Source of the DNA: Chondrocystis sp. NIES-4102
Lineage (GTDB): Bacteria; Cyanobacteriota; Cyanobacteriia; Cyanobacteriales; Xenococcaceae
Length of the DNA: 64,000 nucleotides
Reading direction: 5' to 3'
Assembly (NCBI GenBank): GCA_002368355.1
Contig: AP018281.1
Location: forward strand, 3,596,001-3,660,000
A program made the translations under genes and the position numbers. The notes beneath the pieces are model-generated. The model ran no database searches and was not told the origin of the DNA. It was given only the letters and a program-made list of their open reading frames with translations. Within the stretch, counting starts at the first letter, position 1. Each line of letters begins with the position of its first letter. Positions 1-64,000 of this stretch are shown here, piece after piece.

Positions 1-818
1 TCTTCTGTCAACGGATGAGTACGAAATAGAGATTGCAACCCAGCACCAGAAAAAGGATTAATAATTAATACAGGTTCAAAAGCAGGATTACCATTCATGG
101 GTATTTGCTTACCAATGGTTTCCAGCTTTTCTAACGCACTTGCCAACGCTAAAGGATTTCCAGTAATTTCGGCAGCACCGCGATCGGCAGAAAATTCACG
201 AGTACGAGAAATCGCCATTTGAATTAAGGAAGCAGAAATAGGTGCAAGTATCACTAAAACCATCACCCCGATAGGATTACCTCCTTGGCGGTTATCACGG
301 TTTACAGGGCCATATAATGCACCAAACGTTAATATTCTACCTAAAAATGTTACTGCACCTCCCAATGTACCAGCTACTGCTTGGGTTAAGGTGTCGCGGT
401 TTTTGATATGGGTTAATTCATGAGCGATTACTCCTGCTAATTCTTCTTTATCTAAAATGTCCACAATTCCTTGAGTTACTGCAACTGCTGCATTATCAGG
501 ATTGCGACCCGTTGCAAAGGCATTAGGAGTTTTTGTAGGTACTAAGCACAATTTGGGCATAGGTATATTGGCTTTTGTGGCTAAATCCGCTACCAGATCA
601 TATAATTCGGGTGCTTGTTCACGAGCTATAGGTTGCGCTCTATAGGCTGCTAATGCAGCTTGATCTGAATAAAACCAAGACCCAAAACTACTAATTGCAG
701 CAAAAATTAAACCAATTAATGCACCCTGTTCGTTACCTGTTGCCCAATAGCCACCTAATACTAATATTCCGCTTAATAAGCCCAATAAGGCTGCGGTTTT
801 CAATTGATTTGCCAACAT
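1..818 (-). CDS. htpX: Zinc metalloprotease HtpX-like (M48), 3' end outside window
   Basis: Membrane-bound M48 zinc protease that degrades misfolded membrane proteins. Reading the minus strand from the ATG at 818 gives an uninterrupted frame to the window edge (272 codons). The zinc motif HELTH falls at about residues 133-137. Two hydrophobic segments lie near residues 8-24 and 33-50, and the FATGRNPDNAAVAV stretch typical of HtpX precedes the motif. A later REFSADR motif carries the expected third zinc ligand (Glu). Only the C-terminal tail is missing. It appears to be transcribed alone; an AT-rich 364-base spacer separates it from the next gene. The family assignment is firm; the substrate in this organism is unknown. 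Confidence 0.93.
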   Translation of the reverse strand, partial: MLANQLKTAALLGLLSGILVLGGYWATGNEQGALIGLIFAAISSFGSWFYSDQAALAAYRAQPIAREQAPELYDLVADLATKANIPMPKLCLVPTKTPNAFATGRNPDNAAVAVTQGIVDILDKEELAGVIAHELTHIKNRDTLTQAVAGTLGGAVTFLGRILTFGALYGPVNRDNRQGGNPIGVMVLVILAPISASLIQMAISRTREFSADRGAAEITGNPLALASALEKLETIGKQIPMNGNPAFEPVLIINPFSGAGLQSLFRTHPLTE

Positions 819-1182
819 TAGCTAAACTATCGATATATGTATATTTTCTTTAATAAAGATACATTATTAAACAGCAAATAATTTTCGTCAGGCATCTAGC
901 TTAAGTAATATAGGGTTTGGCAGAAGTGTTTATAAATATTTTTATGTACGATGAGTAGAGCAAAAATCTATTTCAATTAATCTTGATAAAAAGAGTTTAC
1001 AGATAGGTCGTTCTTTTGGATAGATATTATAGTAATTAAATAGCGATAATACTATTAAAAATAATTACTCTCCCCAGGTTAGGATGTAGAGATAAACATT
1101 TTCTCTCTTAATAAAAAATAGGGGAATAGATAATAATTACTATCCCCCATCTGTGTTATTTAATTAATTTGTCAGGCTAAAA
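819..1182. other. Spacer between htpX and the BON lipoprotein gene
   Basis: No convincing gene. The right-hand part holds a terminator-like hairpin for the BON lipoprotein gene (1110-1148). The left part, directly upstream of htpX, should carry the htpX promoter, but no clear -35/-10 pair could be fixed by eye. Confidence 0.5.
1110..1148 (-). terminator. Probable intrinsic terminator of the BON lipoprotein gene
   Basis: On the minus strand, a G-rich arm and its complement (GGGG/ATAG on the plus strand pairing with CTAT/CCCC, one bulged A) form a stem of about eight pairs around a 10-base loop. It is followed by a U-rich run (the A-rich plus-strand stretch 1111-1119). It lies some 35-70 bases past the stop codon of the BON gene. 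Seen in sequence only; stability was not computed. Confidence 0.55.
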
Positions 1183-1641
1183 TTACGATTCAGTAGCAGG
1201 TACAATTTCAACTTCTACATTCACATCTTTAACCCCTTTAATTTCCTTAGCAAGAGGCATAATCTTGTTATATTCATCCTGGCTAGGAACTGTACCAAGT
1301 ACTTTAACTGTTCCTTCTTCCGATTCTATAGTTAACTTAGAACGAGGAATATTAGCTTCTAATTTTGATCTAACTTGGCTTTCGAGATCGGAATCTAGTT
1401 TTTCTTGGTCATCGCCAGCTACATTATTACGCTCTTCTCTAGCACGAATATCCGAGTTTAATTGCTTTCTGCGAACTTCACTAACTCCATCTTCCTTAGT
1501 TGTTTTAACTTCTGTGGCATCTTCCACTTTTGCAGTATCGTCTGTTGAAGTTGGAGCATCAGAACTAGTTCTAGACACATCACAAGCAACTGTACTAAAA
1601 AGTAATGTACTACCTAATAAGAATAATGTTAATTTTTTCAT
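1183..1641 (-). CDS. BON-domain lipoprotein
   Basis: A 152-residue protein with a lipoprotein signal peptide: KK at residues 2-3, a hydrophobic core, then TVAC with the lipid-attachment Cys at residue 20. A Ser/Thr/Asp-rich linker follows to about residue 60. A BON domain occupies about residues 85-150, with the GTVPSQDEYNKI...GVKDVNVEV pattern. BON domains bind phospholipid surfaces and occur in osmotic-stress and envelope proteins such as OsmY; the role here is inferred. It sits divergent to nothing and is followed by a good terminator, so it is probably monocistronic. The neighbour at 1849-2907 is also of a stress family, but the 207-base gap does not prove an operon. Confidence 0.85.
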   Translation of the reverse strand: MKKLTLFLLGSTLLFSTVACDVSRTSSDAPTSTDDTAKVEDATEVKTTKEDGVSEVRRKQLNSDIRAREERNNVAGDDQEKLDSDLESQVRSKLEANIPRSKLTIESEEGTVKVLGTVPSQDEYNKIMPLAKEIKGVKDVNVEVEIVPATES

Positions 1642-1848
1642 TAGTTTTTACCTAAATTAATTGAGAATAATTATTTATTTTGCCAACAGTAACTTACTTC
1701 TAATTGGTCAATAAAAATAAGGCTGGAATTTTGGAAACTAAAATGGCAATTTCCACTTCTTTTACTATTTAATACATAACCGTAAAATTAAAGGTAAATT
1801 TGCTTTTAAAATTTCCAAATCCAACTTTATTTATTTGAGCGTACTATT

Positions 1849-2907
1849 TTACTGCTGAATCACATCGCCATCACTGTCGATATCTAATTCCTCACGACGG
1901 ATAGTTTCGCTTGTTTGAACAGTTTCTTGTTCAACTTCTTTACGGATGCTCACCTCTTCACGCAGGAATGCTTGTTTTTGAATGTTTGCTGATTCTTCGT
2001 AAGCTTCCATACGAACAACCTCACCTTCACCAAAAGCAACTGTATTAGGATCTACTACGCTTTGGTTGCTAACATTTTTCCGTTCGATAACAATACGTTC
2101 TTTTTGAATTGGAACAGCTACTTCTGCTGTATCGGTTTCAACTCTTTTACTAACACCAACTTCACCAACTTTAGCTCGTTCTTTATCTACAACTAAACGT
2201 TCTTCGTAAAGTTTAATATTTTCAACGTCTGTATCTACTTTTACATTGGGGTTAACTGTATTCGTAGACGTAGTAGTAGTTGTTGTTGTGACAGGAGTAT
2301 CGATCGCTCTTCTAGTAGTGGGAGTATCTACAACTGTATTTGTTGCTCTTGTAGCAGTAGTAGTAGCTGATGCAGGTGCATCGTAGATGTCCAATTCTTC
2401 TACACCATGACGCTTCATAATACTTGCAGCGTGGTCAACTTCGCTAGCTGTGCCACTAACCATAACTAAATAACTACCACTTTTTACGCGATCGCTATAA
2501 ATTTTTGCTCTTTCTTCAGGAATACCCAAACCTGCTAATGCACCTACTAAACCACCTGCTACCGCACCGATACCAGCACCAGCTAAGGTAGTGGCGAGGG
2601 CGGTTGCTCCCGCACCAGCTAATAAAATTGGACCTATGCCAGGAATCGCTAAAGTACCCAAACCAACTAGTAATCCAGTCAATCCGCCTAATGTACCGCC
2701 TGTAACTGCTCCTGTTGTAGCACCCTCATCTGCTTTATTGCCAACCCCTGCTGTTGTATCGTATCCAGCAACTTGATCGGCATTTTTAGCGATAACGGAT
2801 ACTTGATCCATATTGTAGCCAGCTTCTTTTAATTCGCGAATGGTAGACTCAGCTTCATCGCGACTGTAGAATAAGCCATAAGCACTTTTGTTTTGAATAT
2901 TGCTCAT
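1849..2907 (-). CDS. Stress protein: GSP17M-like N-terminus plus DUF2382 (YsnF/AvaK) C-terminus
   Basis: This 352-residue protein has three parts. Residues 8-45 (YSRDEAESTIRELKEAGY) match the general stress protein 17M fold. Residues 65-130 are a very Gly/Ala-rich hydrophobic stretch that could form a membrane hairpin. After a Thr-rich linker (about 178-222), residues 230-345 form a DUF2382 domain with the repeated KLYEERLVV/KERIVIERK pattern. DUF2382 proteins are commonly annotated as stress or desiccation related in cyanobacteria; no biochemical function is established. A shorter relative of the N-terminal part lies at 27698-28150. The start is the first ATG and matches the family N-terminus. 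Confidence 0.85.
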   Translation of the reverse strand: MSNIQNKSAYGLFYSRDEAESTIRELKEAGYNMDQVSVIAKNADQVAGYDTTAGVGNKADEGATTGAVTGGTLGGLTGLLVGLGTLAIPGIGPILLAGAGATALATTLAGAGIGAVAGGLVGALAGLGIPEERAKIYSDRVKSGSYLVMVSGTASEVDHAASIMKRHGVEELDIYDAPASATTTATRATNTVVDTPTTRRAIDTPVTTTTTTTSTNTVNPNVKVDTDVENIKLYEERLVVDKERAKVGEVGVSKRVETDTAEVAVPIQKERIVIERKNVSNQSVVDPNTVAFGEGEVVRMEAYEESANIQKQAFLREEVSIRKEVEQETVQTSETIRREELDIDSDGDVIQQ

Positions 2908-3768
2908 CTTTCTGTGTTCTTTGTGTGTTGTAATTGAAATTGATGACTAGCTTTTGTAAGCTAAATAGTTTGATTCTCAATAATTGAGAAAAGTATTTGA
3001 CTCTCTTTATTTATCTAATATTTGCTGCTAATTTTAATCCATCTTTAGTTTTATTTTTGACTTTTATAAACACCTTCGATTGCTCATACTTGGGGAAAAA
3101 TGCTATAGAAATACTCAACATCTTAACCCTAATCCAGGTTGATCAAGCTGATGATAGATGATTTGCCCTTGTACAGAGTCTTGAAATTAATAGCTAGTAA
3201 TAAGAATATTGAAGATCAAATATATATAGCTTTAAGATTTGATGAAGCAACCATGCTCAAGTAATTTCATCTCAGATAGCTAAAAATTTTTTAAAAAACC
3301 ATTTTCTAAAACAAAAAGGCTCGTTGTTTGTCTTAGTTGTAGTTAGTATTTATATATTAATTGTCAAAGTTACTATAACTTCACAACCTAACCCCATTTC
3401 CCCTACCAAGTAAATTGCTTCTTCTCAAACTGTCATAAAAAAAAGTTTAAAAGCCCAATTTACTATTATTTGGTAAAGTTAGTTTGAACTAATTACTAAT
3501 TATTTTAAAGTAAGATAAGCCATGATAGCTGACCTCTTAAAGTATAACCAAACTACTTTATAACCCACGAAAATAGCAGCTTACATTTGCCAAAATCTGT
3601 TCTTGACTGTACTATATGTGGGAACTATGCTTTATAAGATTTAGCATAACTTTAAATAACTTTACACCCGCCATAATTAAGTAATTTAAAATTCCACTTC
3701 TATTAAACAATCCCTAGAGAGACATTCCTAGGATAGCCAGCAAATTAAGTCAAAAATAAATATTTATA
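2908..3768. other. 860-base spacer without a supported gene
   Basis: AT-rich DNA between a minus-strand stress gene and the plus-strand channel operon, so both promoters should lie here. The only open frame with an ATG is 37 codons (3151-3264) and has no recognisable features. No repeats of the heptamer type occur here. Nothing else could be identified. Confidence 0.5.
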
Positions 3769-4770
3769 ATGGATGCCTTCACGCCAATCACAACCGTAAC
3801 AGAGCAACTATCCTTAATGATCCAAGGGTTTTTGGAACTGCTACCACAATTACTATTAGGACTGATTGCTTTTATTATTTTCTGGTATATAGCGCGGTTT
3901 TCCCGCCAAATCATCAAAAAAGTAACCAGACGTAAAAAATCTCGCAACGTAGGTTTAGTCCTGGCTAGACTATCTCAAAGCTTAATCATTTTAGTTGGTG
4001 CGTTTGTAGCCTTAGCAATTATTATTCCCTCGTTTAAACCTGGGGATTTAATACAGTTATTAGGAGTTAGTGGGGTAGCAATTGGTTTTGCTTTTCGCGA
4101 TATTTTGCAAAACTTCCTATCAGGTATCTTAATTCTAATTACCGAGCCATTTGTAATTGGTGATCAGATTATTTTCAAAGATTATGAGGGGACGGTAGAA
4201 AATATTCAAACTCGCGCCACCATTATCAAGACTTACGACGGTCGAAAAATTGTAATTCCTAATGCAGAATTATTTACAAATTCAGTAATAGTCAATACTG
4301 CTTTTGAAAAACGTCGTTTAGAATACGATATTGGGATTGGGTATAGTGATGATATTGATCGGGCAAAACAAATTATTTTGAATGTTTTAAGGAATTATCC
4401 AGATGCTATCTTAGATCCGCCTCCAGAAGCTTTAGTAGTAGATTTAGCTGCAAGTAGTATTAATATACGCGCCCGTTGGTGGATTAATCCCCCTCGTCGT
4501 GCTGATCTATTAGATGCTCAAGATCGAGTATTGGCAGAATTAACCAAAAAACTAGTAGCTGCGGGGATTGATTTACCTTATCCTACCCAACAGATATTGT
4601 TCCACGATCAGACAGAAGAAGTAGACGGAGATCGAACTCGCCAAAGAGAAGGATGGCCAGCAAGACAAGGAGATAATCCTCAGTCTGGAAGTATTAGTAA
4701 GGCTTTGCATCAACTTGTAAAAAATAGCAACCGTGATCATGGCAATAATCAGCAAAACCAGGATATTTAA
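3769..4770 (+). CDS. Small-conductance mechanosensitive channel, MscS family
   Basis: A 333-residue MscS-type channel. Transmembrane segments lie at about residues 20-45 and 60-85, followed by the pore-lining TM3 region (about 90-120) with GVSGVAIGFAFRDILQNFLSG, the family's most conserved part. The cytoplasmic beta domain follows (VIGDQIIFKDYEGTVENIQTRATIIKT, then VIPNAELFTNSVIVN). The last 45 residues are polar and probably disordered. MscS channels open under membrane tension and release osmolytes on hypo-osmotic shock. The 3' end overlaps the next gene by 38 bases, which implies translational coupling with that unknown protein and, just beyond it, a second MscS homologue. Confidence 0.93.
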   Translation: MDAFTPITTVTEQLSLMIQGFLELLPQLLLGLIAFIIFWYIARFSRQIIKKVTRRKKSRNVGLVLARLSQSLIILVGAFVALAIIIPSFKPGDLIQLLGVSGVAIGFAFRDILQNFLSGILILITEPFVIGDQIIFKDYEGTVENIQTRATIIKTYDGRKIVIPNAELFTNSVIVNTAFEKRRLEYDIGIGYSDDIDRAKQIILNVLRNYPDAILDPPPEALVVDLAASSINIRARWWINPPRRADLLDAQDRVLAELTKKLVAAGIDLPYPTQQILFHDQTEEVDGDRTRQREGWPARQGDNPQSGSISKALHQLVKNSNRDHGNNQQNQDI

Positions 4771-5926
4771 GCAACTAGAAAACTGGTTATCAAAATATGG
4801 TTTGTCTTTACCTTGGGATACTAAAGAATCATCGCAATTACCTGTAAGTAAAAGATGGCAACCAGAGTTACCAAATCAACTATCACAACAGCTACTTGAC
4901 GCGATCGCGAATTTACCTAATCATCCTGCCAACATACAATCAATTCAAGCGACATTAGAAAACACTTTCGATATCTGGCGAAAAAATCCTAATAGTATCA
5001 GTAATTCTGTAGTTATTTTAAGTAGTCCTGTGACTGCTGTATCTAGCATCCTAGCTCAAACCTTAACGGCATGGGCTGAGGAAAAGCAGGTTATAGTTAA
5101 CATTTTGCCTTTGACAGCTAGACCAATAGTTGAAAATATTGATTCGCAATTACGTCAACATCTGTCATCACATCCCCAGAATTCAGATTCTCAGACCATA
5201 GAAGTAATTGTTATTCCTGATCTTGGTTGGTGTTTTTTACGATCCTTATCAGGTTTTGCGGGTATTGAATATTTAGAATCTTTGTTAAATGAGGAAAATA
5301 ATAATCGTTTTTGGATTATTGGATCAGGTCAAGTAGGCTGGGAATATCTTAAATCTGTCTCTAACATTGCTGGCTATTGTGGGGAAGTATTAACATTGCC
5401 TGCTATTGATCCTGAAGAATTAGATGCTTGGTTTTCCCCAATTATTAAAGAGTTTAATATTAGCTTTAACAATTCTAATATTGATCAAGAATTGAGCAGT
5501 AGCGATCAAGATAACCGTACTAAATATTTTAAGCAATTAAACGAGATTTCTCAGGGAATTAGTACGGTAGCAGTACAGGGGTTTATCCAATCAATTAATT
5601 ATCAAAAAATAGAAGAGCAAGATAGTAATTTAGAATGTGAATCAGGGTATATAATTGCGGACAAACCTGAGTTACCAGATCTACCAGATTTAAATTTAAA
5701 AGAACAATATCTCTTATATTCCCTATTGTTGCATGGTGAACATACTATGAAAACATTGGCTGAAAGTTTAGGAGATCCAGTGTTAGAGGTACATCCTATA
5801 GTACAAAAATTACGTAGCAAAGGAATTATAGATCAGCAGCAAAAAATATTAAAAGTTAACCCCATCCACTATCCTAAGCTACAGCAAGAGCTAGCAAGAA
5901 ACAATTTTCTGATCAACACTCAGTAA
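4733..5926 (+). CDS. Unknown protein with degenerate ATPase-like core and C-terminal winged helix
   Basis: A 397-residue protein that I cannot name. Residues 85-105 (VVILSSPVTAVSSILAQTL) and 157-165 (EVIVIPDLGW) sit where the Walker A and B strands of a P-loop ATPase would be. No GxxxxGK[ST] is present, so nucleotide binding is doubtful. The segment WIIGSGQVGWEYL (about 195) and a LTLPAIDPEELDAWFSP stretch resemble sensor and lid regions of AAA/STAND proteins. Residues 320-390 look like a MarR/winged-helix domain (YLLYSLLLHGEHTMKTLAESL...VQKLRSKGIID). The GTG at 4733 and the ATG at 4739 are both possible starts. It is sandwiched between two MscS genes: it overlaps the first by 38 bases and ends 3 bases before the second. 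A regulatory or scaffold role for the channels is inference. Confidence 0.75.
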   Translation: MIMAIISKTRIFKQLENWLSKYGLSLPWDTKESSQLPVSKRWQPELPNQLSQQLLDAIANLPNHPANIQSIQATLENTFDIWRKNPNSISNSVVILSSPVTAVSSILAQTLTAWAEEKQVIVNILPLTARPIVENIDSQLRQHLSSHPQNSDSQTIEVIVIPDLGWCFLRSLSGFAGIEYLESLLNEENNNRFWIIGSGQVGWEYLKSVSNIAGYCGEVLTLPAIDPEELDAWFSPIIKEFNISFNNSNIDQELSSSDQDNRTKYFKQLNEISQGISTVAVQGFIQSINYQKIEEQDSNLECESGYIIADKPELPDLPDLNLKEQYLLYSLLLHGEHTMKTLAESLGDPVLEVHPIVQKLRSKGIIDQQQKILKVNPIHYPKLQQELARNNFLINTQ

Positions 5927-5929
5927 GTA

Positions 5930-6790
5930 ATGAATACTCAATTTTATTGGTTAGCCCAATCTGCTGAGGAGACGGCAGAAGAGGCAGCAAACGAAACTAA
6001 AGAAATTATCTCTAAAATAACAACAGGAAAAGTAGCCGAAGCGATATTAATTTTAGTGGTTACTTATTTAATTTTAAAAATATTAGATAAGTTAGTTATT
6101 TGGCTATCAGAAAGAATTGCTAAACAATGGCGATTGGGAGTTAAACAGTTTTTACCTTTTTTAAGGATGTTGGTCTTAACTACCACAGTAGTAATTTTAA
6201 TGAATTTATTTCTTAATCTATCTAGGGAAAATATATTAGCAGTAACTGGTACAGTAGCTGTGGCTTTAGGATTCGCTTTTAAAGATTATGCAAGCTCAAT
6301 TATTGCGGGTATTGTAGCTCTCTTTGAATCTCCCTATGCTGTAGGCGACCGCATTAAAATTGGTGATTATTATGGGGAAGTTATTAGTTATGGTTTACGA
6401 GCTATTAAAATTCAAACCCCAGATGATAATACAATTACTATTCCTCATAATAAAATCTGGACAGAAGGAGTCTCCAATGCCAATGCTGGAGCGTTAGAAG
6501 CTCAGGTGATCACAGAGTTTTATCTGGGTCACAATATTGATATTGACTTGGTTAAAAAAATTCTTTATCGGGTAGCCCAAACTAGTAAATATACCGCCCT
6601 CAAATTACCGATAGTAGTAATTATGGAAGAAAAGCCTTGGGGTAGCACGTTTAAGCTTAAATCCTATCCTCTTGATGCTAGGGATGAATTTATCTATAAA
6701 ACTGATCTAATTACTAGAGCTAAAAAGGCTTTTAAAAAATATCATATATCATATCCTTCAGTCTCAGTAATCGGAGCAAATACAATCTAA
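5930..6790 (+). CDS. Second MscS-family mechanosensitive channel
   Basis: A 286-residue MscS channel, clearly a different subtype from the one at 3769. TM segments lie at about residues 35-58 and 78-100. A pore helix at 103-130 contains GTVAVALGFAFKDYASSIIAG, and the beta domain follows (YAVGDRIKIGDYYGEV, IPHNKIW). It lacks the long polar tail of the first channel. The ATG lies three bases after the stop of the winged-helix gene, so the three genes almost certainly form one transcript. The two channels could differ in gating threshold or form separate heptamers; the sequence does not decide. No terminator was evident in the 44 bases before the convergent DUF2294 gene. Confidence 0.93.
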   Translation: MNTQFYWLAQSAEETAEEAANETKEIISKITTGKVAEAILILVVTYLILKILDKLVIWLSERIAKQWRLGVKQFLPFLRMLVLTTTVVILMNLFLNLSRENILAVTGTVAVALGFAFKDYASSIIAGIVALFESPYAVGDRIKIGDYYGEVISYGLRAIKIQTPDDNTITIPHNKIWTEGVSNANAGALEAQVITEFYLGHNIDIDLVKKILYRVAQTSKYTALKLPIVVIMEEKPWGSTFKLKSYPLDARDEFIYKTDLITRAKKAFKKYHISYPSVSVIGANTI

Positions 6791-6834
6791 ATCATGAATA
6801 TAAATTCACAAAGGATTGTTAATTGCTCATTCAA

Positions 6835-7215
6835 TTACTTTCTCATTCGTACTTCTGGAGTTTGAGCCAGGATGACCACAATGCCCAGATATCCAGTTTC
6901 CAAAACTGTATCACATAATAAATCTTGAGTAGGAACACCTACAACACTGGTTATTAATTCCTTGATTTGAGGCTTAATAGTCTGACAAGCTTGATTCCTC
7001 ATCTGATTTGCTAATACTAATTGATCATTTTCAATTAATATTTTTTCCACATTACTAACTGTATTCTCAGCAATAATTGTAATTTGCTCACGTAGTATTT
7101 TACAAAATACCCTTGTAGGTTTAATACCCAATTGTTGACGCAGCAGTTTTTGCACACTTTGAGCAACAGTACGCTCCAACTGCCCTATAGTAGGCAGGGT
7201 TGACTCTATATTCAT
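6835..7215 (-). CDS. DUF2294-family protein (second of a tandem pair)
   Basis: DUF2294 domain protein of about 126 residues from the ATG at 7215. A TTG at 7269 would add 18 residues, but the family N-terminus (GQLERTVAQ...LLRQQLGIKPT) fits the shorter form. The conserved pattern is visible: an N-terminal helix, R/KVFCKILREQITIIAEN, then LTPxE-like ending in an NQACQTIKPQIKELITSVVG helix. The domain has no established function. It lies immediately downstream of a paralogue (7271-7684) in the same orientation. The pair share the layout but have diverged strongly, suggesting an old duplication. Confidence 0.75.
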   Translation of the reverse strand: MNIESTLPTIGQLERTVAQSVQKLLRQQLGIKPTRVFCKILREQITIIAENTVSNVEKILIENDQLVLANQMRNQACQTIKPQIKELITSVVGVPTQDLLCDTVLETGYLGIVVILAQTPEVRMRK

Positions 7216-7270
7216 AGTAATAATAAATACTTGACTCGATTTTTTTGATATAATACTATTAGGCTTCAAA

Positions 7271-7684
7271 TTAGTCTTTATTCTGTCCCAACTTAGAAGT
7301 AGGACGAATAGTTGGGGGATTAGCTAACAGTAAAATAGCTCCAACATAACTATATTCTAAGGCAGTATTATATAGGCACTTAATAACTTCTACCTGCGAT
7401 ATCTCTTCAACTAACTGTTGTAGTTTTGGTCTAATCACTTGGTCAATAACCTCGCGAATTTGCACCAAAAGATCGAAGGATTCTGTTGTCAACAAAAGTT
7501 GCTCAATTGGAGTAATTACATCCTTAACCAAAATAACTATTTTATTCCCTAATAGATGGCAGTCAACTTGACTCGGTTGAGAACCAAACCATTCACGGTA
7601 CAAAGCTTTGATGTTTTGTGCCAAAGTTCGTTCTAATTGCCCAGCAGTTGGATAAGTATTTATTTCAGAATTATCGCTCATCAC
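7271..7684 (-). CDS. DUF2294-family protein (first of a tandem pair)
   Basis: This 137-residue protein has the DUF2294 layout: GQLERTLAQNIKALYREWFGSQPSQV at about 15-40, then NKIVILVKDVITPIEQLL, then a helix QIREVIDQVIRPKLQQLVEEI and a final strand VGAILLLANPP. The family is widespread in cyanobacteria and Firmicutes with no assigned activity. Tandem duplication with the gene at 6835-7215 and near-abutting reading frames indicate an operon. The start is one of two adjacent ATGs. Confidence 0.78.
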   Translation of the reverse strand: MMSDNSEINTYPTAGQLERTLAQNIKALYREWFGSQPSQVDCHLLGNKIVILVKDVITPIEQLLLTTESFDLLVQIREVIDQVIRPKLQQLVEEISQVEVIKCLYNTALEYSYVGAILLLANPPTIRPTSKLGQNKD

Positions 7685-7887
7685 TAAAAGATTAACAGTT
7701 GAGTAAGTAGAAATTTACTTTTTGCTTTGTCAAACAGTGGGTATAGTATTTGATCCTCAGCTACAGAGTAGGTGAGAAAAGCATCAATAAATTAGAATAA
7801 TCTTGAGATTGCCGACAGGCAGTCATAATATTAATTATTGTAAATTGATTTTTAACAGATTTAAATGTATTTTATATAGCGAAAACC

Positions 7888-8346
7888 CTACTTAAAAGTT
7901 CGTGATTTCAATTTTGGTGCGTTGTAGCTATGGATGGGTTGATTTTGAGGTATATAGCAATCAGAATCTGAGTTTGTATAGCTTTTACTAATTAAACTTT
8001 TTACTCTACTAGTTAAATCATCAAGATCAAAAGGTTTATATAAAATTCCATCTGCCCTACTATCAACCAGTTGTTCTTCTTGTATTTGGTCAATACCAGA
8101 AACTAGTAAAATAGGCAAAGAATGAAATCTTAGTTGCTCTTTTATTCTACGAGCCACTTCCAGACCACTAATTTTAGGCATCATTACATCCATCAAAATT
8201 AGCTTAGGACGTAATTTGCCCAAAACATTTAAAGCATCTTGCCCATTATTTACTGTCGCAACCTGGTATCCCGCAGATTCTAAAACTAATCTAAATAACA
8301 ACAATAGATCATCATTATCTTCCACCACCAAAATAGATTTACACAT
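7888..8346 (-). CDS. Single-domain response regulator (CheY-like)
   Basis: A 152-residue receiver-only protein. Acidic residues DND at 10-13, the phospho-acceptor Asp53 (LILMDVMMP), the conserved Ser at about 83 (LLVSG) and Lys104 (ILYKPFDL) are all present, so it should be phosphorylatable. The last 35 residues are a polar tail with no output domain. No histidine kinase is adjacent; the partner is unknown. The frame is bounded by short AT-rich spacers on both sides. Confidence 0.92.
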   Translation of the reverse strand: MCKSILVVEDNDDLLLLFRLVLESAGYQVATVNNGQDALNVLGKLRPKLILMDVMMPKISGLEVARRIKEQLRFHSLPILLVSGIDQIQEEQLVDSRADGILYKPFDLDDLTSRVKSLISKSYTNSDSDCYIPQNQPIHSYNAPKLKSRTFK

Positions 8347-8533
8347 CTTTCAAGCTTTTATTTTACCGCATCATACTAAAATACCCAATTATGTATAATC
8401 CTTCATCACTAACAAGATATACAACCTTGGTAATAGAATAGCTTTTTCATCAAATATTGATGGTTATCTATATCAAGATAAATAAATTGATGCTTCTTTT
8501 TTTAATTTATCATTAAGTTATAAACTAATTAAT

Positions 8534-9547
8534 TTATTTTTGTTCAAAATTTTTACAGCTTTGATTTATTTCTGTAGCTTCAGTTTGCATTTTCAAAACT
8601 AAATTTTGATCTTCTAACAACAAATTTGATTTATGATCGCTTTTTAATTCTAATATTGGTTGGAGAACTTCCAACTGCAGGTTGAGTTCAATACTTTTTT
8701 CAATAGGAATAGCTAAACTAGAGCGAGTAATTAAATCCTGTAAAGCAGGGCAGGGTTGTGATCCATCTTGATAAAATTCTGGAGATTCCCATAATGGATA
8801 GGCGTGTTTACCGTTAATGCCTATTACTTCTCCTTGAATATTAAGTAATGCACCACCACTCATACCCTTACGTACATCGTTGGTATAGGCAATTTGATAT
8901 CCTTGCTCTAAAGCTTTATTTAGAACAATGCTAATTCGACCTGGTTTTAAAGCAAATTTTGGGGTGTTATAAGGCTGAGATGATTCAAAGCCTACAGTAT
9001 TATTGTTTTCAACTTGATTATAGGGAAAACCAGCAGCAAATATTCGTTCTCCCACTTCCAAATAAGCAGACTTACCTATTTTAGCTGTTGAATAAGTATT
9101 ATTTGCTTGAAACTCTAATAGGGCTAAATCATAGTTATCTTTCTTCTTTAACTTATTAGGTAATACTTTAGCTGAATGTATTTTGCCATCGCTAGTTTGA
9201 ACTTGATAGGGAGCTTCTCCTGCTCGTAAAACGTGCTGATTAGTAACGACTATATAGCGATCGCCTTGATGCTTAATAATTAACCCAGATCCTAAAAAAT
9301 CCTGATCTAAAACTTTAACACTAATATTGATTGCTATATTACTAATTTGACTTGATAAATTATTAGTAGAATCAACAGCAAGACTTTTTAGTTGAAATTT
9401 TGCAGCATCCCCAGACAAAAAAACCCCAGTGCTAATTATAGAGATCAGAAATTTTGTTGCCTGAGATGTTGAATTAAATAAATATGGGCTACGGAAATTA
9501 ACCCACTTAAAGTATCGATTATGTGAGCTTCTACGTAGCCATTTCAT
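8534..9547 (-). CDS. Trypsin-like serine protease (S1/HtrA-type catalytic domain)
   Basis: A 337-residue protein with an N-terminal hydrophobic stretch at about 31-46, probably a signal or anchor after a long basic leader. A chymotrypsin-fold catalytic domain spans about 70-290. The triad is complete: His105 (VTNQHVLRAG), Asp140 (NYDLALLEF) and Ser230 (RKGMSGGALLN). No PDZ domain follows, unlike HtrA/Deg proteases; the C-terminus ends in a short helical tail. It lies 38 bases downstream of the COP23-type gene in the same direction (75 counted from its ATG start), so the two are probably co-transcribed and act in the periplasm or lumen. The substrate is unknown. Confidence 0.87.
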   Translation of the reverse strand: MKWLRRSSHNRYFKWVNFRSPYLFNSTSQATKFLISIISTGVFLSGDAAKFQLKSLAVDSTNNLSSQISNIAINISVKVLDQDFLGSGLIIKHQGDRYIVVTNQHVLRAGEAPYQVQTSDGKIHSAKVLPNKLKKKDNYDLALLEFQANNTYSTAKIGKSAYLEVGERIFAAGFPYNQVENNNTVGFESSQPYNTPKFALKPGRISIVLNKALEQGYQIAYTNDVRKGMSGGALLNIQGEVIGINGKHAYPLWESPEFYQDGSQPCPALQDLITRSSLAIPIEKSIELNLQLEVLQPILELKSDHKSNLLLEDQNLVLKMQTEATEINQSCKNFEQK

Positions 9548-9585
9548 TAACCAATCCTGATAAGCATCATCTTATCTATAAATTG

Positions 9586-10122
9586 TTAATTATTTACGGG
9601 TACAGTGTCGAGAAATTTTTCCATATCTACATAAAACTCACCATCAGCATAAAAACCAGGATCATCGGCACTGAGGGTTAGAGTTTGTCCACTGACACTA
9701 CGACGGAAGTCTACCAATTTTACTAATACTTCTTCAGGATCTGTTCCTGGCTTGAGGGTAATTAGTACGTTTTCTTCAGGACAACTACCACCGCGAGCAT
9801 TAGCAACACATAGTACAGGGAGTTGATTAATATTGCCAGTACGAATAAATTTTAAATTACCTTGATCTAGAAATTTTTGAAATCTTTGTGAAACCGCTGA
9901 GCATCTAGCTGAAGGAGTCCATTTATCCGAGAATTCATTTGCCCAATTAATGAGGCTAATTCTACCTCTTGGGGTATTGACAAAGGTATTCCAACTACCG
10001 TTTAATTGAGCGCAGTAATAAGTATTACTATTTTTTGTTTGGGCTGATGCTGGGAGTGCGATCGCGCTGCCAATAACAACACCTAATCCAGCAAGTATTC
10101 CAGCTAAGGATTTAATTTTCAT
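9586..10122 (-). CDS. COP23-domain secreted protein
   Basis: COP23 (circadian oscillating polypeptide 23) family, first described from Cyanothece; biochemical role unknown. From the ATG at 10122 the protein has a clean signal peptide (MKIKSLAG..., cleavage near ASA-QT). A GTG at 10149 would add nine residues and spoil it. The mature part has the family pattern YYCAQLNGSW, RFQKFLDQG, LPVLCVA and a Cys pair (GSCPEE), likely two disulphides, consistent with an exported protein. The gene precedes a trypsin-like protease in the same orientation. This COP23-plus-protease arrangement suggests, but does not prove, a functional pair. Confidence 0.85.
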   Translation of the reverse strand: MKIKSLAGILAGLGVVIGSAIALPASAQTKNSNTYYCAQLNGSWNTFVNTPRGRISLINWANEFSDKWTPSARCSAVSQRFQKFLDQGNLKFIRTGNINQLPVLCVANARGGSCPEENVLITLKPGTDPEEVLVKLVDFRRSVSGQTLTLSADDPGFYADGEFYVDMEKFLDTVPVNN

Positions 10123-10293
10123 AATATTGTTTGAGATATTGTGAGCCACGACTAAGATATATAATAAAGTACACTACAGCTTTACTGCATGATTTATTTT
10201 ACCTGAGATACTTAAGTTGCAATTGTACTGTTGAGACAGTTTATAAAAGCTTCATAGTATATTTACTTAAAATATAATTTTAAAGTAAAGGAA

Positions 10294-11040
10294 ATGAGTG
10301 TAACTTGGCGTATAATTCCACCCTTAGAAGCATCTGGAGCGACCCAGATGGCGATTGATCGCTATATTCTAGAACAACATCGCATCAATAGACACCCCCC
10401 AACTATTCGCTTCTATACTTGGGGGAGGGCAACTATTTCTTTAGGTTATCATCAACGAGATTATCCTCAAGCTTGGCAGAATTTAACTTGGGAAGGAAAA
10501 CCCTTAGATATTATACGTCGTCCTACGGGAGGTAGAGCAGTATTACACCAGGAAGATTTAACTTATATGGTGGTTATGTCTGCATCTGCTGGTAAACGTT
10601 TAGAAGTATATAAACAAATATGTCAATTTTTAGTAGTAGGTTGGCGATCGCTTGGAGTGGATTTAAATTATGGTACAGCCACCAAGGAATATATTCAAGA
10701 TGATAATTGTTTTGCCACTGCAACAGGTTCAGATTTAGTTACAGCCAGGGGATGTAAAGTTATCGGGAGTGCGCAATTACGTCGTGGTAAAACTATCTTG
10801 CAACATGGTTCAATGATCTTAGATACCGATAGTAATCTTTACCGTCAGGTATTTGGCGTAAATTTAGAAGAGAAGTTGTTAAGTAGTATTAACCCAGCCA
10901 GAAATATCTCTCGACAAGAAATAATACAAAATTTAACTCAAGCAGCAATTAGAACTTTTAAGATTGATATAGTAGAGGAATCTTTGTCTACAGAGGAATG
11001 GCAAGATATTGCCAGTGATTTCTCTTTATTGAGATACTAA
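10294..11040 (+). CDS. Lipoate/octanoate-protein ligase or octanoyltransferase family (BPL_LplA_LipB)
   Basis: A 248-residue member of the biotin/lipoate ligase A/B fold. The N-terminal substrate motif (PPTIRFYTWGRATISLGYHQ) and the RRPTGGRAVLHQEDLTY signature at about residues 77-95 are clear. The Lys expected to contact the acyl-adenylate lies in CKVIGSAQLRRGKTILQHGS. LipM-type octanoyltransferases use a Cys nucleophile: a GCKVIGSAQ Cys is present, so LipM-like transfer is possible. Lipoylation serves the E2 subunits of pyruvate dehydrogenase and the glycine cleavage system. AAAGGA just precedes the ATG. It is followed by apcD, to which it is probably unrelated. Confidence 0.83.
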   Translation: MSVTWRIIPPLEASGATQMAIDRYILEQHRINRHPPTIRFYTWGRATISLGYHQRDYPQAWQNLTWEGKPLDIIRRPTGGRAVLHQEDLTYMVVMSASAGKRLEVYKQICQFLVVGWRSLGVDLNYGTATKEYIQDDNCFATATGSDLVTARGCKVIGSAQLRRGKTILQHGSMILDTDSNLYRQVFGVNLEEKLLSSINPARNISRQEIIQNLTQAAIRTFKIDIVEESLSTEEWQDIASDFSLLRY

Positions 11041-11074
11041 AGTTATTAAAGTTAATTAAATCTATTCAGATATT

Positions 11075-11560
11075 ATGAGCATAGTTAGCCAAGTCATTTT
11101 AAAAGCAGATGACGAACTACGCTACCCCAGTAGCGGTGAACTAGAAGGTATTAAAAACTTTTTAACCACTGGCGAAAGACGAGTAAGGATTGCTGAAACT
11201 TTAGCAAGTAATGAAAAGAAAATTGTCGATCAAGCTGGCAAAGCTCTTTTTAAACAGCATCCAGAATATCGTGCTTTAGGTGGTAATGCTTACGGACAAA
11301 AAGAATACAATCAGTGTCTACGTGATTTTGGTTGGTATTTACGCTTAGTTACCTATGGTGTAATGGCAGGCGACAAAGGCCCAATTGAAAGTTCTGGGCT
11401 AATTGGAGTTAGAGAAATGTATAATTCTCTAGAAGTACCTGTACCTGGAATGGTAGACGCAATTCGTTGTTTGAAAAATGCAGCGATTGACCTTTTAAGT
11501 AAAGAAGATGCTCAAGAAGCTAGTCTTTACTTCGATTATATAATCCAAAGCATGAGTTAG
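11075..11560 (+). CDS. apcD: Allophycocyanin B alpha-type subunit ApcD
   Basis: A 161-residue phycobiliprotein. The chromophore-binding Cys81 lies in [13 protein letters not shown]. The sequence follows ApcD rather than Apc[30 protein letters not shown] near the N-terminus and a C-terminus ending IQSMS. ApcD is a terminal emitter of the phycobilisome core and directs energy toward photosystem I or state transitions. As in other cyanobacteria it is not next to apcAB. The length equals the family norm and no residue looks defective. Confidence 0.96.
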
Positions 11561-11716
11561 TTAATTAGTTAAACTCAACTCACTGTTTATTAAGATCAAA
11601 TTAGGTAACTGAGCAGTTAGTTTAAAGTGATTAGGGTTTTTCTGCTATGGCGCGATCGCAGTAGAATTATCTTATCTACACTTTAGATTAATTATTAGTT
11701 ACCTATATTACTGCCA

Positions 11717-12208
11717 ATGGCTATACAAGCTTCGGTAAAAAAGACTTTTTATGTTTCCTTTGTCTTATTTGTCCTAACTTATGCTGCGGAAGGATGGATG
11801 TATGCTGCCTGGATTCATAGATTATCTGAGCAAGGATCTTTGCTTTTACAACTAGGAGAAGATATACGTATAATAGTTTCCTACATTACTGCTCTATTTC
11901 TCATTTCCTTCTTTGTAATTGTTTTTACCTCTCCTATCTCTTTATTTACTTTTAGTGTTAATGGTTGGATCAAATCCGATACCACAGCATTCTTATCAAT
12001 TTTTATCGGTGCTTTTGCTTTCGCCATAATTGTTCAGCGAATAGATTTTTTTGCTCGTTTTCTTGTCTTGACTGCTGCTGCTTTGCTGTTTAAGTTAGAT
12101 TTACAATTACTAGGTTGCCAACGTTGGTTGTGTTCCATAATTTTAATTATCTTTGGTTGCTTAGGATTTACAAGCGGTATACTAGCTTTTCATCAATCGA
12201 TTTTATAA
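11717..12208 (+). CDS. Cyanobacterial integral membrane protein of unknown function
   Basis: A 163-residue protein with about five predicted membrane spans: residues 10-30, 48-72, 75-95, 97-120 and 135-157. I do not recognise a family. There are few charged residues apart from a DIR and a QRIDFFAR motif. It ends 19 bases before a TPR protein gene, which is followed by an LRAT-like gene six bases further on. The three are probably one operon. Nothing in the sequence says what it transports or anchors. Confidence 0.7.
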   Translation: MAIQASVKKTFYVSFVLFVLTYAAEGWMYAAWIHRLSEQGSLLLQLGEDIRIIVSYITALFLISFFVIVFTSPISLFTFSVNGWIKSDTTAFLSIFIGAFAFAIIVQRIDFFARFLVLTAAALLFKLDLQLLGCQRWLCSIILIIFGCLGFTSGILAFHQSIL

Positions 12209-12227
12209 ACAGTAATAGGTAATAAGT

Positions 12228-12632
12228 ATGAAAAAAGAGCAAAAAACTAAAACTTGGTTGAGGGTAGTTACTTTAATTTTGGGTTTAGGTTTTACCGTCT
12301 CCACAGCAGCGATCGGTTTGAGCGGTTTATTTAGTAAAAATAATGCTAATTCTAACGTTTCGGAATCTACAGAGAATGGGGAAAATGCCGAGGAGCAAAT
12401 TCAGATGCAGATTAGGGGTTATGAAAAAGTATTAGAACGTGAACCTAAAAATGCTACTGCGCTTCAAGGGCTAGCTCAGATTTATCTACAGACAGGTAAG
12501 ATGGAACTCGCCATCCCTGTAATTGAAAAACTCGTAGCTTATTACCCCAATCAACCAGAATATGCCGGGATTTTGCAATTAATTAAACAGCAACAAGCGC
12601 AACAGCCAGCCACTCCCCCTCAAACTAAATAA
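12228..12632 (+). CDS. Membrane-anchored tetratricopeptide (TPR) protein
   Basis: A 134-residue protein with an N-terminal membrane segment at about residues 11-33 after a lysine-rich start, then an acidic linker. Two TPR-like helix pairs follow at about 55-120 (IRGYEKVLEREPKNATALQGLAQIYLQTGKMELAIPVIEKLVAYYPNQ). The C-terminus is Gln/Pro-rich. TPRs mediate protein contacts, so it is likely an assembly or adaptor factor at the membrane. Its position between a membrane protein and an LRAT-domain protein suggests partners, as inference only. Confidence 0.8.
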   Translation: MKKEQKTKTWLRVVTLILGLGFTVSTAAIGLSGLFSKNNANSNVSESTENGENAEEQIQMQIRGYEKVLEREPKNATALQGLAQIYLQTGKMELAIPVIEKLVAYYPNQPEYAGILQLIKQQQAQQPATPPQTK

Positions 12633-12637
12633 ATATT

Positions 12638-13324
12638 ATGGCAAAAGGTGATTGTATTTATGTATATCGCAATTTATTACAGTTAGATGGACTATATAAA
12701 CACTATGGGATTGATTGTGGTGATGGAACAGTAATTCATTATCGTAAACCTAGCGAAACCATAGAAAGAACTTCCTTAGATATTTTTAGTCTTGGTAACC
12801 CAATATATGTAGCCGAATATGGCGAGGGTTTTGGGTTTATTCCTGATGTAGTGGTGGAAAGAGCCAAAAACCGTTTAGGAGAAAAACAATATAATTTACT
12901 ATTTAATAATTGTGAGCATTTTACCAGTTGGTGTAAAACAGGTATTAGTGATAGTAAACAAGTTCGTAATTTCTTACCTATTGTTAGTACTCTTGATACT
13001 TCAAAACTTTATGAACCGATTAAACAGGCACTTAAGGGCAAACATATTAACACTAGTGAACTACTCCTATCAGAAGCACTAAGCGATATTAAATCAGTTT
13101 GGGAACAAATCCAACCAGAATATCAAACAGCCTTATCGGAAGCTACCGCCTGGAAACAAGTAGCCAAACAAGCTTTAATTAATCAACGTGAAGATCTAGC
13201 CAGAAGTGCGATCGCTCGCTCCCTAGATTATCAAAAACGTGCCAATAAATTAGAATTAGAACTGAGTGATTTGGCAACCATGACTCAAAATATTGTTTTA
13301 AATCAACAGGAATTGGCAAATTAA
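12638..13324 (+). CDS. LRAT-domain (NlpC/P60-superfamily) protein with coiled-coil tail
   Basis: The first 110 residues match the lecithin:retinol acyltransferase/H-REV107 fold, a circular relative of NlpC/P60. The expected catalytic set is visible: His22 (YKHYGIDCGDG), His34 (TVIHY) and Cys92 in the diagnostic FNNCEHFTSWC motif. In animals such proteins are phospholipid acyltransferases or phospholipases A; the bacterial substrates are unknown. Residues 130-228 are helical and rich in Ala, Gln and Leu, probably a coiled coil. It is the last gene of a likely three-gene operon with a membrane protein and a TPR protein, and converges on the NIL-ferredoxin gene with only two bases between stops. 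Confidence 0.82.
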   Translation: MAKGDCIYVYRNLLQLDGLYKHYGIDCGDGTVIHYRKPSETIERTSLDIFSLGNPIYVAEYGEGFGFIPDVVVERAKNRLGEKQYNLLFNNCEHFTSWCKTGISDSKQVRNFLPIVSTLDTSKLYEPIKQALKGKHINTSELLLSEALSDIKSVWEQIQPEYQTALSEATAWKQVAKQALINQREDLARSAIARSLDYQKRANKLELELSDLATMTQNIVLNQQELAN

Positions 13325-13326
13325 TT

Positions 13327-13731
13327 CTATAAATTAGTGGAAATGGCAGCCACAGGACAAGTAGGAACACATTGTTCACACACAATACAACGCGATCGTC
13401 TAAAATCTAATCTCCAGGTTTGAGGATTGAGAATTAAAGCCTCACTAGGGCATACTCCTGTACATAACCCACAGTCTACACATTTATCTTGATCAATAAT
13501 GATTTCCCCCGCAGCCGAAAAAACGCTGATATCGCGCATTCTCATCCATTCAATTGCTGCATCAATTTGATCAATGTCTCCCTGTAACTCCACTACCAAT
13601 TTACCCATCTGATTAGGTGCAACTTGGGCGCGAATAATATTTGCAGCCACATTAAAATCTTTAGCCAGACGATAGGTAAGGGGAAGTTGGATGGCGGTTT
13701 TAGGAAAAGTAATCGTTACCCGTTTTTTCAT
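13327..13731 (-). CDS. NIL-domain protein with two [4Fe-4S] ferredoxin motifs
   Basis: Residues 1-75 form a NIL domain (named after a conserved N-I-L motif and best known at the C-terminus of MetN-type ABC ATPases). Residues 78-134 carry two complete CxxCxxCxxxCP clusters (CVDCGLCTGVCP and CIVCEQCVPTCP). The fusion is widespread in cyanobacteria and suggests a ligand-sensing electron carrier. Some relatives are linked to methionine/homocysteine metabolism; the function here is not shown. Length is normal for the family, and all eight Cys ligands are present. Confidence 0.9.
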   Translation of the reverse strand: MKKRVTITFPKTAIQLPLTYRLAKDFNVAANIIRAQVAPNQMGKLVVELQGDIDQIDAAIEWMRMRDISVFSAAGEIIIDQDKCVDCGLCTGVCPSEALILNPQTWRLDFRRSRCIVCEQCVPTCPVAAISTNL

Positions 13732-13806
13732 AGAACATTATCGATTATAGATAGAATAAGAATCACGAGTTATCTAATCTTAATTTATTAAAGTTTAAGT
13801 TTAACC

Positions 13807-14367
13807 ATGAGCCAGACACCACTAGAATCTAATGCTAACAATTTAGTCAGAAATCTAGTTATTGCGATCGCAGCTATAGTTTTAAGTATTGCTTTGTTTT
13901 TGGGTTTGCAAACTGATAGTTCTTCTTCTTTAGAATCTCAGGCAAAAAACTCTATTCCCCTAGATGTGGCACTCAATAACCAAAAGCCAACCTTAACAGA
14001 ATTTTATGCTGATTGGTGTACTAGTTGTCAGGCAATGGCAGCAGATCTCGCACAAATAAAAAAAACCTATAGCGATCGCGTTAATTTTGTCATGCTTAAT
14101 GTTGATAATACTAAGTGGCTACCTGAAATGTTGCAATATCGCGTTGATGGTATTCCCCATTTTGTATTTATTAATGATCAAGGTAGTGCGATCGCCGAAG
14201 CCATTGGCGAGCAACCTAAAACTATTCTCCAAGCTGATTTGGATGCTTTAATTGCTAATCAACCCCTTCCCTACGCTAATCTAAAAGGTCAAGTTTCTCA
14301 AGTTGAAACTCAAGTTACTATAACTGATGATCGCAATAGTGATCCCCGTAGTCATGGCTCGGTTTAA
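13807..14367 (+). CDS. txlA: Thioredoxin-fold membrane protein, TxlA/HCF164-like
   Basis: A 186-residue protein with one N-terminal membrane anchor (residues 15-35) and a thioredoxin domain at about 50-155. The active site is WCTSC with Cys71 and Cys74, and the cis-proline lies in VDGIPHFVFI. It resembles HCF164/TxlA, the thylakoid thiol-reductase needed for cytochrome b6f and c-type cytochrome maturation, which faces the lumen. The 30-residue tail is polar. It is divergent from the NIL-ferredoxin gene across a 75-base gap, so the two may share a promoter region. Confidence 0.85.
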   Translation: MSQTPLESNANNLVRNLVIAIAAIVLSIALFLGLQTDSSSSLESQAKNSIPLDVALNNQKPTLTEFYADWCTSCQAMAADLAQIKKTYSDRVNFVMLNVDNTKWLPEMLQYRVDGIPHFVFINDQGSAIAEAIGEQPKTILQADLDALIANQPLPYANLKGQVSQVETQVTITDDRNSDPRSHGSV

Positions 14368-14486
14368 TTAAGAATTAATACCTAGGTATTCTCTTTTATT
14401 ATAAAAGTTGCATCAATTAATTATTTATCCCTTAGCATCCACAGAGGTTAAAATATTTGCTTTATATTCTTACTTTTTGAGAGATT

Positions 14487-14882
14487 TTGATGACTACAAT
14501 TGTTAAACACAAAAGAACAGGTAATCAATATATTTTACTTGGGGTTGTTGGTGAGGGAAGTAAAGTTAATCCTTCACGCTTTCTCAATGATTTGTTTACC
14601 CAAGATAAACCTGAAGTATCCTATTTGGCGACAGTTTGTGATGTGGTAGGTAATATCTTTTTAGTCTATATTAATGATTTAGTTATCTTAGAAATTGATG
14701 GGAAAAAACCAGTAGATTTATTACCAGAAAATTCCTTGCGATCGCTTGATAACTATCCTAACCAACAGTTAGAGGACGACTTTACTGATGCCCCATTAGG
14801 TGAAGAATTTGAAAATGACCAGTATATAACAAGTTCATCCCCAGCCAAAGACTTAGATGAAGGTGATGAGGACTGGATTTAA
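14487..14882 (+). CDS. Conserved cyanobacterial protein of unknown function
   Basis: A 131-residue cytoplasmic protein that I cannot name. Residues 5-80 look like a compact beta-rich domain (HKRTGNQYILLGVVGEGS, YLATVCDVVGNIFLVYINDLVILEIDG). The last 40 residues are strongly acidic and probably disordered. No signal peptide or membrane span. A 5' ATG doublet gives the start. It stands alone, with spacers of 119 and 426 bases. Confidence 0.65.
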   Translation: MMTTIVKHKRTGNQYILLGVVGEGSKVNPSRFLNDLFTQDKPEVSYLATVCDVVGNIFLVYINDLVILEIDGKKPVDLLPENSLRSLDNYPNQQLEDDFTDAPLGEEFENDQYITSSSPAKDLDEGDEDWI

Positions 14883-15308
14883 ACTATTTTTACTTATGTA
14901 TTTTATTTAACAATTTAACTTCATTTAATTGAGAATAAGCAGCAATTTTTTATATTAAAACATTCAAAAAATAATATAAAAATACTGTGTATTACTATTT
15001 CTTCGTGTTAGAGTTTAAGCCAAAAGAGCTAAAACATAACTAGCTTCTAGACTTGGCTAAATAATCGAATAAGTTTTCACTAATATTAATTTAAATGCCT
15101 TTTTTGGGCAAAATAGGATTGCCGTTAATCATCTAGTGAAATCTATTTAAGTAGAGATTCATAGTTAATCGTTAAAATAAAGCATGAATGGGTAAAATAC
15201 GGGGGTTAAATCCCTTAATTAAAGCGTCACTAGTTGGCAAGGCTGATAGCTTTTGATAACGTTGCAATCTGTTACAAGGTCTTATTATATAAATTATTAT
15301 TACGGTCG
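14883..15308. other. 426-base spacer, no gene found
   Basis: AT-rich. A TTG at 15234 opens a frame in phase with the next gene, but the extra 25 residues look non-coding, and the better start is the ATG at 15309. No tRNA, strong hairpin or heptamer repeat could be seen. Confidence 0.45.
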
Positions 15309-15932
15309 ATGACTGAACTAATTCAAGATTTATCTTTGGCTCAAGCTCACTCTCTAATTAATAGTTATGGTTTCGATTTAGGAGAAGAAGATGCCCTTGT
15401 ACTTTTACAATGTTGGTTAGATATTTATGATCCTAATTGGATTCTTTTGGCAACCATTGAGGCATTATATTTAGGACGTTATAAAGCTATTTCCATCGAA
15501 CACATCCTAAATGTCTGGTTGCGCCTAGGAAGTCCCAATACCCACTTCACCTATGAGTTTGAACGGCTTATTTGTCGTAAATTACCAAAACATTTAAATA
15601 ATACAATAGATTACAGTTGGGAAACAGAATTATCTGAATTAGCATTTGAGCAGTTAGAGACAGAATCGATAGATATTATTACAACTAGTGATCGAGTAGA
15701 GAATAAAATAACCAAGAAGCAGAGCGATCGCTTTTGGGAAACCGAAGCCGTTAAAGGAGCAAATAAATCCTTAATTTCTAATTGGGGAATTGCTCGTAAA
15801 AATACTAAAAATAATTGGTCTAATTGGAATTGCGAAGACAAAACGATTCATCAATTTATTCCCTTACCAGATGTATCTTCATTTTTCAATAAACTTAAAA
15901 CATTTGGCGAAGAAAAGTTAGAAGGGCAGTGA
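15309..15932 (+). CDS. Conserved cyanobacterial protein of unknown function, upstream of zds
   Basis: A 207-residue protein counted from the ATG at 15309; the in-frame TTG at 15234 is less likely. Residues 5-90 are a compact helical region (LIQDLSLAQAHSLINSYGFDLGEEDALVLLQCWLDIYDPNW), including IEALYLGRYKAISIEHILNVWLRLG. The middle is polar and low-conservation, and the end is an aromatic-rich helix. I recognise the general type as cyanobacteria-specific but not a function. It precedes zds by 63 bases and could be co-transcribed with it. Confidence 0.68.
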   Translation: MTELIQDLSLAQAHSLINSYGFDLGEEDALVLLQCWLDIYDPNWILLATIEALYLGRYKAISIEHILNVWLRLGSPNTHFTYEFERLICRKLPKHLNNTIDYSWETELSELAFEQLETESIDIITTSDRVENKITKKQSDRFWETEAVKGANKSLISNWGIARKNTKNNWSNWNCEDKTIHQFIPLPDVSSFFNKLKTFGEEKLEGQ

Positions 15933-15995
15933 TTTATATTAAAATATGTAAAGCAAACTGCTTTTCGGGAATTAGAAATTAATTATAAAATTGTA

Positions 15996-17453
15996 ATGCG
16001 TGTAGCAATCGTTGGTGCAGGATTAGCTGGCATGGCAACAGCTATTGATTTAGTTGATGCTGGTGCCCAAGTTGAAATATTTGAATCTCGTCCTTTTGTA
16101 GGGGGAAAAGTTGGTAGTTGGGTAGATAAAGACGGTAACCATGTGGAAATGGGGTTACACGTATTTTTTGGCTGCTACTATAACTTATTTGCTCTGATGG
16201 AAAAAATAGGAGCAATAGATAATCTTCGTTTAAAAGAACATACTCATACTTTTATCAATAAAGATGCCAGAGTTGGTGAACTTGATTTTCGCTTCCTAAC
16301 AGGTGCGCCATTTAATGGGTTAAAAGCTTTTTTTACTACATCACAACTTTCCACAGTAGATAAAGCAGCCAATTCCTTAGCTTTGGGTACAAGTCCAATA
16401 GTGCGCGCCCTAATCGATCCTGAAGGGGCGATGAAAACTATCCGCGATTTAGATAAGGTGAGTTTTGCCGATTGGTTTCGCAGTCACGGTGGCAATAATG
16501 GTAGTTTACGCAAAATGTGGGATCCTATTGCTTACGCTTTAGGTTTTATCGATACAGAAAATATTTCCGCCCGTTGTATGTTAACTATTTTCCAGTTTTT
16601 TGCAACGAAAACCGAAGCTTCTGTGTTGCGTATGTTAGAAGGTTCTCCTAGCGAATACTTACATAAACCCATAGTAGAATACCTAGAGGCGCGCGGTGCA
16701 AAAATTCATACCCGTCGTCGAGTTAGAGAGATTTTATTTGATGAGTCGGGTAACAAAACAAAAGTTACAGGGATAGTAGTAGCAGATGGCGAAAGCGAGA
16801 CAACTATTACCGCCGATGCCTATGTCTGCGCCTGTGATGTGCCTGGAATAAAAAAAATTATCCCCTCCCAGTGGCGTAAATGGTCAGAGTTTGACAATAT
16901 TTATAAATTAGATGCTGTACCTGTGGCGACTGTACAATTACGTTTCGACGGTTGGGTAACAGAGCTACATGATGCCGAGCAACGTCAACAGTTAGAAAAA
17001 GCTGCGGGAATTGATAACCTTTTATATACTCCTGATGCCGATTTTTCCTGTTTTGCAGATTTAGCTTTGGCTAGTCCTGGAGATTATTATAAACAGGGAG
17101 AAGGTTCATTACTGCAACTAGTTTTAACCCCAGGTGATCCTTTTATTAAGGAGAAAAACGAAGTTATCGCCCATCATGTTTTAGAACAAGTACGTCAATT
17201 ATTCCCTTCTGCTAGGGACTTAAACATGACCTGGTATAGTGTGGTTAAACTAGCCGAATCTCTCTATCGTGAAGCACCTGGTATGGATCCTTATCGTCCA
17301 CCTCAGCAAACACCAGTATCTAATTTCTTTTTAGCAGGTAGCTATACCCAACAGGACTATATCGATAGTATGGAAGGGGCGACATTATCGGGTAAACAAG
17401 CAGCTAAAGCTATTTTGGAAAATGCCCAACAGTTAAAACCCGTAATGGTGTAG
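15996..17453 (+). CDS. zds: 9,9'-di-cis-zeta-carotene desaturase (plant type)
   Basis: A 485-residue FAD enzyme of the CrtQ/ZDS type, which introduces two double bases' worth of desaturation to turn zeta-carotene into lycopene. The dinucleotide-binding motif [14 protein letters not shown] is at residues 3-16, followed by the [34 protein letters not shown] segment typical of ZDS. The C-terminal flavin motif [26 protein letters not shown] is intact. It is bound to the membrane and uses plastoquinone. The neighbouring SRPBCC gene 62 bases downstream is conserved in other cyanobacteria. Length matches the family. Confidence 0.96.
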
Positions 17454-17515
17454 ATTAAATTATAAGTAATCAGACCATCTACCTAATAAAATATCCCAAC
17501 CATAATTTTAAAGTA

Positions 17516-17959
17516 ATGACAGACTGGCTAGAACATACCGTCCAAGTAGAAGTCCCTGTACCAATCGAATTAGTATGGGGTCTTTGGTCTGATCTACAGC
17601 AGATGCCTCGTTGGATGAAATGGATTGATTCTGTCACAATTTTAGAAGATAATCCAGAGTTATCGCGCTGGAAATTGGCTAGTGGTGGCTTCAATTTTAC
17701 TTGGCTATCGCGTATTGTTCAGATTGTGCCATATCAAATAATAGAATGGCAATCGGTAGATGGTCTACCCAATAAAGGGGCGATTCGCTTTTATGATCGT
17801 CGAGGTAGTAGCATTGTTAAAATGAGCTTTGCTTATGCAGTACCTGGTATTATTGGTCAATTAATGGACAAGCTAATTGGGGATGTAGTTGAATCTACTG
17901 TGCAAGCTGATTTAGAAAGATTTAAGGAATACGCAATTAAACAAAAGGAAGAATCATAA
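17516..17959 (+). CDS. SRPBCC (START-like, polyketide cyclase/dehydrase) family protein
   Basis: A 147-residue protein with the START-like fold: N-terminal strand EHTVQVEVPVPIELVWGLWSDLQQMPRWMKWIDSV, then WLSRIVQIVPYQIIEWQSVDGLPNKGAIRFYDR, and a long C-terminal helix. The family binds hydrophobic ligands in a deep cavity. It follows zds closely, an arrangement seen in other cyanobacteria, so a role in carotenoid handling is plausible but unproved. Confidence 0.85.
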   Translation: MTDWLEHTVQVEVPVPIELVWGLWSDLQQMPRWMKWIDSVTILEDNPELSRWKLASGGFNFTWLSRIVQIVPYQIIEWQSVDGLPNKGAIRFYDRRGSSIVKMSFAYAVPGIIGQLMDKLIGDVVESTVQADLERFKEYAIKQKEES

Positions 17960-18014
17960 ACAGATATAAACGTGTTAGAAAGTAGGAGATTATTAAAATC
18001 TCTAGGATTTGTCT

Positions 18015-20171
18015 ATGATTGATATTCGACAATTAATTACTAAAGAATTCTCCTTATCATCATCACAGGTTAATAACGCTTTAGATCTTTGGTTGGACGG
18101 GGGGACAGTCCCTTTTATTGCTCGTTATCGTAAAGAACAAACTGGTTCACTCGATGAAGTACAGTTAAGGAATATTTTTGATCGCTACAATTATCTTGAT
18201 GAACTTAGTAAACGTCAAGAGAAAATACTATCGGAAATTGCAGCCCAAGGTAAGTTAAGCGAGGAATTACAAGCTAAAATAATTAATTGTCTTAATAAAA
18301 CCGAACTGGAAGATTTATATTTACCTTATAAACCCAAACGACGTACTAGAGCTACTGTTGCGAAAGAAAAGGGTTTAGAGCCACTAGCAGTTTGGATTGC
18401 AGCCCATAATCAAGCAAAAATATCTCAGATAGATCTAATCGCCGAAGCCAGTAAATATGTTGATGCCCAAAAGCAGGTAGATAACATAGAAACTGCCATT
18501 GCAGGAGCAGCAGATATCTTAGCCGAGCAAGTGGCAGATAAAGCCGAAATTCGAGCTTATTTACGGGAATATTTTGTCAAAGAGGGTGTATTTGTCTCCC
18601 AAATTAAAGATGATTACCCCGAAGGTAGTACTAAATATGAAATGTATCGCAACTATAGTTATAGTGTAAGTAAGATTCCGCCTCACCATATATTAGCTCT
18701 CTATCGTGGCGAAAGTGAAGGTATTTTAAATGTTGATATAACTATCGATGAATCGGCAATCTTAGCTTATCTAGAGAAGCAAGAAATTAAGACAAGGGTA
18801 GCCACATTAAAAGAATTTTACCATTCAATGCTTAAGGATGCCTATAACCGTCTGATTAAACCATCTATAATTAGGGAAGTTAGAAGCGATCGCAAGGATT
18901 ATGCTGATTTAGAATCTATTCAAACTTTTGAAGCTAATCTACGTAACCTATTACTCGCCTCGCCTGCGGGAATGAAACCAACCTTGGGTATCGATCCTGG
19001 ATTTCGTACAGGGTGTAAAGTGGTGGTGTTGTCGGATACAGGGAAGTATTTAGCCTATCAGGCAATCTATCCCCATTCAGGAGAAAACCAAAGACAACAA
19101 GCAAGCATAATTATTAGCAATTTTATCAATAAATATCAGATCGAATTAATTGCGATCGGTAATGGCACGGCTTCTAGGGAAACAGATCAGTTTATTAGCG
19201 AAGTTTTACAACAATTGGAAGTTAAACCGATTAAAGTAATTGTTAATGAATCTGGAGCGTCGGTTTATTCTGCTAGTGAAGTGGCGCGTGCGGAATTTCC
19301 TGATTTAGATATTACCGTGCGAGGAGCAATTAGTATTGGTAGAAGGTTACAAGATCCTTTGGCAGAATTGGTAAAAATAGATCCTAAATCTATTGGGGTA
19401 GGGCAATATCAGCATGATGTTAACCAAAAATTATTAAAGGAAAAATTGGAAGCGAGTGTTGAAAGTTGTGTTAATTATGTTGGGGTAGATTTAAATACCG
19501 CATCAAAAGAATTACTGACTTTTGTATCAGGAATATCCCCCACAATTGCCAATAATATTGTAAGTTACCGCAACGAACAAGGAGCTTTTAAAAATAGAAA
19601 AGAACTATTAAAAGTAGCTAAGTTAGGTAAGAAAACTTTTGAACAAGCAGCAGGGTTTTTAAGAATTCGTGATGGTAATAATCCTTTGGATAATACAGCA
19701 GTGCATCCTGAAAGTTATGCCGTAATTGAACAAATAGCCAAAAGTCTTAACGTTTCCCTCAAGCAAATTACGCAAGTAGGAGATAGTTTAAAAAAGTTGG
19801 ATCTTAAACAATTTGTGACTAAAGAAATTGGTTTACCAACCCTACAAGATGCTATCAAAGAATTAGAAAAACCAGGACGTGATCCAAGAGAACAATTTCA
19901 ATACGCTACTTTTAAAGAAGGAGTTGCCGAAATTAGTGATTTAACCCCAGGAATGATCTTAGAGGGAGTAGTGACTAATGTAGTTAACTTTGGTGCTTTT
20001 GTAGATATTGGTGTACATCAAGACGGTTTAGTACATATTTCTCACTTAGGCGATCGCTTTGTCAATGATCCTAATGAAGTTGTTAAAGTTGGACAAATAG
20101 TTAAAATTAAGGTTTTGCAAATTAATGAAAAGCTAAAAAGAATTAGTTTATCTATTAAAGAAGCACGATAA
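18015..20171 (+). CDS. tex: Tex-family RNA-binding protein (S1 domain)
   Basis: A 718-residue homologue of the transcription accessory protein Tex. From the N-terminus: helical Tex_N domain (1-190, with VPFIARYRKEQTGSLDE), a YqgF/RuvC-like domain at about 320-450 (LGIDPGFRTGCKVVVL), helix-hairpin-helix motifs around 480-560 (FVSGISPTIANNIVSYR), and a C-terminal S1 domain at about 643-715 (GMILEGVVTNVVNFGAFVDIGVHQDGLVHIS). Tex binds nucleic acid and associates with RNA polymerase. A TTG at 18009 lies in frame, but the ATG at 18015 is the better start. No domain is missing. Confidence 0.95.
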   Translation: MIDIRQLITKEFSLSSSQVNNALDLWLDGGTVPFIARYRKEQTGSLDEVQLRNIFDRYNYLDELSKRQEKILSEIAAQGKLSEELQAKIINCLNKTELEDLYLPYKPKRRTRATVAKEKGLEPLAVWIAAHNQAKISQIDLIAEASKYVDAQKQVDNIETAIAGAADILAEQVADKAEIRAYLREYFVKEGVFVSQIKDDYPEGSTKYEMYRNYSYSVSKIPPHHILALYRGESEGILNVDITIDESAILAYLEKQEIKTRVATLKEFYHSMLKDAYNRLIKPSIIREVRSDRKDYADLESIQTFEANLRNLLLASPAGMKPTLGIDPGFRTGCKVVVLSDTGKYLAYQAIYPHSGENQRQQASIIISNFINKYQIELIAIGNGTASRETDQFISEVLQQLEVKPIKVIVNESGASVYSASEVARAEFPDLDITVRGAISIGRRLQDPLAELVKIDPKSIGVGQYQHDVNQKLLKEKLEASVESCVNYVGVDLNTASKELLTFVSGISPTIANNIVSYRNEQGAFKNRKELLKVAKLGKKTFEQAAGFLRIRDGNNPLDNTAVHPESYAVIEQIAKSLNVSLKQITQVGDSLKKLDLKQFVTKEIGLPTLQDAIKELEKPGRDPREQFQYATFKEGVAEISDLTPGMILEGVVTNVVNFGAFVDIGVHQDGLVHISHLGDRFVNDPNEVVKVGQIVKIKVLQINEKLKRISLSIKEAR

Positions 20172-20223
20172 TATTTCAGATAGATCTGACACAGGTAAAA
20201 AACTTAAAATATCAGGAGTAGCA

Positions 20224-20901
20224 ATGTACGTACTAATTGGTGGTGCAGGCTTGCTAGGGCTAAGTTTGGCGCAAAAACTAGTAGAATTGGGACACACTGT
20301 TGGAGTTATTGATCCAGACTACACTGCTTGCCGTTATGCCCGTGAACAAGTAGGAGCTATGGCTTTTGAAGGAAGTGCAGTCAGTACACAAGTTTTGTTA
20401 GAAGCAGGAATTTGTAAAGCTGATGCCTTAGCTGCTGTATTAAGAAGTGATGCTTTAAACTTAGCAATGGTAACTCTCGCTAAACACTACGGTGTTCCTC
20501 ATATTCTGTCTCGGATGCGTCATTCTGATTTTGCTGATCCTCTGCGTTTGTCGGGAGCAAATCATATCATTAGTACCGTAGATATAGCAGTAACTACTAT
20601 GGTCAATGCAATTGAGTATCCACAAATAGAATCAATGATGCATTTTGAGCAAGCGCAGATTGAGGTGTTAAAACTTTCTATCCCCAAAAATGGTTGTATC
20701 GTTGGTCGTAAGGTTGCTGAAATTGCTCAAGACTTCCGTTTTCCCAAAGGTTCTCTAATTATTGGATATCAACCCCATCCTCACGAAGATTTAACGATTC
20801 CTAATGGTAGTACAATACTTGAACCTAATTCAACTGTGCTAATTGTGACAAAACCTGGGTCGTTACATCAAATAATTGATTTTATTAAAGATTGTAAATA
20901 A
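20224..20901 (+). CDS. TrkA-type K+ uptake regulatory protein (RCK-N plus RCK-C)
   Basis: A 225-residue protein with a Rossmann RCK-N domain at 1-130 (LIGGAGLLGLSLAQKLVELGHTVGVID; the acidic end of beta-2 favours NAD(H)) and an RCK-C ligand-binding domain at about 145-222. Such proteins form the cytoplasmic gating ring of Trk/Ktr K+ transporters; no membrane subunit lies in this window. The first glycine motif reads GGAGLLG rather than GxGxxG at the usual place, but is functional-looking. It lies five bases before a DUF3124 gene. Confidence 0.85.
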   Translation: MYVLIGGAGLLGLSLAQKLVELGHTVGVIDPDYTACRYAREQVGAMAFEGSAVSTQVLLEAGICKADALAAVLRSDALNLAMVTLAKHYGVPHILSRMRHSDFADPLRLSGANHIISTVDIAVTTMVNAIEYPQIESMMHFEQAQIEVLKLSIPKNGCIVGRKVAEIAQDFRFPKGSLIIGYQPHPHEDLTIPNGSTILEPNSTVLIVTKPGSLHQIIDFIKDCK

Positions 20902-20906
20902 AGTTA

Positions 20907-21458
20907 ATGAAACTATACCAGCATTTTTGTTTAGTCATTTCTCTTATTTTCCTTGTCTCTTGCACATCATTAGAAAGTTCATCAAAATTAATGTCAAATA
21001 TTGATCAAGTAAATCTATCTCAAAAGGAGGTAATTCTTAACAAAGACTTTCAGATAGCAATGGGGCAAACTATTTATGTTCCGATCTATTCTTATATTTA
21101 CCATGAAGATAGACAAAAGATTTTAAACTTAGCAGCGACATTAAGTATTCGTAATACAGATTTAAATCAGTCTATTATTATCACTACTGTAGATTACTAT
21201 GACTCTAATGGTAAACTAATTAAACAGTACCTCAATAATCCTATTCAAATTCAGTCACTAGCCTCTACAGATTTCTTTATCCATAGAAATGATAATAGTG
21301 GTGGTGTGGGTGCAAATTTTATAGTAGAGTGGGTTGCTGCTAAAAAGGTTAGTGATCCTATAATTGAGGCGGTGATGATTGCAACAGAATCACAACAAGG
21401 AATTTCTTTTGTAAGTCCTGGAAAAGTAATTGAAAGTAAGGAAAACAACAAAAGTTGA
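20907..21458 (+). CDS. DUF3124-family lipoprotein
   Basis: A 183-residue predicted lipoprotein: hydrophobic N-terminus and LVSC lipobox with the Cys at about residue 19. The remainder matches DUF3124: GQTIYVPIYSYIYHEDR, LAATLSIRNTDLNQSI and a C-terminal FIVEWVAAKK...GISFVSPGKVI. Function unknown. Only five bases separate it from the TrkA-like gene, so it is probably translated from the same mRNA; it converges on the antiporter gene at 21487. Confidence 0.85.
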   Translation: MKLYQHFCLVISLIFLVSCTSLESSSKLMSNIDQVNLSQKEVILNKDFQIAMGQTIYVPIYSYIYHEDRQKILNLAATLSIRNTDLNQSIIITTVDYYDSNGKLIKQYLNNPIQIQSLASTDFFIHRNDNSGGVGANFIVEWVAAKKVSDPIIEAVMIATESQQGISFVSPGKVIESKENNKS

Positions 21459-21486
21459 TTTTTAAACTAGGAAACTTGAAAAATTG

Positions 21487-23040
21487 TCAATCATCTTCTA
21501 GTTTCAGCAACTGCTGATCAATTTTTTTCAGTCTGACACGTGCAATTTCTTCTGAAAGAATTTGCTTACGCATGGCTTCATTAAGTGCAGCTTTCTCCGC
21601 CAGCAGTAATCGACGACGAATAGCATCAAGTTTCTTGTGTTCGCCACCTTTAATATCAAATTCATCTCTACGCCGATTATACAATTCTCGCAATGTTTTT
21701 TCTGCTCCAGCAATTTGCACTTGGTAAGCTGAACGCATCTGTTCATATACAGCTTTTGGTAACACTCCTGACTTTAAAAGGCTGTCCAATTCATCCTGCG
21801 CTGCCTTAGCGGTGATTAATTGGGCTTGTAACTCCTCAACCTGCTGCTGGGTCGCTGAAAACTTAGATAATTTTAGGCGTTTGACTACCCAAGGTAAACT
21901 TAATCCCTGACCTACTAATGAGATTAGAACACTGCCGAAAACTAAAGTAATGAGACTTTCTCGTCCTGGCAATGTGGCAGGTAAACTTAATGCCAGAGCC
22001 ATTGAGAGTGAGCCTTTGATGTTACCTAAAAAAAGTAAATGTTGCCAGCGAAGCGGAATTGGACGGTCAAACCAACGCACCATAGCTAACAGAGGATAGA
22101 CTGTAAGAACTCGCCCGACTTGATATGCCAAAACTGCAAGTAGAATTGCAGGTAAAGTCATCCAGAGCGTTAGCAGGTTTATTTCGACACCAATCAACAG
22201 AAAAATAAATGTGTTGACAGTAAAACTGGCATATTCCCAAAAACTTAGTAGGGTGATACGACTAGAAGCGGAAATATTACTAGTAAGCCCAAAATTACCA
22301 AAAATTAATCCAGCTACAACTACAGATACAGCACCTGATACGCCTATGAATTGCCCTACCTGAAAAGTTCCCAAGGCTACCGCAACTGTCAACAGCAGAC
22401 TGCTTAGAGGATCGTCTAAACGGTAAAATATAGGTATACTCAAGTAGCCGAAGATTAACCCCACAAGGCAGCCTCCTAAAGCGATAAATAGCAGTTGTTG
22501 AATTCCTTCCACTACTGTCAGTGAACCTGTCGAATATACTTGTAAAATTAGATTGAAGGCAACTAAGGCAGCAGCATCATTAAATAGGGTTTCTCCTTCC
22601 ACAATTGTAGAAAGTCTTGAGGGTACTGGTATCTCCTTAAAAACAGCAATCATGGAAACTGTATCAGTGTTTGCCAGAATTACTCCGACAAATAAAGCAG
22701 GTATCCAGGTCAGTTCCAACCCGAATTTCAAGATCAGGGCAATAATAGCACCAGAAAATATAGCCCCAGGGACAGCTAAGAGGGCGATTGGTTTAAACGT
22801 GCTGCGTAGACGGCTAATATCCGTATTAATACCAGCATCGAAGATTAGAATAGGCAGGAAAAGATTCAAAACAAGGGAAGGATCTAAACCAAGGGGACGA
22901 GATAATATATCAGTAATTGGCAAACCTGCTAACACTAAACCTGTTACGTAGGGAATACGAAGTTGTCGGGTTAATAAGGCAACTCCAGTAGCTAGAAGCA
23001 GAAGGATAATTGAAACAGTGATTAAAGAAGCAACATTCAC
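21487..23040 (-). CDS. Na+(K+)/H+ antiporter, CPA1 family, with C-terminal coiled coil
   Basis: A 517-residue transporter. About twelve membrane segments fill residues 1-395. The ion-binding TM5-like region reads VILANTDTVSMIAVF, with the NTD motif at about 123-125 followed by Asp at the FNDAAALVAF segment (about residues 151-160), as expected for CPA1 exchangers. The last 120 residues are cytoplasmic, highly charged and predicted coiled coil (EELQAQLITAKAAQDELDSLL...). It exports Na+ or K+ in exchange for protons for pH and salt homeostasis. The start is the ATG at 23040; it is divergent from the SirB1 gene. Confidence 0.92.
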   Translation of the reverse strand: MNVASLITVSIILLLLATGVALLTRQLRIPYVTGLVLAGLPITDILSRPLGLDPSLVLNLFLPILIFDAGINTDISRLRSTFKPIALLAVPGAIFSGAIIALILKFGLELTWIPALFVGVILANTDTVSMIAVFKEIPVPSRLSTIVEGETLFNDAAALVAFNLILQVYSTGSLTVVEGIQQLLFIALGGCLVGLIFGYLSIPIFYRLDDPLSSLLLTVAVALGTFQVGQFIGVSGAVSVVVAGLIFGNFGLTSNISASSRITLLSFWEYASFTVNTFIFLLIGVEINLLTLWMTLPAILLAVLAYQVGRVLTVYPLLAMVRWFDRPIPLRWQHLLFLGNIKGSLSMALALSLPATLPGRESLITLVFGSVLISLVGQGLSLPWVVKRLKLSKFSATQQQVEELQAQLITAKAAQDELDSLLKSGVLPKAVYEQMRSAYQVQIAGAEKTLRELYNRRRDEFDIKGGEHKKLDAIRRRLLLAEKAALNEAMRKQILSEEIARVRLKKIDQQLLKLEDD

Positions 23041-23176
23041 TTAGTTTTGAGAAATTTTTGCAAATTGTTGGATAAACATTACCAAAAATATATCAATACT
23101 CGCAAGAAGCTATTCAGACTATACCGAAAAATATTAAGATAGTTTAAATAAGTATCGCTAACTAAATATCAGCCTC

Positions 23177-24001
23177 ATGGATAATCAACTACTGTGGCAC
23201 GGTTTCTATCAAGAGATTAATCAGCCAGATGAGCAAATAGATTTAGCTAAAGCTGCTCTCTGCTATGCCCAAGCAGAATATCCAGACTTAGATATCAATA
23301 AATATTTAGGTATTTTAGACGCGATCGCCTACGAAATTAGACCACAATTACCAGTAGAACGCTATCCACTTAAAGTTATTCAAACAATTAATTATCATCT
23401 ATTTGATTGCTTGAAATTTGAAGGTAATAGTGGAGATTATTATAATCCTAATAATAGTTTTATCAATCAAGTAATCGATCAAAAAGCAGGTATACCCATT
23501 AGTTTATCAGTTATCTATCTAGCGATCGCCAAACGCCTAGATTTTCCGATGATCGGTATTGGTATGCCAGGACATTTTTTAATTAGTCCTGATATCGAAG
23601 ATACCCAGATCTTTGTTGATCCCTTTAACCAAGGTGAGATTTTATTTCCAGAAGATTGTCAAGAAAAATTAATCCAAATATATCAGCAACCAGTAGAACT
23701 TCAACCTAGTTTCCTTGCACCTATTAGTAATAAGCAAATTTTAGCAAGGATGCTTAATAATTTAAAATTTATCTATCTACATAGTCGCGAATTAAATAAA
23801 GCCCTAGCAATTATTAGTGGCATAATCGCTCTTTTTCCTGAAAATGCCGATGAAATAAGAGATAGAGGCTTATTATACTATCAAATAAATCGCTGGCAAG
23901 AAGCAGCAATGGACTTAAGATATTTTCTTAAAATTGCTCCTTATAGTGAAGATGCGCCAATGATTAAAGTCCTTTTAGATAAAATGAATCAGGTTTCCTA
24001 G
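23177..24001 (+). CDS. SirB1/transglutaminase-like protein with TPR tail
   Basis: A 274-residue SirB1-family protein. A transglutaminase-like domain lies at about residues 40-190, with the family motif NSFINQVIDQKAGIPISLSVIYLAIAKRL. A His in MPGHFLI and an Asp in FVDPFNQGEIL sit in the catalytic-like positions, but the nucleophilic Cys of true transglutaminases is replaced in this family. Two TPR-like repeats occupy 195-270. In Salmonella the gene is linked to sirB; its biochemical role is unresolved. Confidence 0.88.
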   Translation: MDNQLLWHGFYQEINQPDEQIDLAKAALCYAQAEYPDLDINKYLGILDAIAYEIRPQLPVERYPLKVIQTINYHLFDCLKFEGNSGDYYNPNNSFINQVIDQKAGIPISLSVIYLAIAKRLDFPMIGIGMPGHFLISPDIEDTQIFVDPFNQGEILFPEDCQEKLIQIYQQPVELQPSFLAPISNKQILARMLNNLKFIYLHSRELNKALAIISGIIALFPENADEIRDRGLLYYQINRWQEAAMDLRYFLKIAPYSEDAPMIKVLLDKMNQVS

Positions 24002-24091
24002 CTTTATTTACATTGATCCACAACTAAGTAAAACTTGATAGGGAGAAAAGTAAATGAGAAAATAATAAGACATCAATAAATTCATGATTGA

Positions 24092-25417
24092 ATGAAAAAA
24101 ATTTTTGTTATTGATACTAATGTTATCCTGCATGATCCCACTGCACTTTTTCGCTTTCAAGATAATGAAGTAGTCTTACCCATAGCCGTCATTGAAGAAC
24201 TAGATCGTTTCAAAAAACAGCCAGAAATGACAGGTCGTAATGCTAGAGAAGTATCTCGTACTTTAGACAATTTACGCCAACAGGGACATCTAGTAACGGG
24301 GGTACAATTAGATAATGGTGGGACTTTAAGAGTTGCTCTTTGCGATCGCCAAACTCTGCAAACATTACCCCCAGAATTAAATGGTGACTCAGCAGATAAC
24401 GCTATTTTGGCTGTAGGGATGCAGTGTAAACAACAGTGTCAATGTCCTGTAATCGTAATTAGTAAAGATACTAATCTCAGAATTAAAGCTGATGCTTTAG
24501 GGTTAAATGCTCAAGATTACGAAACAGATAAAGTAGATGTTGCAGATTTATATACAGGCAGTACAGAAGTACTAGTAAGTGCTGAGAGAATAGCAGAATT
24601 TTTTCAAACAGGGTCAATTATCCTAGATCAAGATTTCTTACCAAATCAAGATGTAACTTTAGTAGATCAAGTAAATCCATCCCACACAGCTTTAGGAATG
24701 GTGGAAGGAAAAAGCCGTAAAATTGTTCCTTTAATTACCTTACCCAAACTAGGAGTATCTAGAATACAACCTCGTAACCGTGAACAAAGATTTGCCTTAA
24801 ATCTACTATTACAAGACTCAATAAAACTAGTAACCCTAGTAGGTAAAGCAGGGACAGGTAAGACCCTACTGGCGATCGCCTGCGGACTACAAAAAGTTGC
24901 CGATGAAAAACTATATAGCCGTTTACTAATCTCTCGTCCAGTTGTACCGATGGGTAAAGATATTGGTTTTCTTCCAGGAGATATCAACGAAAAACTGACA
25001 CCTTGGATGCAGCCACTCTATGACAACTTTGATTTAATATTAGGTACTCAAGACACTCAAGAACAACCAGGACATTGGCGACGGGGACATCAAGAATTAA
25101 TTGAGATGGGAATTTTACAAATCGAACCTCTAACCTATATTCGAGGAAGAACTATTCCCCAACAGTTTTTAATTATCGACGAAGCTCAAAACCTGACCCC
25201 CCATGAAGTAAAAACCATTATTACCCGTGCTGGCGAAGGAACGAAAGTAATATTAACAGGTGATCCAGATCAGATAGATAATCCCTATGTTGATGCTGCT
25301 AGTAATGGATTAACTTATGTGGTGGAAAGATTTAAATACGAGCCTTTAGCTGGTCATATAACTTTAACCAAGGGAGAGCGATCAAGTCTAGCAGAAAGAG
25401 CAGCAGCTTTACTTTAA
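24092..25417 (+). CDS. PIN-PhoH fusion: RNase plus NTPase/helicase (PhoH2-type)
   Basis: A 441-residue fusion. The PIN nuclease domain (1-145) keeps acidic residues Asp8 (FVIDTNV), Glu35/Glu36 region (IEELDRF), Asp99/Asp102 (NGDSADN) and Asp126 (ISKDTNL). The PhoH NTPase domain (230-441) has Walker A GKAGTGKT at 251-258 and Walker B FLIIDEAQNLTP. Proteins of this PhoH2 type unwind and cleave RNA; in mycobacteria the gene pairs with an antitoxin, but none is adjacent here. Both active sites appear intact. Confidence 0.94.
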   Translation: MKKIFVIDTNVILHDPTALFRFQDNEVVLPIAVIEELDRFKKQPEMTGRNAREVSRTLDNLRQQGHLVTGVQLDNGGTLRVALCDRQTLQTLPPELNGDSADNAILAVGMQCKQQCQCPVIVISKDTNLRIKADALGLNAQDYETDKVDVADLYTGSTEVLVSAERIAEFFQTGSIILDQDFLPNQDVTLVDQVNPSHTALGMVEGKSRKIVPLITLPKLGVSRIQPRNREQRFALNLLLQDSIKLVTLVGKAGTGKTLLAIACGLQKVADEKLYSRLLISRPVVPMGKDIGFLPGDINEKLTPWMQPLYDNFDLILGTQDTQEQPGHWRRGHQELIEMGILQIEPLTYIRGRTIPQQFLIIDEAQNLTPHEVKTIITRAGEGTKVILTGDPDQIDNPYVDAASNGLTYVVERFKYEPLAGHITLTKGERSSLAERAAALL

Positions 25418-25515
25418 CAGCAATAGTTAAGTCAGGAGACAGGAGTCTGAAAACCTATTATACAAAATCCGATTACCAAAACATACTTTCGATCTGTAGT
25501 TTTAATTAGTTTAAA

Positions 25516-25548
25516 ACCTTAGTGCCTAGTACAAGCGTGCCTAAAAAC
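25516..25548 (+). repeat. Interspersed repeat, copy 1 (core CCTAGTACAAGCGTGCCTA)
   Basis: The core CCTAGTACAAGCGTGCCTA, with flanks ACCT on the left and AAAAAC on the right, reappears on the minus strand at 38300-38345 with a G in place of the central A and one-base flank differences. About 27 of 32 positions agree by eye. The two copies are 12.8 kb apart in unrelated spacers. Confidence 0.7.
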
Positions 25549-25723
25549 CATTTGATTTATAGCGAACATTTATACCAACAAAATAATTTTATTTAATCCC
25601 CAAGGGACAAATGACCAATATTAATCAGTTGTCCTAATGTAAAGTAACTATAGCTATAAAAAAATCATCTAGCGTAAGCAATTTAACGATCACCAATCAG
25701 ATTCGTTAAGTTATATATAACTT

Positions 25724-25737
25724 AAGGAAAAAAATTG
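25724..25737 (+). promoter_or_regulatory. Shine-Dalgarno placed for a TTG, not for the family ATG of glpD
   Basis: AAGGA at 25724-25728 is six bases from a TTG at 25735 that is in frame with glpD. The ATG at 25756, where glpD homologues normally begin, has no such site. Either TTG adds seven residues or the site is coincidental. Confidence 0.45.
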
Positions 25738-25755
25738 AATTATAAAAACTGCTTT

Positions 25756-27438
25756 ATGCGAGACTTTGCTCAAATCCAACAAACAGACTACGACGTAATC
25801 ATTATCGGTGGTGGAATTAATGGTGCAGGTGTTGCCAGAGATGCAGCTTTGAGAGGATTAAAAACAATTTTAATAGAAAAAAATGATTTTGCCAGTGGTA
25901 GCTCTAGTTGGTCGACTCGGCTAATTCATGGTGGCTTACGCTATCTAGAATATTTTGAATTCCCTTTAGTACGTGAAGCTTTAAAAGAAAGAGAAGTATT
26001 ATTACATACCGCCCCCCATTTAGTTACACCGCTACAACTTACTATACCCATTTACCGCGATCGCTCTCGTCCCTATTGGAAGATTTGGGCGGGCATGATC
26101 TTATATGATGTTTTTAGCTTTGATAAAACTCTACCTATTCATAGAATGCTACCTAAAGCTAAGTTTCAACAGTTATTCCGTGCTGTTGATCAAGACAACT
26201 TAGTAGGTGGCTCACAATACTATGACGGACAAGTAACTCTTGCAGAGCGTTTATGTTTGGAAAATATTATTTCGGCTCAAAATGCAGGTGCAACGGTTTT
26301 AAATTATGTTGAGGTGATCGATCTACCCATAAAAGAGGCTCGGATCACCGATGTTGTTTGCAAAGATAAACTGACAGGGGAAAACTTTACTATTAGTGCT
26401 AGAGAAAATGGCATTATTATTAATACCGCAGGACCCTGGATAGATCAAGTCTGTAAATTAGGTACTCAGGCAAACCAAAATACCCCCATTGGCAAAACGC
26501 AGAAGAACGGTAGTACTAAGGGAAGTCATATTGTGGTTGGCGATTTTCCTGGCGCACCAGGTTCTACCTTATACGTAGAAGCAAAATCCGATGGTCGTCC
26601 TTTCTTTATTGTGCCTTGGTTGGGAATGTATTTAATTGGGACTACAGATTTACCCTATAAAGAAGATCTCGAAAATATTAAAGCCAGTAATGATGAGATT
26701 GATTATCTTTTAAAAGAAACCAATAATATTATTCCTGTGGCAAATTTAACCAGGGAAGATATCAAATTTACCTATTCTGGAGTACGTCCCCTACCATATT
26801 CCGAAGGTAAAAGACCAGGTAGCATTACCCGCAAACATATCATTTTTGACCACAAAAAAGAAGGTATTAAGAACATCTTTACTCTTATTGGTGGTAAATT
26901 AACTACCTATCGTAACGTCGGGGAAGAAATGGTTAATATCATAATCAAACGGATGAACCATTCTGCTGTAGCTTGTCAAACCGACACCTTACCCTTACCT
27001 GGCTTTATTTTACCTAACGATCCACGTATTCAAGAGGCGATCACTAAATATAGTTCAACCCTATCAGTTAATGCGATCGCTCATTTATTTTCTATTTATG
27101 GATCTAGAGCGTTAGAAGTCCTAGCCCTATGCGAACAATTACCTGAGTTGTCTCAGCCTCTTACCCCAGAATTACCCGATATTAAGGCTCAAATAGTTTA
27201 TGCAGTAGAAAGCGAATATGCCCAGACTCTGGTGGATATTCTCCGTCGTCGTACCACTTTAGCAATGAATGGTTACTATGGGATGAATTTACTGCCGATA
27301 ATTAGCCAAACACTACAAAAATATTGCGGTTGGACTCCAGAAAAATGCGATCGCGCTTGTAATGAATATCGTTTCTATATGGAACATAATTGCATTCCTG
27401 ACTATCAATTACAACGACAATTTGCCCAAGTAAATTAA
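25756..27438 (+). CDS. glpD: Aerobic glycerol-3-phosphate dehydrogenase
   Basis: About 560 residues. The FAD-binding motif IIIGGGINGAGVARDAALRG lies near the N-terminus, followed by the GlpD signatures SSWSTRLIHGGLRYLE and LIGTTDLPY. A C-terminal GlpD helical cap is present (QIVYAVESEYAQTLVDILRRRTTLAM). It oxidises sn-glycerol 3-phosphate to dihydroxyacetone phosphate and passes electrons to the quinone pool at the membrane. I start at the ATG (MRDFAQ), which fits homologues; a TTG seven codons upstream has the better ribosome-binding site. No glycerol kinase or transporter is nearby. Confidence 0.94.
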   Translation: MRDFAQIQQTDYDVIIIGGGINGAGVARDAALRGLKTILIEKNDFASGSSSWSTRLIHGGLRYLEYFEFPLVREALKEREVLLHTAPHLVTPLQLTIPIYRDRSRPYWKIWAGMILYDVFSFDKTLPIHRMLPKAKFQQLFRAVDQDNLVGGSQYYDGQVTLAERLCLENIISAQNAGATVLNYVEVIDLPIKEARITDVVCKDKLTGENFTISARENGIIINTAGPWIDQVCKLGTQANQNTPIGKTQKNGSTKGSHIVVGDFPGAPGSTLYVEAKSDGRPFFIVPWLGMYLIGTTDLPYKEDLENIKASNDEIDYLLKETNNIIPVANLTREDIKFTYSGVRPLPYSEGKRPGSITRKHIIFDHKKEGIKNIFTLIGGKLTTYRNVGEEMVNIIIKRMNHSAVACQTDTLPLPGFILPNDPRIQEAITKYSSTLSVNAIAHLFSIYGSRALEVLALCEQLPELSQPLTPELPDIKAQIVYAVESEYAQTLVDILRRRTTLAMNGYYGMNLLPIISQTLQKYCGWTPEKCDRACNEYRFYMEHNCIPDYQLQRQFAQVN

Positions 27439-27579
27439 TTTCTCACGCCTAGCATTGGTAGAAACTGATCCATATCAATTCTAGGCAATTACGGGGTATT
27501 TTTTAGCTTTTAGTTATTAGCTTCTTGGCTTTTAGCTTTGAGCTTCTTATCTCCTGACTTGTGACTCCTAGATAATGTG

Positions 27580-27680
27580 GGGATATTTTCACCTACTACC
27601 TACATTGTCCCCTTGTGGGATTTGCGTAGCTTATCCTTTAGGGCTACCCACTACCTACTACCTACTACCTATCTCCCAAC
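27580..27680. repeat. Heptamer tandem repeats (ACTACCT) plus palindromic patch
   Basis: Runs of ACTACCT at about 27587-27600 and 27649-27671, separated by a conserved patch that includes CCCTTGTGGGAT and GTAGC-TTATCCTTTAGG-GCTAC. Nearly the same patch occurs at 35465-35600. Non-coding, despite an open frame of 79 codons through it. Confidence 0.8.
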
Positions 27681-27697
27681 ATACATACAGATTTCCA

Positions 27698-28150
27698 TTA
27701 AATATGCCATACCTTAGCGTGTTTAGGACGACGAGCCAAAATACTACCAGCCATTTTAATATCAGCTTGTGTTCCAGAAACGATCGCCAGATATTTACCT
27801 TTATTAAAATATGATTGCAAGACAGGAATTAAAAAAGTAGGTAATTTAAACAAATTAAAATCAGGGCGATCGCAAATTTCTAAACCATAATTCCAATCGT
27901 GTTTTTGATAATTACGTGCGATTAAATTAATTTTATTGAGAGGAAAACCTACCTCCCTAAGCTCTTCTAGAGCTACTTTAACATCTCGATGATGGGAAAA
28001 TATACCTACAGCCTGTCGATAGCTATTGTTACTTTTAGCAACAGTGCCATTATCTGTAGTTAATATACTTGAATGCCATTGATTTTTCGCCCCAGAACTA
28101 GATAAAGAGAATTTCGATACTATTTGCTTAACTAACAGTAAACTAATCAT
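27698..28150 (-). CDS. GSP17M-like stress-domain protein, short form
   Basis: A 150-residue protein. Residues 45-145 resemble the N-terminal domain of the stress protein at 1849-2907: AVGIFSHHRDVKVALEELREVGFPLNKINLIARN, then GKYLAIVSGTQADIKMAGSIL. The central Gly/Ala membrane hairpin is absent, replaced by a short FKLPTFLIPVLQSYF segment, and there is no DUF2382. The first 45 residues look unconserved, so the start may be further in. It is separated from the next minus-strand gene by a 141-base spacer. Function unknown. Confidence 0.7.
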   Translation of the reverse strand: MISLLLVKQIVSKFSLSSSGAKNQWHSSILTTDNGTVAKSNNSYRQAVGIFSHHRDVKVALEELREVGFPLNKINLIARNYQKHDWNYGLEICDRPDFNLFKLPTFLIPVLQSYFNKGKYLAIVSGTQADIKMAGSILARRPKHAKVWHI

Positions 28151-28291
28151 TTTATCTAACTACCTAAATTTAGACTTATATTCTTTACAATAGTCTTTTG
28201 ATATGTCAAAGGTATGGCAGATAGATGAACTTTTTCCTACACACTATAGCAATGCTGCAATAAATCTCCTTACGCACGCAATTACCTATAG

Positions 28292-28855
28292 TTAAATAGA
28301 ATCAACATTTTCTGAGACTTTTTTTAATTGTAGGTTCAATTCTTGCGAGCTTAACATAATAGGCTTTGATTCTATAATTACCTGTTGCTGCTTGAGTAGA
28401 GCTATATCCTGTAAAATTTGCTGCTGTTGCTGTTGAATATCGCTTAGACGCTGGAGAATTTCCGATAACTGTTCGGGATTATTGGTTATTTCGTAGTTAG
28501 TAATGGTGGCTGGGGGAACTATATTTTTAGGTTTAGCCTCCCAACCAAAGAGAAACTTAGCTAATTTAAAGGGAGATTGCAGAATCCATAACCAGATTCG
28601 ATCTATAGTACTAGCGATCGCTCGATAAATGGTTAAGACTAATCTAATTATTAGGATAATCGCAATTATGCTAAGTATTAAACTAATAAAAGCATGATGA
28701 TATAGCCACGCCCACATTGGATGTTGTCCTAACCAATTATTGATATTTGAGCTTATAGTACCGTTAATATTGTCTACAACTTGATTATTCCAGGTTTTAT
28801 CAATAGCATTTTGAACAGAAGTAGAGACAGTTGTTTTAAAATCGTTAAGATCCAT
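28292..28855 (-). CDS. Membrane protein with coiled-coil C-terminus, function unknown
   Basis: A 187-residue protein. One strong membrane span lies at about residues 50-78 (HAFISLILSIIAIILIIRLVLTIYRAIASTI) and an amphipathic WLWILQSPFKLAKFLFGW segment follows. Residues 128-185 are a Gln-rich coiled coil (EQLSEILQRLSDIQQQQQQILQDIALLKQQQ). I do not recognise the family; relatives probably exist in other cyanobacteria. It is followed downstream by a GSP17M-like gene and preceded by a repeat-filled spacer. Confidence 0.7.
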   Translation of the reverse strand: MDLNDFKTTVSTSVQNAIDKTWNNQVVDNINGTISSNINNWLGQHPMWAWLYHHAFISLILSIIAIILIIRLVLTIYRAIASTIDRIWLWILQSPFKLAKFLFGWEAKPKNIVPPATITNYEITNNPEQLSEILQRLSDIQQQQQQILQDIALLKQQQVIIESKPIMLSSQELNLQLKKVSENVDSI

Positions 28856-28959
28856 AATTATAGTTTTGTGGAAAAATAAATTACAAATAAAGCCTTGCTA
28901 GTCCCAAGTATAAAGATGATTGATAGATATTAGATAATTGTAATTAATAGCTTTTAGCA

Positions 28960-29100
28960 ATGATGCTCCGCTAACCCTTTAGGGTAGTCTTTAAATTTTA
29001 ACTATTACCAAAACCCCCATTACCTACTACCTACTACCTACTACCTATTTCCCAAACCCCCATTACCTACTACCTACTACCTAACTCCCCACTCCTCAAC
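28960..29100. repeat. ACTACCT tandem repeats and CCTTTAGG palindrome
   Basis: Two blocks of ACTACCT units at about 29017-29048 and 29063-29085, separated by a repeated CCCAAACCCCCATT unit. Just upstream, at about 28974-28985, is ACCCTTTAGGGT, a short palindrome of the type also seen near 27633 and 53801. Confidence 0.8.
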
Positions 29101-29102
29101 AA

Positions 29103-30557
29103 TCAAGGTAACCATTGAGGATGAAAACCAATAAAAGGCAAATTTTCCACTTGATAAGAGTCTGTAAGGGTGGGAGGAATTAAGAGCCAAATACTACTAT
29201 TAGAAGGTTGATTAAGATTAGCAGTGGTACTATTAGCAGACTGAGTAAATAAAATTCCCAGTTCATCGGGGGCAACACTAAGAGTATGATCTTGATAGGT
29301 TGATAATTCCAAAAGAGTTTTAATAGCAGCACTGTTTAAATCAATAGAAGCTAAATAAGGCTTTTCTAAATATTGCTCTCCCTTAGAAAGTTCAGTTAAC
29401 CAACAATATAAAGTTTTGCCAGTAGTAGTAAATTGACAATCTTGAATTGAACCCTCAGTATTTAATAATTCTCGTTGTACACCTTGATTATTGACATAAA
29501 AAAGCGATCGCGTATAACGTAATTTGGCGTTATCGGTATTATAATTAATCATCGCTGCTCCTGTACCATCTGGAGTAAAACTTAGTACTTGTCCAAACTT
29601 GGGTAAAAAATCTAAAGGTTGAGCATTAGGCTCTAAAGGTAATAATGCTATGCCTTCTCCTTGGGCTACTGCTACAGTCTGACTATCGGGAGTTATTAGG
29701 AAATCTCCCACTTGAGCATTGGTAATTAATTGTGGTGGACGATTATCTTTAATTATCCACAACCCAAAATCATTAAGCCGTTTACGGTTGAGTCTTTGTA
29801 CTACAATGGTTTTCCCGTCTTGAGAAAGGGCAAATTTATTATTTTGGTAATCTTGAGCATCTAAAATTAATTGAGGTTGAGAAGTTGCTAGATCTTCTGG
29901 GTTTTGAGTATTTAAACCCGTTGTAACTGTATATAACTCTAAATTGCGGATACCATCAACACCTTGGGCTTTTGAAGAAGCGGAAAACAACAAACGATCG
30001 CCTTGGGGATAAGGAGTAAATTCAAAGACAACTAGATTTGGGGGAGTGAGAATCTTTTTTTGTTGTCTTGTCCAATCATATAAAATTAATCTCCCTTGTT
30101 CTACCCCTTGGCTACCTATATAAACAAAAGCGCGATCGCGACTGGCAAATTCTGCTTCAAAAGGTTCAATGGGTTTTCCTGCTTCCTTCCCATTATTAAA
30201 CCTATCCCTAGCCTGGGTAAGAGTTAATTTATATTTACCACCATAAGGCACTGGGTTATTAAGAGTGTAGGCGAGTCTTAATCCAGACCAACTAATTTTA
30301 CCAGGTAAAGGAGGTTCAATCTTTAAGTTTTGCTCAACACTAGGGCGATCTACAGGGCGATTAAAGGTGAGTAGGAAAGCTCGATCTTGATAACCAATAG
30401 TTTGATTGTACCAACTAAAATTACTAACCCTACCACCTGCATGAAAGATACAATTATCCCGACAAGCAGCACCAGTGACAAGCAAAAAAGCAATAATCAA
30501 ACTCAAAAGAATAATTAGAGCGATCGCTATACGATCTATTGATGATGATATCTGCAT
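29103..30557 (-). CDS. Membrane-anchored Ig-like plus beta-propeller protein
   Basis: A 484-residue protein with an N-terminal membrane span at about residues 10-32. An Ig-like module of the SbsA/Big_5 type follows (about 45-130, with LTFNRPVDRPSVEQNLKIEPP and GGKYKLTLT). The rest reads as a TolB/WD40-like propeller with repeated LFSAS, GKTIVV, PDSQTVAV and PDGTGAAM blades. It probably sits on the outer face of the cytoplasmic membrane; the ligand is unknown. Two Cys after the anchor (ACRDNC) could form a disulphide or be lipidated. Divergent from the PSII S4 gene across 46 bases. Confidence 0.78.
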   Translation of the reverse strand: MQISSSIDRIAIALIILLSLIIAFLLVTGAACRDNCIFHAGGRVSNFSWYNQTIGYQDRAFLLTFNRPVDRPSVEQNLKIEPPLPGKISWSGLRLAYTLNNPVPYGGKYKLTLTQARDRFNNGKEAGKPIEPFEAEFASRDRAFVYIGSQGVEQGRLILYDWTRQQKKILTPPNLVVFEFTPYPQGDRLLFSASSKAQGVDGIRNLELYTVTTGLNTQNPEDLATSQPQLILDAQDYQNNKFALSQDGKTIVVQRLNRKRLNDFGLWIIKDNRPPQLITNAQVGDFLITPDSQTVAVAQGEGIALLPLEPNAQPLDFLPKFGQVLSFTPDGTGAAMINYNTDNAKLRYTRSLFYVNNQGVQRELLNTEGSIQDCQFTTTGKTLYCWLTELSKGEQYLEKPYLASIDLNSAAIKTLLELSTYQDHTLSVAPDELGILFTQSANSTTANLNQPSNSSIWLLIPPTLTDSYQVENLPFIGFHPQWLP

Positions 30558-30603
30558 TTGAGGGATAATAGATCAGGAGTAGGATTAAATAAATGATAAC
30601 TAA

Positions 30604-31383
30604 ATGCTGCCGAGAGAAGAATTATTAAAAGGTGTAGAAAATAAAGACGAAATCGTTCGTATTATAGATTTGGCTGAAGTTGCTATTAAAAATTGGGAAG
30701 TAGTTACGAGTAATTTTTTCTCCCCACCTGTGGTAGCAGAAGTACAATCAATTTGCCGAAATTTGACAGAAATTCAAGTTTTACCCTGGGGCGGTTATCC
30801 CCAAGCAGAAAGACAAAGATTAGGTTTAGCTCGTCCTGACATATCATTAGATGAGTCGGAGATAGAATTGGCTGCTTTGGATATTGCAGGTAATTTTCTT
30901 TTCGATCCTGCTACCCATCGGGATTTTTTAGGGGCGATTTTAGGAACAGGTATAGTCAGAGATAAAGTAGGCGATATCATTGTTTTGGGAGAAAGAGGGG
31001 CGCAGGTAATTGTAGTTCCTGAAATGGTAGATTTTTTAACTAGTTCTCTTACCCAAGTGCGATCTGTAGCTGTTAAAACCCAGAGGATCGATTTTAGCGA
31101 AATTAAAGTTCAGCCTCCCAATAAGAAGGAAATCACTACCGTCGAAGCTTCCTTAAGGTTAGATGCGATCGCTTCTGCTGGTTTTGGTATATCTCGTAAT
31201 AAAATGGCAAGTGCGATTTATAGTAATGATGTACGAGTAAATTGGAAAGAGATAACTCAGGCAAGTTACAATGTCAAAGCTGGTGATTTGATTGCTGTTC
31301 GAGGTAAGGGTAGATTAGAAGTTGGCGAAGTCTCCGTTACTAAAAAGCAACGCTATCGAGTTAATCTAGTACGCTATAAATAA
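30604..31383 (+). CDS. Photosystem II S4-domain protein
   Basis: A 259-residue protein. The N-terminal domain (1-175) matches the cyanobacterial/plastid 'photosystem II S4 domain protein' (LPREELLKGVENKDEIVRIIDLAEVAIKNWEVVTSNFFSPP; GGYPQAERQRLGLAR; GDIIVLGERGAQVIV). A C-terminal S4 RNA-binding domain lies at about 182-250 (LRLDAIASAGFGISRNKMASAI). It probably binds structured RNA; a link to PSII repair comes from the family annotation, not from this sequence. It is followed 31 bases later by queF. Confidence 0.92.
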   Translation: MLPREELLKGVENKDEIVRIIDLAEVAIKNWEVVTSNFFSPPVVAEVQSICRNLTEIQVLPWGGYPQAERQRLGLARPDISLDESEIELAALDIAGNFLFDPATHRDFLGAILGTGIVRDKVGDIIVLGERGAQVIVVPEMVDFLTSSLTQVRSVAVKTQRIDFSEIKVQPPNKKEITTVEASLRLDAIASAGFGISRNKMASAIYSNDVRVNWKEITQASYNVKAGDLIAVRGKGRLEVGEVSVTKKQRYRVNLVRYK

Positions 31384-31414
31384 TTATCTGATTTTACTAT
31401 TCGATTTAAATTAA

Positions 31415-31825
31415 ATGACTACTTCTCCTCAATCTACTTCCACCGATACCATGAAATATGGGGAAAGAGCGATCGCTGAAGGTGAATTGATTACTTTCCC
31501 TAATCCTCGTCTCGGTCGCAAGTACAATATTAATATTACATTGCCAGAATTTACCTGTAAGTGTCCTTTTTCTGGATATCCCGATTTTGCCACCATCTAT
31601 ATAACCTATTCTCCCGATCAAACAGTGGTGGAACTCAAAGGGTTGAAATTATATATTAATAGTTATCGCGATCGCTATATCCCCCATGAAGAAGTGGTAA
31701 ATCAAATACTAGATGATTTTGTGGCTGCTTGTGATCCCTTAGAAGTTACTGTAAAAGGCGACTTTACCCCCAGAGGTAATGTTCATACGGTTATTGAAGT
31801 AAATCATCAGAAAACCACCAGCTAG
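31415..31825 (+). CDS. queF: NADPH-dependent 7-cyano-7-deazaguanine reductase QueF
   Basis: A 136-residue unimodular QueF that reduces preQ0 to preQ1 in queuosine biosynthesis. The catalytic Cys50 and Asp57 are in CPFSGYPDFA, and the NADPH-related E(L)KS-like region reads ELKGLKLYINSYRD. The C-terminal VKGDFTPRGNVHTVIE block is also typical. The full-length unimodular form is expected to form the usual homo-oligomer. No other que gene is adjacent. Confidence 0.95.
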   Translation: MTTSPQSTSTDTMKYGERAIAEGELITFPNPRLGRKYNINITLPEFTCKCPFSGYPDFATIYITYSPDQTVVELKGLKLYINSYRDRYIPHEEVVNQILDDFVAACDPLEVTVKGDFTPRGNVHTVIEVNHQKTTS

Positions 31826-32016
31826 GATCATTTATTGTTACTAATTGACATTCCAACATAGCGCGATCGCCATTTATCAGTATTGCTTTGCTCTAGAAAG
31901 TTAAGAAAAAATTACCCGAACGACTTTTTGTTTTAAGAGCAGCGATCTCTGGTTGGATAATTTCGATTTTTATCTGTACTTAGATAGGTGACTATTTCTC
32001 TCTTAACGGGAGATTT

Positions 32017-32220
32017 CTAATTTTTGCACTCAATAATAACTTTATGCTTAATTCCAGCACGAACAAATTCGTAGTAAACATCTATTTGATAGTTTTCTCC
32101 AGATAATCCTCTCAAAAATGTCGTAGCTCCGCCTGTAACCAGAATTCCTTCGTCTTTTTGATTCAATAGCATTGTATATATGCTTTTTACGTAGTTTTCA
32201 AATTCTTTATCTGAATTCAT
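32017..32220 (-). pseudogene. Truncated Mrr-like restriction endonuclease remnant
   Basis: 67 residues open, ending IIECKN followed by an in-frame TAG. The pattern GGATTFLRGLSGENYQIDVYYEF...HKVIIECKN is the first half of a PD-(D/E)xK nuclease (Asp of QID, Glu-x-Lys of IECK). Reading past the TAG continues as KSPVKREIVTYL, which fits the next helix of the family, then degenerates to a TAA about 30 codons on. A TGG-to-TAG change plus 3' loss is the simplest reading. It could still be expressed as a short peptide. It sits beside a broken toxin-antitoxin pair. Confidence 0.65.
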
Positions 32221-32394
32221 TAATTAAAAAAACTGAAAAAACTAATCAACGTTACTTGCCTGAGCAAATAAATCAAAATCAAATACACTTTTACCATTTC
32301 ATACTGGTATGAGTTTTTAAAATTATTTGTTCCTCGTTAAGCCAACATTAACTAAAGAAGTAAAATAATACTCATGCTCAATATCTGACCAACC

Positions 32395-32628
32395 ATGACC
32401 AGTATAAATCTTGACAATTTAAGCAAAGATAATCGCGATCGCTTACAACAAAGAGCAGCAATTCATGGTCGATCACTAGAATTAGAACTAGATTCGATTT
32501 TAACCAGTGTTTTTGAACCAAAAACCGCAGAAAATTCTCTTAAGGAGTTACTGCTGGCGATGCCTGATGTGGGAGAGGATGCCGATTTTAATAGTGTTAG
32601 AGACAATGTTAGAGAAATTTCCCTGTGA
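32395..32628 (+). CDS. FitA/VapB-type ribbon-helix-helix antitoxin (partner toxin broken)
   Basis: A 77-residue antitoxin. Residues 1-40 (MTSINLDNLSKDNRDRLQQRAAIHGRSLELELDSIL) are an Arc/MetJ-type ribbon-helix-helix DNA-binding region as in FitA/VapB. The rest is the acidic toxin-binding tail. The stop overlaps the GTG of the toxin gene by four bases, the usual coupling of such pairs. As the toxin is disrupted, the antitoxin is an orphan and may still bind its operator or cross-neutralise. Confidence 0.82.
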   Translation: MTSINLDNLSKDNRDRLQQRAAIHGRSLELELDSILTSVFEPKTAENSLKELLLAMPDVGEDADFNSVRDNVREISL

Positions 32629-33039
32629 CCAAGTATTTACTCGATACAAATGTAATCTCCGAACTACGTAAGAAAAATCGCTGTAATTGAGGAGTTAGAA
32701 ATTGGTATGCAACTATTAACGAACAAGAAATTTATCTTAGTGTATTAGTAATTGGGGAACTCCGTTGTGGTGTTGAATTGATTAGAAGACGCGATCGCTT
32801 TTGCTGCTTCACATTTAGACACATGGCTTAAAAAAATTATTCGAGAATATAGTGATCAAATTTTTCCCATTACTCAAGAAATTGCTGAAACATGGGGGAC
32901 AATGAATGTACCCGATCCTATTTCTACTGTCGACGGACTACTTGCAGCTACGGCAAAGGTGCATAATTGTACTTTAGTGACGCGGAACATTAAAGATATT
33001 GTGCGGTGCGATGTTCTTTACTACAATCCTTTTGTATAA
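32625..33039 (+). pseudogene. Disrupted FitB/VapC-like PIN toxin
   Basis: GTG at 32625 starts TKYLLDTNVISELRKKNRCN, the usual PIN N-terminus, then a TGA at 32688-32690 interrupts. Reading on in the same frame gives GVRNWYATINEQEIYLSVLVIGELRCGVELIRRR, then a shift by one base around the HIP1 site near 32795 restores AIAFAASHLDTWLKKII, and the frame continues to TAA at 33039 (DGLLAATAKVHNCTLVTRNIKDI). One nonsense change plus one frameshift, so no active toxin. The acidic residues of the nuclease are all encoded, so the decay appears recent. Confidence 0.88.
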
Positions 33040-33312
33040 CTTTCGTATAAAGACTAATAGTATACTTACCGCAACCTCAAAGCAACTTGTTGAAAGCATC
33101 GCGCAAAGGTTTATAATAAGCCGAGGCGTATTTAGTGGAATGAGCTAAGATTCCCACATCACAATGATCGCGTTCCTTTGCGTCTTAATAATTTTATTAA
33201 AGTCACTGCTCTTCTGTGGCAACCTGGATTACTAATCTTTAATAGCGATCAGCCATCAGGTACAATACAAAAGTAAAGATTTATGAACAAAACTAAACAG
33301 TAAGATAAAACT

Positions 33313-33489
33313 ATGAAAAGCAAAGAAATTCAACCCAGTGTAACCCCAAAGTTAGAAGAGCCAAAGTTCGGTTTCAATTCCTACGCAGAGCGTTTAAATG
33401 CCCGTGCAGCCATGATTGGTTTTAGTGCAATTCTAATTATTGAATACTTTACAGGCAAAGGGTTGTTATCTTGGCTCGGCTTGCAATAA
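33313..33489 (+). CDS. hli: High-light-inducible protein (Hli/SCP), one-helix
   Basis: A 58-residue one-helix chlorophyll-binding protein. The signature FNSYAERLNARAAMIGFSAI at about 21-40 contains the ExxNxRxAMIGF motif with chlorophyll-ligating Glu and Asn, followed by a single thylakoid span ending GLLSWLGLQ. HliA-D proteins bind chlorophyll and carotenoid and protect PSII assembly intermediates under high light. The ATG at 33313 has a moderate upstream purine stretch. The gene stands alone. Confidence 0.93.
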   Translation: MKSKEIQPSVTPKLEEPKFGFNSYAERLNARAAMIGFSAILIIEYFTGKGLLSWLGLQ

Positions 33490-33621
33490 ATTAAGGTTGT
33501 AATAGGTAATTAGGGAATTAACTTTTTGCCTATTGCTCAACAAATTTAATCCTAAACTAAGCTTATGGACACCGACTTCCAGTATCATCTACATAGATTA
33601 GATAGGAAATCAATTAAGTGA

Positions 33622-34296
33622 ATGAGCGCAGCAGATAGCCAAACTAGCCCCCAAGATCACAATAGAGCTTTAGTATCGCCTAATATAGCCAAGTTGCCTA
33701 AATCTGAAGTTAAATCTACACCCATTCAGTTAGGAATTATGGCTTCTGGGAGTGGGACAAATTTTGAAGCTATAGCTAAAGCGATCGCCAGGGGTGATCT
33801 GCTAGGGGAAATTAAAGTAGTAATTTATAATAATCCCGATGCTAAGGTAAAAGAACGTGCCGAAAAATATCAAATACCTACAGTTTTAATTGATCATCGG
33901 CAATATAAACAACGTACAAGTTTAGATCAAGAAATTGTCAAAGTCTTACAAGCCTATGGTGTAGAGTGGGTAGTAATGGCTGGTTGGATGCGCATCGTCA
34001 CTGAGGTTTTATTAGAAGGATATAGCGATCGCATTATTAATATTCATCCCAGTTTATTACCCAGTTTTAAAGGTATTCGAGCTATCGAACAAGCCCTAGC
34101 AGCTAAAGTAAAAATTACAGGTTGTACAGTACATTTAGTTAGTTTAGAAGTCGATAGTGGTGCAATTATCATGCAGGCTGCTGTACCAATTTTAGCCGAT
34201 GACACCTTAGAAACACTGCACGCTAGAATCCAACTGCAAGAACATTATATCTTACCCCAGGCGATCGCTTTGGCTGCTTCTAATCAATCTTCGTAA
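33622..34296 (+). CDS. purN: Phosphoribosylglycinamide formyltransferase
   Basis: A 224-residue GART enzyme of purine synthesis that formylates GAR with 10-formyl-tetrahydrofolate. The phosphate-binding loop IMASGSGTNFEAI and the catalytic block INIHPSLLPSFKGIRAIEQALAA (Asn and His of the active site) are intact, with the Asp in the EVDSGAI region as the third catalytic residue. The first 35 residues are non-conserved, so the true start could lie at a later codon such as near GIMASG. Confidence 0.94.
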   Translation: MSAADSQTSPQDHNRALVSPNIAKLPKSEVKSTPIQLGIMASGSGTNFEAIAKAIARGDLLGEIKVVIYNNPDAKVKERAEKYQIPTVLIDHRQYKQRTSLDQEIVKVLQAYGVEWVVMAGWMRIVTEVLLEGYSDRIINIHPSLLPSFKGIRAIEQALAAKVKITGCTVHLVSLEVDSGAIIMQAAVPILADDTLETLHARIQLQEHYILPQAIALAASNQSS

Positions 34297-34384
34297 AGCC
34301 AACCAACTGAAAATAGTAATTACCGTAAAACCTGCACGATAATAAAGTTCTACAATCAAAACAGACAAAGTAAGAATTTCTATT

Positions 34385-35263
34385 ATGTTGCGAAAAATTA
34401 TAGTTTTATTCATGTCCTTGTCCTTGTGCTGGACTACTGTAGGTTGTGGAAGTTCCTCAACGACTTCAACAAGACCTCAAACAACTTTTAGTAATAATGC
34501 TAATATTCCTGCTGCACCAACATCTATCAGTGATGGAAAATATCCAGTGCAACAAGCCACCTACGATGATAGTAGTGGTGAATATAGTTTGATGTTACTT
34601 AATACTCCTCCAGGTAGCCCCCCTGTATTGCGGACATCACAATTACAAATGGCTCGAATTGATGAACAAGCTGCTTCAGGAGAGAAAACCTATCTTCAAG
34701 TAAGTAATGGTCAACCTGTGATGTATTTAACTGAAGATTTTAAAATTGAATATGTTCACAATGTCACAGAAACTCAAACCAATCCTCAAACAGGTCAACA
34801 ACAAACCGTTGTAGTTAGAAGAGAATCTAACTTTTGGACACCTTTTGCTGGGGCTTTAGCAGGACAAGCGATCGGTAGTTTATTATTCCGCCCTCAATAT
34901 TATGTTCCTCCTGTCTATCAGCCTGGCACAATTATGACTGGTTACGGTGGTTATGGTAGTAGTTATTCTCAAGCGGTAAATCGTTACCAACAACGTTATA
35001 ACGCCCCTCCAGTCGCTGTTAGAAATAGAACTGTATTAAGAAGTACTGGCAGTATCCGTAACAGTAATACTACTACTAATACTAGATTACGTCGTCCTGC
35101 ATATAACAATAGTAATCGTGCAACTGGTTCTGGAGTAGGTTCTAGTACCCTACGTTCTTCTGATAGAAATAGCAGTACTCAGCTTAGACGACCTAGCAGT
35201 TTTGGTAGTAGTTCTCGCAGCAGAAGTCGCAGTTTTGGTAGTTCTCGTGGTAGAAGAAGATAG
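34385..35263 (+). CDS. Predicted lipoprotein with Arg/Ser-rich tail
   Basis: A 292-residue protein with an N-terminal lipoprotein signal (MSLSLCWTTVGC, Cys21). The first half is ordinary (YPVQQATYDDSSGEYSLMLLNTPPGSPPVL...QMARIDEQAASGEKTYLQV). A short membrane-like FAGALAGQAIGSLLFRP follows at about residue 160. The last 90 residues are a low-complexity, strongly basic Arg/Ser/Thr/Asn tail. I do not recognise a named family. The basic tail suggests binding to a polyanion or to the cell wall, as inference. It ends at a strong terminator. Confidence 0.75.
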   Translation: MLRKIIVLFMSLSLCWTTVGCGSSSTTSTRPQTTFSNNANIPAAPTSISDGKYPVQQATYDDSSGEYSLMLLNTPPGSPPVLRTSQLQMARIDEQAASGEKTYLQVSNGQPVMYLTEDFKIEYVHNVTETQTNPQTGQQQTVVVRRESNFWTPFAGALAGQAIGSLLFRPQYYVPPVYQPGTIMTGYGGYGSSYSQAVNRYQQRYNAPPVAVRNRTVLRSTGSIRNSNTTTNTRLRRPAYNNSNRATGSGVGSSTLRSSDRNSSTQLRRPSSFGSSSRSRSRSFGSSRGRRR

Positions 35264-35292
35264 ATTTAGCTTCTAAATTAATTTACATATAT

Positions 35293-35373
35293 ATCCGCTT
35301 ATTTTTGGTAAACCTGTAATTTTTATAGTTTTTACCACAATCATTATGGTTGTTTAAATAGCGGATTTTTTTT
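35293..35373 (+). terminator. Intrinsic terminator of the Arg/Ser-rich lipoprotein gene
   Basis: ATCCGCT (35293-35299) pairs with AGCGGAT (35360-35366), extended by TATTT/AAATA, and encloses a second stem TGGTAAA/TTTACCA. A run of eight or nine T follows. It lies 30 bases after the stop codon. Structure judged by eye. Confidence 0.65.
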
Positions 35374-35637
35374 GATGACTTTTTAGCTTTGATGCTTCGC
35401 TAACCAGTGCTTGATAGCTTTTAATTGATAAATGACCATTAATAATTACTGACTTATTACTTGTTACCTACATTATCCCCTTGTGGGATTACTTGTTACT
35501 CAACCCCTACTACCTACTACCTGTCTCCTGTCTCCTGTCTCCTGACTTGTTACTTCTAGATAATGTGGGGATATTTTTGCCCTACTACCTACTACCTATA
35601 TCCTGACTCCTGACTCCTGTCTCCTGACTCCTACCCA
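35374..35637. repeat. Repeat-filled spacer (ACTACCT and TCCTGAC/TCCTGTC heptamers)
   Basis: Contains ACTACCT units at about 35508-35522 and 35580-35596, TCCTGTC/TCCTGAC heptamer runs at 35522-35550 and 35598-35632, and a patch CCCTTGTGGGAT also seen near 27610. No gene. Confidence 0.8.
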
Positions 35638-37443
35638 TTAAGAAATCAATTGTTTCCCTTGTCTATAACCAGTTTGAACACGCCAGAGATTAGCATATAT
35701 GCCATTTAAAGCAAGTAAATCTTCGTGAGTTCCCTGTTCAACCAATTGACCGTAATCCATGACATAAATACAATCAGAATGTCTAATAGTAGAAAGACGG
35801 TGAGCGATCGCAATAGTGGTACGATTTTGGGTAATTTTTTCCAAAGAACGAGCTATTGCTGCTTCAGTTTCATTATCAACTGCGGAAGTAGCCTCGTCTA
35901 AAATTAAAATTGGTGGATCTTTTAAAACGGCTCTAGCGATCGCTATTCTTTGTTTTTGTCCTCCAGATAGTTTTTGTCCTCTCTCGCCCACTATGGTATC
36001 GTAACCATCTGGTAATTCTTGGATAAATTGCTCGGCTTCGGCGATTTTGGCTGCTGCCATTACTTGGCTAAGACTGGCATCGGGAGATCCATAGCTAATG
36101 TTATCTCGCACTGTACCATGAAAAAGAAATACATCTTGGCTAACTAAACCAATACCACGGCGTAAATCCCACAGTACGATATCTTTAATATTGCGATCAT
36201 CTAAAGTAATCTTTCCCGACTCAACTTCATATAGACGCAACAATAATTTAACTAAAGTACTTTTACCCGAACCTGTAGCACCGACAATGGCAATTGTTTT
36301 ACCTGCGGGGATATGTAGTGAGAGGTTTTTGATTATTGGTTGTCTTTGGCTATAGGCAAAACTAATATTTTCTAGGCTTATTTCTCCTTTGATAGCACTG
36401 GTTGCTAAAGCTATATTGCCAGAATGAATAGCAATTGGAGTATCTAATAAATTCATCACACGGGAAACAGAAGCCATTGCTCTTTGATAGAGATCAAAAG
36501 TTTGTCCTAAACGAGTTAGGGGCCATAATAATCTTTGAGTTAGAAATACTAAAACACTATAAGTACCCACGGCTATTGTTCCCGATGCAGCTTGCATCCC
36601 ACCATAGAGAAGGATAGCGGTAAAACAAGCCAAAATAACTATACGAATTAAAGGAATAAAGGCTGCGGAAAAAGCGATCGCTTTATGGTTACTCTCTCTA
36701 TAGGCTTGGCTATCTTGTCTTAAACGCTCCAGTTCATATTTTTCTGTAGTAAAACTCTTGATGGTGGTAATGCCACTAAGATTATTAGCTAACCTGGAAT
36801 TTAAAATACTTACCTTGTCTCGCACCTCTGCATATCTAGGAGTTAGCCATTTTTGAAACACCACTGAACCCCAGATAATAATAGGAATGGGTAAAATTGT
36901 CATCCAAGCAATATCAGGAGTTGTAATTAAAAACGCCCCCCCGATAATAATAGCTGTAGTAATTACATGGATAATTTCATTAGCCCCAACATCTAAAAAC
37001 CTTTCTAACTGGTTAATATCATCATTCAGAATGGCGAGTAAAGCCCCTGTACTGCGTTCTTCAAAATAAGCTAATTCTAATTCCTGAACATGACTATAGG
37101 CATCTAAACGTATATCGTGCTGTACATCTTGAGCCAAATTACGCCACAATCTTTGATAAGCATATTCAAATACTGATTCTAAACCCCAAATTAATGCCGA
37201 AATTAAGGATAAAATCAGCAGTTGAGTAAAAATATCACTAATTCCAAAACGGGCGATAATTGAATCTTCTTTTTTCACTACCACATCCACCGCAGCACCT
37301 ATAATGGCAGGAGGAGCAAGATCAAAGATCTTATTGAGAATTGAGCAAATTACAGCTTGCCAAATTGTGAGGCGATACTTTCTACCATAGCGCAGTAATC
37401 GAGATAGAGGGTGTTGGGAAGTAGTGGTTTTATTTAGGGTCAT
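35638..37443 (-). CDS. ABC exporter half-transporter (ABC-B/MsbA type)
   Basis: A 601-residue half-size exporter. Six membrane helices fill about residues 20-315. The ATP-binding domain (about 350-595) has Walker [11 protein letters not shown]-loop LVSQDVFLF, signature LSGGQKQR, Walker [13 protein letters not shown] and H-loop IAHRLST. The closing tail is cytoplasmic. It should act as a homodimer; the substrate is unknown, and no obvious substrate gene is adjacent. Ends against a repeat spacer. Confidence 0.94.
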
Positions 37444-37533
37444 GCTTACAGGTTAGCGTTATTTCGACATATCCGAAAAATCATCAAACTTTGATTATTA
37501 TTACTTGAATTTAATTAAAAAGTTATAAGAAAT

Positions 37534-37953
37534 TTAGATAAATAAGCTAGGGGAGACTTTAAAAAAAACTCCCAATTTTTTAGCCTGTTGCTTACTAATG
37601 GCTCTTTTGCCATTGACTATAGATGAAATTAAACCTTTTGATGGGCTAACTATACCTACTAAATCAGATTGTTTTGTGCCACTAGATTCTAATAAATGCT
37701 GAAGAATAAAATGTGGTGGAATATTTTGCCATTGTTTTAAAGCAAAGGTTTGTTCTTCATAATCTTCAATTAATTTAACTAATAAGCGAAATAAAGCTGT
37801 TTCTTCGGTAGTACGATCATCTTTCTTGGCAATTAAGTTTTCACTAATAGCTAAATACTGTTCATATTCAGCTTCGTTTTCAATTATTTTAGGAATAAGT
37901 TGTAACTCGTCTAACAATCTAAAATATTTTTGTAGATTAATAGTAGGGGTCAT
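37534..37953 (-). CDS. higA: HigA-type antitoxin (helix-turn-helix)
   Basis: A 139-residue antitoxin counted from the ATG at 37953 (an upstream ATG at 37983 would add ten residues lying inside higB). An N-terminal helical region is followed by an HTH_XRE domain at about 85-139: FILQHLLESSGTKQSDLVGIVSPSKGLISSIVNGKRAISKQQAKKLGVFF. It overlaps the 3' end of higB by 17 bases, the reverse gene order (toxin first) typical of higBA. It neutralises HigB and represses the operon. Confidence 0.88.
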   Translation of the reverse strand: MTPTINLQKYFRLLDELQLIPKIIENEAEYEQYLAISENLIAKKDDRTTEETALFRLLVKLIEDYEEQTFALKQWQNIPPHFILQHLLESSGTKQSDLVGIVSPSKGLISSIVNGKRAISKQQAKKLGVFFKVSPSLFI

Positions 37954-38236
37954 TTTTCCATTTGTCGCGGTTGTATTGAGCATGAATTAAAAAATACTTA
38001 AAATATGCAATTTGTTCGCAATAATCTAAATCGAGAATTAAACGATATTTATTACCTTTGATGTTAAAAATAGTAAAGTTACCAACCGCTTCAGCATCTC
38101 GGTAAACTTGTTGTACCTCTAATAAGTTTTGCCATTGGGCTTGTTGAATGATTTTGCAGAAGGCTTGAATAGGTTTTGTTGCATCAGGATATTGAAAAGC
38201 TGCTTGTTTAAGTCTGCCAGCCGAAATAAAGTGCAT
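37937..38236 (-). CDS. higB: HigB-type mRNA interferase toxin
   Basis: A 99-residue toxin from the ATG at 38236 (MHFISAGRLKQAAFQYPDA). The frame is open for another 30 codons upstream to 38326, but that part covers the repeat at 38300-38326 and lacks similarity. HigB landmarks are present: AFQYPDATKPIQAFCKIIQQAQW, NFTIFNIKGNKYRLILDLDY and FLIHAQYNRD (the His and Tyr-Asp near the end correspond to the catalytic region). HigB cleaves mRNA on the ribosome. Downstream of the type IIG gene on the same strand. Confidence 0.88.
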   Translation of the reverse strand: MHFISAGRLKQAAFQYPDATKPIQAFCKIIQQAQWQNLLEVQQVYRDAEAVGNFTIFNIKGNKYRLILDLDYCEQIAYFKYFLIHAQYNRDKWKNDPYY

Positions 38237-38299
38237 GATGTTTTCAAAACGAAACCCTAATCTTAGGTTTGCATAATGAAAACCAGATGTCAAACTACT

Positions 38300-38345
38300 G
38301 TTTATAGGCACGCTTGCACTAGGCATTAGGTACGCTTACACTAGG
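38300..38345 (-). repeat. Interspersed repeat, copy 2, with a tandem second unit
   Basis: On the minus strand two near-identical 22-base units follow each other: CCTAGTGTAAGCGTACCTAA and CCTAGTGCAAGCGTGCCTAT. The second is nearly the same as the copy at 25516-25548. It overlaps the non-conserved 5' extension of higB. Confidence 0.7.
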
Positions 38346-38596
38346 AGAGGTTCAATCCTCCTATAAAAACAACCTTCTTTAAAGAAGGGGTAAAAGACCC
38401 TTGGTTGGGACGATAACCAAAGTTTAGAAAAGTCATGTTTCTGTAGTGAGTAACCATCAGCAAGATGTGTACAAATAGGTAGGCAGAATTAATTACACGG
38501 TATAAACAGGAAATAGGGAATAGGAAAACAAAGTGTGTAAAATATTTTATTTTGCTTAGGTACTTAAGTATTAACTGAGCTAGTTATATTATAAAA
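38327..38596. other. Structured spacer between the type IIG gene and higBA
   Basis: No gene. On the plus strand there are four consecutive hairpins: TAGGAG/CTCCTA (38342-38363) with a GGTTCAATCC loop region, the palindrome CCTTCTTTAAAGAAGG (38373-38388), GGGT/ACCC (38388-38400), and CTTGGTT/AACCAAAG (38400-38422). The remainder is AT-rich. This could be a folded RNA, the end of a vanished mobile element, or a set of protein-binding sites. Confidence 0.5.
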
Positions 38597-41314
38597 TTAA
38601 TTGGGCGATTGTGCGCCAATAATAGTTTTACCTTGTTTTTCTTTCTCTGCTAATTCTAAATTTAACTCTAATAGTTTGGTTAATATATCATCACTTGTTT
38701 TAAAGTTATAAGAGAGCATAACTAATTTATCTAATTGTTGATGTAGTTGATAAAGTTTGCTTGCTGGTTCATGAAAGTAGGCGTTATATAGTTGTGTAAT
38801 TCCCCATTGTTTTCTTTGCATTTGTTGGGTTCGATATTCGTGGAGTTCGATAGTTTTATTACGGATTTGTTCTACTATTTTTTTATTTACTGTTTGCGGA
38901 AAAGGAAAGGTTTCAAAACAGGTTTTATGGGTATAGGCGATATCTGCTTTCAAAGTAGATTTTTGTGCATTCATCCACGTACGATGAATATTAGATGTGA
39001 GTATTCCTAAAATATAATAATCTTCTGAAGCGACAACAACATTTGAATCTCCAGGTAGCCAGTCAAGAGGCGCAGGAATAAAAATAGCCCATTTAGAAAC
39101 TCTTGGTACAGTAAAGTAATAAGATAAAGGTTTAATTGCTTCTCTCATTTTTGGAGCATTTTCGCCATATTTCCACCAATTTAATTGTCTTGCTTTTCTT
39201 CTGTTTTTATCCCTCTCAGGTTTAACATAGGTTTTAATATGTTCAAAAGGCAACTGATAATCACTAGCATCTTCCAAAGACATATCATTAAAATCAATTA
39301 TCCAGCGATCAGGTTTTCCATTAACGTTTTGAGCTAAATTAGAACCCATTGAAAATAACTTTAAAACTTCTTTGTTTTTACTATCTTTAGCAATCCATTC
39401 TTTAACTTGTTCTTCTGTAACAATAAAATCCTTCCCAACAGGGCTTACACCTTGAAAACATTTATTAAGATTAGCTTGTAAAGTTTTTGCACTAGAAACA
39501 TTAATATGCGGTTGTAGTGAGGAATTAATAAAATTCACTTCTTGATCATCCAAAAAATATTGCTTAGGTTGTTCAAAACTCCAGTTGGCAATACTGACAT
39601 GAACATTAGCTTCCCCAGACCAAGGTTGAGTTGAAATTGCTTCATGAATGCGTCCACCTTGATTAGTTATATAATCTAAAGTTGCTTTACGGCTTTTTCC
39701 TTGGCTAATCGAATTTGTACCAACTAAACCAACTCGTCCTGTTGCGTTAATATTATCCTGTGCCAACCGAAACCAATAGCTACAGTAATCAACGGAATCT
39801 TTAACATCGGGAAATTGTTTATATACTTTTTCTGTATATTCGTCTCCTAATTCTTGTCTTAGTCTTTTCCCACCTAAAAATGGAGGATTACCAATAATCG
39901 CATCTGCTTTTATCCAGTCACTAAATAAAGCATCGCGACACACAATATTATTATCCAAAGTATCGAGGGGTAATTCCTTTTCAGTCAGATTTAATTTATC
40001 GATCGCGACTTTTTTTGCAATAGTTAAAGTTACCTTCGCCAATTCCACAGCAAAAGGATTTATATCCATGCCATAAAACTGTAAAGGAGTAACTAAACCT
40101 ATTTGAATCTGTTGTTGTCCTGCTTCCTTTCTCCGACGATCCGATTGACGCTGAAAAGATATTTTATCTAATAACAATTTTTCAATTTCTTTTAACTCTT
40201 GATACGCTAAATATAAGAAATTTCCCGACCCACAAGCAGGATCTAAAACCTTATAATTTTGTAATTCCAACTGTAAAGAATTCAATTCCGAAATATTACT
40301 CGCAGCTTCAATTTTTGCTTCCCAGAAATTACTAATAGTCGGCTTAACAATTTTCATAATGTCCGCTTCAGAAGTAAAGTGCATCCCGTAAGCATGACGT
40401 TCTTTTGTATTTGCCGTCCCTTCAAAAATATTACCAAAAATCGCAGGGCGAACTTGTTTCCAATTTTCCCGCGCTGCTGCATCAAGATAATTTAATTCTT
40501 CCTTGGTTAATTCAATAGGATGAACAGTAGCAAACAAACCACCATTAAAATAATCTACTCCCTTATACTTACCGTGCTGAGTAATACCAGGACAATTCAT
40601 CTGGCTAAACAACCCACCCAAAACATCATAGGAACTTTTCCCACCAAGACAGTCATGAATACAACTAATAAATATATCAGGTGGTAATAATCCCCGATCT
40701 TCAGCAAACATCGCCAATACACATTGCAAAACCAACCTTTGAGCAGCTAAAACGCTAAAACCTTTTTTTTCCCCCCGTTGTTTCAAAATTTCGCATAATT
40801 CCCCCATTTTACGGGCAGTTTCCTTAGTAACTTCAATCTGATTATTCTCAAAGATCGAACGTTTTTCCTCCAACTCCATAAACCCAAAAGCCGAGGATCT
40901 AACTGGCAATTGCTGAAGCGGAATCATATCAACGGGTTCATCAACTTGATTATCAAAGTCATAGATCCAAAACTCATCAAAATTACAAAGAATAGCGTAG
41001 CGTGGACGATTAGGAACGATTCTTGTCCAGTAATTAAAAGCCTGTCGGTAATGCTTACCCAAATCTTCCCCTTGCTTCTTCATTTCAATCAAAACACGGG
41101 GTTTCCAAACCAAATCAGCAAAACCTGTTTTACCCTTACTACTACCTTTCTTAATAGCCACTTCATATTCCGCACCAGCCTGTAACGCCCCTTGATGCCC
41201 AAAAGCCTGAAAAAACCGATCTAAAAACACCTGCGCTTGACTTCGTTCTCTACCTGAAATATATTGCAAACGATAATCAACAAATTCTTTCAAACTTTGG
41301 GGTGTAGCTACCAT
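38597..41314 (-). CDS. MmeI-like type IIG restriction endonuclease/DNA methyltransferase
   Basis: About 905 residues from the ATG at 41314 (the open frame extends 12 codons further). Numbering from the longer frame: N-terminal nuclease with Asp79 (GFADL) and Glu89-Met-Lys91 (IEMKK), then a helical spacer to about 350, then an N6-adenine methyltransferase with DPACGSG at 370-376 and NPPF at 488-491. Target-recognition and C-terminal segments complete it. The length is that of MmeI (about 920). Such enzymes methylate one strand of their site and cut about 20 bases away. All key residues are present, so it is probably active. No separate methylase or specificity gene is next to it. Confidence 0.9.
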   Translation of the reverse strand: MVATPQSLKEFVDYRLQYISGRERSQAQVFLDRFFQAFGHQGALQAGAEYEVAIKKGSSKGKTGFADLVWKPRVLIEMKKQGEDLGKHYRQAFNYWTRIVPNRPRYAILCNFDEFWIYDFDNQVDEPVDMIPLQQLPVRSSAFGFMELEEKRSIFENNQIEVTKETARKMGELCEILKQRGEKKGFSVLAAQRLVLQCVLAMFAEDRGLLPPDIFISCIHDCLGGKSSYDVLGGLFSQMNCPGITQHGKYKGVDYFNGGLFATVHPIELTKEELNYLDAAARENWKQVRPAIFGNIFEGTANTKERHAYGMHFTSEADIMKIVKPTISNFWEAKIEAASNISELNSLQLELQNYKVLDPACGSGNFLYLAYQELKEIEKLLLDKISFQRQSDRRRKEAGQQQIQIGLVTPLQFYGMDINPFAVELAKVTLTIAKKVAIDKLNLTEKELPLDTLDNNIVCRDALFSDWIKADAIIGNPPFLGGKRLRQELGDEYTEKVYKQFPDVKDSVDYCSYWFRLAQDNINATGRVGLVGTNSISQGKSRKATLDYITNQGGRIHEAISTQPWSGEANVHVSIANWSFEQPKQYFLDDQEVNFINSSLQPHINVSSAKTLQANLNKCFQGVSPVGKDFIVTEEQVKEWIAKDSKNKEVLKLFSMGSNLAQNVNGKPDRWIIDFNDMSLEDASDYQLPFEHIKTYVKPERDKNRRKARQLNWWKYGENAPKMREAIKPLSYYFTVPRVSKWAIFIPAPLDWLPGDSNVVVASEDYYILGILTSNIHRTWMNAQKSTLKADIAYTHKTCFETFPFPQTVNKKIVEQIRNKTIELHEYRTQQMQRKQWGITQLYNAYFHEPASKLYQLHQQLDKLVMLSYNFKTSDDILTKLLELNLELAEKEKQGKTIIGAQSPN

Positions 41315-41494
41315 ATATCTAGTCAAGTAACAGATATAAGGAATGTACACAGTTGTTAGTCAGAACTTATAGATAAAAATACCTGATTTTAAGCCCTACT
41401 TCCCCATAAACCCTCACAAATACTCCGTATAAATTCAGCTATCAATATCAAAACAATCACTTTGCGTCTTTAGTAAAAACAAAAAACCCAAAAA

Positions 41495-42691
41495 CTAAAC
41501 AGACAAACGAACCTCCGTTACCCCTTGACGCAATTGCTTCTGTCTCCTCAACCAAGAAGCGCGGATACCTGGGCGAATTATCGGCGTAAAAGTTTTAGCC
41601 CCCCAACGCAAAAAAGCACTGTGGCGTAACTTCTCCGCTTGGGCTATCTCTTCGGCTTGCAACTGTTGAATATGAACAATTTCTGGTTCTCTCGCCTGTT
41701 GAATTTGAGGCAATACACTATCAATTTTATCAGTATCAACTACAGTTTGATTTAATAATGGAACTAAATAATTAGCAGCAACGATCGCATCTCTAAAAGC
41801 CATATTAATACCTTGGGCGCGAATTGGCGACATGGGATGAACTGCATCACCTAATAACAGCAACCCAGGAATAAACCAGCGATCGCAACGTCCCACCATA
41901 ACCGATAGCAACAGGGGTTTGGTTAAACTTTCTTGATGTCTGCGTATATGTTCTGCTAGCCAAGGGGGCGAGGTTGCAGCTAATTTTGCTACCCAGTCTA
42001 CCTCTTTCCAATCGTAATCGTCATCTTTATGTAACCCCCAGCCAATATGTAATTGTCCGTCGGAAGCCCGAAATAGCCCAAATGCTTCGCGTCCTTGCAC
42101 AATTGAATAGAAGGTGTTTTCAGATTTAAGTGAACCTGAATCTAGCTTAAACCAAAGAATATCAATCGGATTTTGTAATTTAGTTAAAGTTAGATTTGCT
42201 TTATTTCTAAGAGTCGAATTACGACCATCGCCACCAATTACTAAGTCTGCATTAATTATTTGACCAGATCCCAATTTTACCCCACAAACGCGATCGCCAG
42301 AATATATCAGATCTTGTACTGGTTGTCCTTGAATAAATTCAAATTGTGGATATTGTTGGGCTTGTTCGATAATGGCTGTGAGTAAATGGGGCTGGGATAC
42401 TGTAGTACAACGTACTTTACCCTCAATCGGTTCTTCTACCCGAAATAAACTACGACCTGATAATAATACTTCCCAGGCATCGATGGTTTGATGAGGGAGA
42501 TCTGGTAATAACTTGAGCAGGTTCATTTGATCTAGGGCATCTAAGCCAGAGGGCATCAAGCCTTCACCCCGAAACAAGCGTTTAAAATCCCGTGATGCTT
42601 CAATTAGTTTGACAGTAATACCGCGTTGGATCAAGATTAATGCCAATGTCGCCCCAACGGGTCCTGCCCCCACAATTACCACTTGTGCCAT
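41495..42691 (-). CDS. FAD-dependent monooxygenase (PHBH/UbiH family)
   Basis: A 398-residue group A flavoprotein monooxygenase. The dinucleotide-binding motif VVIVGAGPVGATLALILIQRG is at the N-terminus, VIGGDGRNSTLR corresponds to the DG motif, and LLLGDAVHPMSPIRAQGINMAFRDA is the GD motif with flavin and pyridine-nucleotide contacts. The family hydroxylates aromatic substrates, including quinone precursors; the substrate here is unknown. It is preceded on the same strand by the HI0933-like flavoprotein at 42729, 37 bases away. Confidence 0.9.
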   Translation of the reverse strand: MAQVVIVGAGPVGATLALILIQRGITVKLIEASRDFKRLFRGEGLMPSGLDALDQMNLLKLLPDLPHQTIDAWEVLLSGRSLFRVEEPIEGKVRCTTVSQPHLLTAIIEQAQQYPQFEFIQGQPVQDLIYSGDRVCGVKLGSGQIINADLVIGGDGRNSTLRNKANLTLTKLQNPIDILWFKLDSGSLKSENTFYSIVQGREAFGLFRASDGQLHIGWGLHKDDDYDWKEVDWVAKLAATSPPWLAEHIRRHQESLTKPLLLSVMVGRCDRWFIPGLLLLGDAVHPMSPIRAQGINMAFRDAIVAANYLVPLLNQTVVDTDKIDSVLPQIQQAREPEIVHIQQLQAEEIAQAEKLRHSAFLRWGAKTFTPIIRPGIRASWLRRQKQLRQGVTEVRLSV

Positions 42692-42728
42692 GTGTTATTG
42701 ATGTTTAAACTGTAATAGTTAGTTGTAT

Positions 42729-43988
42729 TTATATTGATGGTGACAGATAATTTGCTTTTAAATCAAGAGCGATCGCATTACCCGCTATCCAAGCAGTTGT
42801 CCAAGCACTCTGGAAATTAAACCCCCCTGTTACCCCATCTATATCAAGTATTTCCCCTGCAAAATAAAGACCAGGACATTTTTTACTCTCCATAGTCTTA
42901 AAATTTATTTCTTTGAGATTTATCCCACCACAGGTAACAAATTCCTCTTTAAATACTCCTTTGCCTGTAATTTCATATTGCCCTTGAATAATCTCTGTGA
43001 CTAATTTATTTAGTTCTTTCTTATTAATCTCTGACCAGACTTTAACAGGGTTAATACCCACATAGGCTATCAAACTTTGCCATAAACGTTTGGGTAATTC
43101 TAAAGGACAATAATTAACAATTTTCTTTTTAGGATTAGTTTCTTTATTAGCTAGCAATTCTTGGCTTAAACTTTCATGATTGTATTGAGGTAGCCAATTA
43201 ATCTGTAAACTAGCATGATAATCAAGGTCGTGTAAAAATCTTGCTCCCCAAGCTGACAATTTAAGAATAGCAGGGCCACTAAGTCCCCAATGAGTAATTA
43301 ATAATGCCCCCGTTTGCTCTAATTTATTTTTACCTGTACCTAAACGCACTAAAGCCTGATTTACACTTACTCCTGCCAAACCTTGCAAACGAGGATCTTT
43401 AATCTCAAAAGTAAATAAAGAGGGGACAGGTGACTCAATTGTATGCCCTAAATTTTTTGCCCAACGATACCCCAAAGGATTACTACCTGTGGCAATGAGC
43501 AAGCGATCGCACTGGAATAGACTACCATTTTTTAATTGTATTTGAAACTGTCTATGATTATCCTGATCAACCTGTCTTACCTCTTTTACACCCACCCCTG
43601 TCAGTAGCTTTACCCCTGCTTGTCTGGCTGCTAAAGTTAGGCAATCAATAATTGTTTCTGAACTATCAGTAATCGGGAACATTCTGCCGTCTGCTTCAGT
43701 TTTAAGCCGTACTCCTCGCTTTTCATACCACTTTACTGTATCTAAAGCCTGAAAACGGGTAAATGCTCCCCTTAACGCTTTGCCACCCCTAGGATAACTT
43801 TCTATTAAACGCGCAGGATCAAAACAGTGATGGGTAACATTACATCTACCACCGCCAGAAACACGGACTTTTGCCAAGGGTTGACGGGCTACTTCTAATA
43901 GAGTTACTTGCAGTTGCGGATTTGCTTCTGCCAGTGCGATCGCACCAAAAAAACCCGCAGCACCACCACCAATTACAATTACGTTCAA
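42729..43988 (-). CDS. HI0933/YhiN-family flavoprotein oxidoreductase
   Basis: A 419-residue flavoprotein with the Rossmann motif NVIVIGGGAAGFFGAIALAEANP at 2-24. The RVSGGGRCNVTHHC stretch and the C-terminal block GLYFAGEILDIDGVTGGFNFQSAWTTAWIAGNAI are diagnostic of the HI0933-like family. Its physiological substrate is undefined. Likely co-transcribed with the monooxygenase 37 bases downstream. Confidence 0.9.
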   Translation of the reverse strand: MNVIVIGGGAAGFFGAIALAEANPQLQVTLLEVARQPLAKVRVSGGGRCNVTHHCFDPARLIESYPRGGKALRGAFTRFQALDTVKWYEKRGVRLKTEADGRMFPITDSSETIIDCLTLAARQAGVKLLTGVGVKEVRQVDQDNHRQFQIQLKNGSLFQCDRLLIATGSNPLGYRWAKNLGHTIESPVPSLFTFEIKDPRLQGLAGVSVNQALVRLGTGKNKLEQTGALLITHWGLSGPAILKLSAWGARFLHDLDYHASLQINWLPQYNHESLSQELLANKETNPKKKIVNYCPLELPKRLWQSLIAYVGINPVKVWSEINKKELNKLVTEIIQGQYEITGKGVFKEEFVTCGGINLKEINFKTMESKKCPGLYFAGEILDIDGVTGGFNFQSAWTTAWIAGNAIALDLKANYLSPSI

Positions 43989-44007
43989 GTTATCTTAAAA
44001 GTGAATT

Positions 44008-44175
44008 TTAATACCTTCTTGTTTTGATGATACCCCATGTTATACCTGAGATAATAGCACTCAGCAGTAAGATATTGATTATGCCTCCTGGTATGAAGGT
44101 AATTATCCCCAACCCTCTTAATAGGTATAGGGAAATGAAACCAACACAGGAAATTAAGAAGATTTTGTTATTCAT
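44008..44175 (-). CDS. 55-residue membrane protein, unknown
   Basis: Small open frame from the ATG at 44175 to the TAA at 44008. Two hydrophobic segments (about residues 4-25 and 30-48) are separated by FIPGG, and it ends IIKTRRY, a positive-inside tail. The frame lies in a spacer between the HI0933 gene and a heptamer repeat block. Similar short proteins with a KTRRY ending are, from memory, present in other cyanobacteria. No functional assignment. Confidence 0.6.
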   Translation of the reverse strand: MNNKIFLISCVGFISLYLLRGLGIITFIPGGIINILLLSAIISGITWGIIKTRRY

Positions 44176-44194
44176 TTTTTATAGCAATATTAGA

Positions 44195-44340
44195 TAATTT
44201 TAGCTTTTAGCTTTTAGCTTTTAGTTATTAGCTATTAGCTTTTAGCTTTATTTACTACCTTAACCCCCACTACCTACTACCTACTACCTACTACCTACTA
44301 CCTCCTACCTCAACCCCCACTACCTACTACCTCCTACCTA
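44195..44340. repeat. TTTTAGC-type and ACTACCT repeat block
   Basis: TTTTAGC/TTATTAGC-like units run from about 44202 to 44250, then ACTACCT units from about 44268 to 44310 and again near 44320-44338. Same repeat classes as at 27.6, 29.0, 35.5 and 53.0 kb. No gene. Confidence 0.82.
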
Positions 44341-44351
44341 ATCTTCCACGG

Positions 44352-45260
44352 CTATATTTTCTGGGCTGGGACTGACCATTTAATTTTATGTAGCCCATAT
44401 AAACGTCGCCAAAACTCATCTCTTGCCCATATAGGTAAGATTTTGTTCATGATAAATACTAATGTATTGCCTCCTGTTGCTAGAATATAGCGCGCTTTGG
44501 GATTATTCAAAGCCATAATTTTAGCAATTTTCTTAGCTGTTTTTTCTGCACTCCATCCTAATAAGTTTAGTTGGGAATCTATAGATTCTATATTTTTAAA
44601 TACAGGTGCATAGGGGGTTTGCTCATAATTGGGAATATTACTTGCTACTTTTTCTCTAGCAACTGCAAAAAACTCTGTAATTACTGGCCCTGGTTCAATA
44701 ACGCATACTTTAATATTAAATGCTTTTAATTCCATGCGCATAACATCGCTTAGGGCTTCTAAGGCAAATTTAGAACAGCTATACATCCCTGCGGTGGGAA
44801 ATGGAATTCTACCACCTAAAGAACTTATATTAATAATTTTTCCCCTACCCTGCGATCGCATTATGGGAATGAAGGCTTGGGCTAAAACTAACGGGGCGTG
44901 AAAGTTTACCGCTAATTGTTTTTGTACTTCTTGAGGCGGAATTAATTCTACAGGGCCCATCTGTCCATAACCTGCATTGTTAACTAATATATCAATTCTT
45001 CCGTAATGAGCGATCGCTTTAGAGGCTAAAGATTCTACTTCTTCTCTTTTGGCTAAATCTGTCGGAATTATTAAAACATCAGTACTATCGTTACGACATT
45101 TAACTGCTACTTCTTCTAATAATGCTTGGTTACGCGCTACTAGTATTAAATGTAAATCATTATATTTACTAGCTAAAACCTCAGCTAATGCAGCACCAAT
45201 ACCAGATGATGCACCTGTTATTAGTATTACTTGTCCTGCTAAAGTGTTTGATTTAGTCAT
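44352..45260 (-). CDS. Short-chain dehydrogenase/reductase (SDR)
   Basis: A 302-residue classical SDR. The coenzyme loop TGASSGIGAALAEVL is at about 15-29, NNAGYG near 95, catalytic Ser in INISSLGG and the Tyr-x-x-x-Lys in GMYSCSKFALEAL. The last 60 residues extend beyond the core and end in a basic, hydrophobic segment that may associate with membrane. The substrate is unknown. The 5' end is divergent from nothing; a short spacer separates it from the next minus-strand gene. Confidence 0.92.
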   Translation of the reverse strand: MTKSNTLAGQVILITGASSGIGAALAEVLASKYNDLHLILVARNQALLEEVAVKCRNDSTDVLIIPTDLAKREEVESLASKAIAHYGRIDILVNNAGYGQMGPVELIPPQEVQKQLAVNFHAPLVLAQAFIPIMRSQGRGKIINISSLGGRIPFPTAGMYSCSKFALEALSDVMRMELKAFNIKVCVIEPGPVITEFFAVAREKVASNIPNYEQTPYAPVFKNIESIDSQLNLLGWSAEKTAKKIAKIMALNNPKARYILATGGNTLVFIMNKILPIWARDEFWRRLYGLHKIKWSVPAQKI

Positions 45261-45343
45261 TCATTTAATTATTTTTAAACTATAGCTTATAGCTTATAGC
45301 CTCTAGTTAAGAAAAGCTTATTTTTGGATAATTCGCAACGTTA

Positions 45344-46006
45344 TTATTTAATTAGCTTTTTTGCTTGAATTTCTAATAGGTTTATTTGCTTACGTAGGTC
45401 TTGATTTTCACTTTTTAATATGGCAATTTTCTTTTGCGCGCGGTGAAAATGACCTTTATACGCACCTAAACTTTTATTACTAATACCTAATTTCTGACGC
45501 TGTTTCTGTTCTTGATTTAATTGACGTTGCAACTTATTATAAGCTTTCTGTAATTCTTGCAGCCCATCTTTACATTCTGCTTGCAGTTTTTTTAATTCGC
45601 CATCGCGACTTTCTACCATTTTATTTAAACATTCTATTTTCCGTAGCAACTGCTGATCAAAGTTATTAGTTTTTACTTGATTAATCAAACCTTGATAACT
45701 TTTATGTATCCATTCATGCTGCACTTTAAAAGCTCTTCTAGTAGCTTCATATTTAATTGTATTTAGAATCGCTTCTTTATAAATTCCTGTATGCTTACTT
45801 TTAATTTCCGTCAACAAACGGTCATAATTAGTAGCGTTATGTCGTAAACTATCACAATTTGCCTCGATATATTTCAGGCGATCGCCTGTATTGGCATTAA
45901 TTATATAAGCACTTATTCCTAAACCGTTGGGGGGATGACAGATAATACGCTCTTTCCAACTTTCAATCACTTCTTGTAGCGTTAACTGTTGGGTATTAAT
46001 ACTCAT
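45344..46006 (-). CDS. Coiled-coil protein of unknown function
   Basis: A 220-residue protein. Residues 1-110 look folded and helical with a CHPPNGLGISAYIINANTGDRL turn. Residues 115-218 form a long coiled coil rich in Lys, Gln and Leu (QLLRKIECLNKMVESRDGELKKLQAECKDGLQELQKAYNKL...). No signal peptide or known domain recognised. It stands alone between the SDR and the small protein at 46213. Confidence 0.62.
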   Translation of the reverse strand: MSINTQQLTLQEVIESWKERIICHPPNGLGISAYIINANTGDRLKYIEANCDSLRHNATNYDRLLTEIKSKHTGIYKEAILNTIKYEATRRAFKVQHEWIHKSYQGLINQVKTNNFDQQLLRKIECLNKMVESRDGELKKLQAECKDGLQELQKAYNKLQRQLNQEQKQRQKLGISNKSLGAYKGHFHRAQKKIAILKSENQDLRKQINLLEIQAKKLIK

Positions 46007-46141
46007 ACTTTTTGCCTGAAATACTATAACGAAACCTTAATAAATAGTTGTTAATTATTAATTATTGAATTTCGTCAGTTGTAACAAGCAATTTTAAAAT
46101 ACGCCACAGTAATTTACCTGAGACTGTTGGTTATTCGCTGC

Positions 46142-46182
46142 CCAAAAAATAATACCCCAACTGCTAACAATCAGGGTATTTT
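46142..46182 (-). terminator. Intrinsic terminator of the 49-residue protein gene
   Basis: AATACCC (46151-46157) pairs with GGGTATT (46174-46180) around a 16-base loop. On the minus strand the 3' arm is followed by ATTTTTT (complement of 46143-46150). It begins 33 bases past the stop codon at 46213. Confidence 0.6.
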
Positions 46183-46212
46183 CTTATGTAACTATATATA
46201 GTAAATTCTTGT

Positions 46213-46362
46213 TTACCAATAATTAGAGGAATTACTATTAATCGTACCACTGTAGGGTTGTATTCCAATTAACGGATAAGAATCATGCTCTGGACTAAAT
46301 ATTTCTATGAATCCTTCTGTTAAGTATTGGATAATATTCTTGACTATTCTAACTAAAATCAT
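46213..46362 (-). CDS. 49-residue small protein with amphipathic N-terminus
   Basis: Small open frame from the ATG at 46362 to the TAA at 46213-46215. GGGAG lies eight bases upstream of the ATG. The first 22 residues form an amphipathic helix (MILVRIVKNIIQYLTEGFIE), followed by SPEHDSYPLIGIQPYSGTIN. From memory, small cyanobacterial proteins with an H-x-x-Y-P-x-x-G-x-Q-P-Y motif exist, but I cannot assign the family. AtpTheta, the small ATP-synthase inhibitor, has a similar length and an amphipathic helix and should be tested. A terminator follows directly. Confidence 0.6.
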   Translation of the reverse strand: MILVRIVKNIIQYLTEGFIEIFSPEHDSYPLIGIQPYSGTINSNSSNYW

Positions 46363-46840
46363 AGTTTAAACTCCCATTTTATATATCTAAGGAGGCGGAT
46401 AAATATCTCGCTTATTACCTAATATTTTGAATCAGAATCTGAAAATCTTTAGCTATTAGTAATGATTGTTTATTTTTGTTGATAAATCTTTTAATAGTTG
46501 GCTGATTGTTGTTGCAACTATTAATATTTTTTGCTCAATTGTAGCCCCAGCATAAATATAGCAGAAATAAATACAAATTAAGTAAAAATCTTTATTTAAA
46601 TCATTAAGCTGTTTTTGCTAGCAATTTGCTTTAATTTTGCGAAACAACTTTGTAAGCTTCCATGCCACAGTAATGAGATAGTTAGGCAGCAGCAATTATT
46701 TTTTAGCAATAGCCACAACCCAATGTATATTAAATTACTTAAATCTATTTAAAAAAGATTGTCAATAAGTCCCAATCACGATATATCTATATATTGAAAG
46801 CTAACTAAATAAAAATAACTCTCAATAAAATTAAACAGCT
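46363..46840. other. 478-base spacer between small protein and FeoA-domain genes
   Basis: Contains the upstream regions of the minus-strand 49-residue protein and the plus-strand FeoA-like operon. AAGGAGG occurs at about 46391-46397 without a following start codon. No gene or heptamer repeat seen. Confidence 0.45.
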
Positions 46841-47200
46841 ATGACTCAGGCTATAAATCGTAAAGCTACGCCATCACAAGGACTTCGAGGGTATAAAGAA
46901 TTTATATTTATTGGTAATTGTGATTATCAGTCTCCTTCTCCCTCCAGAAAAAGCTTATCTTCCCTTACAAATACTCAAACTTTAGATACTAGTGCTATGG
47001 GTAACTTGCTAACCATTACCCAACTTCAAACATCTAAACAAATCACAGATCAATTAAACAGTTTAGATTTAAAGCCAGGAGTAACAGTACAGTTAACCAG
47101 CAAAACCAATAATGGCTCAGTTGTAGTCAGCCATAACAATAGATTAATTGGAATTGGTGCAACAATTGCCCAAAAAGTAATCGTCACTTCTGCTCAATAG
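46841..47200 (+). CDS. FeoA-domain protein with extra N-terminal region
   Basis: A 119-residue protein whose last 70 residues fit a FeoA (SH3-like) domain: LLTITQLQTSKQITDQLNSLDLKPGVTVQLTSKTNNGSVVVSHNNRLIGIGATIAQKVIV. The N-terminal 48 residues are polar with no known domain. FeoA normally assists FeoB in ferrous iron uptake, but no feoB follows. A second FeoA-like gene lies ten bases downstream. Confidence 0.8.
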   Translation: MTQAINRKATPSQGLRGYKEFIFIGNCDYQSPSPSRKSLSSLTNTQTLDTSAMGNLLTITQLQTSKQITDQLNSLDLKPGVTVQLTSKTNNGSVVVSHNNRLIGIGATIAQKVIVTSAQ

Positions 47201-47210
47201 AATTAAGATA

Positions 47211-47462
47211 ATGGAAACAACAATTAGTATTTACGAGTTATCTTTAGGATCGGTAGCGGTTGTAGTTGGTTACAGTCGAGTTTATGGCGGTTATATCGGT
47301 AAATTAATATCCAAAGGTTTAACACCTGGTACTCTTTTCGTTTTGCTTAATTTGGCTTTAGATAAAGGGACGGTGCAAATTATGTTAGAAGATAAAATTA
47401 TTACCCTATCTAAACCAGAGGCTAATGCTCTTTGTATAGAAAGTGTCACCGATGATGATTAG
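47211..47462 (+). CDS. feoA: FeoA-like protein
   Basis: An 83-residue stand-alone FeoA-domain protein: ISIYELSLGSVAVVVGYSRVYGGYIGKLISKGLTPGTLFVLLNLALDKGTVQIMLEDKIITLSKPEANALCIE. The G-L-x-P-G-T turn and final strand pattern are typical of FeoA. Located ten bases after the other FeoA-like gene, so co-transcribed. FeoB is absent from the window after this gene, since rsmH follows in the opposite direction. Confidence 0.85.
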   Translation: METTISIYELSLGSVAVVVGYSRVYGGYIGKLISKGLTPGTLFVLLNLALDKGTVQIMLEDKIITLSKPEANALCIESVTDDD

Positions 47463-47480
47463 GATGCCAAAATTATATAT

Positions 47481-48362
47481 TTAATTATCTTGCCTTTGAG
47501 CAAATCTTAATTTAGCCGATCGCGATCGGGGATTTTCCCGTTGCTCGTCTGTTTGAGCAATAATAGGTTTCTTGGTGATTACTTTTAATAGTTCATTGTG
47601 TCGAAAACGATGTTTAACAATACGATCTTCGAGGCTATGAAAACTAATAATGCCAATTTTTCCGCCAGGTTTTAACCAAGTGGGAGCTTGAGCGATAAAT
47701 TTCTCTAAAGACTCCAATTCTTGATTAACTTCGATGCGCAAAGCCTGAAAAGTGCGAGTTGCAGGATGAATTCTACCATGACGATATTTACCAGGGACAA
47801 CTGAGGCGATCGCTTCTGCTAATTGTGTGGTAGTCTGAAAAGGACGCTGCTGTACTATTTTTTGGGCGATACGACGAGAAAACCTTTCCTCTCCATATTC
47901 ATATATTAAGTTGGCTAAAGATGTCTCCTGCCAATGGTTGACAATAGTAGCTGCGGTTAAATCCTTAGTTTGATCCATACGCATATCCAAAGGCGCAGAG
48001 TTACGAAAACTAAAGCCACGTTCTGCTATATCTAGCTGAGGAGAGCTTACCCCAAGATCGGCAATAATACCGTCAAATAATATACCATTTGGTTGATAAT
48101 CGGCAAAATTTCCCCACCAAAATGTTAGTTGCTGTGGATAGTAATTAGCAAGTCTATTTTTAACACTGGCGATCGCGCTTTGATCTCGATCTATGGCAAT
48201 TAGTTTAATATTTTCCTCACTCGTCAAAATCAATTGACTATGTCCACCACCGCCTACTGTAGCGTCGAGATACATCCCTTCAGGGCAGACATCTAAAAGT
48301 GCAATCAATTCACGACTTAACACAGAACGATGCTCGAATTTATTAGTTTCCTGTGTTGTCAC
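47481..48362 (-). CDS. rsmH: 16S rRNA (cytosine-1402-N4)-methyltransferase RsmH
   Basis: A 293-residue MraW/RsmH enzyme that methylates the exocyclic amine of C1402 in 16S rRNA with S-adenosylmethionine. The SAM-binding motif [10 protein letters not shown] is near residue 33, and [48 protein letters not shown] and [14 protein letters not shown] are family signatures. The gene is not in the usual division-cell-wall cluster here. Confidence 0.96.
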
Positions 48363-48564
48363 TCAATATAGCTCCTAAAAATCTTAATTAAAATTTTATA
48401 ACCGAGGTGATAGAGGATACTAATTAAATTAAAATTTGCGGTTACAATAAAGGTAATCATAAAGTATTTCTGTAGATTTTAGGAATCTATATTCTTATTT
48501 TCCCGATTCTGCAACTACTTTATAACTGTTTATCAAGATAAAGTTGAGTTTATCATCTTCATAT

Positions 48565-48765
48565 ATGGAAGTTAGCCAGTACCCAGGAAAAGCAGAAGAC
48601 TCTCCTGGTCATAGGTGGGCAGGAATTCTAGGGGCAGGGGTTGCAGTAGTTACCCTAACTTTACCTATTGTAATGATTGCCTCCTATTCGCCTTTTAGCA
48701 GCAATGCACAACCAGTGCCAACAACAATTAACCAACTAGAAACTCAAATCAACCAAATGGAATAA
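48565..48765 (+). CDS. Single-span membrane protein, 66 residues
   Basis: From the ATG at 48565 (a TTG at 48544 would add seven residues) the protein has a polar N-terminus (YPGKAEDSPGHRW), one membrane span at about residues 20-43 and a short Gln-rich tail with an amphipathic end. No family recognised. Divergent from rsmH; the intervening 200 bases should hold both promoters. Confidence 0.62.
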   Translation: MEVSQYPGKAEDSPGHRWAGILGAGVAVVTLTLPIVMIASYSPFSSNAQPVPTTINQLETQINQME

Positions 48766-49223
48766 AGAAAATTAGCCCTCTACAGGTTCTCTTTAATAAC
48801 AGAGTTGAACAAAGTTCAGATATTATCTCTTAGATAGATGCGTTGATTTGGCTACCTTTAATTATAGAGGATAGCTGGTTTCTTTGCGTTAATCTAGAGT
48901 AAACAACAAAAAGCGATAATCGCCAATTTTATGGTCATATAGATTTCTTACATAAGTTTGATATTGATTACTTTTTCCCAATTAAAAGCTATTCAATAAT
49001 GGTTTGTGTAAGATGTCTAATATGATCATAACCAATTTCAAGCTGCTTAAAAACTGTGAAGCTATTAAACCCCAGCACAATATAATACCAATTTATAAGA
49101 CTAGCTGGAAGAATAAAAAGTATTTATTAGGTTAATACAAAGGCTTGAATATCAATAAATAAAATTTAAAAAGCTAAAAGCTAACTATAAATCTCTCATC
49201 ATTTTCGATAATTAATGTTGATC
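48766..49223. other. 458-base spacer, no gene found
   Basis: AT-rich, without a convincing open frame. The end has 'aaagctaaaagctaact' at about 49170-49187, a short run of the TTAGC repeat family. No hairpin of note. Confidence 0.45.
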
Positions 49224-49625
49224 TTAAATCGAATTGATGCTTAATTTTAGAGAATAAATCGAAAAATACTCAATTGAAGCGTCTTTTACGAATACTATAA
49301 AAAACTTATCATCCATATTTTCTGGCGTATGGATATCTATTTTATATTTCTTCTTAATCTTTAAGCTGATCATTTTAAACCAAAAACTGCTTTTAGGTAT
49401 ATAAGCGATCGGTTGCTGAATTGTATACTCTTGCCCGTTTTCTTGATCGTGTTCAGTTAAGTTTAAATCATTTAGACTATCAGTATTTAATAATAATAGA
49501 TTGATAACTATGATACCCGAACCATAGATATTATAGTTCTTTAAGGCATATTCCTTAAGAAAAGACTTATTATTAACTATTAAGCTTTTATTTTTTCGGT
49601 TATCTATATCAGAACTAATAGTCAT
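49224..49625 (-). CDS. Hypothetical protein, no recognised family
   Basis: A 133-residue protein, very rich in Ile, Lys, Asn and Ser, even more AT-rich than its neighbours. Alternating hydrophobic and polar stretches (GSGIIVINLLLLNTD, IAYIPKSSFWFKMISLKIKKKYKID, FFIVFVKDASIEYFSIYSL) suggest a beta-rich fold. No signal peptide. It sits alone between two long spacers. It could be a recently acquired gene; codon usage would have to be tested. Confidence 0.5.
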   Translation of the reverse strand: MTISSDIDNRKNKSLIVNNKSFLKEYALKNYNIYGSGIIVINLLLLNTDSLNDLNLTEHDQENGQEYTIQQPIAYIPKSSFWFKMISLKIKKKYKIDIHTPENMDDKFFIVFVKDASIEYFSIYSLKLSINSI

Positions 49626-50035
49626 TTTAAATTGACAATATCAATGTGCCAGCTAATTTAATAAGATAATATAGATATTAAATCTTGTTGATAAGATAAC
49701 AAAAAAGAATCTTGCTGCCCAGAGTAATAATACTAAATTATTCTCAAATATATTACTTAAGACAGTTGCTAATTGTGAAGGATAAATATTTTTTAATCTT
49801 TTACGCAGCTATGTTAGGTCGTTTATCAAAGTTATAGCAATAACCATAATAGATACAGACATCGAGCGAAACCTCTTTGCGCTCATCTGCTATTATTACC
49901 CCTGCAACAAAACAAAGACGTGGTTTTATACAACAGCTAAACATCTATATAGAATTAAAATTATATGAATTATTTAAATGTTGGCTACGAATAGAAAGGT
50001 TTATAGGTAATATGTAATAGATTTTTCAGACTTCA

Positions 50036-50064
50036 GACTCCTGACTCCTGACTCCTGACTCCTT
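50036..50064. repeat. TCCTGAC heptamer tandem repeat
   Basis: Four consecutive units of CTCCTGA. The same heptamer, on the other strand, occurs at 57640-57672 as repeated GTCAGGA, and at 35598-35632. Confidence 0.85.
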
Positions 50065-50174
50065 ATAAATTCGTAGCATTCTTTTTTGTATTTCATATTA
50101 GATGTGTTTAAATTACAGGGTAATAGTTAGATTAAACACCAGACTTTGAGGCGATAATCTCTGGTGACATCTTG

Positions 50175-50225
50175 TAAAAATTATAAAAATATAGGGAGTG
50201 GAGCAAACATACCCTACCCCCTATA
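50175..50225 (-). terminator. Probable terminator of gnd
   Basis: TATAGGG (50190-50196) pairs with CCCTATA (50219-50225), with an A/T-rich run on the plus strand at 50175-50189 that reads as a U-rich tract on the minus strand. It lies about 70 bases past the gnd stop. Confidence 0.55.
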
Positions 50226-50296
50226 CTCATTTTATAGTCGAGATAATACTTAAGAGCTTTACTTCAACTCTGGAAGCTAGCCTTAGATATTCTCAA

Positions 50297-51766
50297 TTAT
50301 TCTGTAGTTTCACTACTAGTTTGCAAAGATTGTTCGCTAACTTTTGTCCACTCTGTATGGAAAAGCTCACCTCTTTTTCTATCAATTCGTTCGTAAGTAT
50401 GCGCCCCAAAATAATCTCTTTGAGCCTGAGTCAAATTCTGAGGTAGAGTAGCACGACGGTAGCTATCAAAATAGTCTAGAGAAGAACTGAATGCAGGAAC
50501 AGCAATACCTAAGCGATTTGCGGTAATTAATACTTCACGCCAAGCAGACTGACGATCTATAATTGATTGCTTAAATTCAGGGGCGAGTAACAGATTAGGT
50601 AAATCAGGATTTTCATCGAAGGCTTTTTTAATTTTGCCTAAGAAACCTGCCTGAATAATACATCCTCCTTTCCAAATGCGGGCTATTTCTCCCAAATTCA
50701 GCTTAAAGTGAAATTCATTACTAGCTTTACTCAATAATGCCATTCCTTGGGCATAGGAACACATTTTAGAACAGTATAAAGCATCCCGAACTTGATTGAT
50801 AAACTCTTGCTTATCCCCTTCATATTTAACACCTGGGGCAGCAATTTGTTGTGAAGCTGCAACTCTTTCTTCCTTAAAAGCAGACATCACCCGTGCATTC
50901 ACCGCAGCATAGATAGTTGGAATAGGCACACCTAATTCTAGAGAACTAACTACTGTCCAACGCCCCGTACCTTTTTGTCCCGCAGCATCTAAAATAAAGT
51001 CAACTAGTGGTTGCTGAGTTTGTGTATCCTTATATTTGAAAATATCGGCGGTAATTTCAATCAGGAAAGAATTTAACTCATCGGTTTCATTCCACTGTTG
51101 AAATACTTGATGTAGTTCTTCTCCAGATAAATCTAAAGCATTTTTCATCAAGTCGTATGCTTCTGCAATTAACTGCATATCCCCATATTCAATGCCATTA
51201 TGCACCATTTTGACATAATGACCTGCTCCTCCTGGCCCAATATAGGTAACACAGGGACCATCATCAACTTGGGCAGCAATTTTAGTAAGAATTGGTTCTA
51301 GATCCTGATAACCTGCTTTTGTTCCTCCAGGCATCAAACTGGGCCCATTTAGTGCGCCTTCTTCGCCACCACTAACGCCCATACCCATAAAACCTAATCC
51401 TGTAGATTCTAAATCTCTGGTACGCCGTTCTGTGTCTTCGTAGAGGGAATTGCCACCGTCAATAATTGTATCCCCTTCATCTAGTAAGGGTCTTAATTGA
51501 TCAATTACAGCATCAACTGGCTTACCTGCTTTAACCATTACCAAAATGTTACGAGGACGTTCTAAAGTCTGAACAAATTCCTCTAAAGAATAGGCAGCTT
51601 TAATATCTTTACCCTGCGCCCTTTCATCCATAAATAGCCTGGTTTTCTCGGCAGTACGATTATAAACGGCGATCGGAAAACCTCGGCTTTCCACATTGAG
51701 GGCGAGATTCTCCCCCATCACCGCTAAACCAATTACTCCAAAAGTTCTTTTTGCCATATTATTCAA
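50297..51766 (-). CDS. gnd: 6-phosphogluconate dehydrogenase, decarboxylating
   Basis: A 489-residue enzyme of the oxidative pentose phosphate pathway, converting 6-phosphogluconate to ribulose 5-phosphate with NADP+. The Rossmann motif GLAVMGENLALNVESRGF is at 13-30, GMGVSGGEEGALNGPSLMPGG carries substrate contacts, and KMVHNGIEYGDMQLIAEAYDL holds the catalytic Lys and Asn. The C-terminal IDRKRGELFHTEW tail is typical. Length is as expected; the start is preceded by a second Met (MNNMAKRTFG). Starting at the Met of MAKRTFG instead would remove only three residues. Confidence 0.97.
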   Translation of the reverse strand: MNNMAKRTFGVIGLAVMGENLALNVESRGFPIAVYNRTAEKTRLFMDERAQGKDIKAAYSLEEFVQTLERPRNILVMVKAGKPVDAVIDQLRPLLDEGDTIIDGGNSLYEDTERRTRDLESTGLGFMGMGVSGGEEGALNGPSLMPGGTKAGYQDLEPILTKIAAQVDDGPCVTYIGPGGAGHYVKMVHNGIEYGDMQLIAEAYDLMKNALDLSGEELHQVFQQWNETDELNSFLIEITADIFKYKDTQTQQPLVDFILDAAGQKGTGRWTVVSSLELGVPIPTIYAAVNARVMSAFKEERVAASQQIAAPGVKYEGDKQEFINQVRDALYCSKMCSYAQGMALLSKASNEFHFKLNLGEIARIWKGGCIIQAGFLGKIKKAFDENPDLPNLLLAPEFKQSIIDRQSAWREVLITANRLGIAVPAFSSSLDYFDSYRRATLPQNLTQAQRDYFGAHTYERIDRKRGELFHTEWTKVSEQSLQTSSETTE

Positions 51767-52061
51767 CTTGCCCTAAATTAGTTATTGTGCGTACTTTAGA
51801 AATGAAAATAGCAACCTAGGAAAAGGCTAGCGCAGTTTGGCTAATTAGGATTTATTTTTTAATTAACTCTTTGATTTTGGGTGGTTTTGTTCTCCAGTTT
51901 TGAAACATGGCAGATAACCGCAAAGGTTAAAATAATTGATATATAAGATAACACAAAGATGTTTATCCTTGAATGGGGACAAAGAGATTTTACCAGATGT
52001 CTAGATCGATCATGATTGTTGATCTAGGGGGTTGAAATTATGTTTATCTGGGTTTTTGTTA
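51767..52061. other. Spacer between gnd and ankyrin gene
   Basis: AT-rich, no open frame with support. It should contain the gnd promoter at its left end, since gnd is read leftward from 51766, and the terminator of the ankyrin gene at the right. Confidence 0.4.
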
Positions 52062-52898
52062 TCAAGTATACCGATTTAGAATAGCAAGCATTGCTGGTTG
52101 ATTTTGGGCTATTTCTCTGATGCTGTATTGTTGGTTGGTTTGCCCTGATGAAGTCAGCAATTGACAGGAATTTTGCACAGTAGAATTAATATTTGCGCCA
52201 TATTTTAATAGGGTTTCTACCAATTCTAGATTGTTTTCTTGTATAGCCATGATTAAAGAATCAGAATTGCCATCTTTACCATCGTTTATATTTATGCCTT
52301 TTTTAATTAGATAGTTAGTAGCTTCTTGATTATCCTGTCCGTAGAGGCTTTTATCTAAAGAGTCTTTAATTATGGAGTGATAAAGTAATGATTGGTTTTC
52401 ATATTCGATATTTATATTTGCGCCTCGTTGAATTAATAAATTGGCTATTTTAAAATTTCTTTGTTTAAATAAAGCATTTCTTAAAGCTTCCCCTTGATTA
52501 TCATCAGGATCTACTCCCTTATCCAAAAGTAGTTCGATGATTGCAAGATTTTCACTATTAACGGCAGCCCCTAAAGCTGTGATGTAATCAAATGCCCACT
52601 GATGTTTTACTTTTAAATTAATACTATGGTCTATTAGTTTTTTAATTAAATGGATGTTTTGATTGGCTGGTTGAGTATATATCTCAATTGCATCTTTTAA
52701 TACAAAGGAAGCATCATATCCTGAAGTTAAAAACAAATCAATAACTATATTATCTTGCTCTTTTATGGCTGTTTGAAATGCTTTATCGTTATATTCAATG
52801 CCAAGTTTATTTAATTGTTGTAGGGCTTTTTCGGAAGATTTTGTTAAGGTGTTTCCTGATAGGAGACTACCAGCCAAACCAGATAAGTATTTTTTCAT
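52062..52898 (-). CDS. Ankyrin-repeat protein
   Basis: A 278-residue protein from the ATG at 52898 (MKKYLSGLAGSLLSGNTL). The open frame extends 67 codons upstream, but that part is encoded by ACTACCT heptamer repeats (TTYYLLP units) and is not protein-like. Ankyrin-type repeats are visible: TALGAAVNSENLAIIELLLDKGVDPDDNQGEALRNALFKQRNFKIANLLIQRGANINIE, and again toward the C-terminus (LIMAIQENNLELVETLLKYGANINS). Probably cytoplasmic. A helical region precedes the repeats. Partner unknown. Confidence 0.8.
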   Translation of the reverse strand: MKKYLSGLAGSLLSGNTLTKSSEKALQQLNKLGIEYNDKAFQTAIKEQDNIVIDLFLTSGYDASFVLKDAIEIYTQPANQNIHLIKKLIDHSINLKVKHQWAFDYITALGAAVNSENLAIIELLLDKGVDPDDNQGEALRNALFKQRNFKIANLLIQRGANINIEYENQSLLYHSIIKDSLDKSLYGQDNQEATNYLIKKGININDGKDGNSDSLIMAIQENNLELVETLLKYGANINSTVQNSCQLLTSSGQTNQQYSIREIAQNQPAMLAILNRYT

Positions 52899-52939
52899 AA
52901 TAGTTAATATATTAATTTCGTCGGAAGTAGGGAGGGGGT

Positions 52940-53075
52940 AATAAGGGTTTGGGTAGTAGGTAGGCGGTAGTAGGTAGTAGGTAGTGGGTAGTAGGTAGTA
53001 GGTAGTAGGCGCGGAAAGCGTCCCTGAGCGCAAGCTCTTGAGGCGACCAAAGCGCGAACGTGACGATAGTAGGTA
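52940..53075. repeat. AGGTAGT heptamer block and GC-rich repeat patch
   Basis: Tandem GTAGTAGGTAGT/AGGTAGT units (the ACTACCT family on the other strand) from about 52953 to 53011, then a GC-rich mosaic (about 53012-53065) and one more AGTAGGTAG. It forms the spurious 5' extension of the ankyrin gene. Confidence 0.82.
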
Positions 53076-53143
53076 GGGGGGAGTAGTGATCAGTGCCAAG
53101 CTAAGAGCTAAAAGCTAAAAGCTATCAAGCACGGATTAGCGAA

Positions 53144-53183
53144 GCAGCGCAACATTTGCCGTGAGACGGCAAAAAAGGGTCTT
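53144..53183 (+). repeat. Left copy of the 40-bp inverted repeat
   Basis: GCAGCGCAACATTTGCCGTG begins this copy; the paired right copy is at 53831-53870. The inner part forms a 7-bp stem with a three-base loop. Directly left is a short TTAGC-type repeat run (53100-53125). Confidence 0.85.
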
Positions 53184-53246
53184 CGGTCACACGGATGCAA
53201 GCTCCCGAAGGGGCGATATTATACCCTTGTGGTACGGCGGACCCGA

Positions 53247-53261
53247 TCGAGGCAACCTCGA
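53247..53261. repeat. Triloop hairpin TCGAGG-CAA-CCTCGA
   Basis: Perfect six-base stem with a three-base loop inside the GC-rich patch of the element. Similar geometry to the hairpin in the terminal repeats. Confidence 0.7.
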
Positions 53262-53332
53262 AATTCCGTGCGCCCGAGTGCTGCGTTTGCGTAGCTGCCG
53301 TAGGCATAGACTTCGTCTTGGGGAGGGGCTGT

Positions 53333-53353
53333 CATCTGAGGAGACCTCAGATG
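53333..53353. repeat. Triloop hairpin CATCTGAGG-AGA-CCTCAGATG
   Basis: Perfect nine-base stem with a three-base loop. It is the longest of three triloop hairpins in this element. Confidence 0.75.
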
Positions 53354-53709
53354 TTTATACGCCCTGTGGTTTCCCTCGTATTGGACTGCTTCAAGAAGCT
53401 GCGCGTCAGAGCTAAAAGAATGTCTATTTAATTAGATATATAGTTTAATTTTTATATAATTTTTTGTTCCATTTAAATATATAGTATTAGGGTTAGATGG
53501 ATGTTTGTTTAGTTAATTTTATTCTAATGATTAAAAATAATTTATATTAAAACTTTCAAGTTCATATTGCTTTAAAAATAAATAATTTAACTTGATGGTT
53601 ATACAATTATTTTTACTAAATAAAATACCTTTGTGTAGGGTGTTTGCAGTATTTTTACTCTAATATGAAAAAGTAATAAAATTGTGGCTATTTTAGGATG
53701 GATGAAGTA

Positions 53710-53780
53710 AGGGGATATTTAGCTGTTAGCTATTAGCTATTAGCTTTTAGCCGTTAGCTGTTAGCTGTTAGCTCAGGAGT
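53710..53780. repeat. TTAGC-type tandem repeat
   Basis: About eight units of TTAGCTN within roughly 70 bases (TTAGCTGTTAGCTATTAGC and variants). Same class as at 44200 and 53100. No gene. Confidence 0.8.
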
Positions 53781-53830
53781 GCATATGCGAAGCGGTATCC
53801 TTTAGGATTCGCTCTTTGTCGGAGACCAAC

Positions 53831-53870
53831 AAGACCATTTTTTGCCGTCTCACGGCAAATGTTGCGATGC
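53831..53870 (-). repeat. Right copy of the 40-bp inverted repeat
   Basis: Reverse complement of the left copy with two differences; it lies 647 bases further on, counting the interior. Outside it the sequence is ordinary AT-rich DNA. Confidence 0.85.
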
Positions 53871-54232
53871 ACCGCTTTTATAGTAATAATAATGATAGAT
53901 TAAAATATCTGTAAAAGCCCTTCGCGTCTTTGGGTAATTTTAATATTAATTGCCTTAACCTTTGTCTCTACTGATATAAGTTTTAACTTTTAGCTTCTTA
54001 GTTGAAGATCGCATTCCCTAGGCACTGGAAGCCAACGGGGCTTTTAAACGCTTGAGAAATCATAGGCGTATCCCCTTCTATAAGATTAAGCTGCTTGGCT
54101 TTTCTCCATCATCACTAGGGTATATCTCACTCAATTGAAAATTGCTATATCCATTTCGTTAAATACAGCATTATTTATTTTAGTCTTCTATTTAATTAAA
54201 ATTGATGTAGAGTCCTATTAAGTATTTTGCTC
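53871..54232. other. Spacer between the inverted-repeat element and vapBC
   Basis: No gene. A mixed patch near 54010-54060 (CACTGGAAGCC...CTTTTAAACGC) resembles other GC-richer repeat patches but has no partner in this window. The vapBC promoter should lie at the right end. Confidence 0.4.
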
Positions 54233-54430
54233 ATGAAAGGCTATATCAAAGGAAAAAAAATTATTTTGTTAGAAAATATACCTGACAACCTTAAAGAAGG
54301 AGATGAAGTTGATATTTCTATTACTTTAGTGGTAGATGAAAATTATCCTTTTCCTACTTTTGAATTAGGAATCAAAGACGAATATTTTAATCGAGAAAAA
54401 ATTTATGAATCAGAGCAGGATATTTTTTGA
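54233..54430 (+). CDS. Antitoxin of a VapBC-type pair
   Basis: A 65-residue protein from the ATG at 54233 (a TTG at 54227 would add two residues). It begins MKGYIKGKKIILLENIPDNLKEGDEVDISITL, a short beta-rich N-terminus like the DUF104/AF2212-type small antitoxins, followed by an acidic tail. Its 3' end overlaps the PIN-domain toxin gene by 26 bases, strongly supporting an antitoxin role. The exact antitoxin family is inferred. Confidence 0.78.
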   Translation: MKGYIKGKKIILLENIPDNLKEGDEVDISITLVVDENYPFPTFELGIKDEYFNREKIYESEQDIF

Positions 54431-54872
54431 TACTAACGTATTAATCTATGCTCATGACCGAGATTCAACTTTTCATAGAGAGTCGGCATTACTGCTTAAA
54501 TCAGTTTTTTCTCGCCAAGTAAAAGGTATCATTGCAGAACAAAATATTATTAAACTGTACAGGGTTTTGACTAACTCTGTGGCGATGAAAGGAAAGTCTC
54601 TTACTCCATTACAAGCGACAGATTTAATTGCTCAAACTTATAGAAACGGAATTTTTGATATTGTTTATCCAAACAATTTTACTATGGATAAAGTAATGCA
54701 ATTAGCAGTTAGTGGAAATGTTGTTTCAGCTAAAATTTTTGATATTCGTCTAGCTGCATTAATTATAGAAACAAATATTGATTATTTTGCTACTTACAAC
54801 GTCAAACATTTTAAAGAAATCGATGGTTTAAATCCGTTGACTCCAGCGCAAATTTTAACGGCATTATCTTGA
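54405..54872 (+). CDS. VapC-type PIN-domain toxin (RNase)
   Basis: A 155-residue PIN-domain protein. Predicted metal ligands: Asp9 (FFDTNVLIY), Glu45 (AEQNIIKLYRVL), Asp113 (FDIRLAALI) and a terminal ATYNVKHF segment in the fourth-acidic-residue position (Asn132). The toxin would cleave RNA. The overlap with the upstream antitoxin gene gives translational coupling. All catalytic positions except the Asn look standard, so the toxin seems intact. Confidence 0.88.
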   Translation: MNQSRIFFDTNVLIYAHDRDSTFHRESALLLKSVFSRQVKGIIAEQNIIKLYRVLTNSVAMKGKSLTPLQATDLIAQTYRNGIFDIVYPNNFTMDKVMQLAVSGNVVSAKIFDIRLAALIIETNIDYFATYNVKHFKEIDGLNPLTPAQILTALS

Positions 54873-54936
54873 GATTATTATTAAAAAGCTGCTTGCTTCG
54901 CTATTAGCCAGGTATTTGAACTCCTGGCTGTTATAA

Positions 54937-56415
54937 TTAACGATCGCCTAAAGCATTTCTAGCTTGTTCACGATCATCGAAGTGAATTTTTTCTGTACCA
55001 AGAATCTGATAGTCTTCATGCCCTTTGCCTGCAATTAATACACCGTCGCCTGGTTGGGCATCTTTAATAGCCGTGGCGATCGCTGTGGCTCGATCACTAA
55101 TTACAATAGGTTGTAGATGATCAGGAATACCTGCAACTACATCTTTAAGGATCTGTTCAGGATTTTCTGTACGTGGGTTATCGGAAGTAACTACTGCAAT
55201 ATCAGCAAGTTCGGCAGCAATTTTACCCATTAAAGGTCTTTTAGTGCGATCGCGATCGCCACCACAACCAAAGACACAGATCATTCTACCACTAATAAAC
55301 GGACGTGCAGCTTTAAGTAAATTTTCTAAACTATCGGGGGTATGGGCATAATCAACGATTACACTAATATCTTGGTTAGGATTAATTTGCACCCGTTCCA
55401 TTCTGCCTGGTACACCTGTAAACTGGGGTAAACTCGCTGCTATCTGATTTAAATCTAAGCCTAGATGTAAGCCTGCGCCGACTGCTGCTAGAAGATTAGC
55501 CAGGTTAAATTGTCCAACTAGGGGAGAATTAAACTTTACTTCGCCAACGGGGGTATGCAGCACACCACTAACCCCTGTGGGTTGATAGTCTAAACTACTG
55601 GTGTATAAATCGGCATCTTGATCAGTAACGCTATAAGTCCAAACTTGATCATTATTTAATTGTTTAATTAGACGCTTACCATAAGGATCATCTAAATTAA
55701 TAATTGCCTTCCCTTCGAGATATTCAGGAGTAAATAATAAAGCTTTCGCCTGGAAATAATCCTCCATATCCCGATGATAATCAAGATGATCTTGAGTCAA
55801 ATTAGTAAATACTGCAACTTCAAAACCACAACCTTTAACCCTACCTTGGGCTAAAGCATGAGAACTAACTTCCATCACTGCATATTCATTACCCGCCTCT
55901 ACTGCTTCTGCGAGTTTGGCTTGCAATTCCACAGCAAAGGGTGTGGTGTGGGTGGCGGTTTGACTGTATCCTTGCCAACGGCTATAAAGAGTGCCAAATA
56001 AAGCAGTGGGGCGTTGTGCATTGAGTAAAAAATATTCAATCAAATGACTGGTGGTAGTTTTACCATTAGTACCTGTGACACCAACAGTATTTAATTTACT
56101 AGCAGGATAGTCATAAAAAGCTGCTGCGATCGCACTACAGGTATCGATCATATCTTCCGTTTGAATTATACAGATATCCGAGGAAGGAGGTTGTTTATCA
56201 GCAGCCTGTTTACTTACCACTGCTGCGATCGCTCCTTGTCCTACTGCACTACGCCAAAATTCTCCCCCATCTACTCTTGTACCAGGCATCCCAATAAATA
56301 AATCCCCTTGTCTACAAGCATGGGAATTGGTACAAACTCGGTTAACTTCCAAATCAAGAGCGGAATGCTCAGGTTGCTGAAGATTGACTTTAGCTAATAA
56401 TTCACGCAGCTTCAT
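54937..56415 (-). CDS. murE: UDP-MurNAc-tripeptide synthetase MurE (meso-DAP adding)
   Basis: About 492 residues from the ATG at 56415 (a Met at 56418 is next door; the frame is open to 56445). MurE adds meso-diaminopimelate to UDP-MurNAc-L-Ala-D-Glu. The ATP loop GVTGTNGKTTTSHLIEYFLL and the DYAHTPDSLENLLKAARPF and CGGDRDRTKRPLMGKIAAELAD blocks are typical. DNPRTENP contains the DNPR motif that selects meso-DAP. The C-terminal GKGHEDYQ is intact. Confidence 0.96.
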   Translation of the reverse strand: MKLRELLAKVNLQQPEHSALDLEVNRVCTNSHACRQGDLFIGMPGTRVDGGEFWRSAVGQGAIAAVVSKQAADKQPPSSDICIIQTEDMIDTCSAIAAAFYDYPASKLNTVGVTGTNGKTTTSHLIEYFLLNAQRPTALFGTLYSRWQGYSQTATHTTPFAVELQAKLAEAVEAGNEYAVMEVSSHALAQGRVKGCGFEVAVFTNLTQDHLDYHRDMEDYFQAKALLFTPEYLEGKAIINLDDPYGKRLIKQLNNDQVWTYSVTDQDADLYTSSLDYQPTGVSGVLHTPVGEVKFNSPLVGQFNLANLLAAVGAGLHLGLDLNQIAASLPQFTGVPGRMERVQINPNQDISVIVDYAHTPDSLENLLKAARPFISGRMICVFGCGGDRDRTKRPLMGKIAAELADIAVVTSDNPRTENPEQILKDVVAGIPDHLQPIVISDRATAIATAIKDAQPGDGVLIAGKGHEDYQILGTEKIHFDDREQARNALGDR

Positions 56416-56471
56416 CATAATTGTTACCGTTCCAAGAAATAGCAATTTAATACTACATTTTGGACATTTTT

Positions 56472-56738
56472 TTAACCGACAATTGTTAAATTTTTCTGTA
56501 ACATTTGCTCCAATTTAGCTACTGAGGCGCGAGGAGATAGACGGGGTAAGGGTTTTTCTCCTTCAGGTAATTTTTGACAAAGCACAGGAATTTCATATTG
56601 ATAAACTGCAAACCAATCATCACGGGTAGTAATATCACGGACTTCCAATTCAAAATCAATATTACTAACCTCTGCAAGTTTTTCTTGCAATCCTTCACAG
56701 AGATGACAACCAGGTTTACTGTATAAAATTAACTGCAT
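56472..56738 (-). CDS. Glutaredoxin-like protein (thioredoxin fold)
   Basis: An 88-residue thioredoxin-fold protein. The active site is KPGCHLCEG with Cys11 and Cys14, and a cis-Pro lies in YEIPVLCQKLPEGE. It fits the DUF836/glutaredoxin-like family common in cyanobacteria. Probably reduces or glutathionylates an unknown partner. It precedes murE by 26 bases on the same strand, so the two may share a transcript. Confidence 0.85.
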   Translation of the reverse strand: MQLILYSKPGCHLCEGLQEKLAEVSNIDFELEVRDITTRDDWFAVYQYEIPVLCQKLPEGEKPLPRLSPRASVAKLEQMLQKNLTIVG

Positions 56739-57012
56739 AGTTATGTTACTCCAAAAGTAAAAAATAATAAGCGATCGCGCAAGATATTAAATTAGATACC
56801 ACTTGGATAAAATGGCTGTTTGGGGGATTGTTAAGTTTTATCTTAATTATTTTGAGTGTGATTATGACGCTGCTGTTCAAACTTATTAGCTAATCTACGT
56901 AGTGTTATATTTTATAGCTTTTGTTAAAACTCCTAATTTAAAAAATCCTATTGAGTCTCTAACATTAAGATAGATTTGATATAATAAATCCTCTTAAACA
57001 TTAACAGATAGT

Positions 57013-57027
57013 GAGGAGCAAGCCATT
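57013..57027 (+). promoter_or_regulatory. Shine-Dalgarno directly upstream of the ATT start of recR
   Basis: GAGGAG at 57013-57018, then six bases (CAAGCC), then ATT at 57025. The spacing is ideal and no ATG, GTG or TTG lies between the upstream in-frame stop (56995) and this ATT. Confidence 0.7.
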
Positions 57028-57618
57028 TATACGCCTCCTTTAGCCCGTTTAATCGAGCAATTACAGCTTTTACCAGGAGTTGGGCCAAAAACAGCCCAAA
57101 GACTAGCACTACACATAATTAAACGCCCAGAAAAAGATGTTAAAGCCTTAGCAGAAGCCTTAATTGCAGCCAAACAAAAAGTAGGGCTTTGTAAAGTTTG
57201 CTTTCATCTTTCCGCCGAGCCTGTATGTTCCATTTGCAGTAATCAAAATCGCGATCGCTCTACAGTTTGTGTGGTGGCTGATTCTCGCGATATTATTGCT
57301 TTGGAAAAAACTAGAGAATACGGTGGTTTATATCACGCCTTGGGTGGAGTGATTTCGCCAATGGATGGTATTGGGCCAGAACAGCTTAATATTGAATCTT
57401 TAGTCCGTAGAGTGACTAAAAACGACATTCAAGAGATTATTTTGGCAATTAACCCCAGTGTCGAAGGGGAAACCACCACCCTATATATTAATGGTTTATT
57501 AAAACCTTTTACTAAAGTCACTAGAATTGCCTTCGGTTTACCTATGGGCGGAGATTTAGAATATGCCGACGAAGTTACCCTTGCTAGGGCGTTAGAAGGT
57601 AGAAGGGAATTGGATTGA
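57025..57618 (+). CDS. recR: Recombination mediator RecR, apparently with an ATT (AUU) start codon
   Basis: A 197-residue RecR that acts with RecFO in loading RecA. The helix-hairpin-helix region [22 protein letters not shown], a zinc finger [16 protein letters not shown] and a Toprim domain ([34 protein letters not shown]) are intact. Homologues begin [12 protein letters not shown]; here the codon in the Met position is ATT, with a strong ribosome-binding site six bases away. No ATG, GTG or TTG is found in frame between the upstream stop at 56995 and codon 83 (GTG 57271), which would cut off the N-terminal domain. So an AUU start is the best reading; a base error is the alternative. Confidence 0.85.
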
Positions 57619-57758
<140 letters not shown>

Positions 57759-58742
57759 TTAAATCCTGTCGGTCATGATTTTCTCTACCGCCTCAGCAAT
57801 TTGTTCTGGTTGTACAATAGTTAGTCTTTCTAACCCACCATTATAGGGAGTAGGAATATCCTGAGAGGATAAGCGGATCACTGGCGCATCTAGCTCATCA
57901 AATAGTTGCTCGTTAATTAAAGCTACTAATTCTGCACCAATACCCCCAGTTTTCATACATTCTTCAACAATAATAACCTTGTGAGTTTTACGCACCGACT
58001 CACTAATGGTTTCCATGTCAAAAGGCTTGAGGGAGATTAAATCGATAATTTCAGGATCATAACCTTGTTTCTCAATTGCTTTTAAAGCCTGAGTACAATG
58101 ATGACGCATCCGCGAATAGGTCAAAATTGTTACATCTTTACCTTTTCGTACCATTTCTGCTTTATCCAAAGGTAAGACATACTCATCTTCTGGCAAATCT
58201 TCCTTGAGGTTGTAAAGTAGAACGTGTTCAAAAAACAACACAGGGTTTTCATCCCGAATAGCTGCTTTGAGTAAACCTTTAGCGTTATAAGCTGTAGAAC
58301 AGGCAACAATTTTTAATCCTGGTACTGCATGAAAATAAGCTTCTAATCTTTGGGAATGTTCCGCCCCCAACTGCCTACCAACTCCTCCAGGGCCCCTAAT
58401 GACCATCGGAATTGTAAAATTACCACCAGAGGTATAACGCAGCATACCAGCATTATTAGCAATTTGATTAAATGCCAATAGCAAAAAGCCCATATTCATC
58501 CCTTCAATAATAGGACGTAATCCAGTTAGGGCTGCACCTACGGCTAAACCACAAAAGCTATTTTCGGCAATAGGGGTATCTAATAAACGTAAATCACCAT
58601 ACTTTTGATAAAGGTCTTTGGTGACTTTATAAGAACCACCATAATGCCCAACATCTTCACCCAAGACGAAAACGGTTTTATCTCTCGCCATTTCTTCGTC
58701 AGTCGCTTCTCTCAAAGCGTTAAACATTAAAGTTTCAGCCAT
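57759..58742 (-). CDS. pdhB: Pyruvate dehydrogenase E1 component, beta subunit
   Basis: A 327-residue transketolase-type protein. N-terminal block [42 protein letters not shown] and the later [35 protein letters not shown] match PdhB. The C-terminal domain starts VTILTYSRM and contains [15 protein letters not shown]. With PdhA it forms the thiamine-diphosphate E1 of pyruvate dehydrogenase, feeding acetyl-CoA synthesis. The alpha subunit is elsewhere, as is common in cyanobacteria. Confidence 0.95.
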
Positions 58743-58957
58743 AATGATTTTCTATCCTAAGTCACCAGAAATAAATACTATCATTACTAGGTTTAAACTA
58801 TGTCACTTTAGCGTTACCAATTTTACCTATGAAACTTATTGATTAAAGCTACTATGACTTAAATCATCATTGTTAAATATTAGTAAAAAGTGCAAAGCTG
58901 ATAGCTACAGACATTAATCTTATCGATTTTATACAAATAAATCATCATTGTCATAAT

Positions 58958-60304
58958 ATGACTTTAGCTCCTCTCAACATTCTGATTTCCCCTAGCGAAG
59001 CTCTTAGTTTAATAGACAAGGCGATCGCCAACTCCCAAGCTGATGAGGTTTTTGTTACCCTCAGTGCCAAGGAAACCGCCCTCAGCCGTTTTTCGGAAAA
59101 TCAAATCAGTCAAAATATTCGTAAGCAAACCTTTACTCTAACCGTAACTAGTTATTTCGGTCGGCGTAGTGCTTCTGCCTCAACTACAGAATTAGATACC
59201 GAGGCAATTATTCAAACTTTACGGCGTGCTGAAGATCTTGCCCGTATTGCCCCTGAAGATCCTGAGTGGGTAGAACTCGTTACGCCACAAACCTATACTG
59301 AACGCTTGCCAGCCTTCGATCAAGCCACAGCTAGTTTATCACCACTCAAAGCAGGTGCAATTATCCAACAGGTATGTAACCAAGCCAAACAAGCAGGAGT
59401 TAATGGTTCAGGTACACTTAGCACGCAAGTAACACTGGATGCTATTGGTAATTCGACTGGGTTGAGAGGCTGCGATCGCACTACAGAAGCAGATTTTAGT
59501 TTTACAGCCCGTGTAGATGATGGTTCTAGTTGGAATCAATGCAGGGCTTGGAGTATAGATCACCTACCAATTACTGAGTTAACAGAGAAAGTTATAGCAA
59601 GAGCGATCGCCTCACGTCATCCACAAGCAATTGAACCTGGAGACTATACGGTAATCTTTGAGCCTAATGCAATGGCAAGTTTAGTACCTTGGATTATTTG
59701 GAATTTAGATGCACGTTCTGCCGATGAAGGGCGTTCTTTTATGTCTCGTAGCGATGAGAATGGACAGCCTATAGGTAATCGAGTTGGGGAACAATTATTT
59801 AGTCCTATTGTACAAATAGAAAGGAATGGGGAACATCCATTATTACAATCAGGAAGATTTTTTAGCGATGGATTGAGTAGCGATCGCCTTGAAATTATTA
59901 AAGATGGCATTCCCCAAACCCTTGCCTATAGTCGTTACTGGGCAAAACAGCAAAACATTCGGGCAACGGGGTCGCTATATCCTATAGTGATGGCAGGTTC
60001 AGATCAAAGTGTCGCAGATTTGATAGCTAGTACCCAAAAAGGTATCTTAGTTAGTCGGGCTTGGTATGTCCGCTTTGTTAATGCCAAAACCTTAGAAGTA
60101 ACAGGGATGACGCGAGACGGTACTTTTTTAATAGAAGATGGCAAGCTTAGTTACCCAATTAAAAACCTGCGCTTTAATCAATCCCTACCTAAGATGCTGA
60201 ATAATCTGGTAGCTGTAAGCCAAGCTCAACGCTGCGGTAGTAATATTATTCCTGGTGCAAAAGTTGCCAATTTTCATTTTAGTAGCATTACCGACAGTGT
60301 ATAA
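58958..60304 (+). CDS. TldD/PmbA-family metallopeptidase
   Basis: A 448-residue TldD/PmbA protein (metalloprotease family associated with microcin maturation and CcdA degradation). The family core includes ETALSRFSENQISQNIRKQ near the N-terminus, VDDGSSWNQCRAWSIDHL in the middle and the C-terminal GILVSRAWYVRFVNAKTLEVTGMTRDGTFLIEDGKLSYPIKNLRFNQSL. The HxxxD zinc motif of TldD itself is not evident, making this the PmbA-like, non-catalytic partner type or a divergent form. A TldD partner is not in the window. Confidence 0.85.
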   Translation: MTLAPLNILISPSEALSLIDKAIANSQADEVFVTLSAKETALSRFSENQISQNIRKQTFTLTVTSYFGRRSASASTTELDTEAIIQTLRRAEDLARIAPEDPEWVELVTPQTYTERLPAFDQATASLSPLKAGAIIQQVCNQAKQAGVNGSGTLSTQVTLDAIGNSTGLRGCDRTTEADFSFTARVDDGSSWNQCRAWSIDHLPITELTEKVIARAIASRHPQAIEPGDYTVIFEPNAMASLVPWIIWNLDARSADEGRSFMSRSDENGQPIGNRVGEQLFSPIVQIERNGEHPLLQSGRFFSDGLSSDRLEIIKDGIPQTLAYSRYWAKQQNIRATGSLYPIVMAGSDQSVADLIASTQKGILVSRAWYVRFVNAKTLEVTGMTRDGTFLIEDGKLSYPIKNLRFNQSLPKMLNNLVAVSQAQRCGSNIIPGAKVANFHFSSITDSV

Positions 60305-60423
60305 AATAGTTGTTCAAATCCAAAATCAACTACTTTAATACCATGATTCCTTAAAAGAATATCGCGATCGCAATTGGATGACGATAAGCTAATAAACTAG
60401 AGAAAATTTATCAAGCCGAGAAT

Positions 60424-61821
60424 ATGACCGATACTATTTATACGTTAACTTGGAATTGGCGAAATTACTCCCCTCTTTTTGCTACTGCCTCTACAGAATC
60501 AACTTCAGCCGACGGTACATTAGTATTAGCAGGAGTTTTACTAAGTTTCGTGGTAATCTATTTTGCCAGTAAACTCGGAGGTGAAATTTGTTCCCGTATT
60601 AATTTACCTCCAGTCTTAGGAGAATTAGTAGGTGGGGTATTAATTGGGGTCTCTGCCTTTCGCCTTTTAGTTTTTCCTGAGGGCGGTAGTTTAGCAGAAG
60701 ACTCTTTAATAATTACTTTATTACAAAACACCGCAGGATTATCTCCAGAAGCTGCACCATCGGTATTTGCTGCCCAAAGCGAGGTCATTACTTTATTATC
60801 AGAACTGGGAGTAATTATACTCTTATTTGAAATCGGCTTAGAGTCTGACCTTAAAGAATTAATTCGTGTTGGGCCTTTGGCTGCTGTAGTTGCGACCGTT
60901 GGAGTAATCGTTCCTTTTGTTCTAGGTACATTAGGCTTAATTTATCTTTTTCATATTCCAACAATTCCTGCGGTTTTTGCTGGGGCTGCTTTAACTGCTA
61001 CGAGTATCGGCATCACTGCTAAAGTTTTGGCAGAATTAGGACAACTCAGTTCCGAAGAAGGTCAAATTATTATAGGTGCTGCGGTACTAGATGATATTTT
61101 AGGGATTGTGGTTTTAGCAGTTGTTGCAAGCTTAGTTAAAACTGGTGAAATTCAAATAAGCAATATTATTTATCTCGTAATTAGTGCTGCTGCCTTCCTA
61201 ATAGGGTCAATTCTAATCGGTCGCTTAATCAGTCCTCTGTTTGTCGGGTTAGTAAATGAAATGAAAACCCGTGGTCAAGTACTAATTACAGGCTTGATAT
61301 TTGCCTTTGCTCTCTCCTATATTGCTACTGTAATTAATTTAGAAGGAATTTTAGGAGCTTTTGCAGCAGGTTTAATTTTAGCTGAAACCGAAAAACATAA
61401 AGAATTAGAAACGCAGATAATCCCTTTAGCTGACTTTTTTGTACCTATATTTTTTGTCTGTGTTGGAGCTAAAACTGATATAAGTGTACTTAACCCCGCC
61501 GTACCGAGTAATCGTGAAGGATTAATAATTGCCACATTTTTGATTTTGGTTGCTATCCTGGGTAAAGTAATTACGGGGTTTACGGTTTTCGGCAATCCCA
61601 ATCTCAATAAACTAGCAATTGGTGTGGGGATGATTCCCAGAGGGGAAGTTGGTTTAGTCTTTGCTGGTGTAGGTTCTGCCAGTGGGGCTTTATCGGAGGC
61701 AACAGAAGCAGCAATCATTGTGATGGTTATTGCAACTACTTTTATCGCTCCTCCTTTATTACGCTTGGTATTTAAAGAGAAAGAGACTATCGCTCAAGCA
61801 GTGGACAAAGTTGAAGAATAA
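60424..61821 (+). CDS. Cation:proton antiporter, CPA2/NapA family
   Basis: A 465-residue integral membrane protein with about twelve to thirteen spans. N-terminal LPPVLGELVGGVLIGVSAFRL, LGVIILLFEIGLESDLKEL, ALTATSIGITAKVLAELGQLSSEEGQIIIGAAVLDDILGIVVLAVVASL (DD pair in the ion path, residues near 220) and a C-terminal GMIPRGEVGLVFAGVG are CPA2 signatures. Such carriers exchange Na+ or K+ for protons and are important for salt and pH tolerance. The start at 60424 follows a 119-base spacer from the TldD gene. Confidence 0.92.
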   Translation: MTDTIYTLTWNWRNYSPLFATASTESTSADGTLVLAGVLLSFVVIYFASKLGGEICSRINLPPVLGELVGGVLIGVSAFRLLVFPEGGSLAEDSLIITLLQNTAGLSPEAAPSVFAAQSEVITLLSELGVIILLFEIGLESDLKELIRVGPLAAVVATVGVIVPFVLGTLGLIYLFHIPTIPAVFAGAALTATSIGITAKVLAELGQLSSEEGQIIIGAAVLDDILGIVVLAVVASLVKTGEIQISNIIYLVISAAAFLIGSILIGRLISPLFVGLVNEMKTRGQVLITGLIFAFALSYIATVINLEGILGAFAAGLILAETEKHKELETQIIPLADFFVPIFFVCVGAKTDISVLNPAVPSNREGLIIATFLILVAILGKVITGFTVFGNPNLNKLAIGVGMIPRGEVGLVFAGVGSASGALSEATEAAIIVMVIATTFIAPPLLRLVFKEKETIAQAVDKVEE

Positions 61822-62131
61822 AAACATAATTAGGCCAAGCCAATCACTAAAAATTTGACAAGTTACTTGGCTCTTAGCCGAAAAAAAATAGTTTATGAAA
61901 CCTATCAGCTTCTGTTTACGTCTCGATAGATCAAAATCCAAGAATGGGTATTATATAGTTCTAATGGGATTGGCTGAAAATATTTTAAGCTCAGTCCTAC
62001 TCCTGCTCAAGCAGTTTAATTTGATACTAGACCTAAAAAGGTATTTATGTTTGTATTGGTATTGCAAAGGGGAGTCATGGCTAGCCGTATATGAAAGATC
62101 AGTTACCTAATGTTTGTGAGGAACAATAATT
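61822..62131. other. 310-base spacer upstream of the amidase gene
   Basis: Contains an in-frame open stretch of 71 codons (61895-62110), judged spurious: unusual composition and no homology pattern. A purine-rich GAGGA at 62118-62122 precedes the GTG start of the amidase gene. Confidence 0.45.
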
Positions 62132-64000
62132 GTGAGATTCCACTGGCTATTATTTGGTTTTCTAGGTGTTTTTCTGTTTTCTTCTCCTGCTAGGGCAGGG
62201 AAAATTGTATCTTGGGAATTTGAACAGCAAGACAATAAATTGGTTTTTGAAACCGATGAAGGAGTGCAACCTGATGCAGAATTACTTAGCAATCCAACTC
62301 GTTTAGTAATTGATTTGCCAGGCATAAGTTTAGACAGAGAAACTATTAAAGAAAGTTATCAGGGATCTATTACAGGTTTTCGGATTGGACAATCAGAACC
62401 AGATACTTCTCGTATTGTAGTAGAATTAGCCCCAGGCTATACTATCGACCCCGATGACGTTGAATTTAAGGAAAAGTCAGCTAAAGAGTGGACTGTAGAA
62501 CTACCAAAACCTAAAGTTGCTCGCTTTGCTGGATCTGATAATGATGATGACGAAGTGGTGAAGTTGGATGTTCCTGAAGTAGATCTTCCTGATGCTTTAC
62601 CTAGAGTGGAGACAGTAGCATTAGAAGATTCTGATACTCAAGAGGCATCAACTAATAATAATATTATCGATTCTCCTTACATTAGAGCTACTAAGAATGG
62701 CTTTTTTATTGCAATTGATGGCAATCGTGAAATCAAAATAGATTCAGAAAGAGATGGCGATCGCATTAAGTTTTTGATTGAGGGTGTTACTCTTCCTGCT
62801 GATTTGGATTCTCAGTCAATAGCAATTAATCAGTATGGTGTATCTACTATTGAATTTGAGCAACTTGATGATTCCCAAGCCCTGATGAGTCTTGAGGTGA
62901 AAGAAGATAGTCCCGATTGGTTAGCAACTTTTAGTCGCATTAACGGCTTATTATTATTGCCTAAGGGTGAACTACCTAACACCACAACTGCTATATCTAT
63001 TCCTAAGACTGATTCAACCTCAACTTCTAATGATTCAGAATCTCTCATACAATCTTTAGATAAAAGCGAACTTAGTGTAATCGACAAAATTGAATTAGCA
63101 GATGATGATACTAATCTTTTAGTTCACGCCAAGACGCAATTATCGGCAGTAACTTCTAGATCTAGCAATGGTATTTATCAGATTATTATTGATGATGCAG
63201 AGCTTGCCGAGGATTTTCAGGGCCCAGAATTAACGGTGAGTAGTCCTATTTCTGAACTCAAAGTACGTCAAGAAGACACGACAGTTGTTTTAGAAGTTAC
63301 AACTCGTTTGAGATATCGCCTAGGACAGTTAAATACAGAAGAAACAGCACTCGCTCTACCGATTGAAGTAGGTATTGCTCCTCCTCCAGCTAGTGATGCT
63401 CCCCTACTCCCCCCAGGTTTTGATAAAGAACCTAAACTAAAACCAATTCCTGCAGTAACTGCTGCTACTATCCCTAACACCCGACCAAGAGTCATTATTG
63501 ATCCAGGACATGGTGGTTATGATGCTGGGGCAATTGGCATCGGCGGTTTGAAGGAAAAAGATGTGATTTTCCCTATTTCCCTAGATGTTGCCGAAATTCT
63601 CAAAGAACAGGGAATAGAAGTAATTATGACCAGAGATACTGATGACTTTATTAGTCTTGAAGGTCGTACTGATATGGCAAATGATCTCGATGCGGATTTA
63701 TTTGTCAGTATTCACGCTAACGCTATTAGCATGAGTAGACCTGATGTTAGTGGTTTAGAGACTTACTACTATCAAAGTGGTCGTCGTTTAGCAGAAATTA
63801 TTCACTGGAGTATTTTAAATGGAGTCAACATTCAAGATAGGGGTATTCGCCGAGCCAGATTTTTTGTACTCAGACATTCAACCATGCCCGCCGTGTTGGT
63901 CGAAGTAGGATTTGTTACTGGGACTGATGATGCTTCACGACTTAAAGATCCCGCTCATCGTCGTCAAATGGCAGAAGCGATCGCCAGAGGCGTAATCGAG
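62132..64000 (+). CDS. amiC: N-acetylmuramoyl-L-alanine amidase (AMIN domain), 3' end outside window
   Basis: A cell-wall amidase that cleaves the peptide from MurNAc during cell separation. It starts at GTG 62132 with GAGGA nine bases upstream; no in-frame ATG exists. Residues 1-22 are a signal peptide ending in ARAG. An AMIN domain (about 22-115) binds peptidoglycan, then a long linker rich in Asp/Glu/Ser and a second AMIN-like region follow. Amidase_3 begins at about residue 450 with RVIIDPGHGGYDAGAIG (zinc His460), then MTRDTDDFISLEGRTDMAN, FVSIHANA and LVEVGFVTG. The frame is still open at 64000; about the last part of the amidase domain is missing. Confidence 0.93.
   Translation, partial: MRFHWLLFGFLGVFLFSSPARAGKIVSWEFEQQDNKLVFETDEGVQPDAELLSNPTRLVIDLPGISLDRETIKESYQGSITGFRIGQSEPDTSRIVVELAPGYTIDPDDVEFKEKSAKEWTVELPKPKVARFAGSDNDDDEVVKLDVPEVDLPDALPRVETVALEDSDTQEASTNNNIIDSPYIRATKNGFFIAIDGNREIKIDSERDGDRIKFLIEGVTLPADLDSQSIAINQYGVSTIEFEQLDDSQALMSLEVKEDSPDWLATFSRINGLLLLPKGELPNTTTAISIPKTDSTSTSNDSESLIQSLDKSELSVIDKIELADDDTNLLVHAKTQLSAVTSRSSNGIYQIIIDDAELAEDFQGPELTVSSPISELKVRQEDTTVVLEVTTRLRYRLGQLNTEETALALPIEVGIAPPPASDAPLLPPGFDKEPKLKPIPAVTAATIPNTRPRVIIDPGHGGYDAGAIGIGGLKEKDVIFPISLDVAEILKEQGIEVIMTRDTDDFISLEGRTDMANDLDADLFVSIHANAISMSRPDVSGLETYYYQSGRRLAEIIHWSILNGVNIQDRGIRRARFFVLRHSTMPAVLVEVGFVTGTDDASRLKDPAHRRQMAEAIARGVIE

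Follow-up and report, generated by a model that had tools for sequence, protein, structure and literature searches.

Probable near-cognate start codons of recR in Cyanobacteriia and a possible trade of start codon against Shine-Dalgarno strength

The recR locus of Chondrocystis sp. NIES-4102

The window, that is, the whole stretch of DNA analysed here, comprises 64,000 nt of the Chondrocystis sp. NIES-4102 genome (GenBank AP018281.1, positions 3,596,001 to 3,660,000 of the forward strand), and all coordinates below count from its first nucleotide. It carries a recR gene with the following features:

56980..56985, plus strand: TATAAT, a possible -10 element, seen in 10 of 23 family loci including the window
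56995..56997, plus strand: in-frame stop codon TAA closing the recR frame upstream (sequence)
57013..57018, plus strand: Shine-Dalgarno (SD) site GAGGAG, 6-nt spacer to ATT, duplex energy -7.8 kcal/mol with CCUCCUUU
57025..57027, plus strand: ATT (AUU), putative start codon of recR (sequence; 10 readable same-genus relatives; onset of coding selection)
57025..57618, plus strand: recR, 197 codons plus stop (TIGR00615, 267 bits; Pfam RecR_HhH, RecR_ZnF, Toprim_4 and RecR_C)

By profile match the gene product is RecR: it belongs to the TIGR00615 equivalog (267 bits against a cut-off of 162.6), residue 2 of the protein aligns with profile position 3, and the helix-hairpin-helix, zinc-finger, Toprim and C-terminal domains are all present according to Pfam and TIGR00615. 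The start region reads TAA ACA TTA ACA GAT AGT GAG GAG CAA GCC ATT TAT ACG CCT CCT. The ATT stands in frame with RecR where Met is expected, and none of the nine recR-frame codons between the TAA and the ATT is ATG, GTG or TTG. The preliminary description had reported the same ATT, TAA and lack of a canonical codon (ATG, GTG or TTG) between them, which a second reading of the sequence finds exact; the GAGGAG six bases 5' of the ATT, which it took for a good ribosome-binding site, is confirmed as well. Inside the gene, the earliest canonical codon is GTG at 57271 (codon 83), and a start at this GTG would cost RecR its helix-hairpin-helix and zinc-finger parts.

If used, the TATAAT at 56980 to 56985 would place the mRNA 5' end at about 56992 and leave a leader of about 33 nt; a consensus promoter scan of the window does not have this TATAAT among its listed elements. 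Since a TATAAT lies 41 to 50 nt upstream of the recR start in the 10 family loci mentioned above, recR leaders are probably short, with little room for another start. The leader region 56740-57200 gave no Rfam match at gathering score. Directly 3' of the gene there are five tandem TCAGGAG units (57637-57671).

Start codons of recR among relatives

Relatives were collected by similarity to an ATT-type RecR, and the fractions of weak starts given below are not population frequencies. The first search found a RecR match in 54 of 60 genomes, and 29 loci were taken besides that of the window. Twelve same-genus relatives gave 10 readable starts, one C-terminal piece only and one genome without a match. 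A wider set consisted of named loci, the best 80 of 481 confirmed. Searches at the level of the order (243 genomes, 230 matches) and of the phylum (146 genomes, 144 matches) each contributed part of their matches to the locus set, and the picocyanobacterial family (61 genomes, 52 matches) contributed 30 loci. The start could be read in 353 of 355 loci (L195 and L275 were left out). Over 90 nt, 259 loci are distinct: 208 from Cyanobacteriia other than picocyanobacteria (non-pico loci below), 31 from picocyanobacteria and 20 from sister classes.

The same recR codon is ATT in 10 of 10 readable same-genus relatives and also in many other families, which makes a sequencing or assembly error at 57025 so improbable as to be negligible. 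Within the family of the window, the codon is ATT in 22 of 23 distinct loci and ATA in the other; in one same-genus relative, L021, an in-frame GTG lies five codons before the ATT. The preliminary description had named a different conserved start in relatives as the result that would speak against it, and the close relatives hold ATT at the same codon. Judging from these sequences, the ATT of the window is neither an error nor private to one genome.

Among the 208 non-pico loci of this similarity-based sample, 173 have no ATG, GTG or TTG in recR codons -4 to +1, and in 130 such a codon is absent from the entire frame up to the preceding stop. For 43 of these 173 loci, either a canonical codon is found farther upstream in frame, as in Crocosphaera loci with TTG at -5 within TTGGAG, or the available DNA does not reach a stop closing the frame. 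By codon type, the 208 loci comprise 77 with ACG, 68 with ATT, 3 with ATA, 25 with GTT or GTC without a preceding ACG, 1 with ACA-AAT and 34 with a canonical start (29 ATG, 3 TTG and 2 GTG). A nearby canonical start is lacking in 30 of 31 picocyanobacterial loci, where codon -2 is CTG in 30 and TTG in one. By hand count, weak-start recR occurs in 32 of 35 sampled Cyanobacteriia families; families f37, f39 and f40 show canonical starts only, but each of them is represented by one locus. In the sister classes, the start is canonical in 20 of 20 loci and weak in none. The preliminary description considered an AUU-started recombination gene unusual. The observation itself is real; it is not peculiar to this genome, however, as the lack of AUG is class-wide and the codon drifts (ATT, ATA, ACG, GTT, CTG). 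By sequence, recR has both marks by which a near-cognate-start gene may be recognized, namely no canonical codon at the start and a weak codon kept among relatives.

Four sets of observations bear on whether the weak codon is the start. First, the position of the stop closing the frame wanders among relatives, and in some it is one codon before the ATT: TGA GCC ATT in L004, TAA ACC ATT in L005 and L114, and TAG CTT ATT in L129. The stop is likewise one codon before the ACG in L225 (TAG ACA ACG), and in picocyanobacteria L300 and L310 the CTG is the second codon after the stop. Second, synonymous and non-synonymous differences among the 71 ATT/ATA loci number 673 and 6263 in codons -3 to -1 and 5801 and 652 in codons 2 to 6, a switch indicating that coding selection begins at about the inferred recR start. 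The same switch is found at the inferred starts of the ACG and CTG sets. Third, codon 1 of the 71 ATT/ATA loci is ATT in 68, ATA in 3 and ATC in none, versus ATC 41, ATT 23 and ATA 4 at Ile codon 10 in 68 of the same recR loci (Fisher p = 2e-17, ignoring kinship). Therefore, codon 1 does not behave like an ordinary Ile codon.

Fourth, the spacing of the SD to the common residue is mostly 7-8 in the ATT set (32/62), 6 in the GTT set (16/21) and 9-10 in the ACG set (59/77), in which the ACG lies one codon earlier and thus at 6-7. Among loci with GTN at +1, ACG comes just before it in 57 of 61 with a spacing of 9-11 and in 0 of 21 with a spacing of 6-7 (p = 7e-16); the four others with a spacing of 9-11 have ACA, ACC or ACT in its place, and all 15 further GTN-at-+1 loci, with other SD spacings, have ACG. 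This tie between SD spacing and the presence of ACG suggests that the SD is displaced by roughly one codon along with the inferred start. When the ACG and GTT classes are pooled, the +1 codon is GTT in 93 of 96 loci. Because GTT is nearly invariant there, and might itself be the start even after an ACG, ACG as the start of the ACG class is likely but not certain. From all these sequence patterns, we infer that the weak codons AUU/AUA, ACG, GUU and CUG are used as recR starts.

There is only a very small chance that the real start lies elsewhere, either upstream and out of frame with a frameshift or at a downstream TTG, ATG or GTG. Downstream in-frame canonical codons do exist in the weak-start set, at codon 16 in the median and at codon 6 at the earliest. 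However, purifying selection on codons 2-11 is strong, the TIGR00615 match runs from residue 2 (the first downstream candidate in the window being codon 83), and a shared out-of-frame start was not seen by eye in the leaders of close relatives.

Some further features of individual recR genes may be recorded here. Picocyanobacterial recR leaders (L287-L316) often share TAGATT or TAAATT, possibly a -10 element, about 28 nt before the CTG, and the CTG overlaps a TGA (CTGA). In two picocyanobacteria (G375:C24:54484-55122 and G392:C21:22769-23437), RecR is matched as two neighbouring pieces of the same open-frame length, which suggests that these recR genes contain an additional, stop-free stretch. 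The RecR match in a Trichodesmium MAG (L069:1501-2312) covers 812 bases for 197 residues, and about 220 bases seem to sit inside this recR.

Shine-Dalgarno strength and start codon

SD strength was taken as the duplex energy of the leader with CCUCCUUU, the presumed anti-SD at the 16S 3' end of this genome; the threshold was set at -4.5 kcal/mol. The 16S 3' end TCACCTCCTTT, sought in the genome itself, has a single match there, outside any 16S gene by Rfam. L201, with a TTG abutting the SD, was grouped with the GTT type, which gives 174 weak-start non-pico loci for the comparisons.

An SD of -4.5 kcal/mol or better is present in 163 of the 174 weak-start loci, in contrast to 1 of 34 canonical recRs. 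The sole canonical one has a TTG start, and the ATG-started recRs reach the threshold in 0 of 29 cases. Control starts do so in 2 of 59 cases (22 ybaB, 19 recF and 18 recO), and the long ATG open reading frames of the window in 1 of 44. The median SD energy is +0.3 kcal/mol for canonical recRs, -6.4 for ATT/ATA, -7.4 for ACG and -9.8 for GTT (rank tests of SD energies, p = 1e-5 to 1e-26, ignoring kinship). Start codons decrease in strength in the order AUG > AUU > ACG > GUU, and on these leader sequences the median SD energies follow this order.

Two RecR trees, of 146 and 189 rows, provide only 1 and 4 supported independent pairs, and kinship was therefore taken into account by family. In 7 of 7 families holding both types of recR, the mean SD is weaker for the canonical genes (sign test by hand on few families, p = 0.016; 6/6, p = 0.031 without the picocyanobacterial family). 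The weak RecR tree has 13 changes of start type, but its well-supported branches yield no more than 4 pairs. Of these, none contradicts the trade-off, and 2.4, 3.0 and 3.9 go for it at three SD thresholds (median p of 0.5, 0.25 and 0.125, respectively). The trade-off is not universal, since the SD falls short of -4.5 kcal/mol in 11 of the weak-start loci, all of ATT type (L015, +1.9), and picocyanobacterial recR is mostly without a good SD (median -3.3).

These observations may be explained as follows. The AUU at 57025 would be read by the initiator fMet-tRNA, positioned by the SD GAGGAG, at low efficiency; in general, a strong SD would allow initiation at near-cognate or poor recR codons. Where AUG has been regained, the SD would be gone, so that the combined strength of recR initiation would stay low. 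In our opinion, recR of Cyanobacteriia has quite probably been under long-lasting selection for weak initiation, with the start codon traded against the SD. The quantity under selection would be the amount of RecR, and the sequences suggest very long-standing selection for low RecR production. Neutral drift, in which little RecR is needed and weak starts are merely tolerated, seems improbable to us. Drift could account for the high variability of the codon (ATT, ATA, ACG, GTT, CTG), but not easily for a strong SD being maintained alongside weak codons and missing from ATG-started recRs, for the lack of ATC at codon 1, or for the lack of any ATG with an SD of -4.5 or better, though ATG is one mutation away from ATT, ATA and ACG.

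Overproduced RecF is toxic to E. coli, whereas excess RecR or RecO is not, and co-expression of RecOR relieves the toxicity of RecF, according to the accessible part of one report (PMC10287930). As RecR is not toxic in excess in that species, these results supply no reason for keeping it low.

Short tandem repeats (cccgatt, caactgt, cttcctt and aactaac) are found just 5' of the start in L044, L046, L047 and L194, whose recR starts with ATG or TTG. These repeats give the impression that an insertion of repeat units took the place of the leader together with its SD. We also considered, and rejected, a hairpin sequestering the SD, as the GAGGAG of the window can pair with bases of codons 4-6. Six leaders fold no better than shuffled ones (z = -0.18 to -1.23), and in 122 genes the average pairing of the SD with early codons does not exceed that for synonymous codons within the same gene: mean z is +0.12 in 60 ATT/ATA, +0.08 in 49 ACG and +0.48 in 13 GTT genes, and -0.54 in a subset of 10 ATT genes.

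Neighbouring genes, IF3 and known weak starts

The control genes recF, recO and ybaB mostly have canonical starts. In recF, 19 of the 20 genomes have one at the expected position. For recO, 19 of 20 genomes have a canonical codon no more than 8 codons ahead of the match; in the last one the match starts within the gene, and the frame upstream contains no canonical codon. ybaB starts with ATG in 26 of 26 Cyanobacteriia. recR is found within 400 nt downstream of ybaB in 0 of 26 Cyanobacteriia versus 2 of 2 sister-class genomes tested, and by eye a YbaB-like C-terminus lies just upstream of recR in 17 of 20 sister-class loci. Taken with the start counts, this indicates that the loss of AUG from recR coincides with the loss of the ybaB-recR arrangement. 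The ancestral state was presumably ybaB-recR with a canonical start. recR would have moved away from its position downstream of ybaB to become a separate gene, and its AUG would have been replaced by AUU/AUA, ACG, GUU or CUG.

Picocyanobacterial recF differs from the other recF genes. Of its 31 loci (L335, L367-L396), 29 were parsed, with ATT in 23, ATC in 5 and ATG in 1, and 26 parsed loci have no canonical codon there or at the three codons before. The matching codon is ATG or GTG in the other 19 cyanobacteria. As for infC, the gene of IF3 (L146, L397-L425), 22 of 30 given loci were parsed and 12 of them, including that of the window's own genome, read ACG CCT GTG, with ATG CCT GTG at the matching position in L401, L411 and L414; the GTG two codons after the ACG leaves the infC start ambiguous. 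In L406, infC has no ATG, GTG or TTG in frame before its conserved part. These data touch on a further explanation, which we regard as possible although rather unlikely: a near-cognate start would put recR among the genes that IF3 discriminates against, such as infC and pcnB in E. coli, so that RecR would follow the state of IF3 or of the ribosome. The weak start that the IF3 gene itself may have, and the ATT/ATC of picocyanobacterial recF, are consistent with such sensing. On the other hand, infC and recR types are unmatched across lineages (recR ACG with infC ATG in G082 and G037; recR CTG with infC ATG in the picocyanobacterium G328), the infC start is ambiguous as described, and the recRs that regained ATG are without SD, which points to the level of initiation rather than to a codon-specific sensor.

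Bacterial starts outside ATG, GTG and TTG are usually taken as oddities of one or two genes. In E. coli, infC has a near-cognate AUU start limiting its translation. The AUU start of E. coli pcnB is said to have been described by Binns and Masters in 2002 as limiting translation too. The comparison with infC and pcnB made in the preliminary description is right as to the near-cognate AUU; in cyanobacteria, however, a recombination gene and most of a class are concerned, and the codon drifts among AUU, ACG, GUU and CUG. In Staphylococcus aureus, cvfC1, ccpN and infC have experimentally mapped AUU or AUA starts with an extended SD, the non-canonical codon lowers output relative to AUG, and codon and SD of cvfC1 are conserved among staphylococci, as stated in the available sections of that study (PMC13009471). 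So far as those sections go, recR shares with these genes the non-canonical start with an extended SD, but its starts are deduced from sequence, and it differs in its occurrence in 32 of 35 families and in the repeated swap between a weak codon with SD and AUG without SD. Non-ATG starts, with GTG named, of lacI and other sugar regulators of Enterobacteriaceae have been presented, in the accessible text of another article (PMC11445065), as an evolved dial for protein amount; the likeness to recR would be in the start codon as a dosage dial, but the recR codons lie outside ATG, GTG and TTG. Our literature search, covering few subscription papers, found no published account of recR start codons, and the available part of a reannotation of Synechocystis starts (PMC13339759) mentions neither recR nor infC. 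A weak near-cognate start with a strong SD would be of a known kind, and what stands out is its spread, a codon drift that takes in ACG and GUU, and the recurrent swap of this combination with an AUG lacking an SD.

A broader proposal may be put forward tentatively, at somewhat less than even chances. recR would have used a class-wide device of weak start and strong SD since the breakup of ybaB-recR, with ACG or GUU as sole natural starts; together with the AUU/AUC of picocyanobacterial recF, this would amount to dosage control of the RecF pathway at initiation, possibly read by IF3. If the weak starts are true, gene callers limited to ATG, GTG and TTG would misplace the recR start in many cyanobacteria and the recF start in picocyanobacteria. 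A recR without AUG in most of a class, whose codon drifts with SD strength following, would be a natural experiment showing how codon and SD together make up initiation strength, and selection on how much of a recombination mediator is made would become directly testable.
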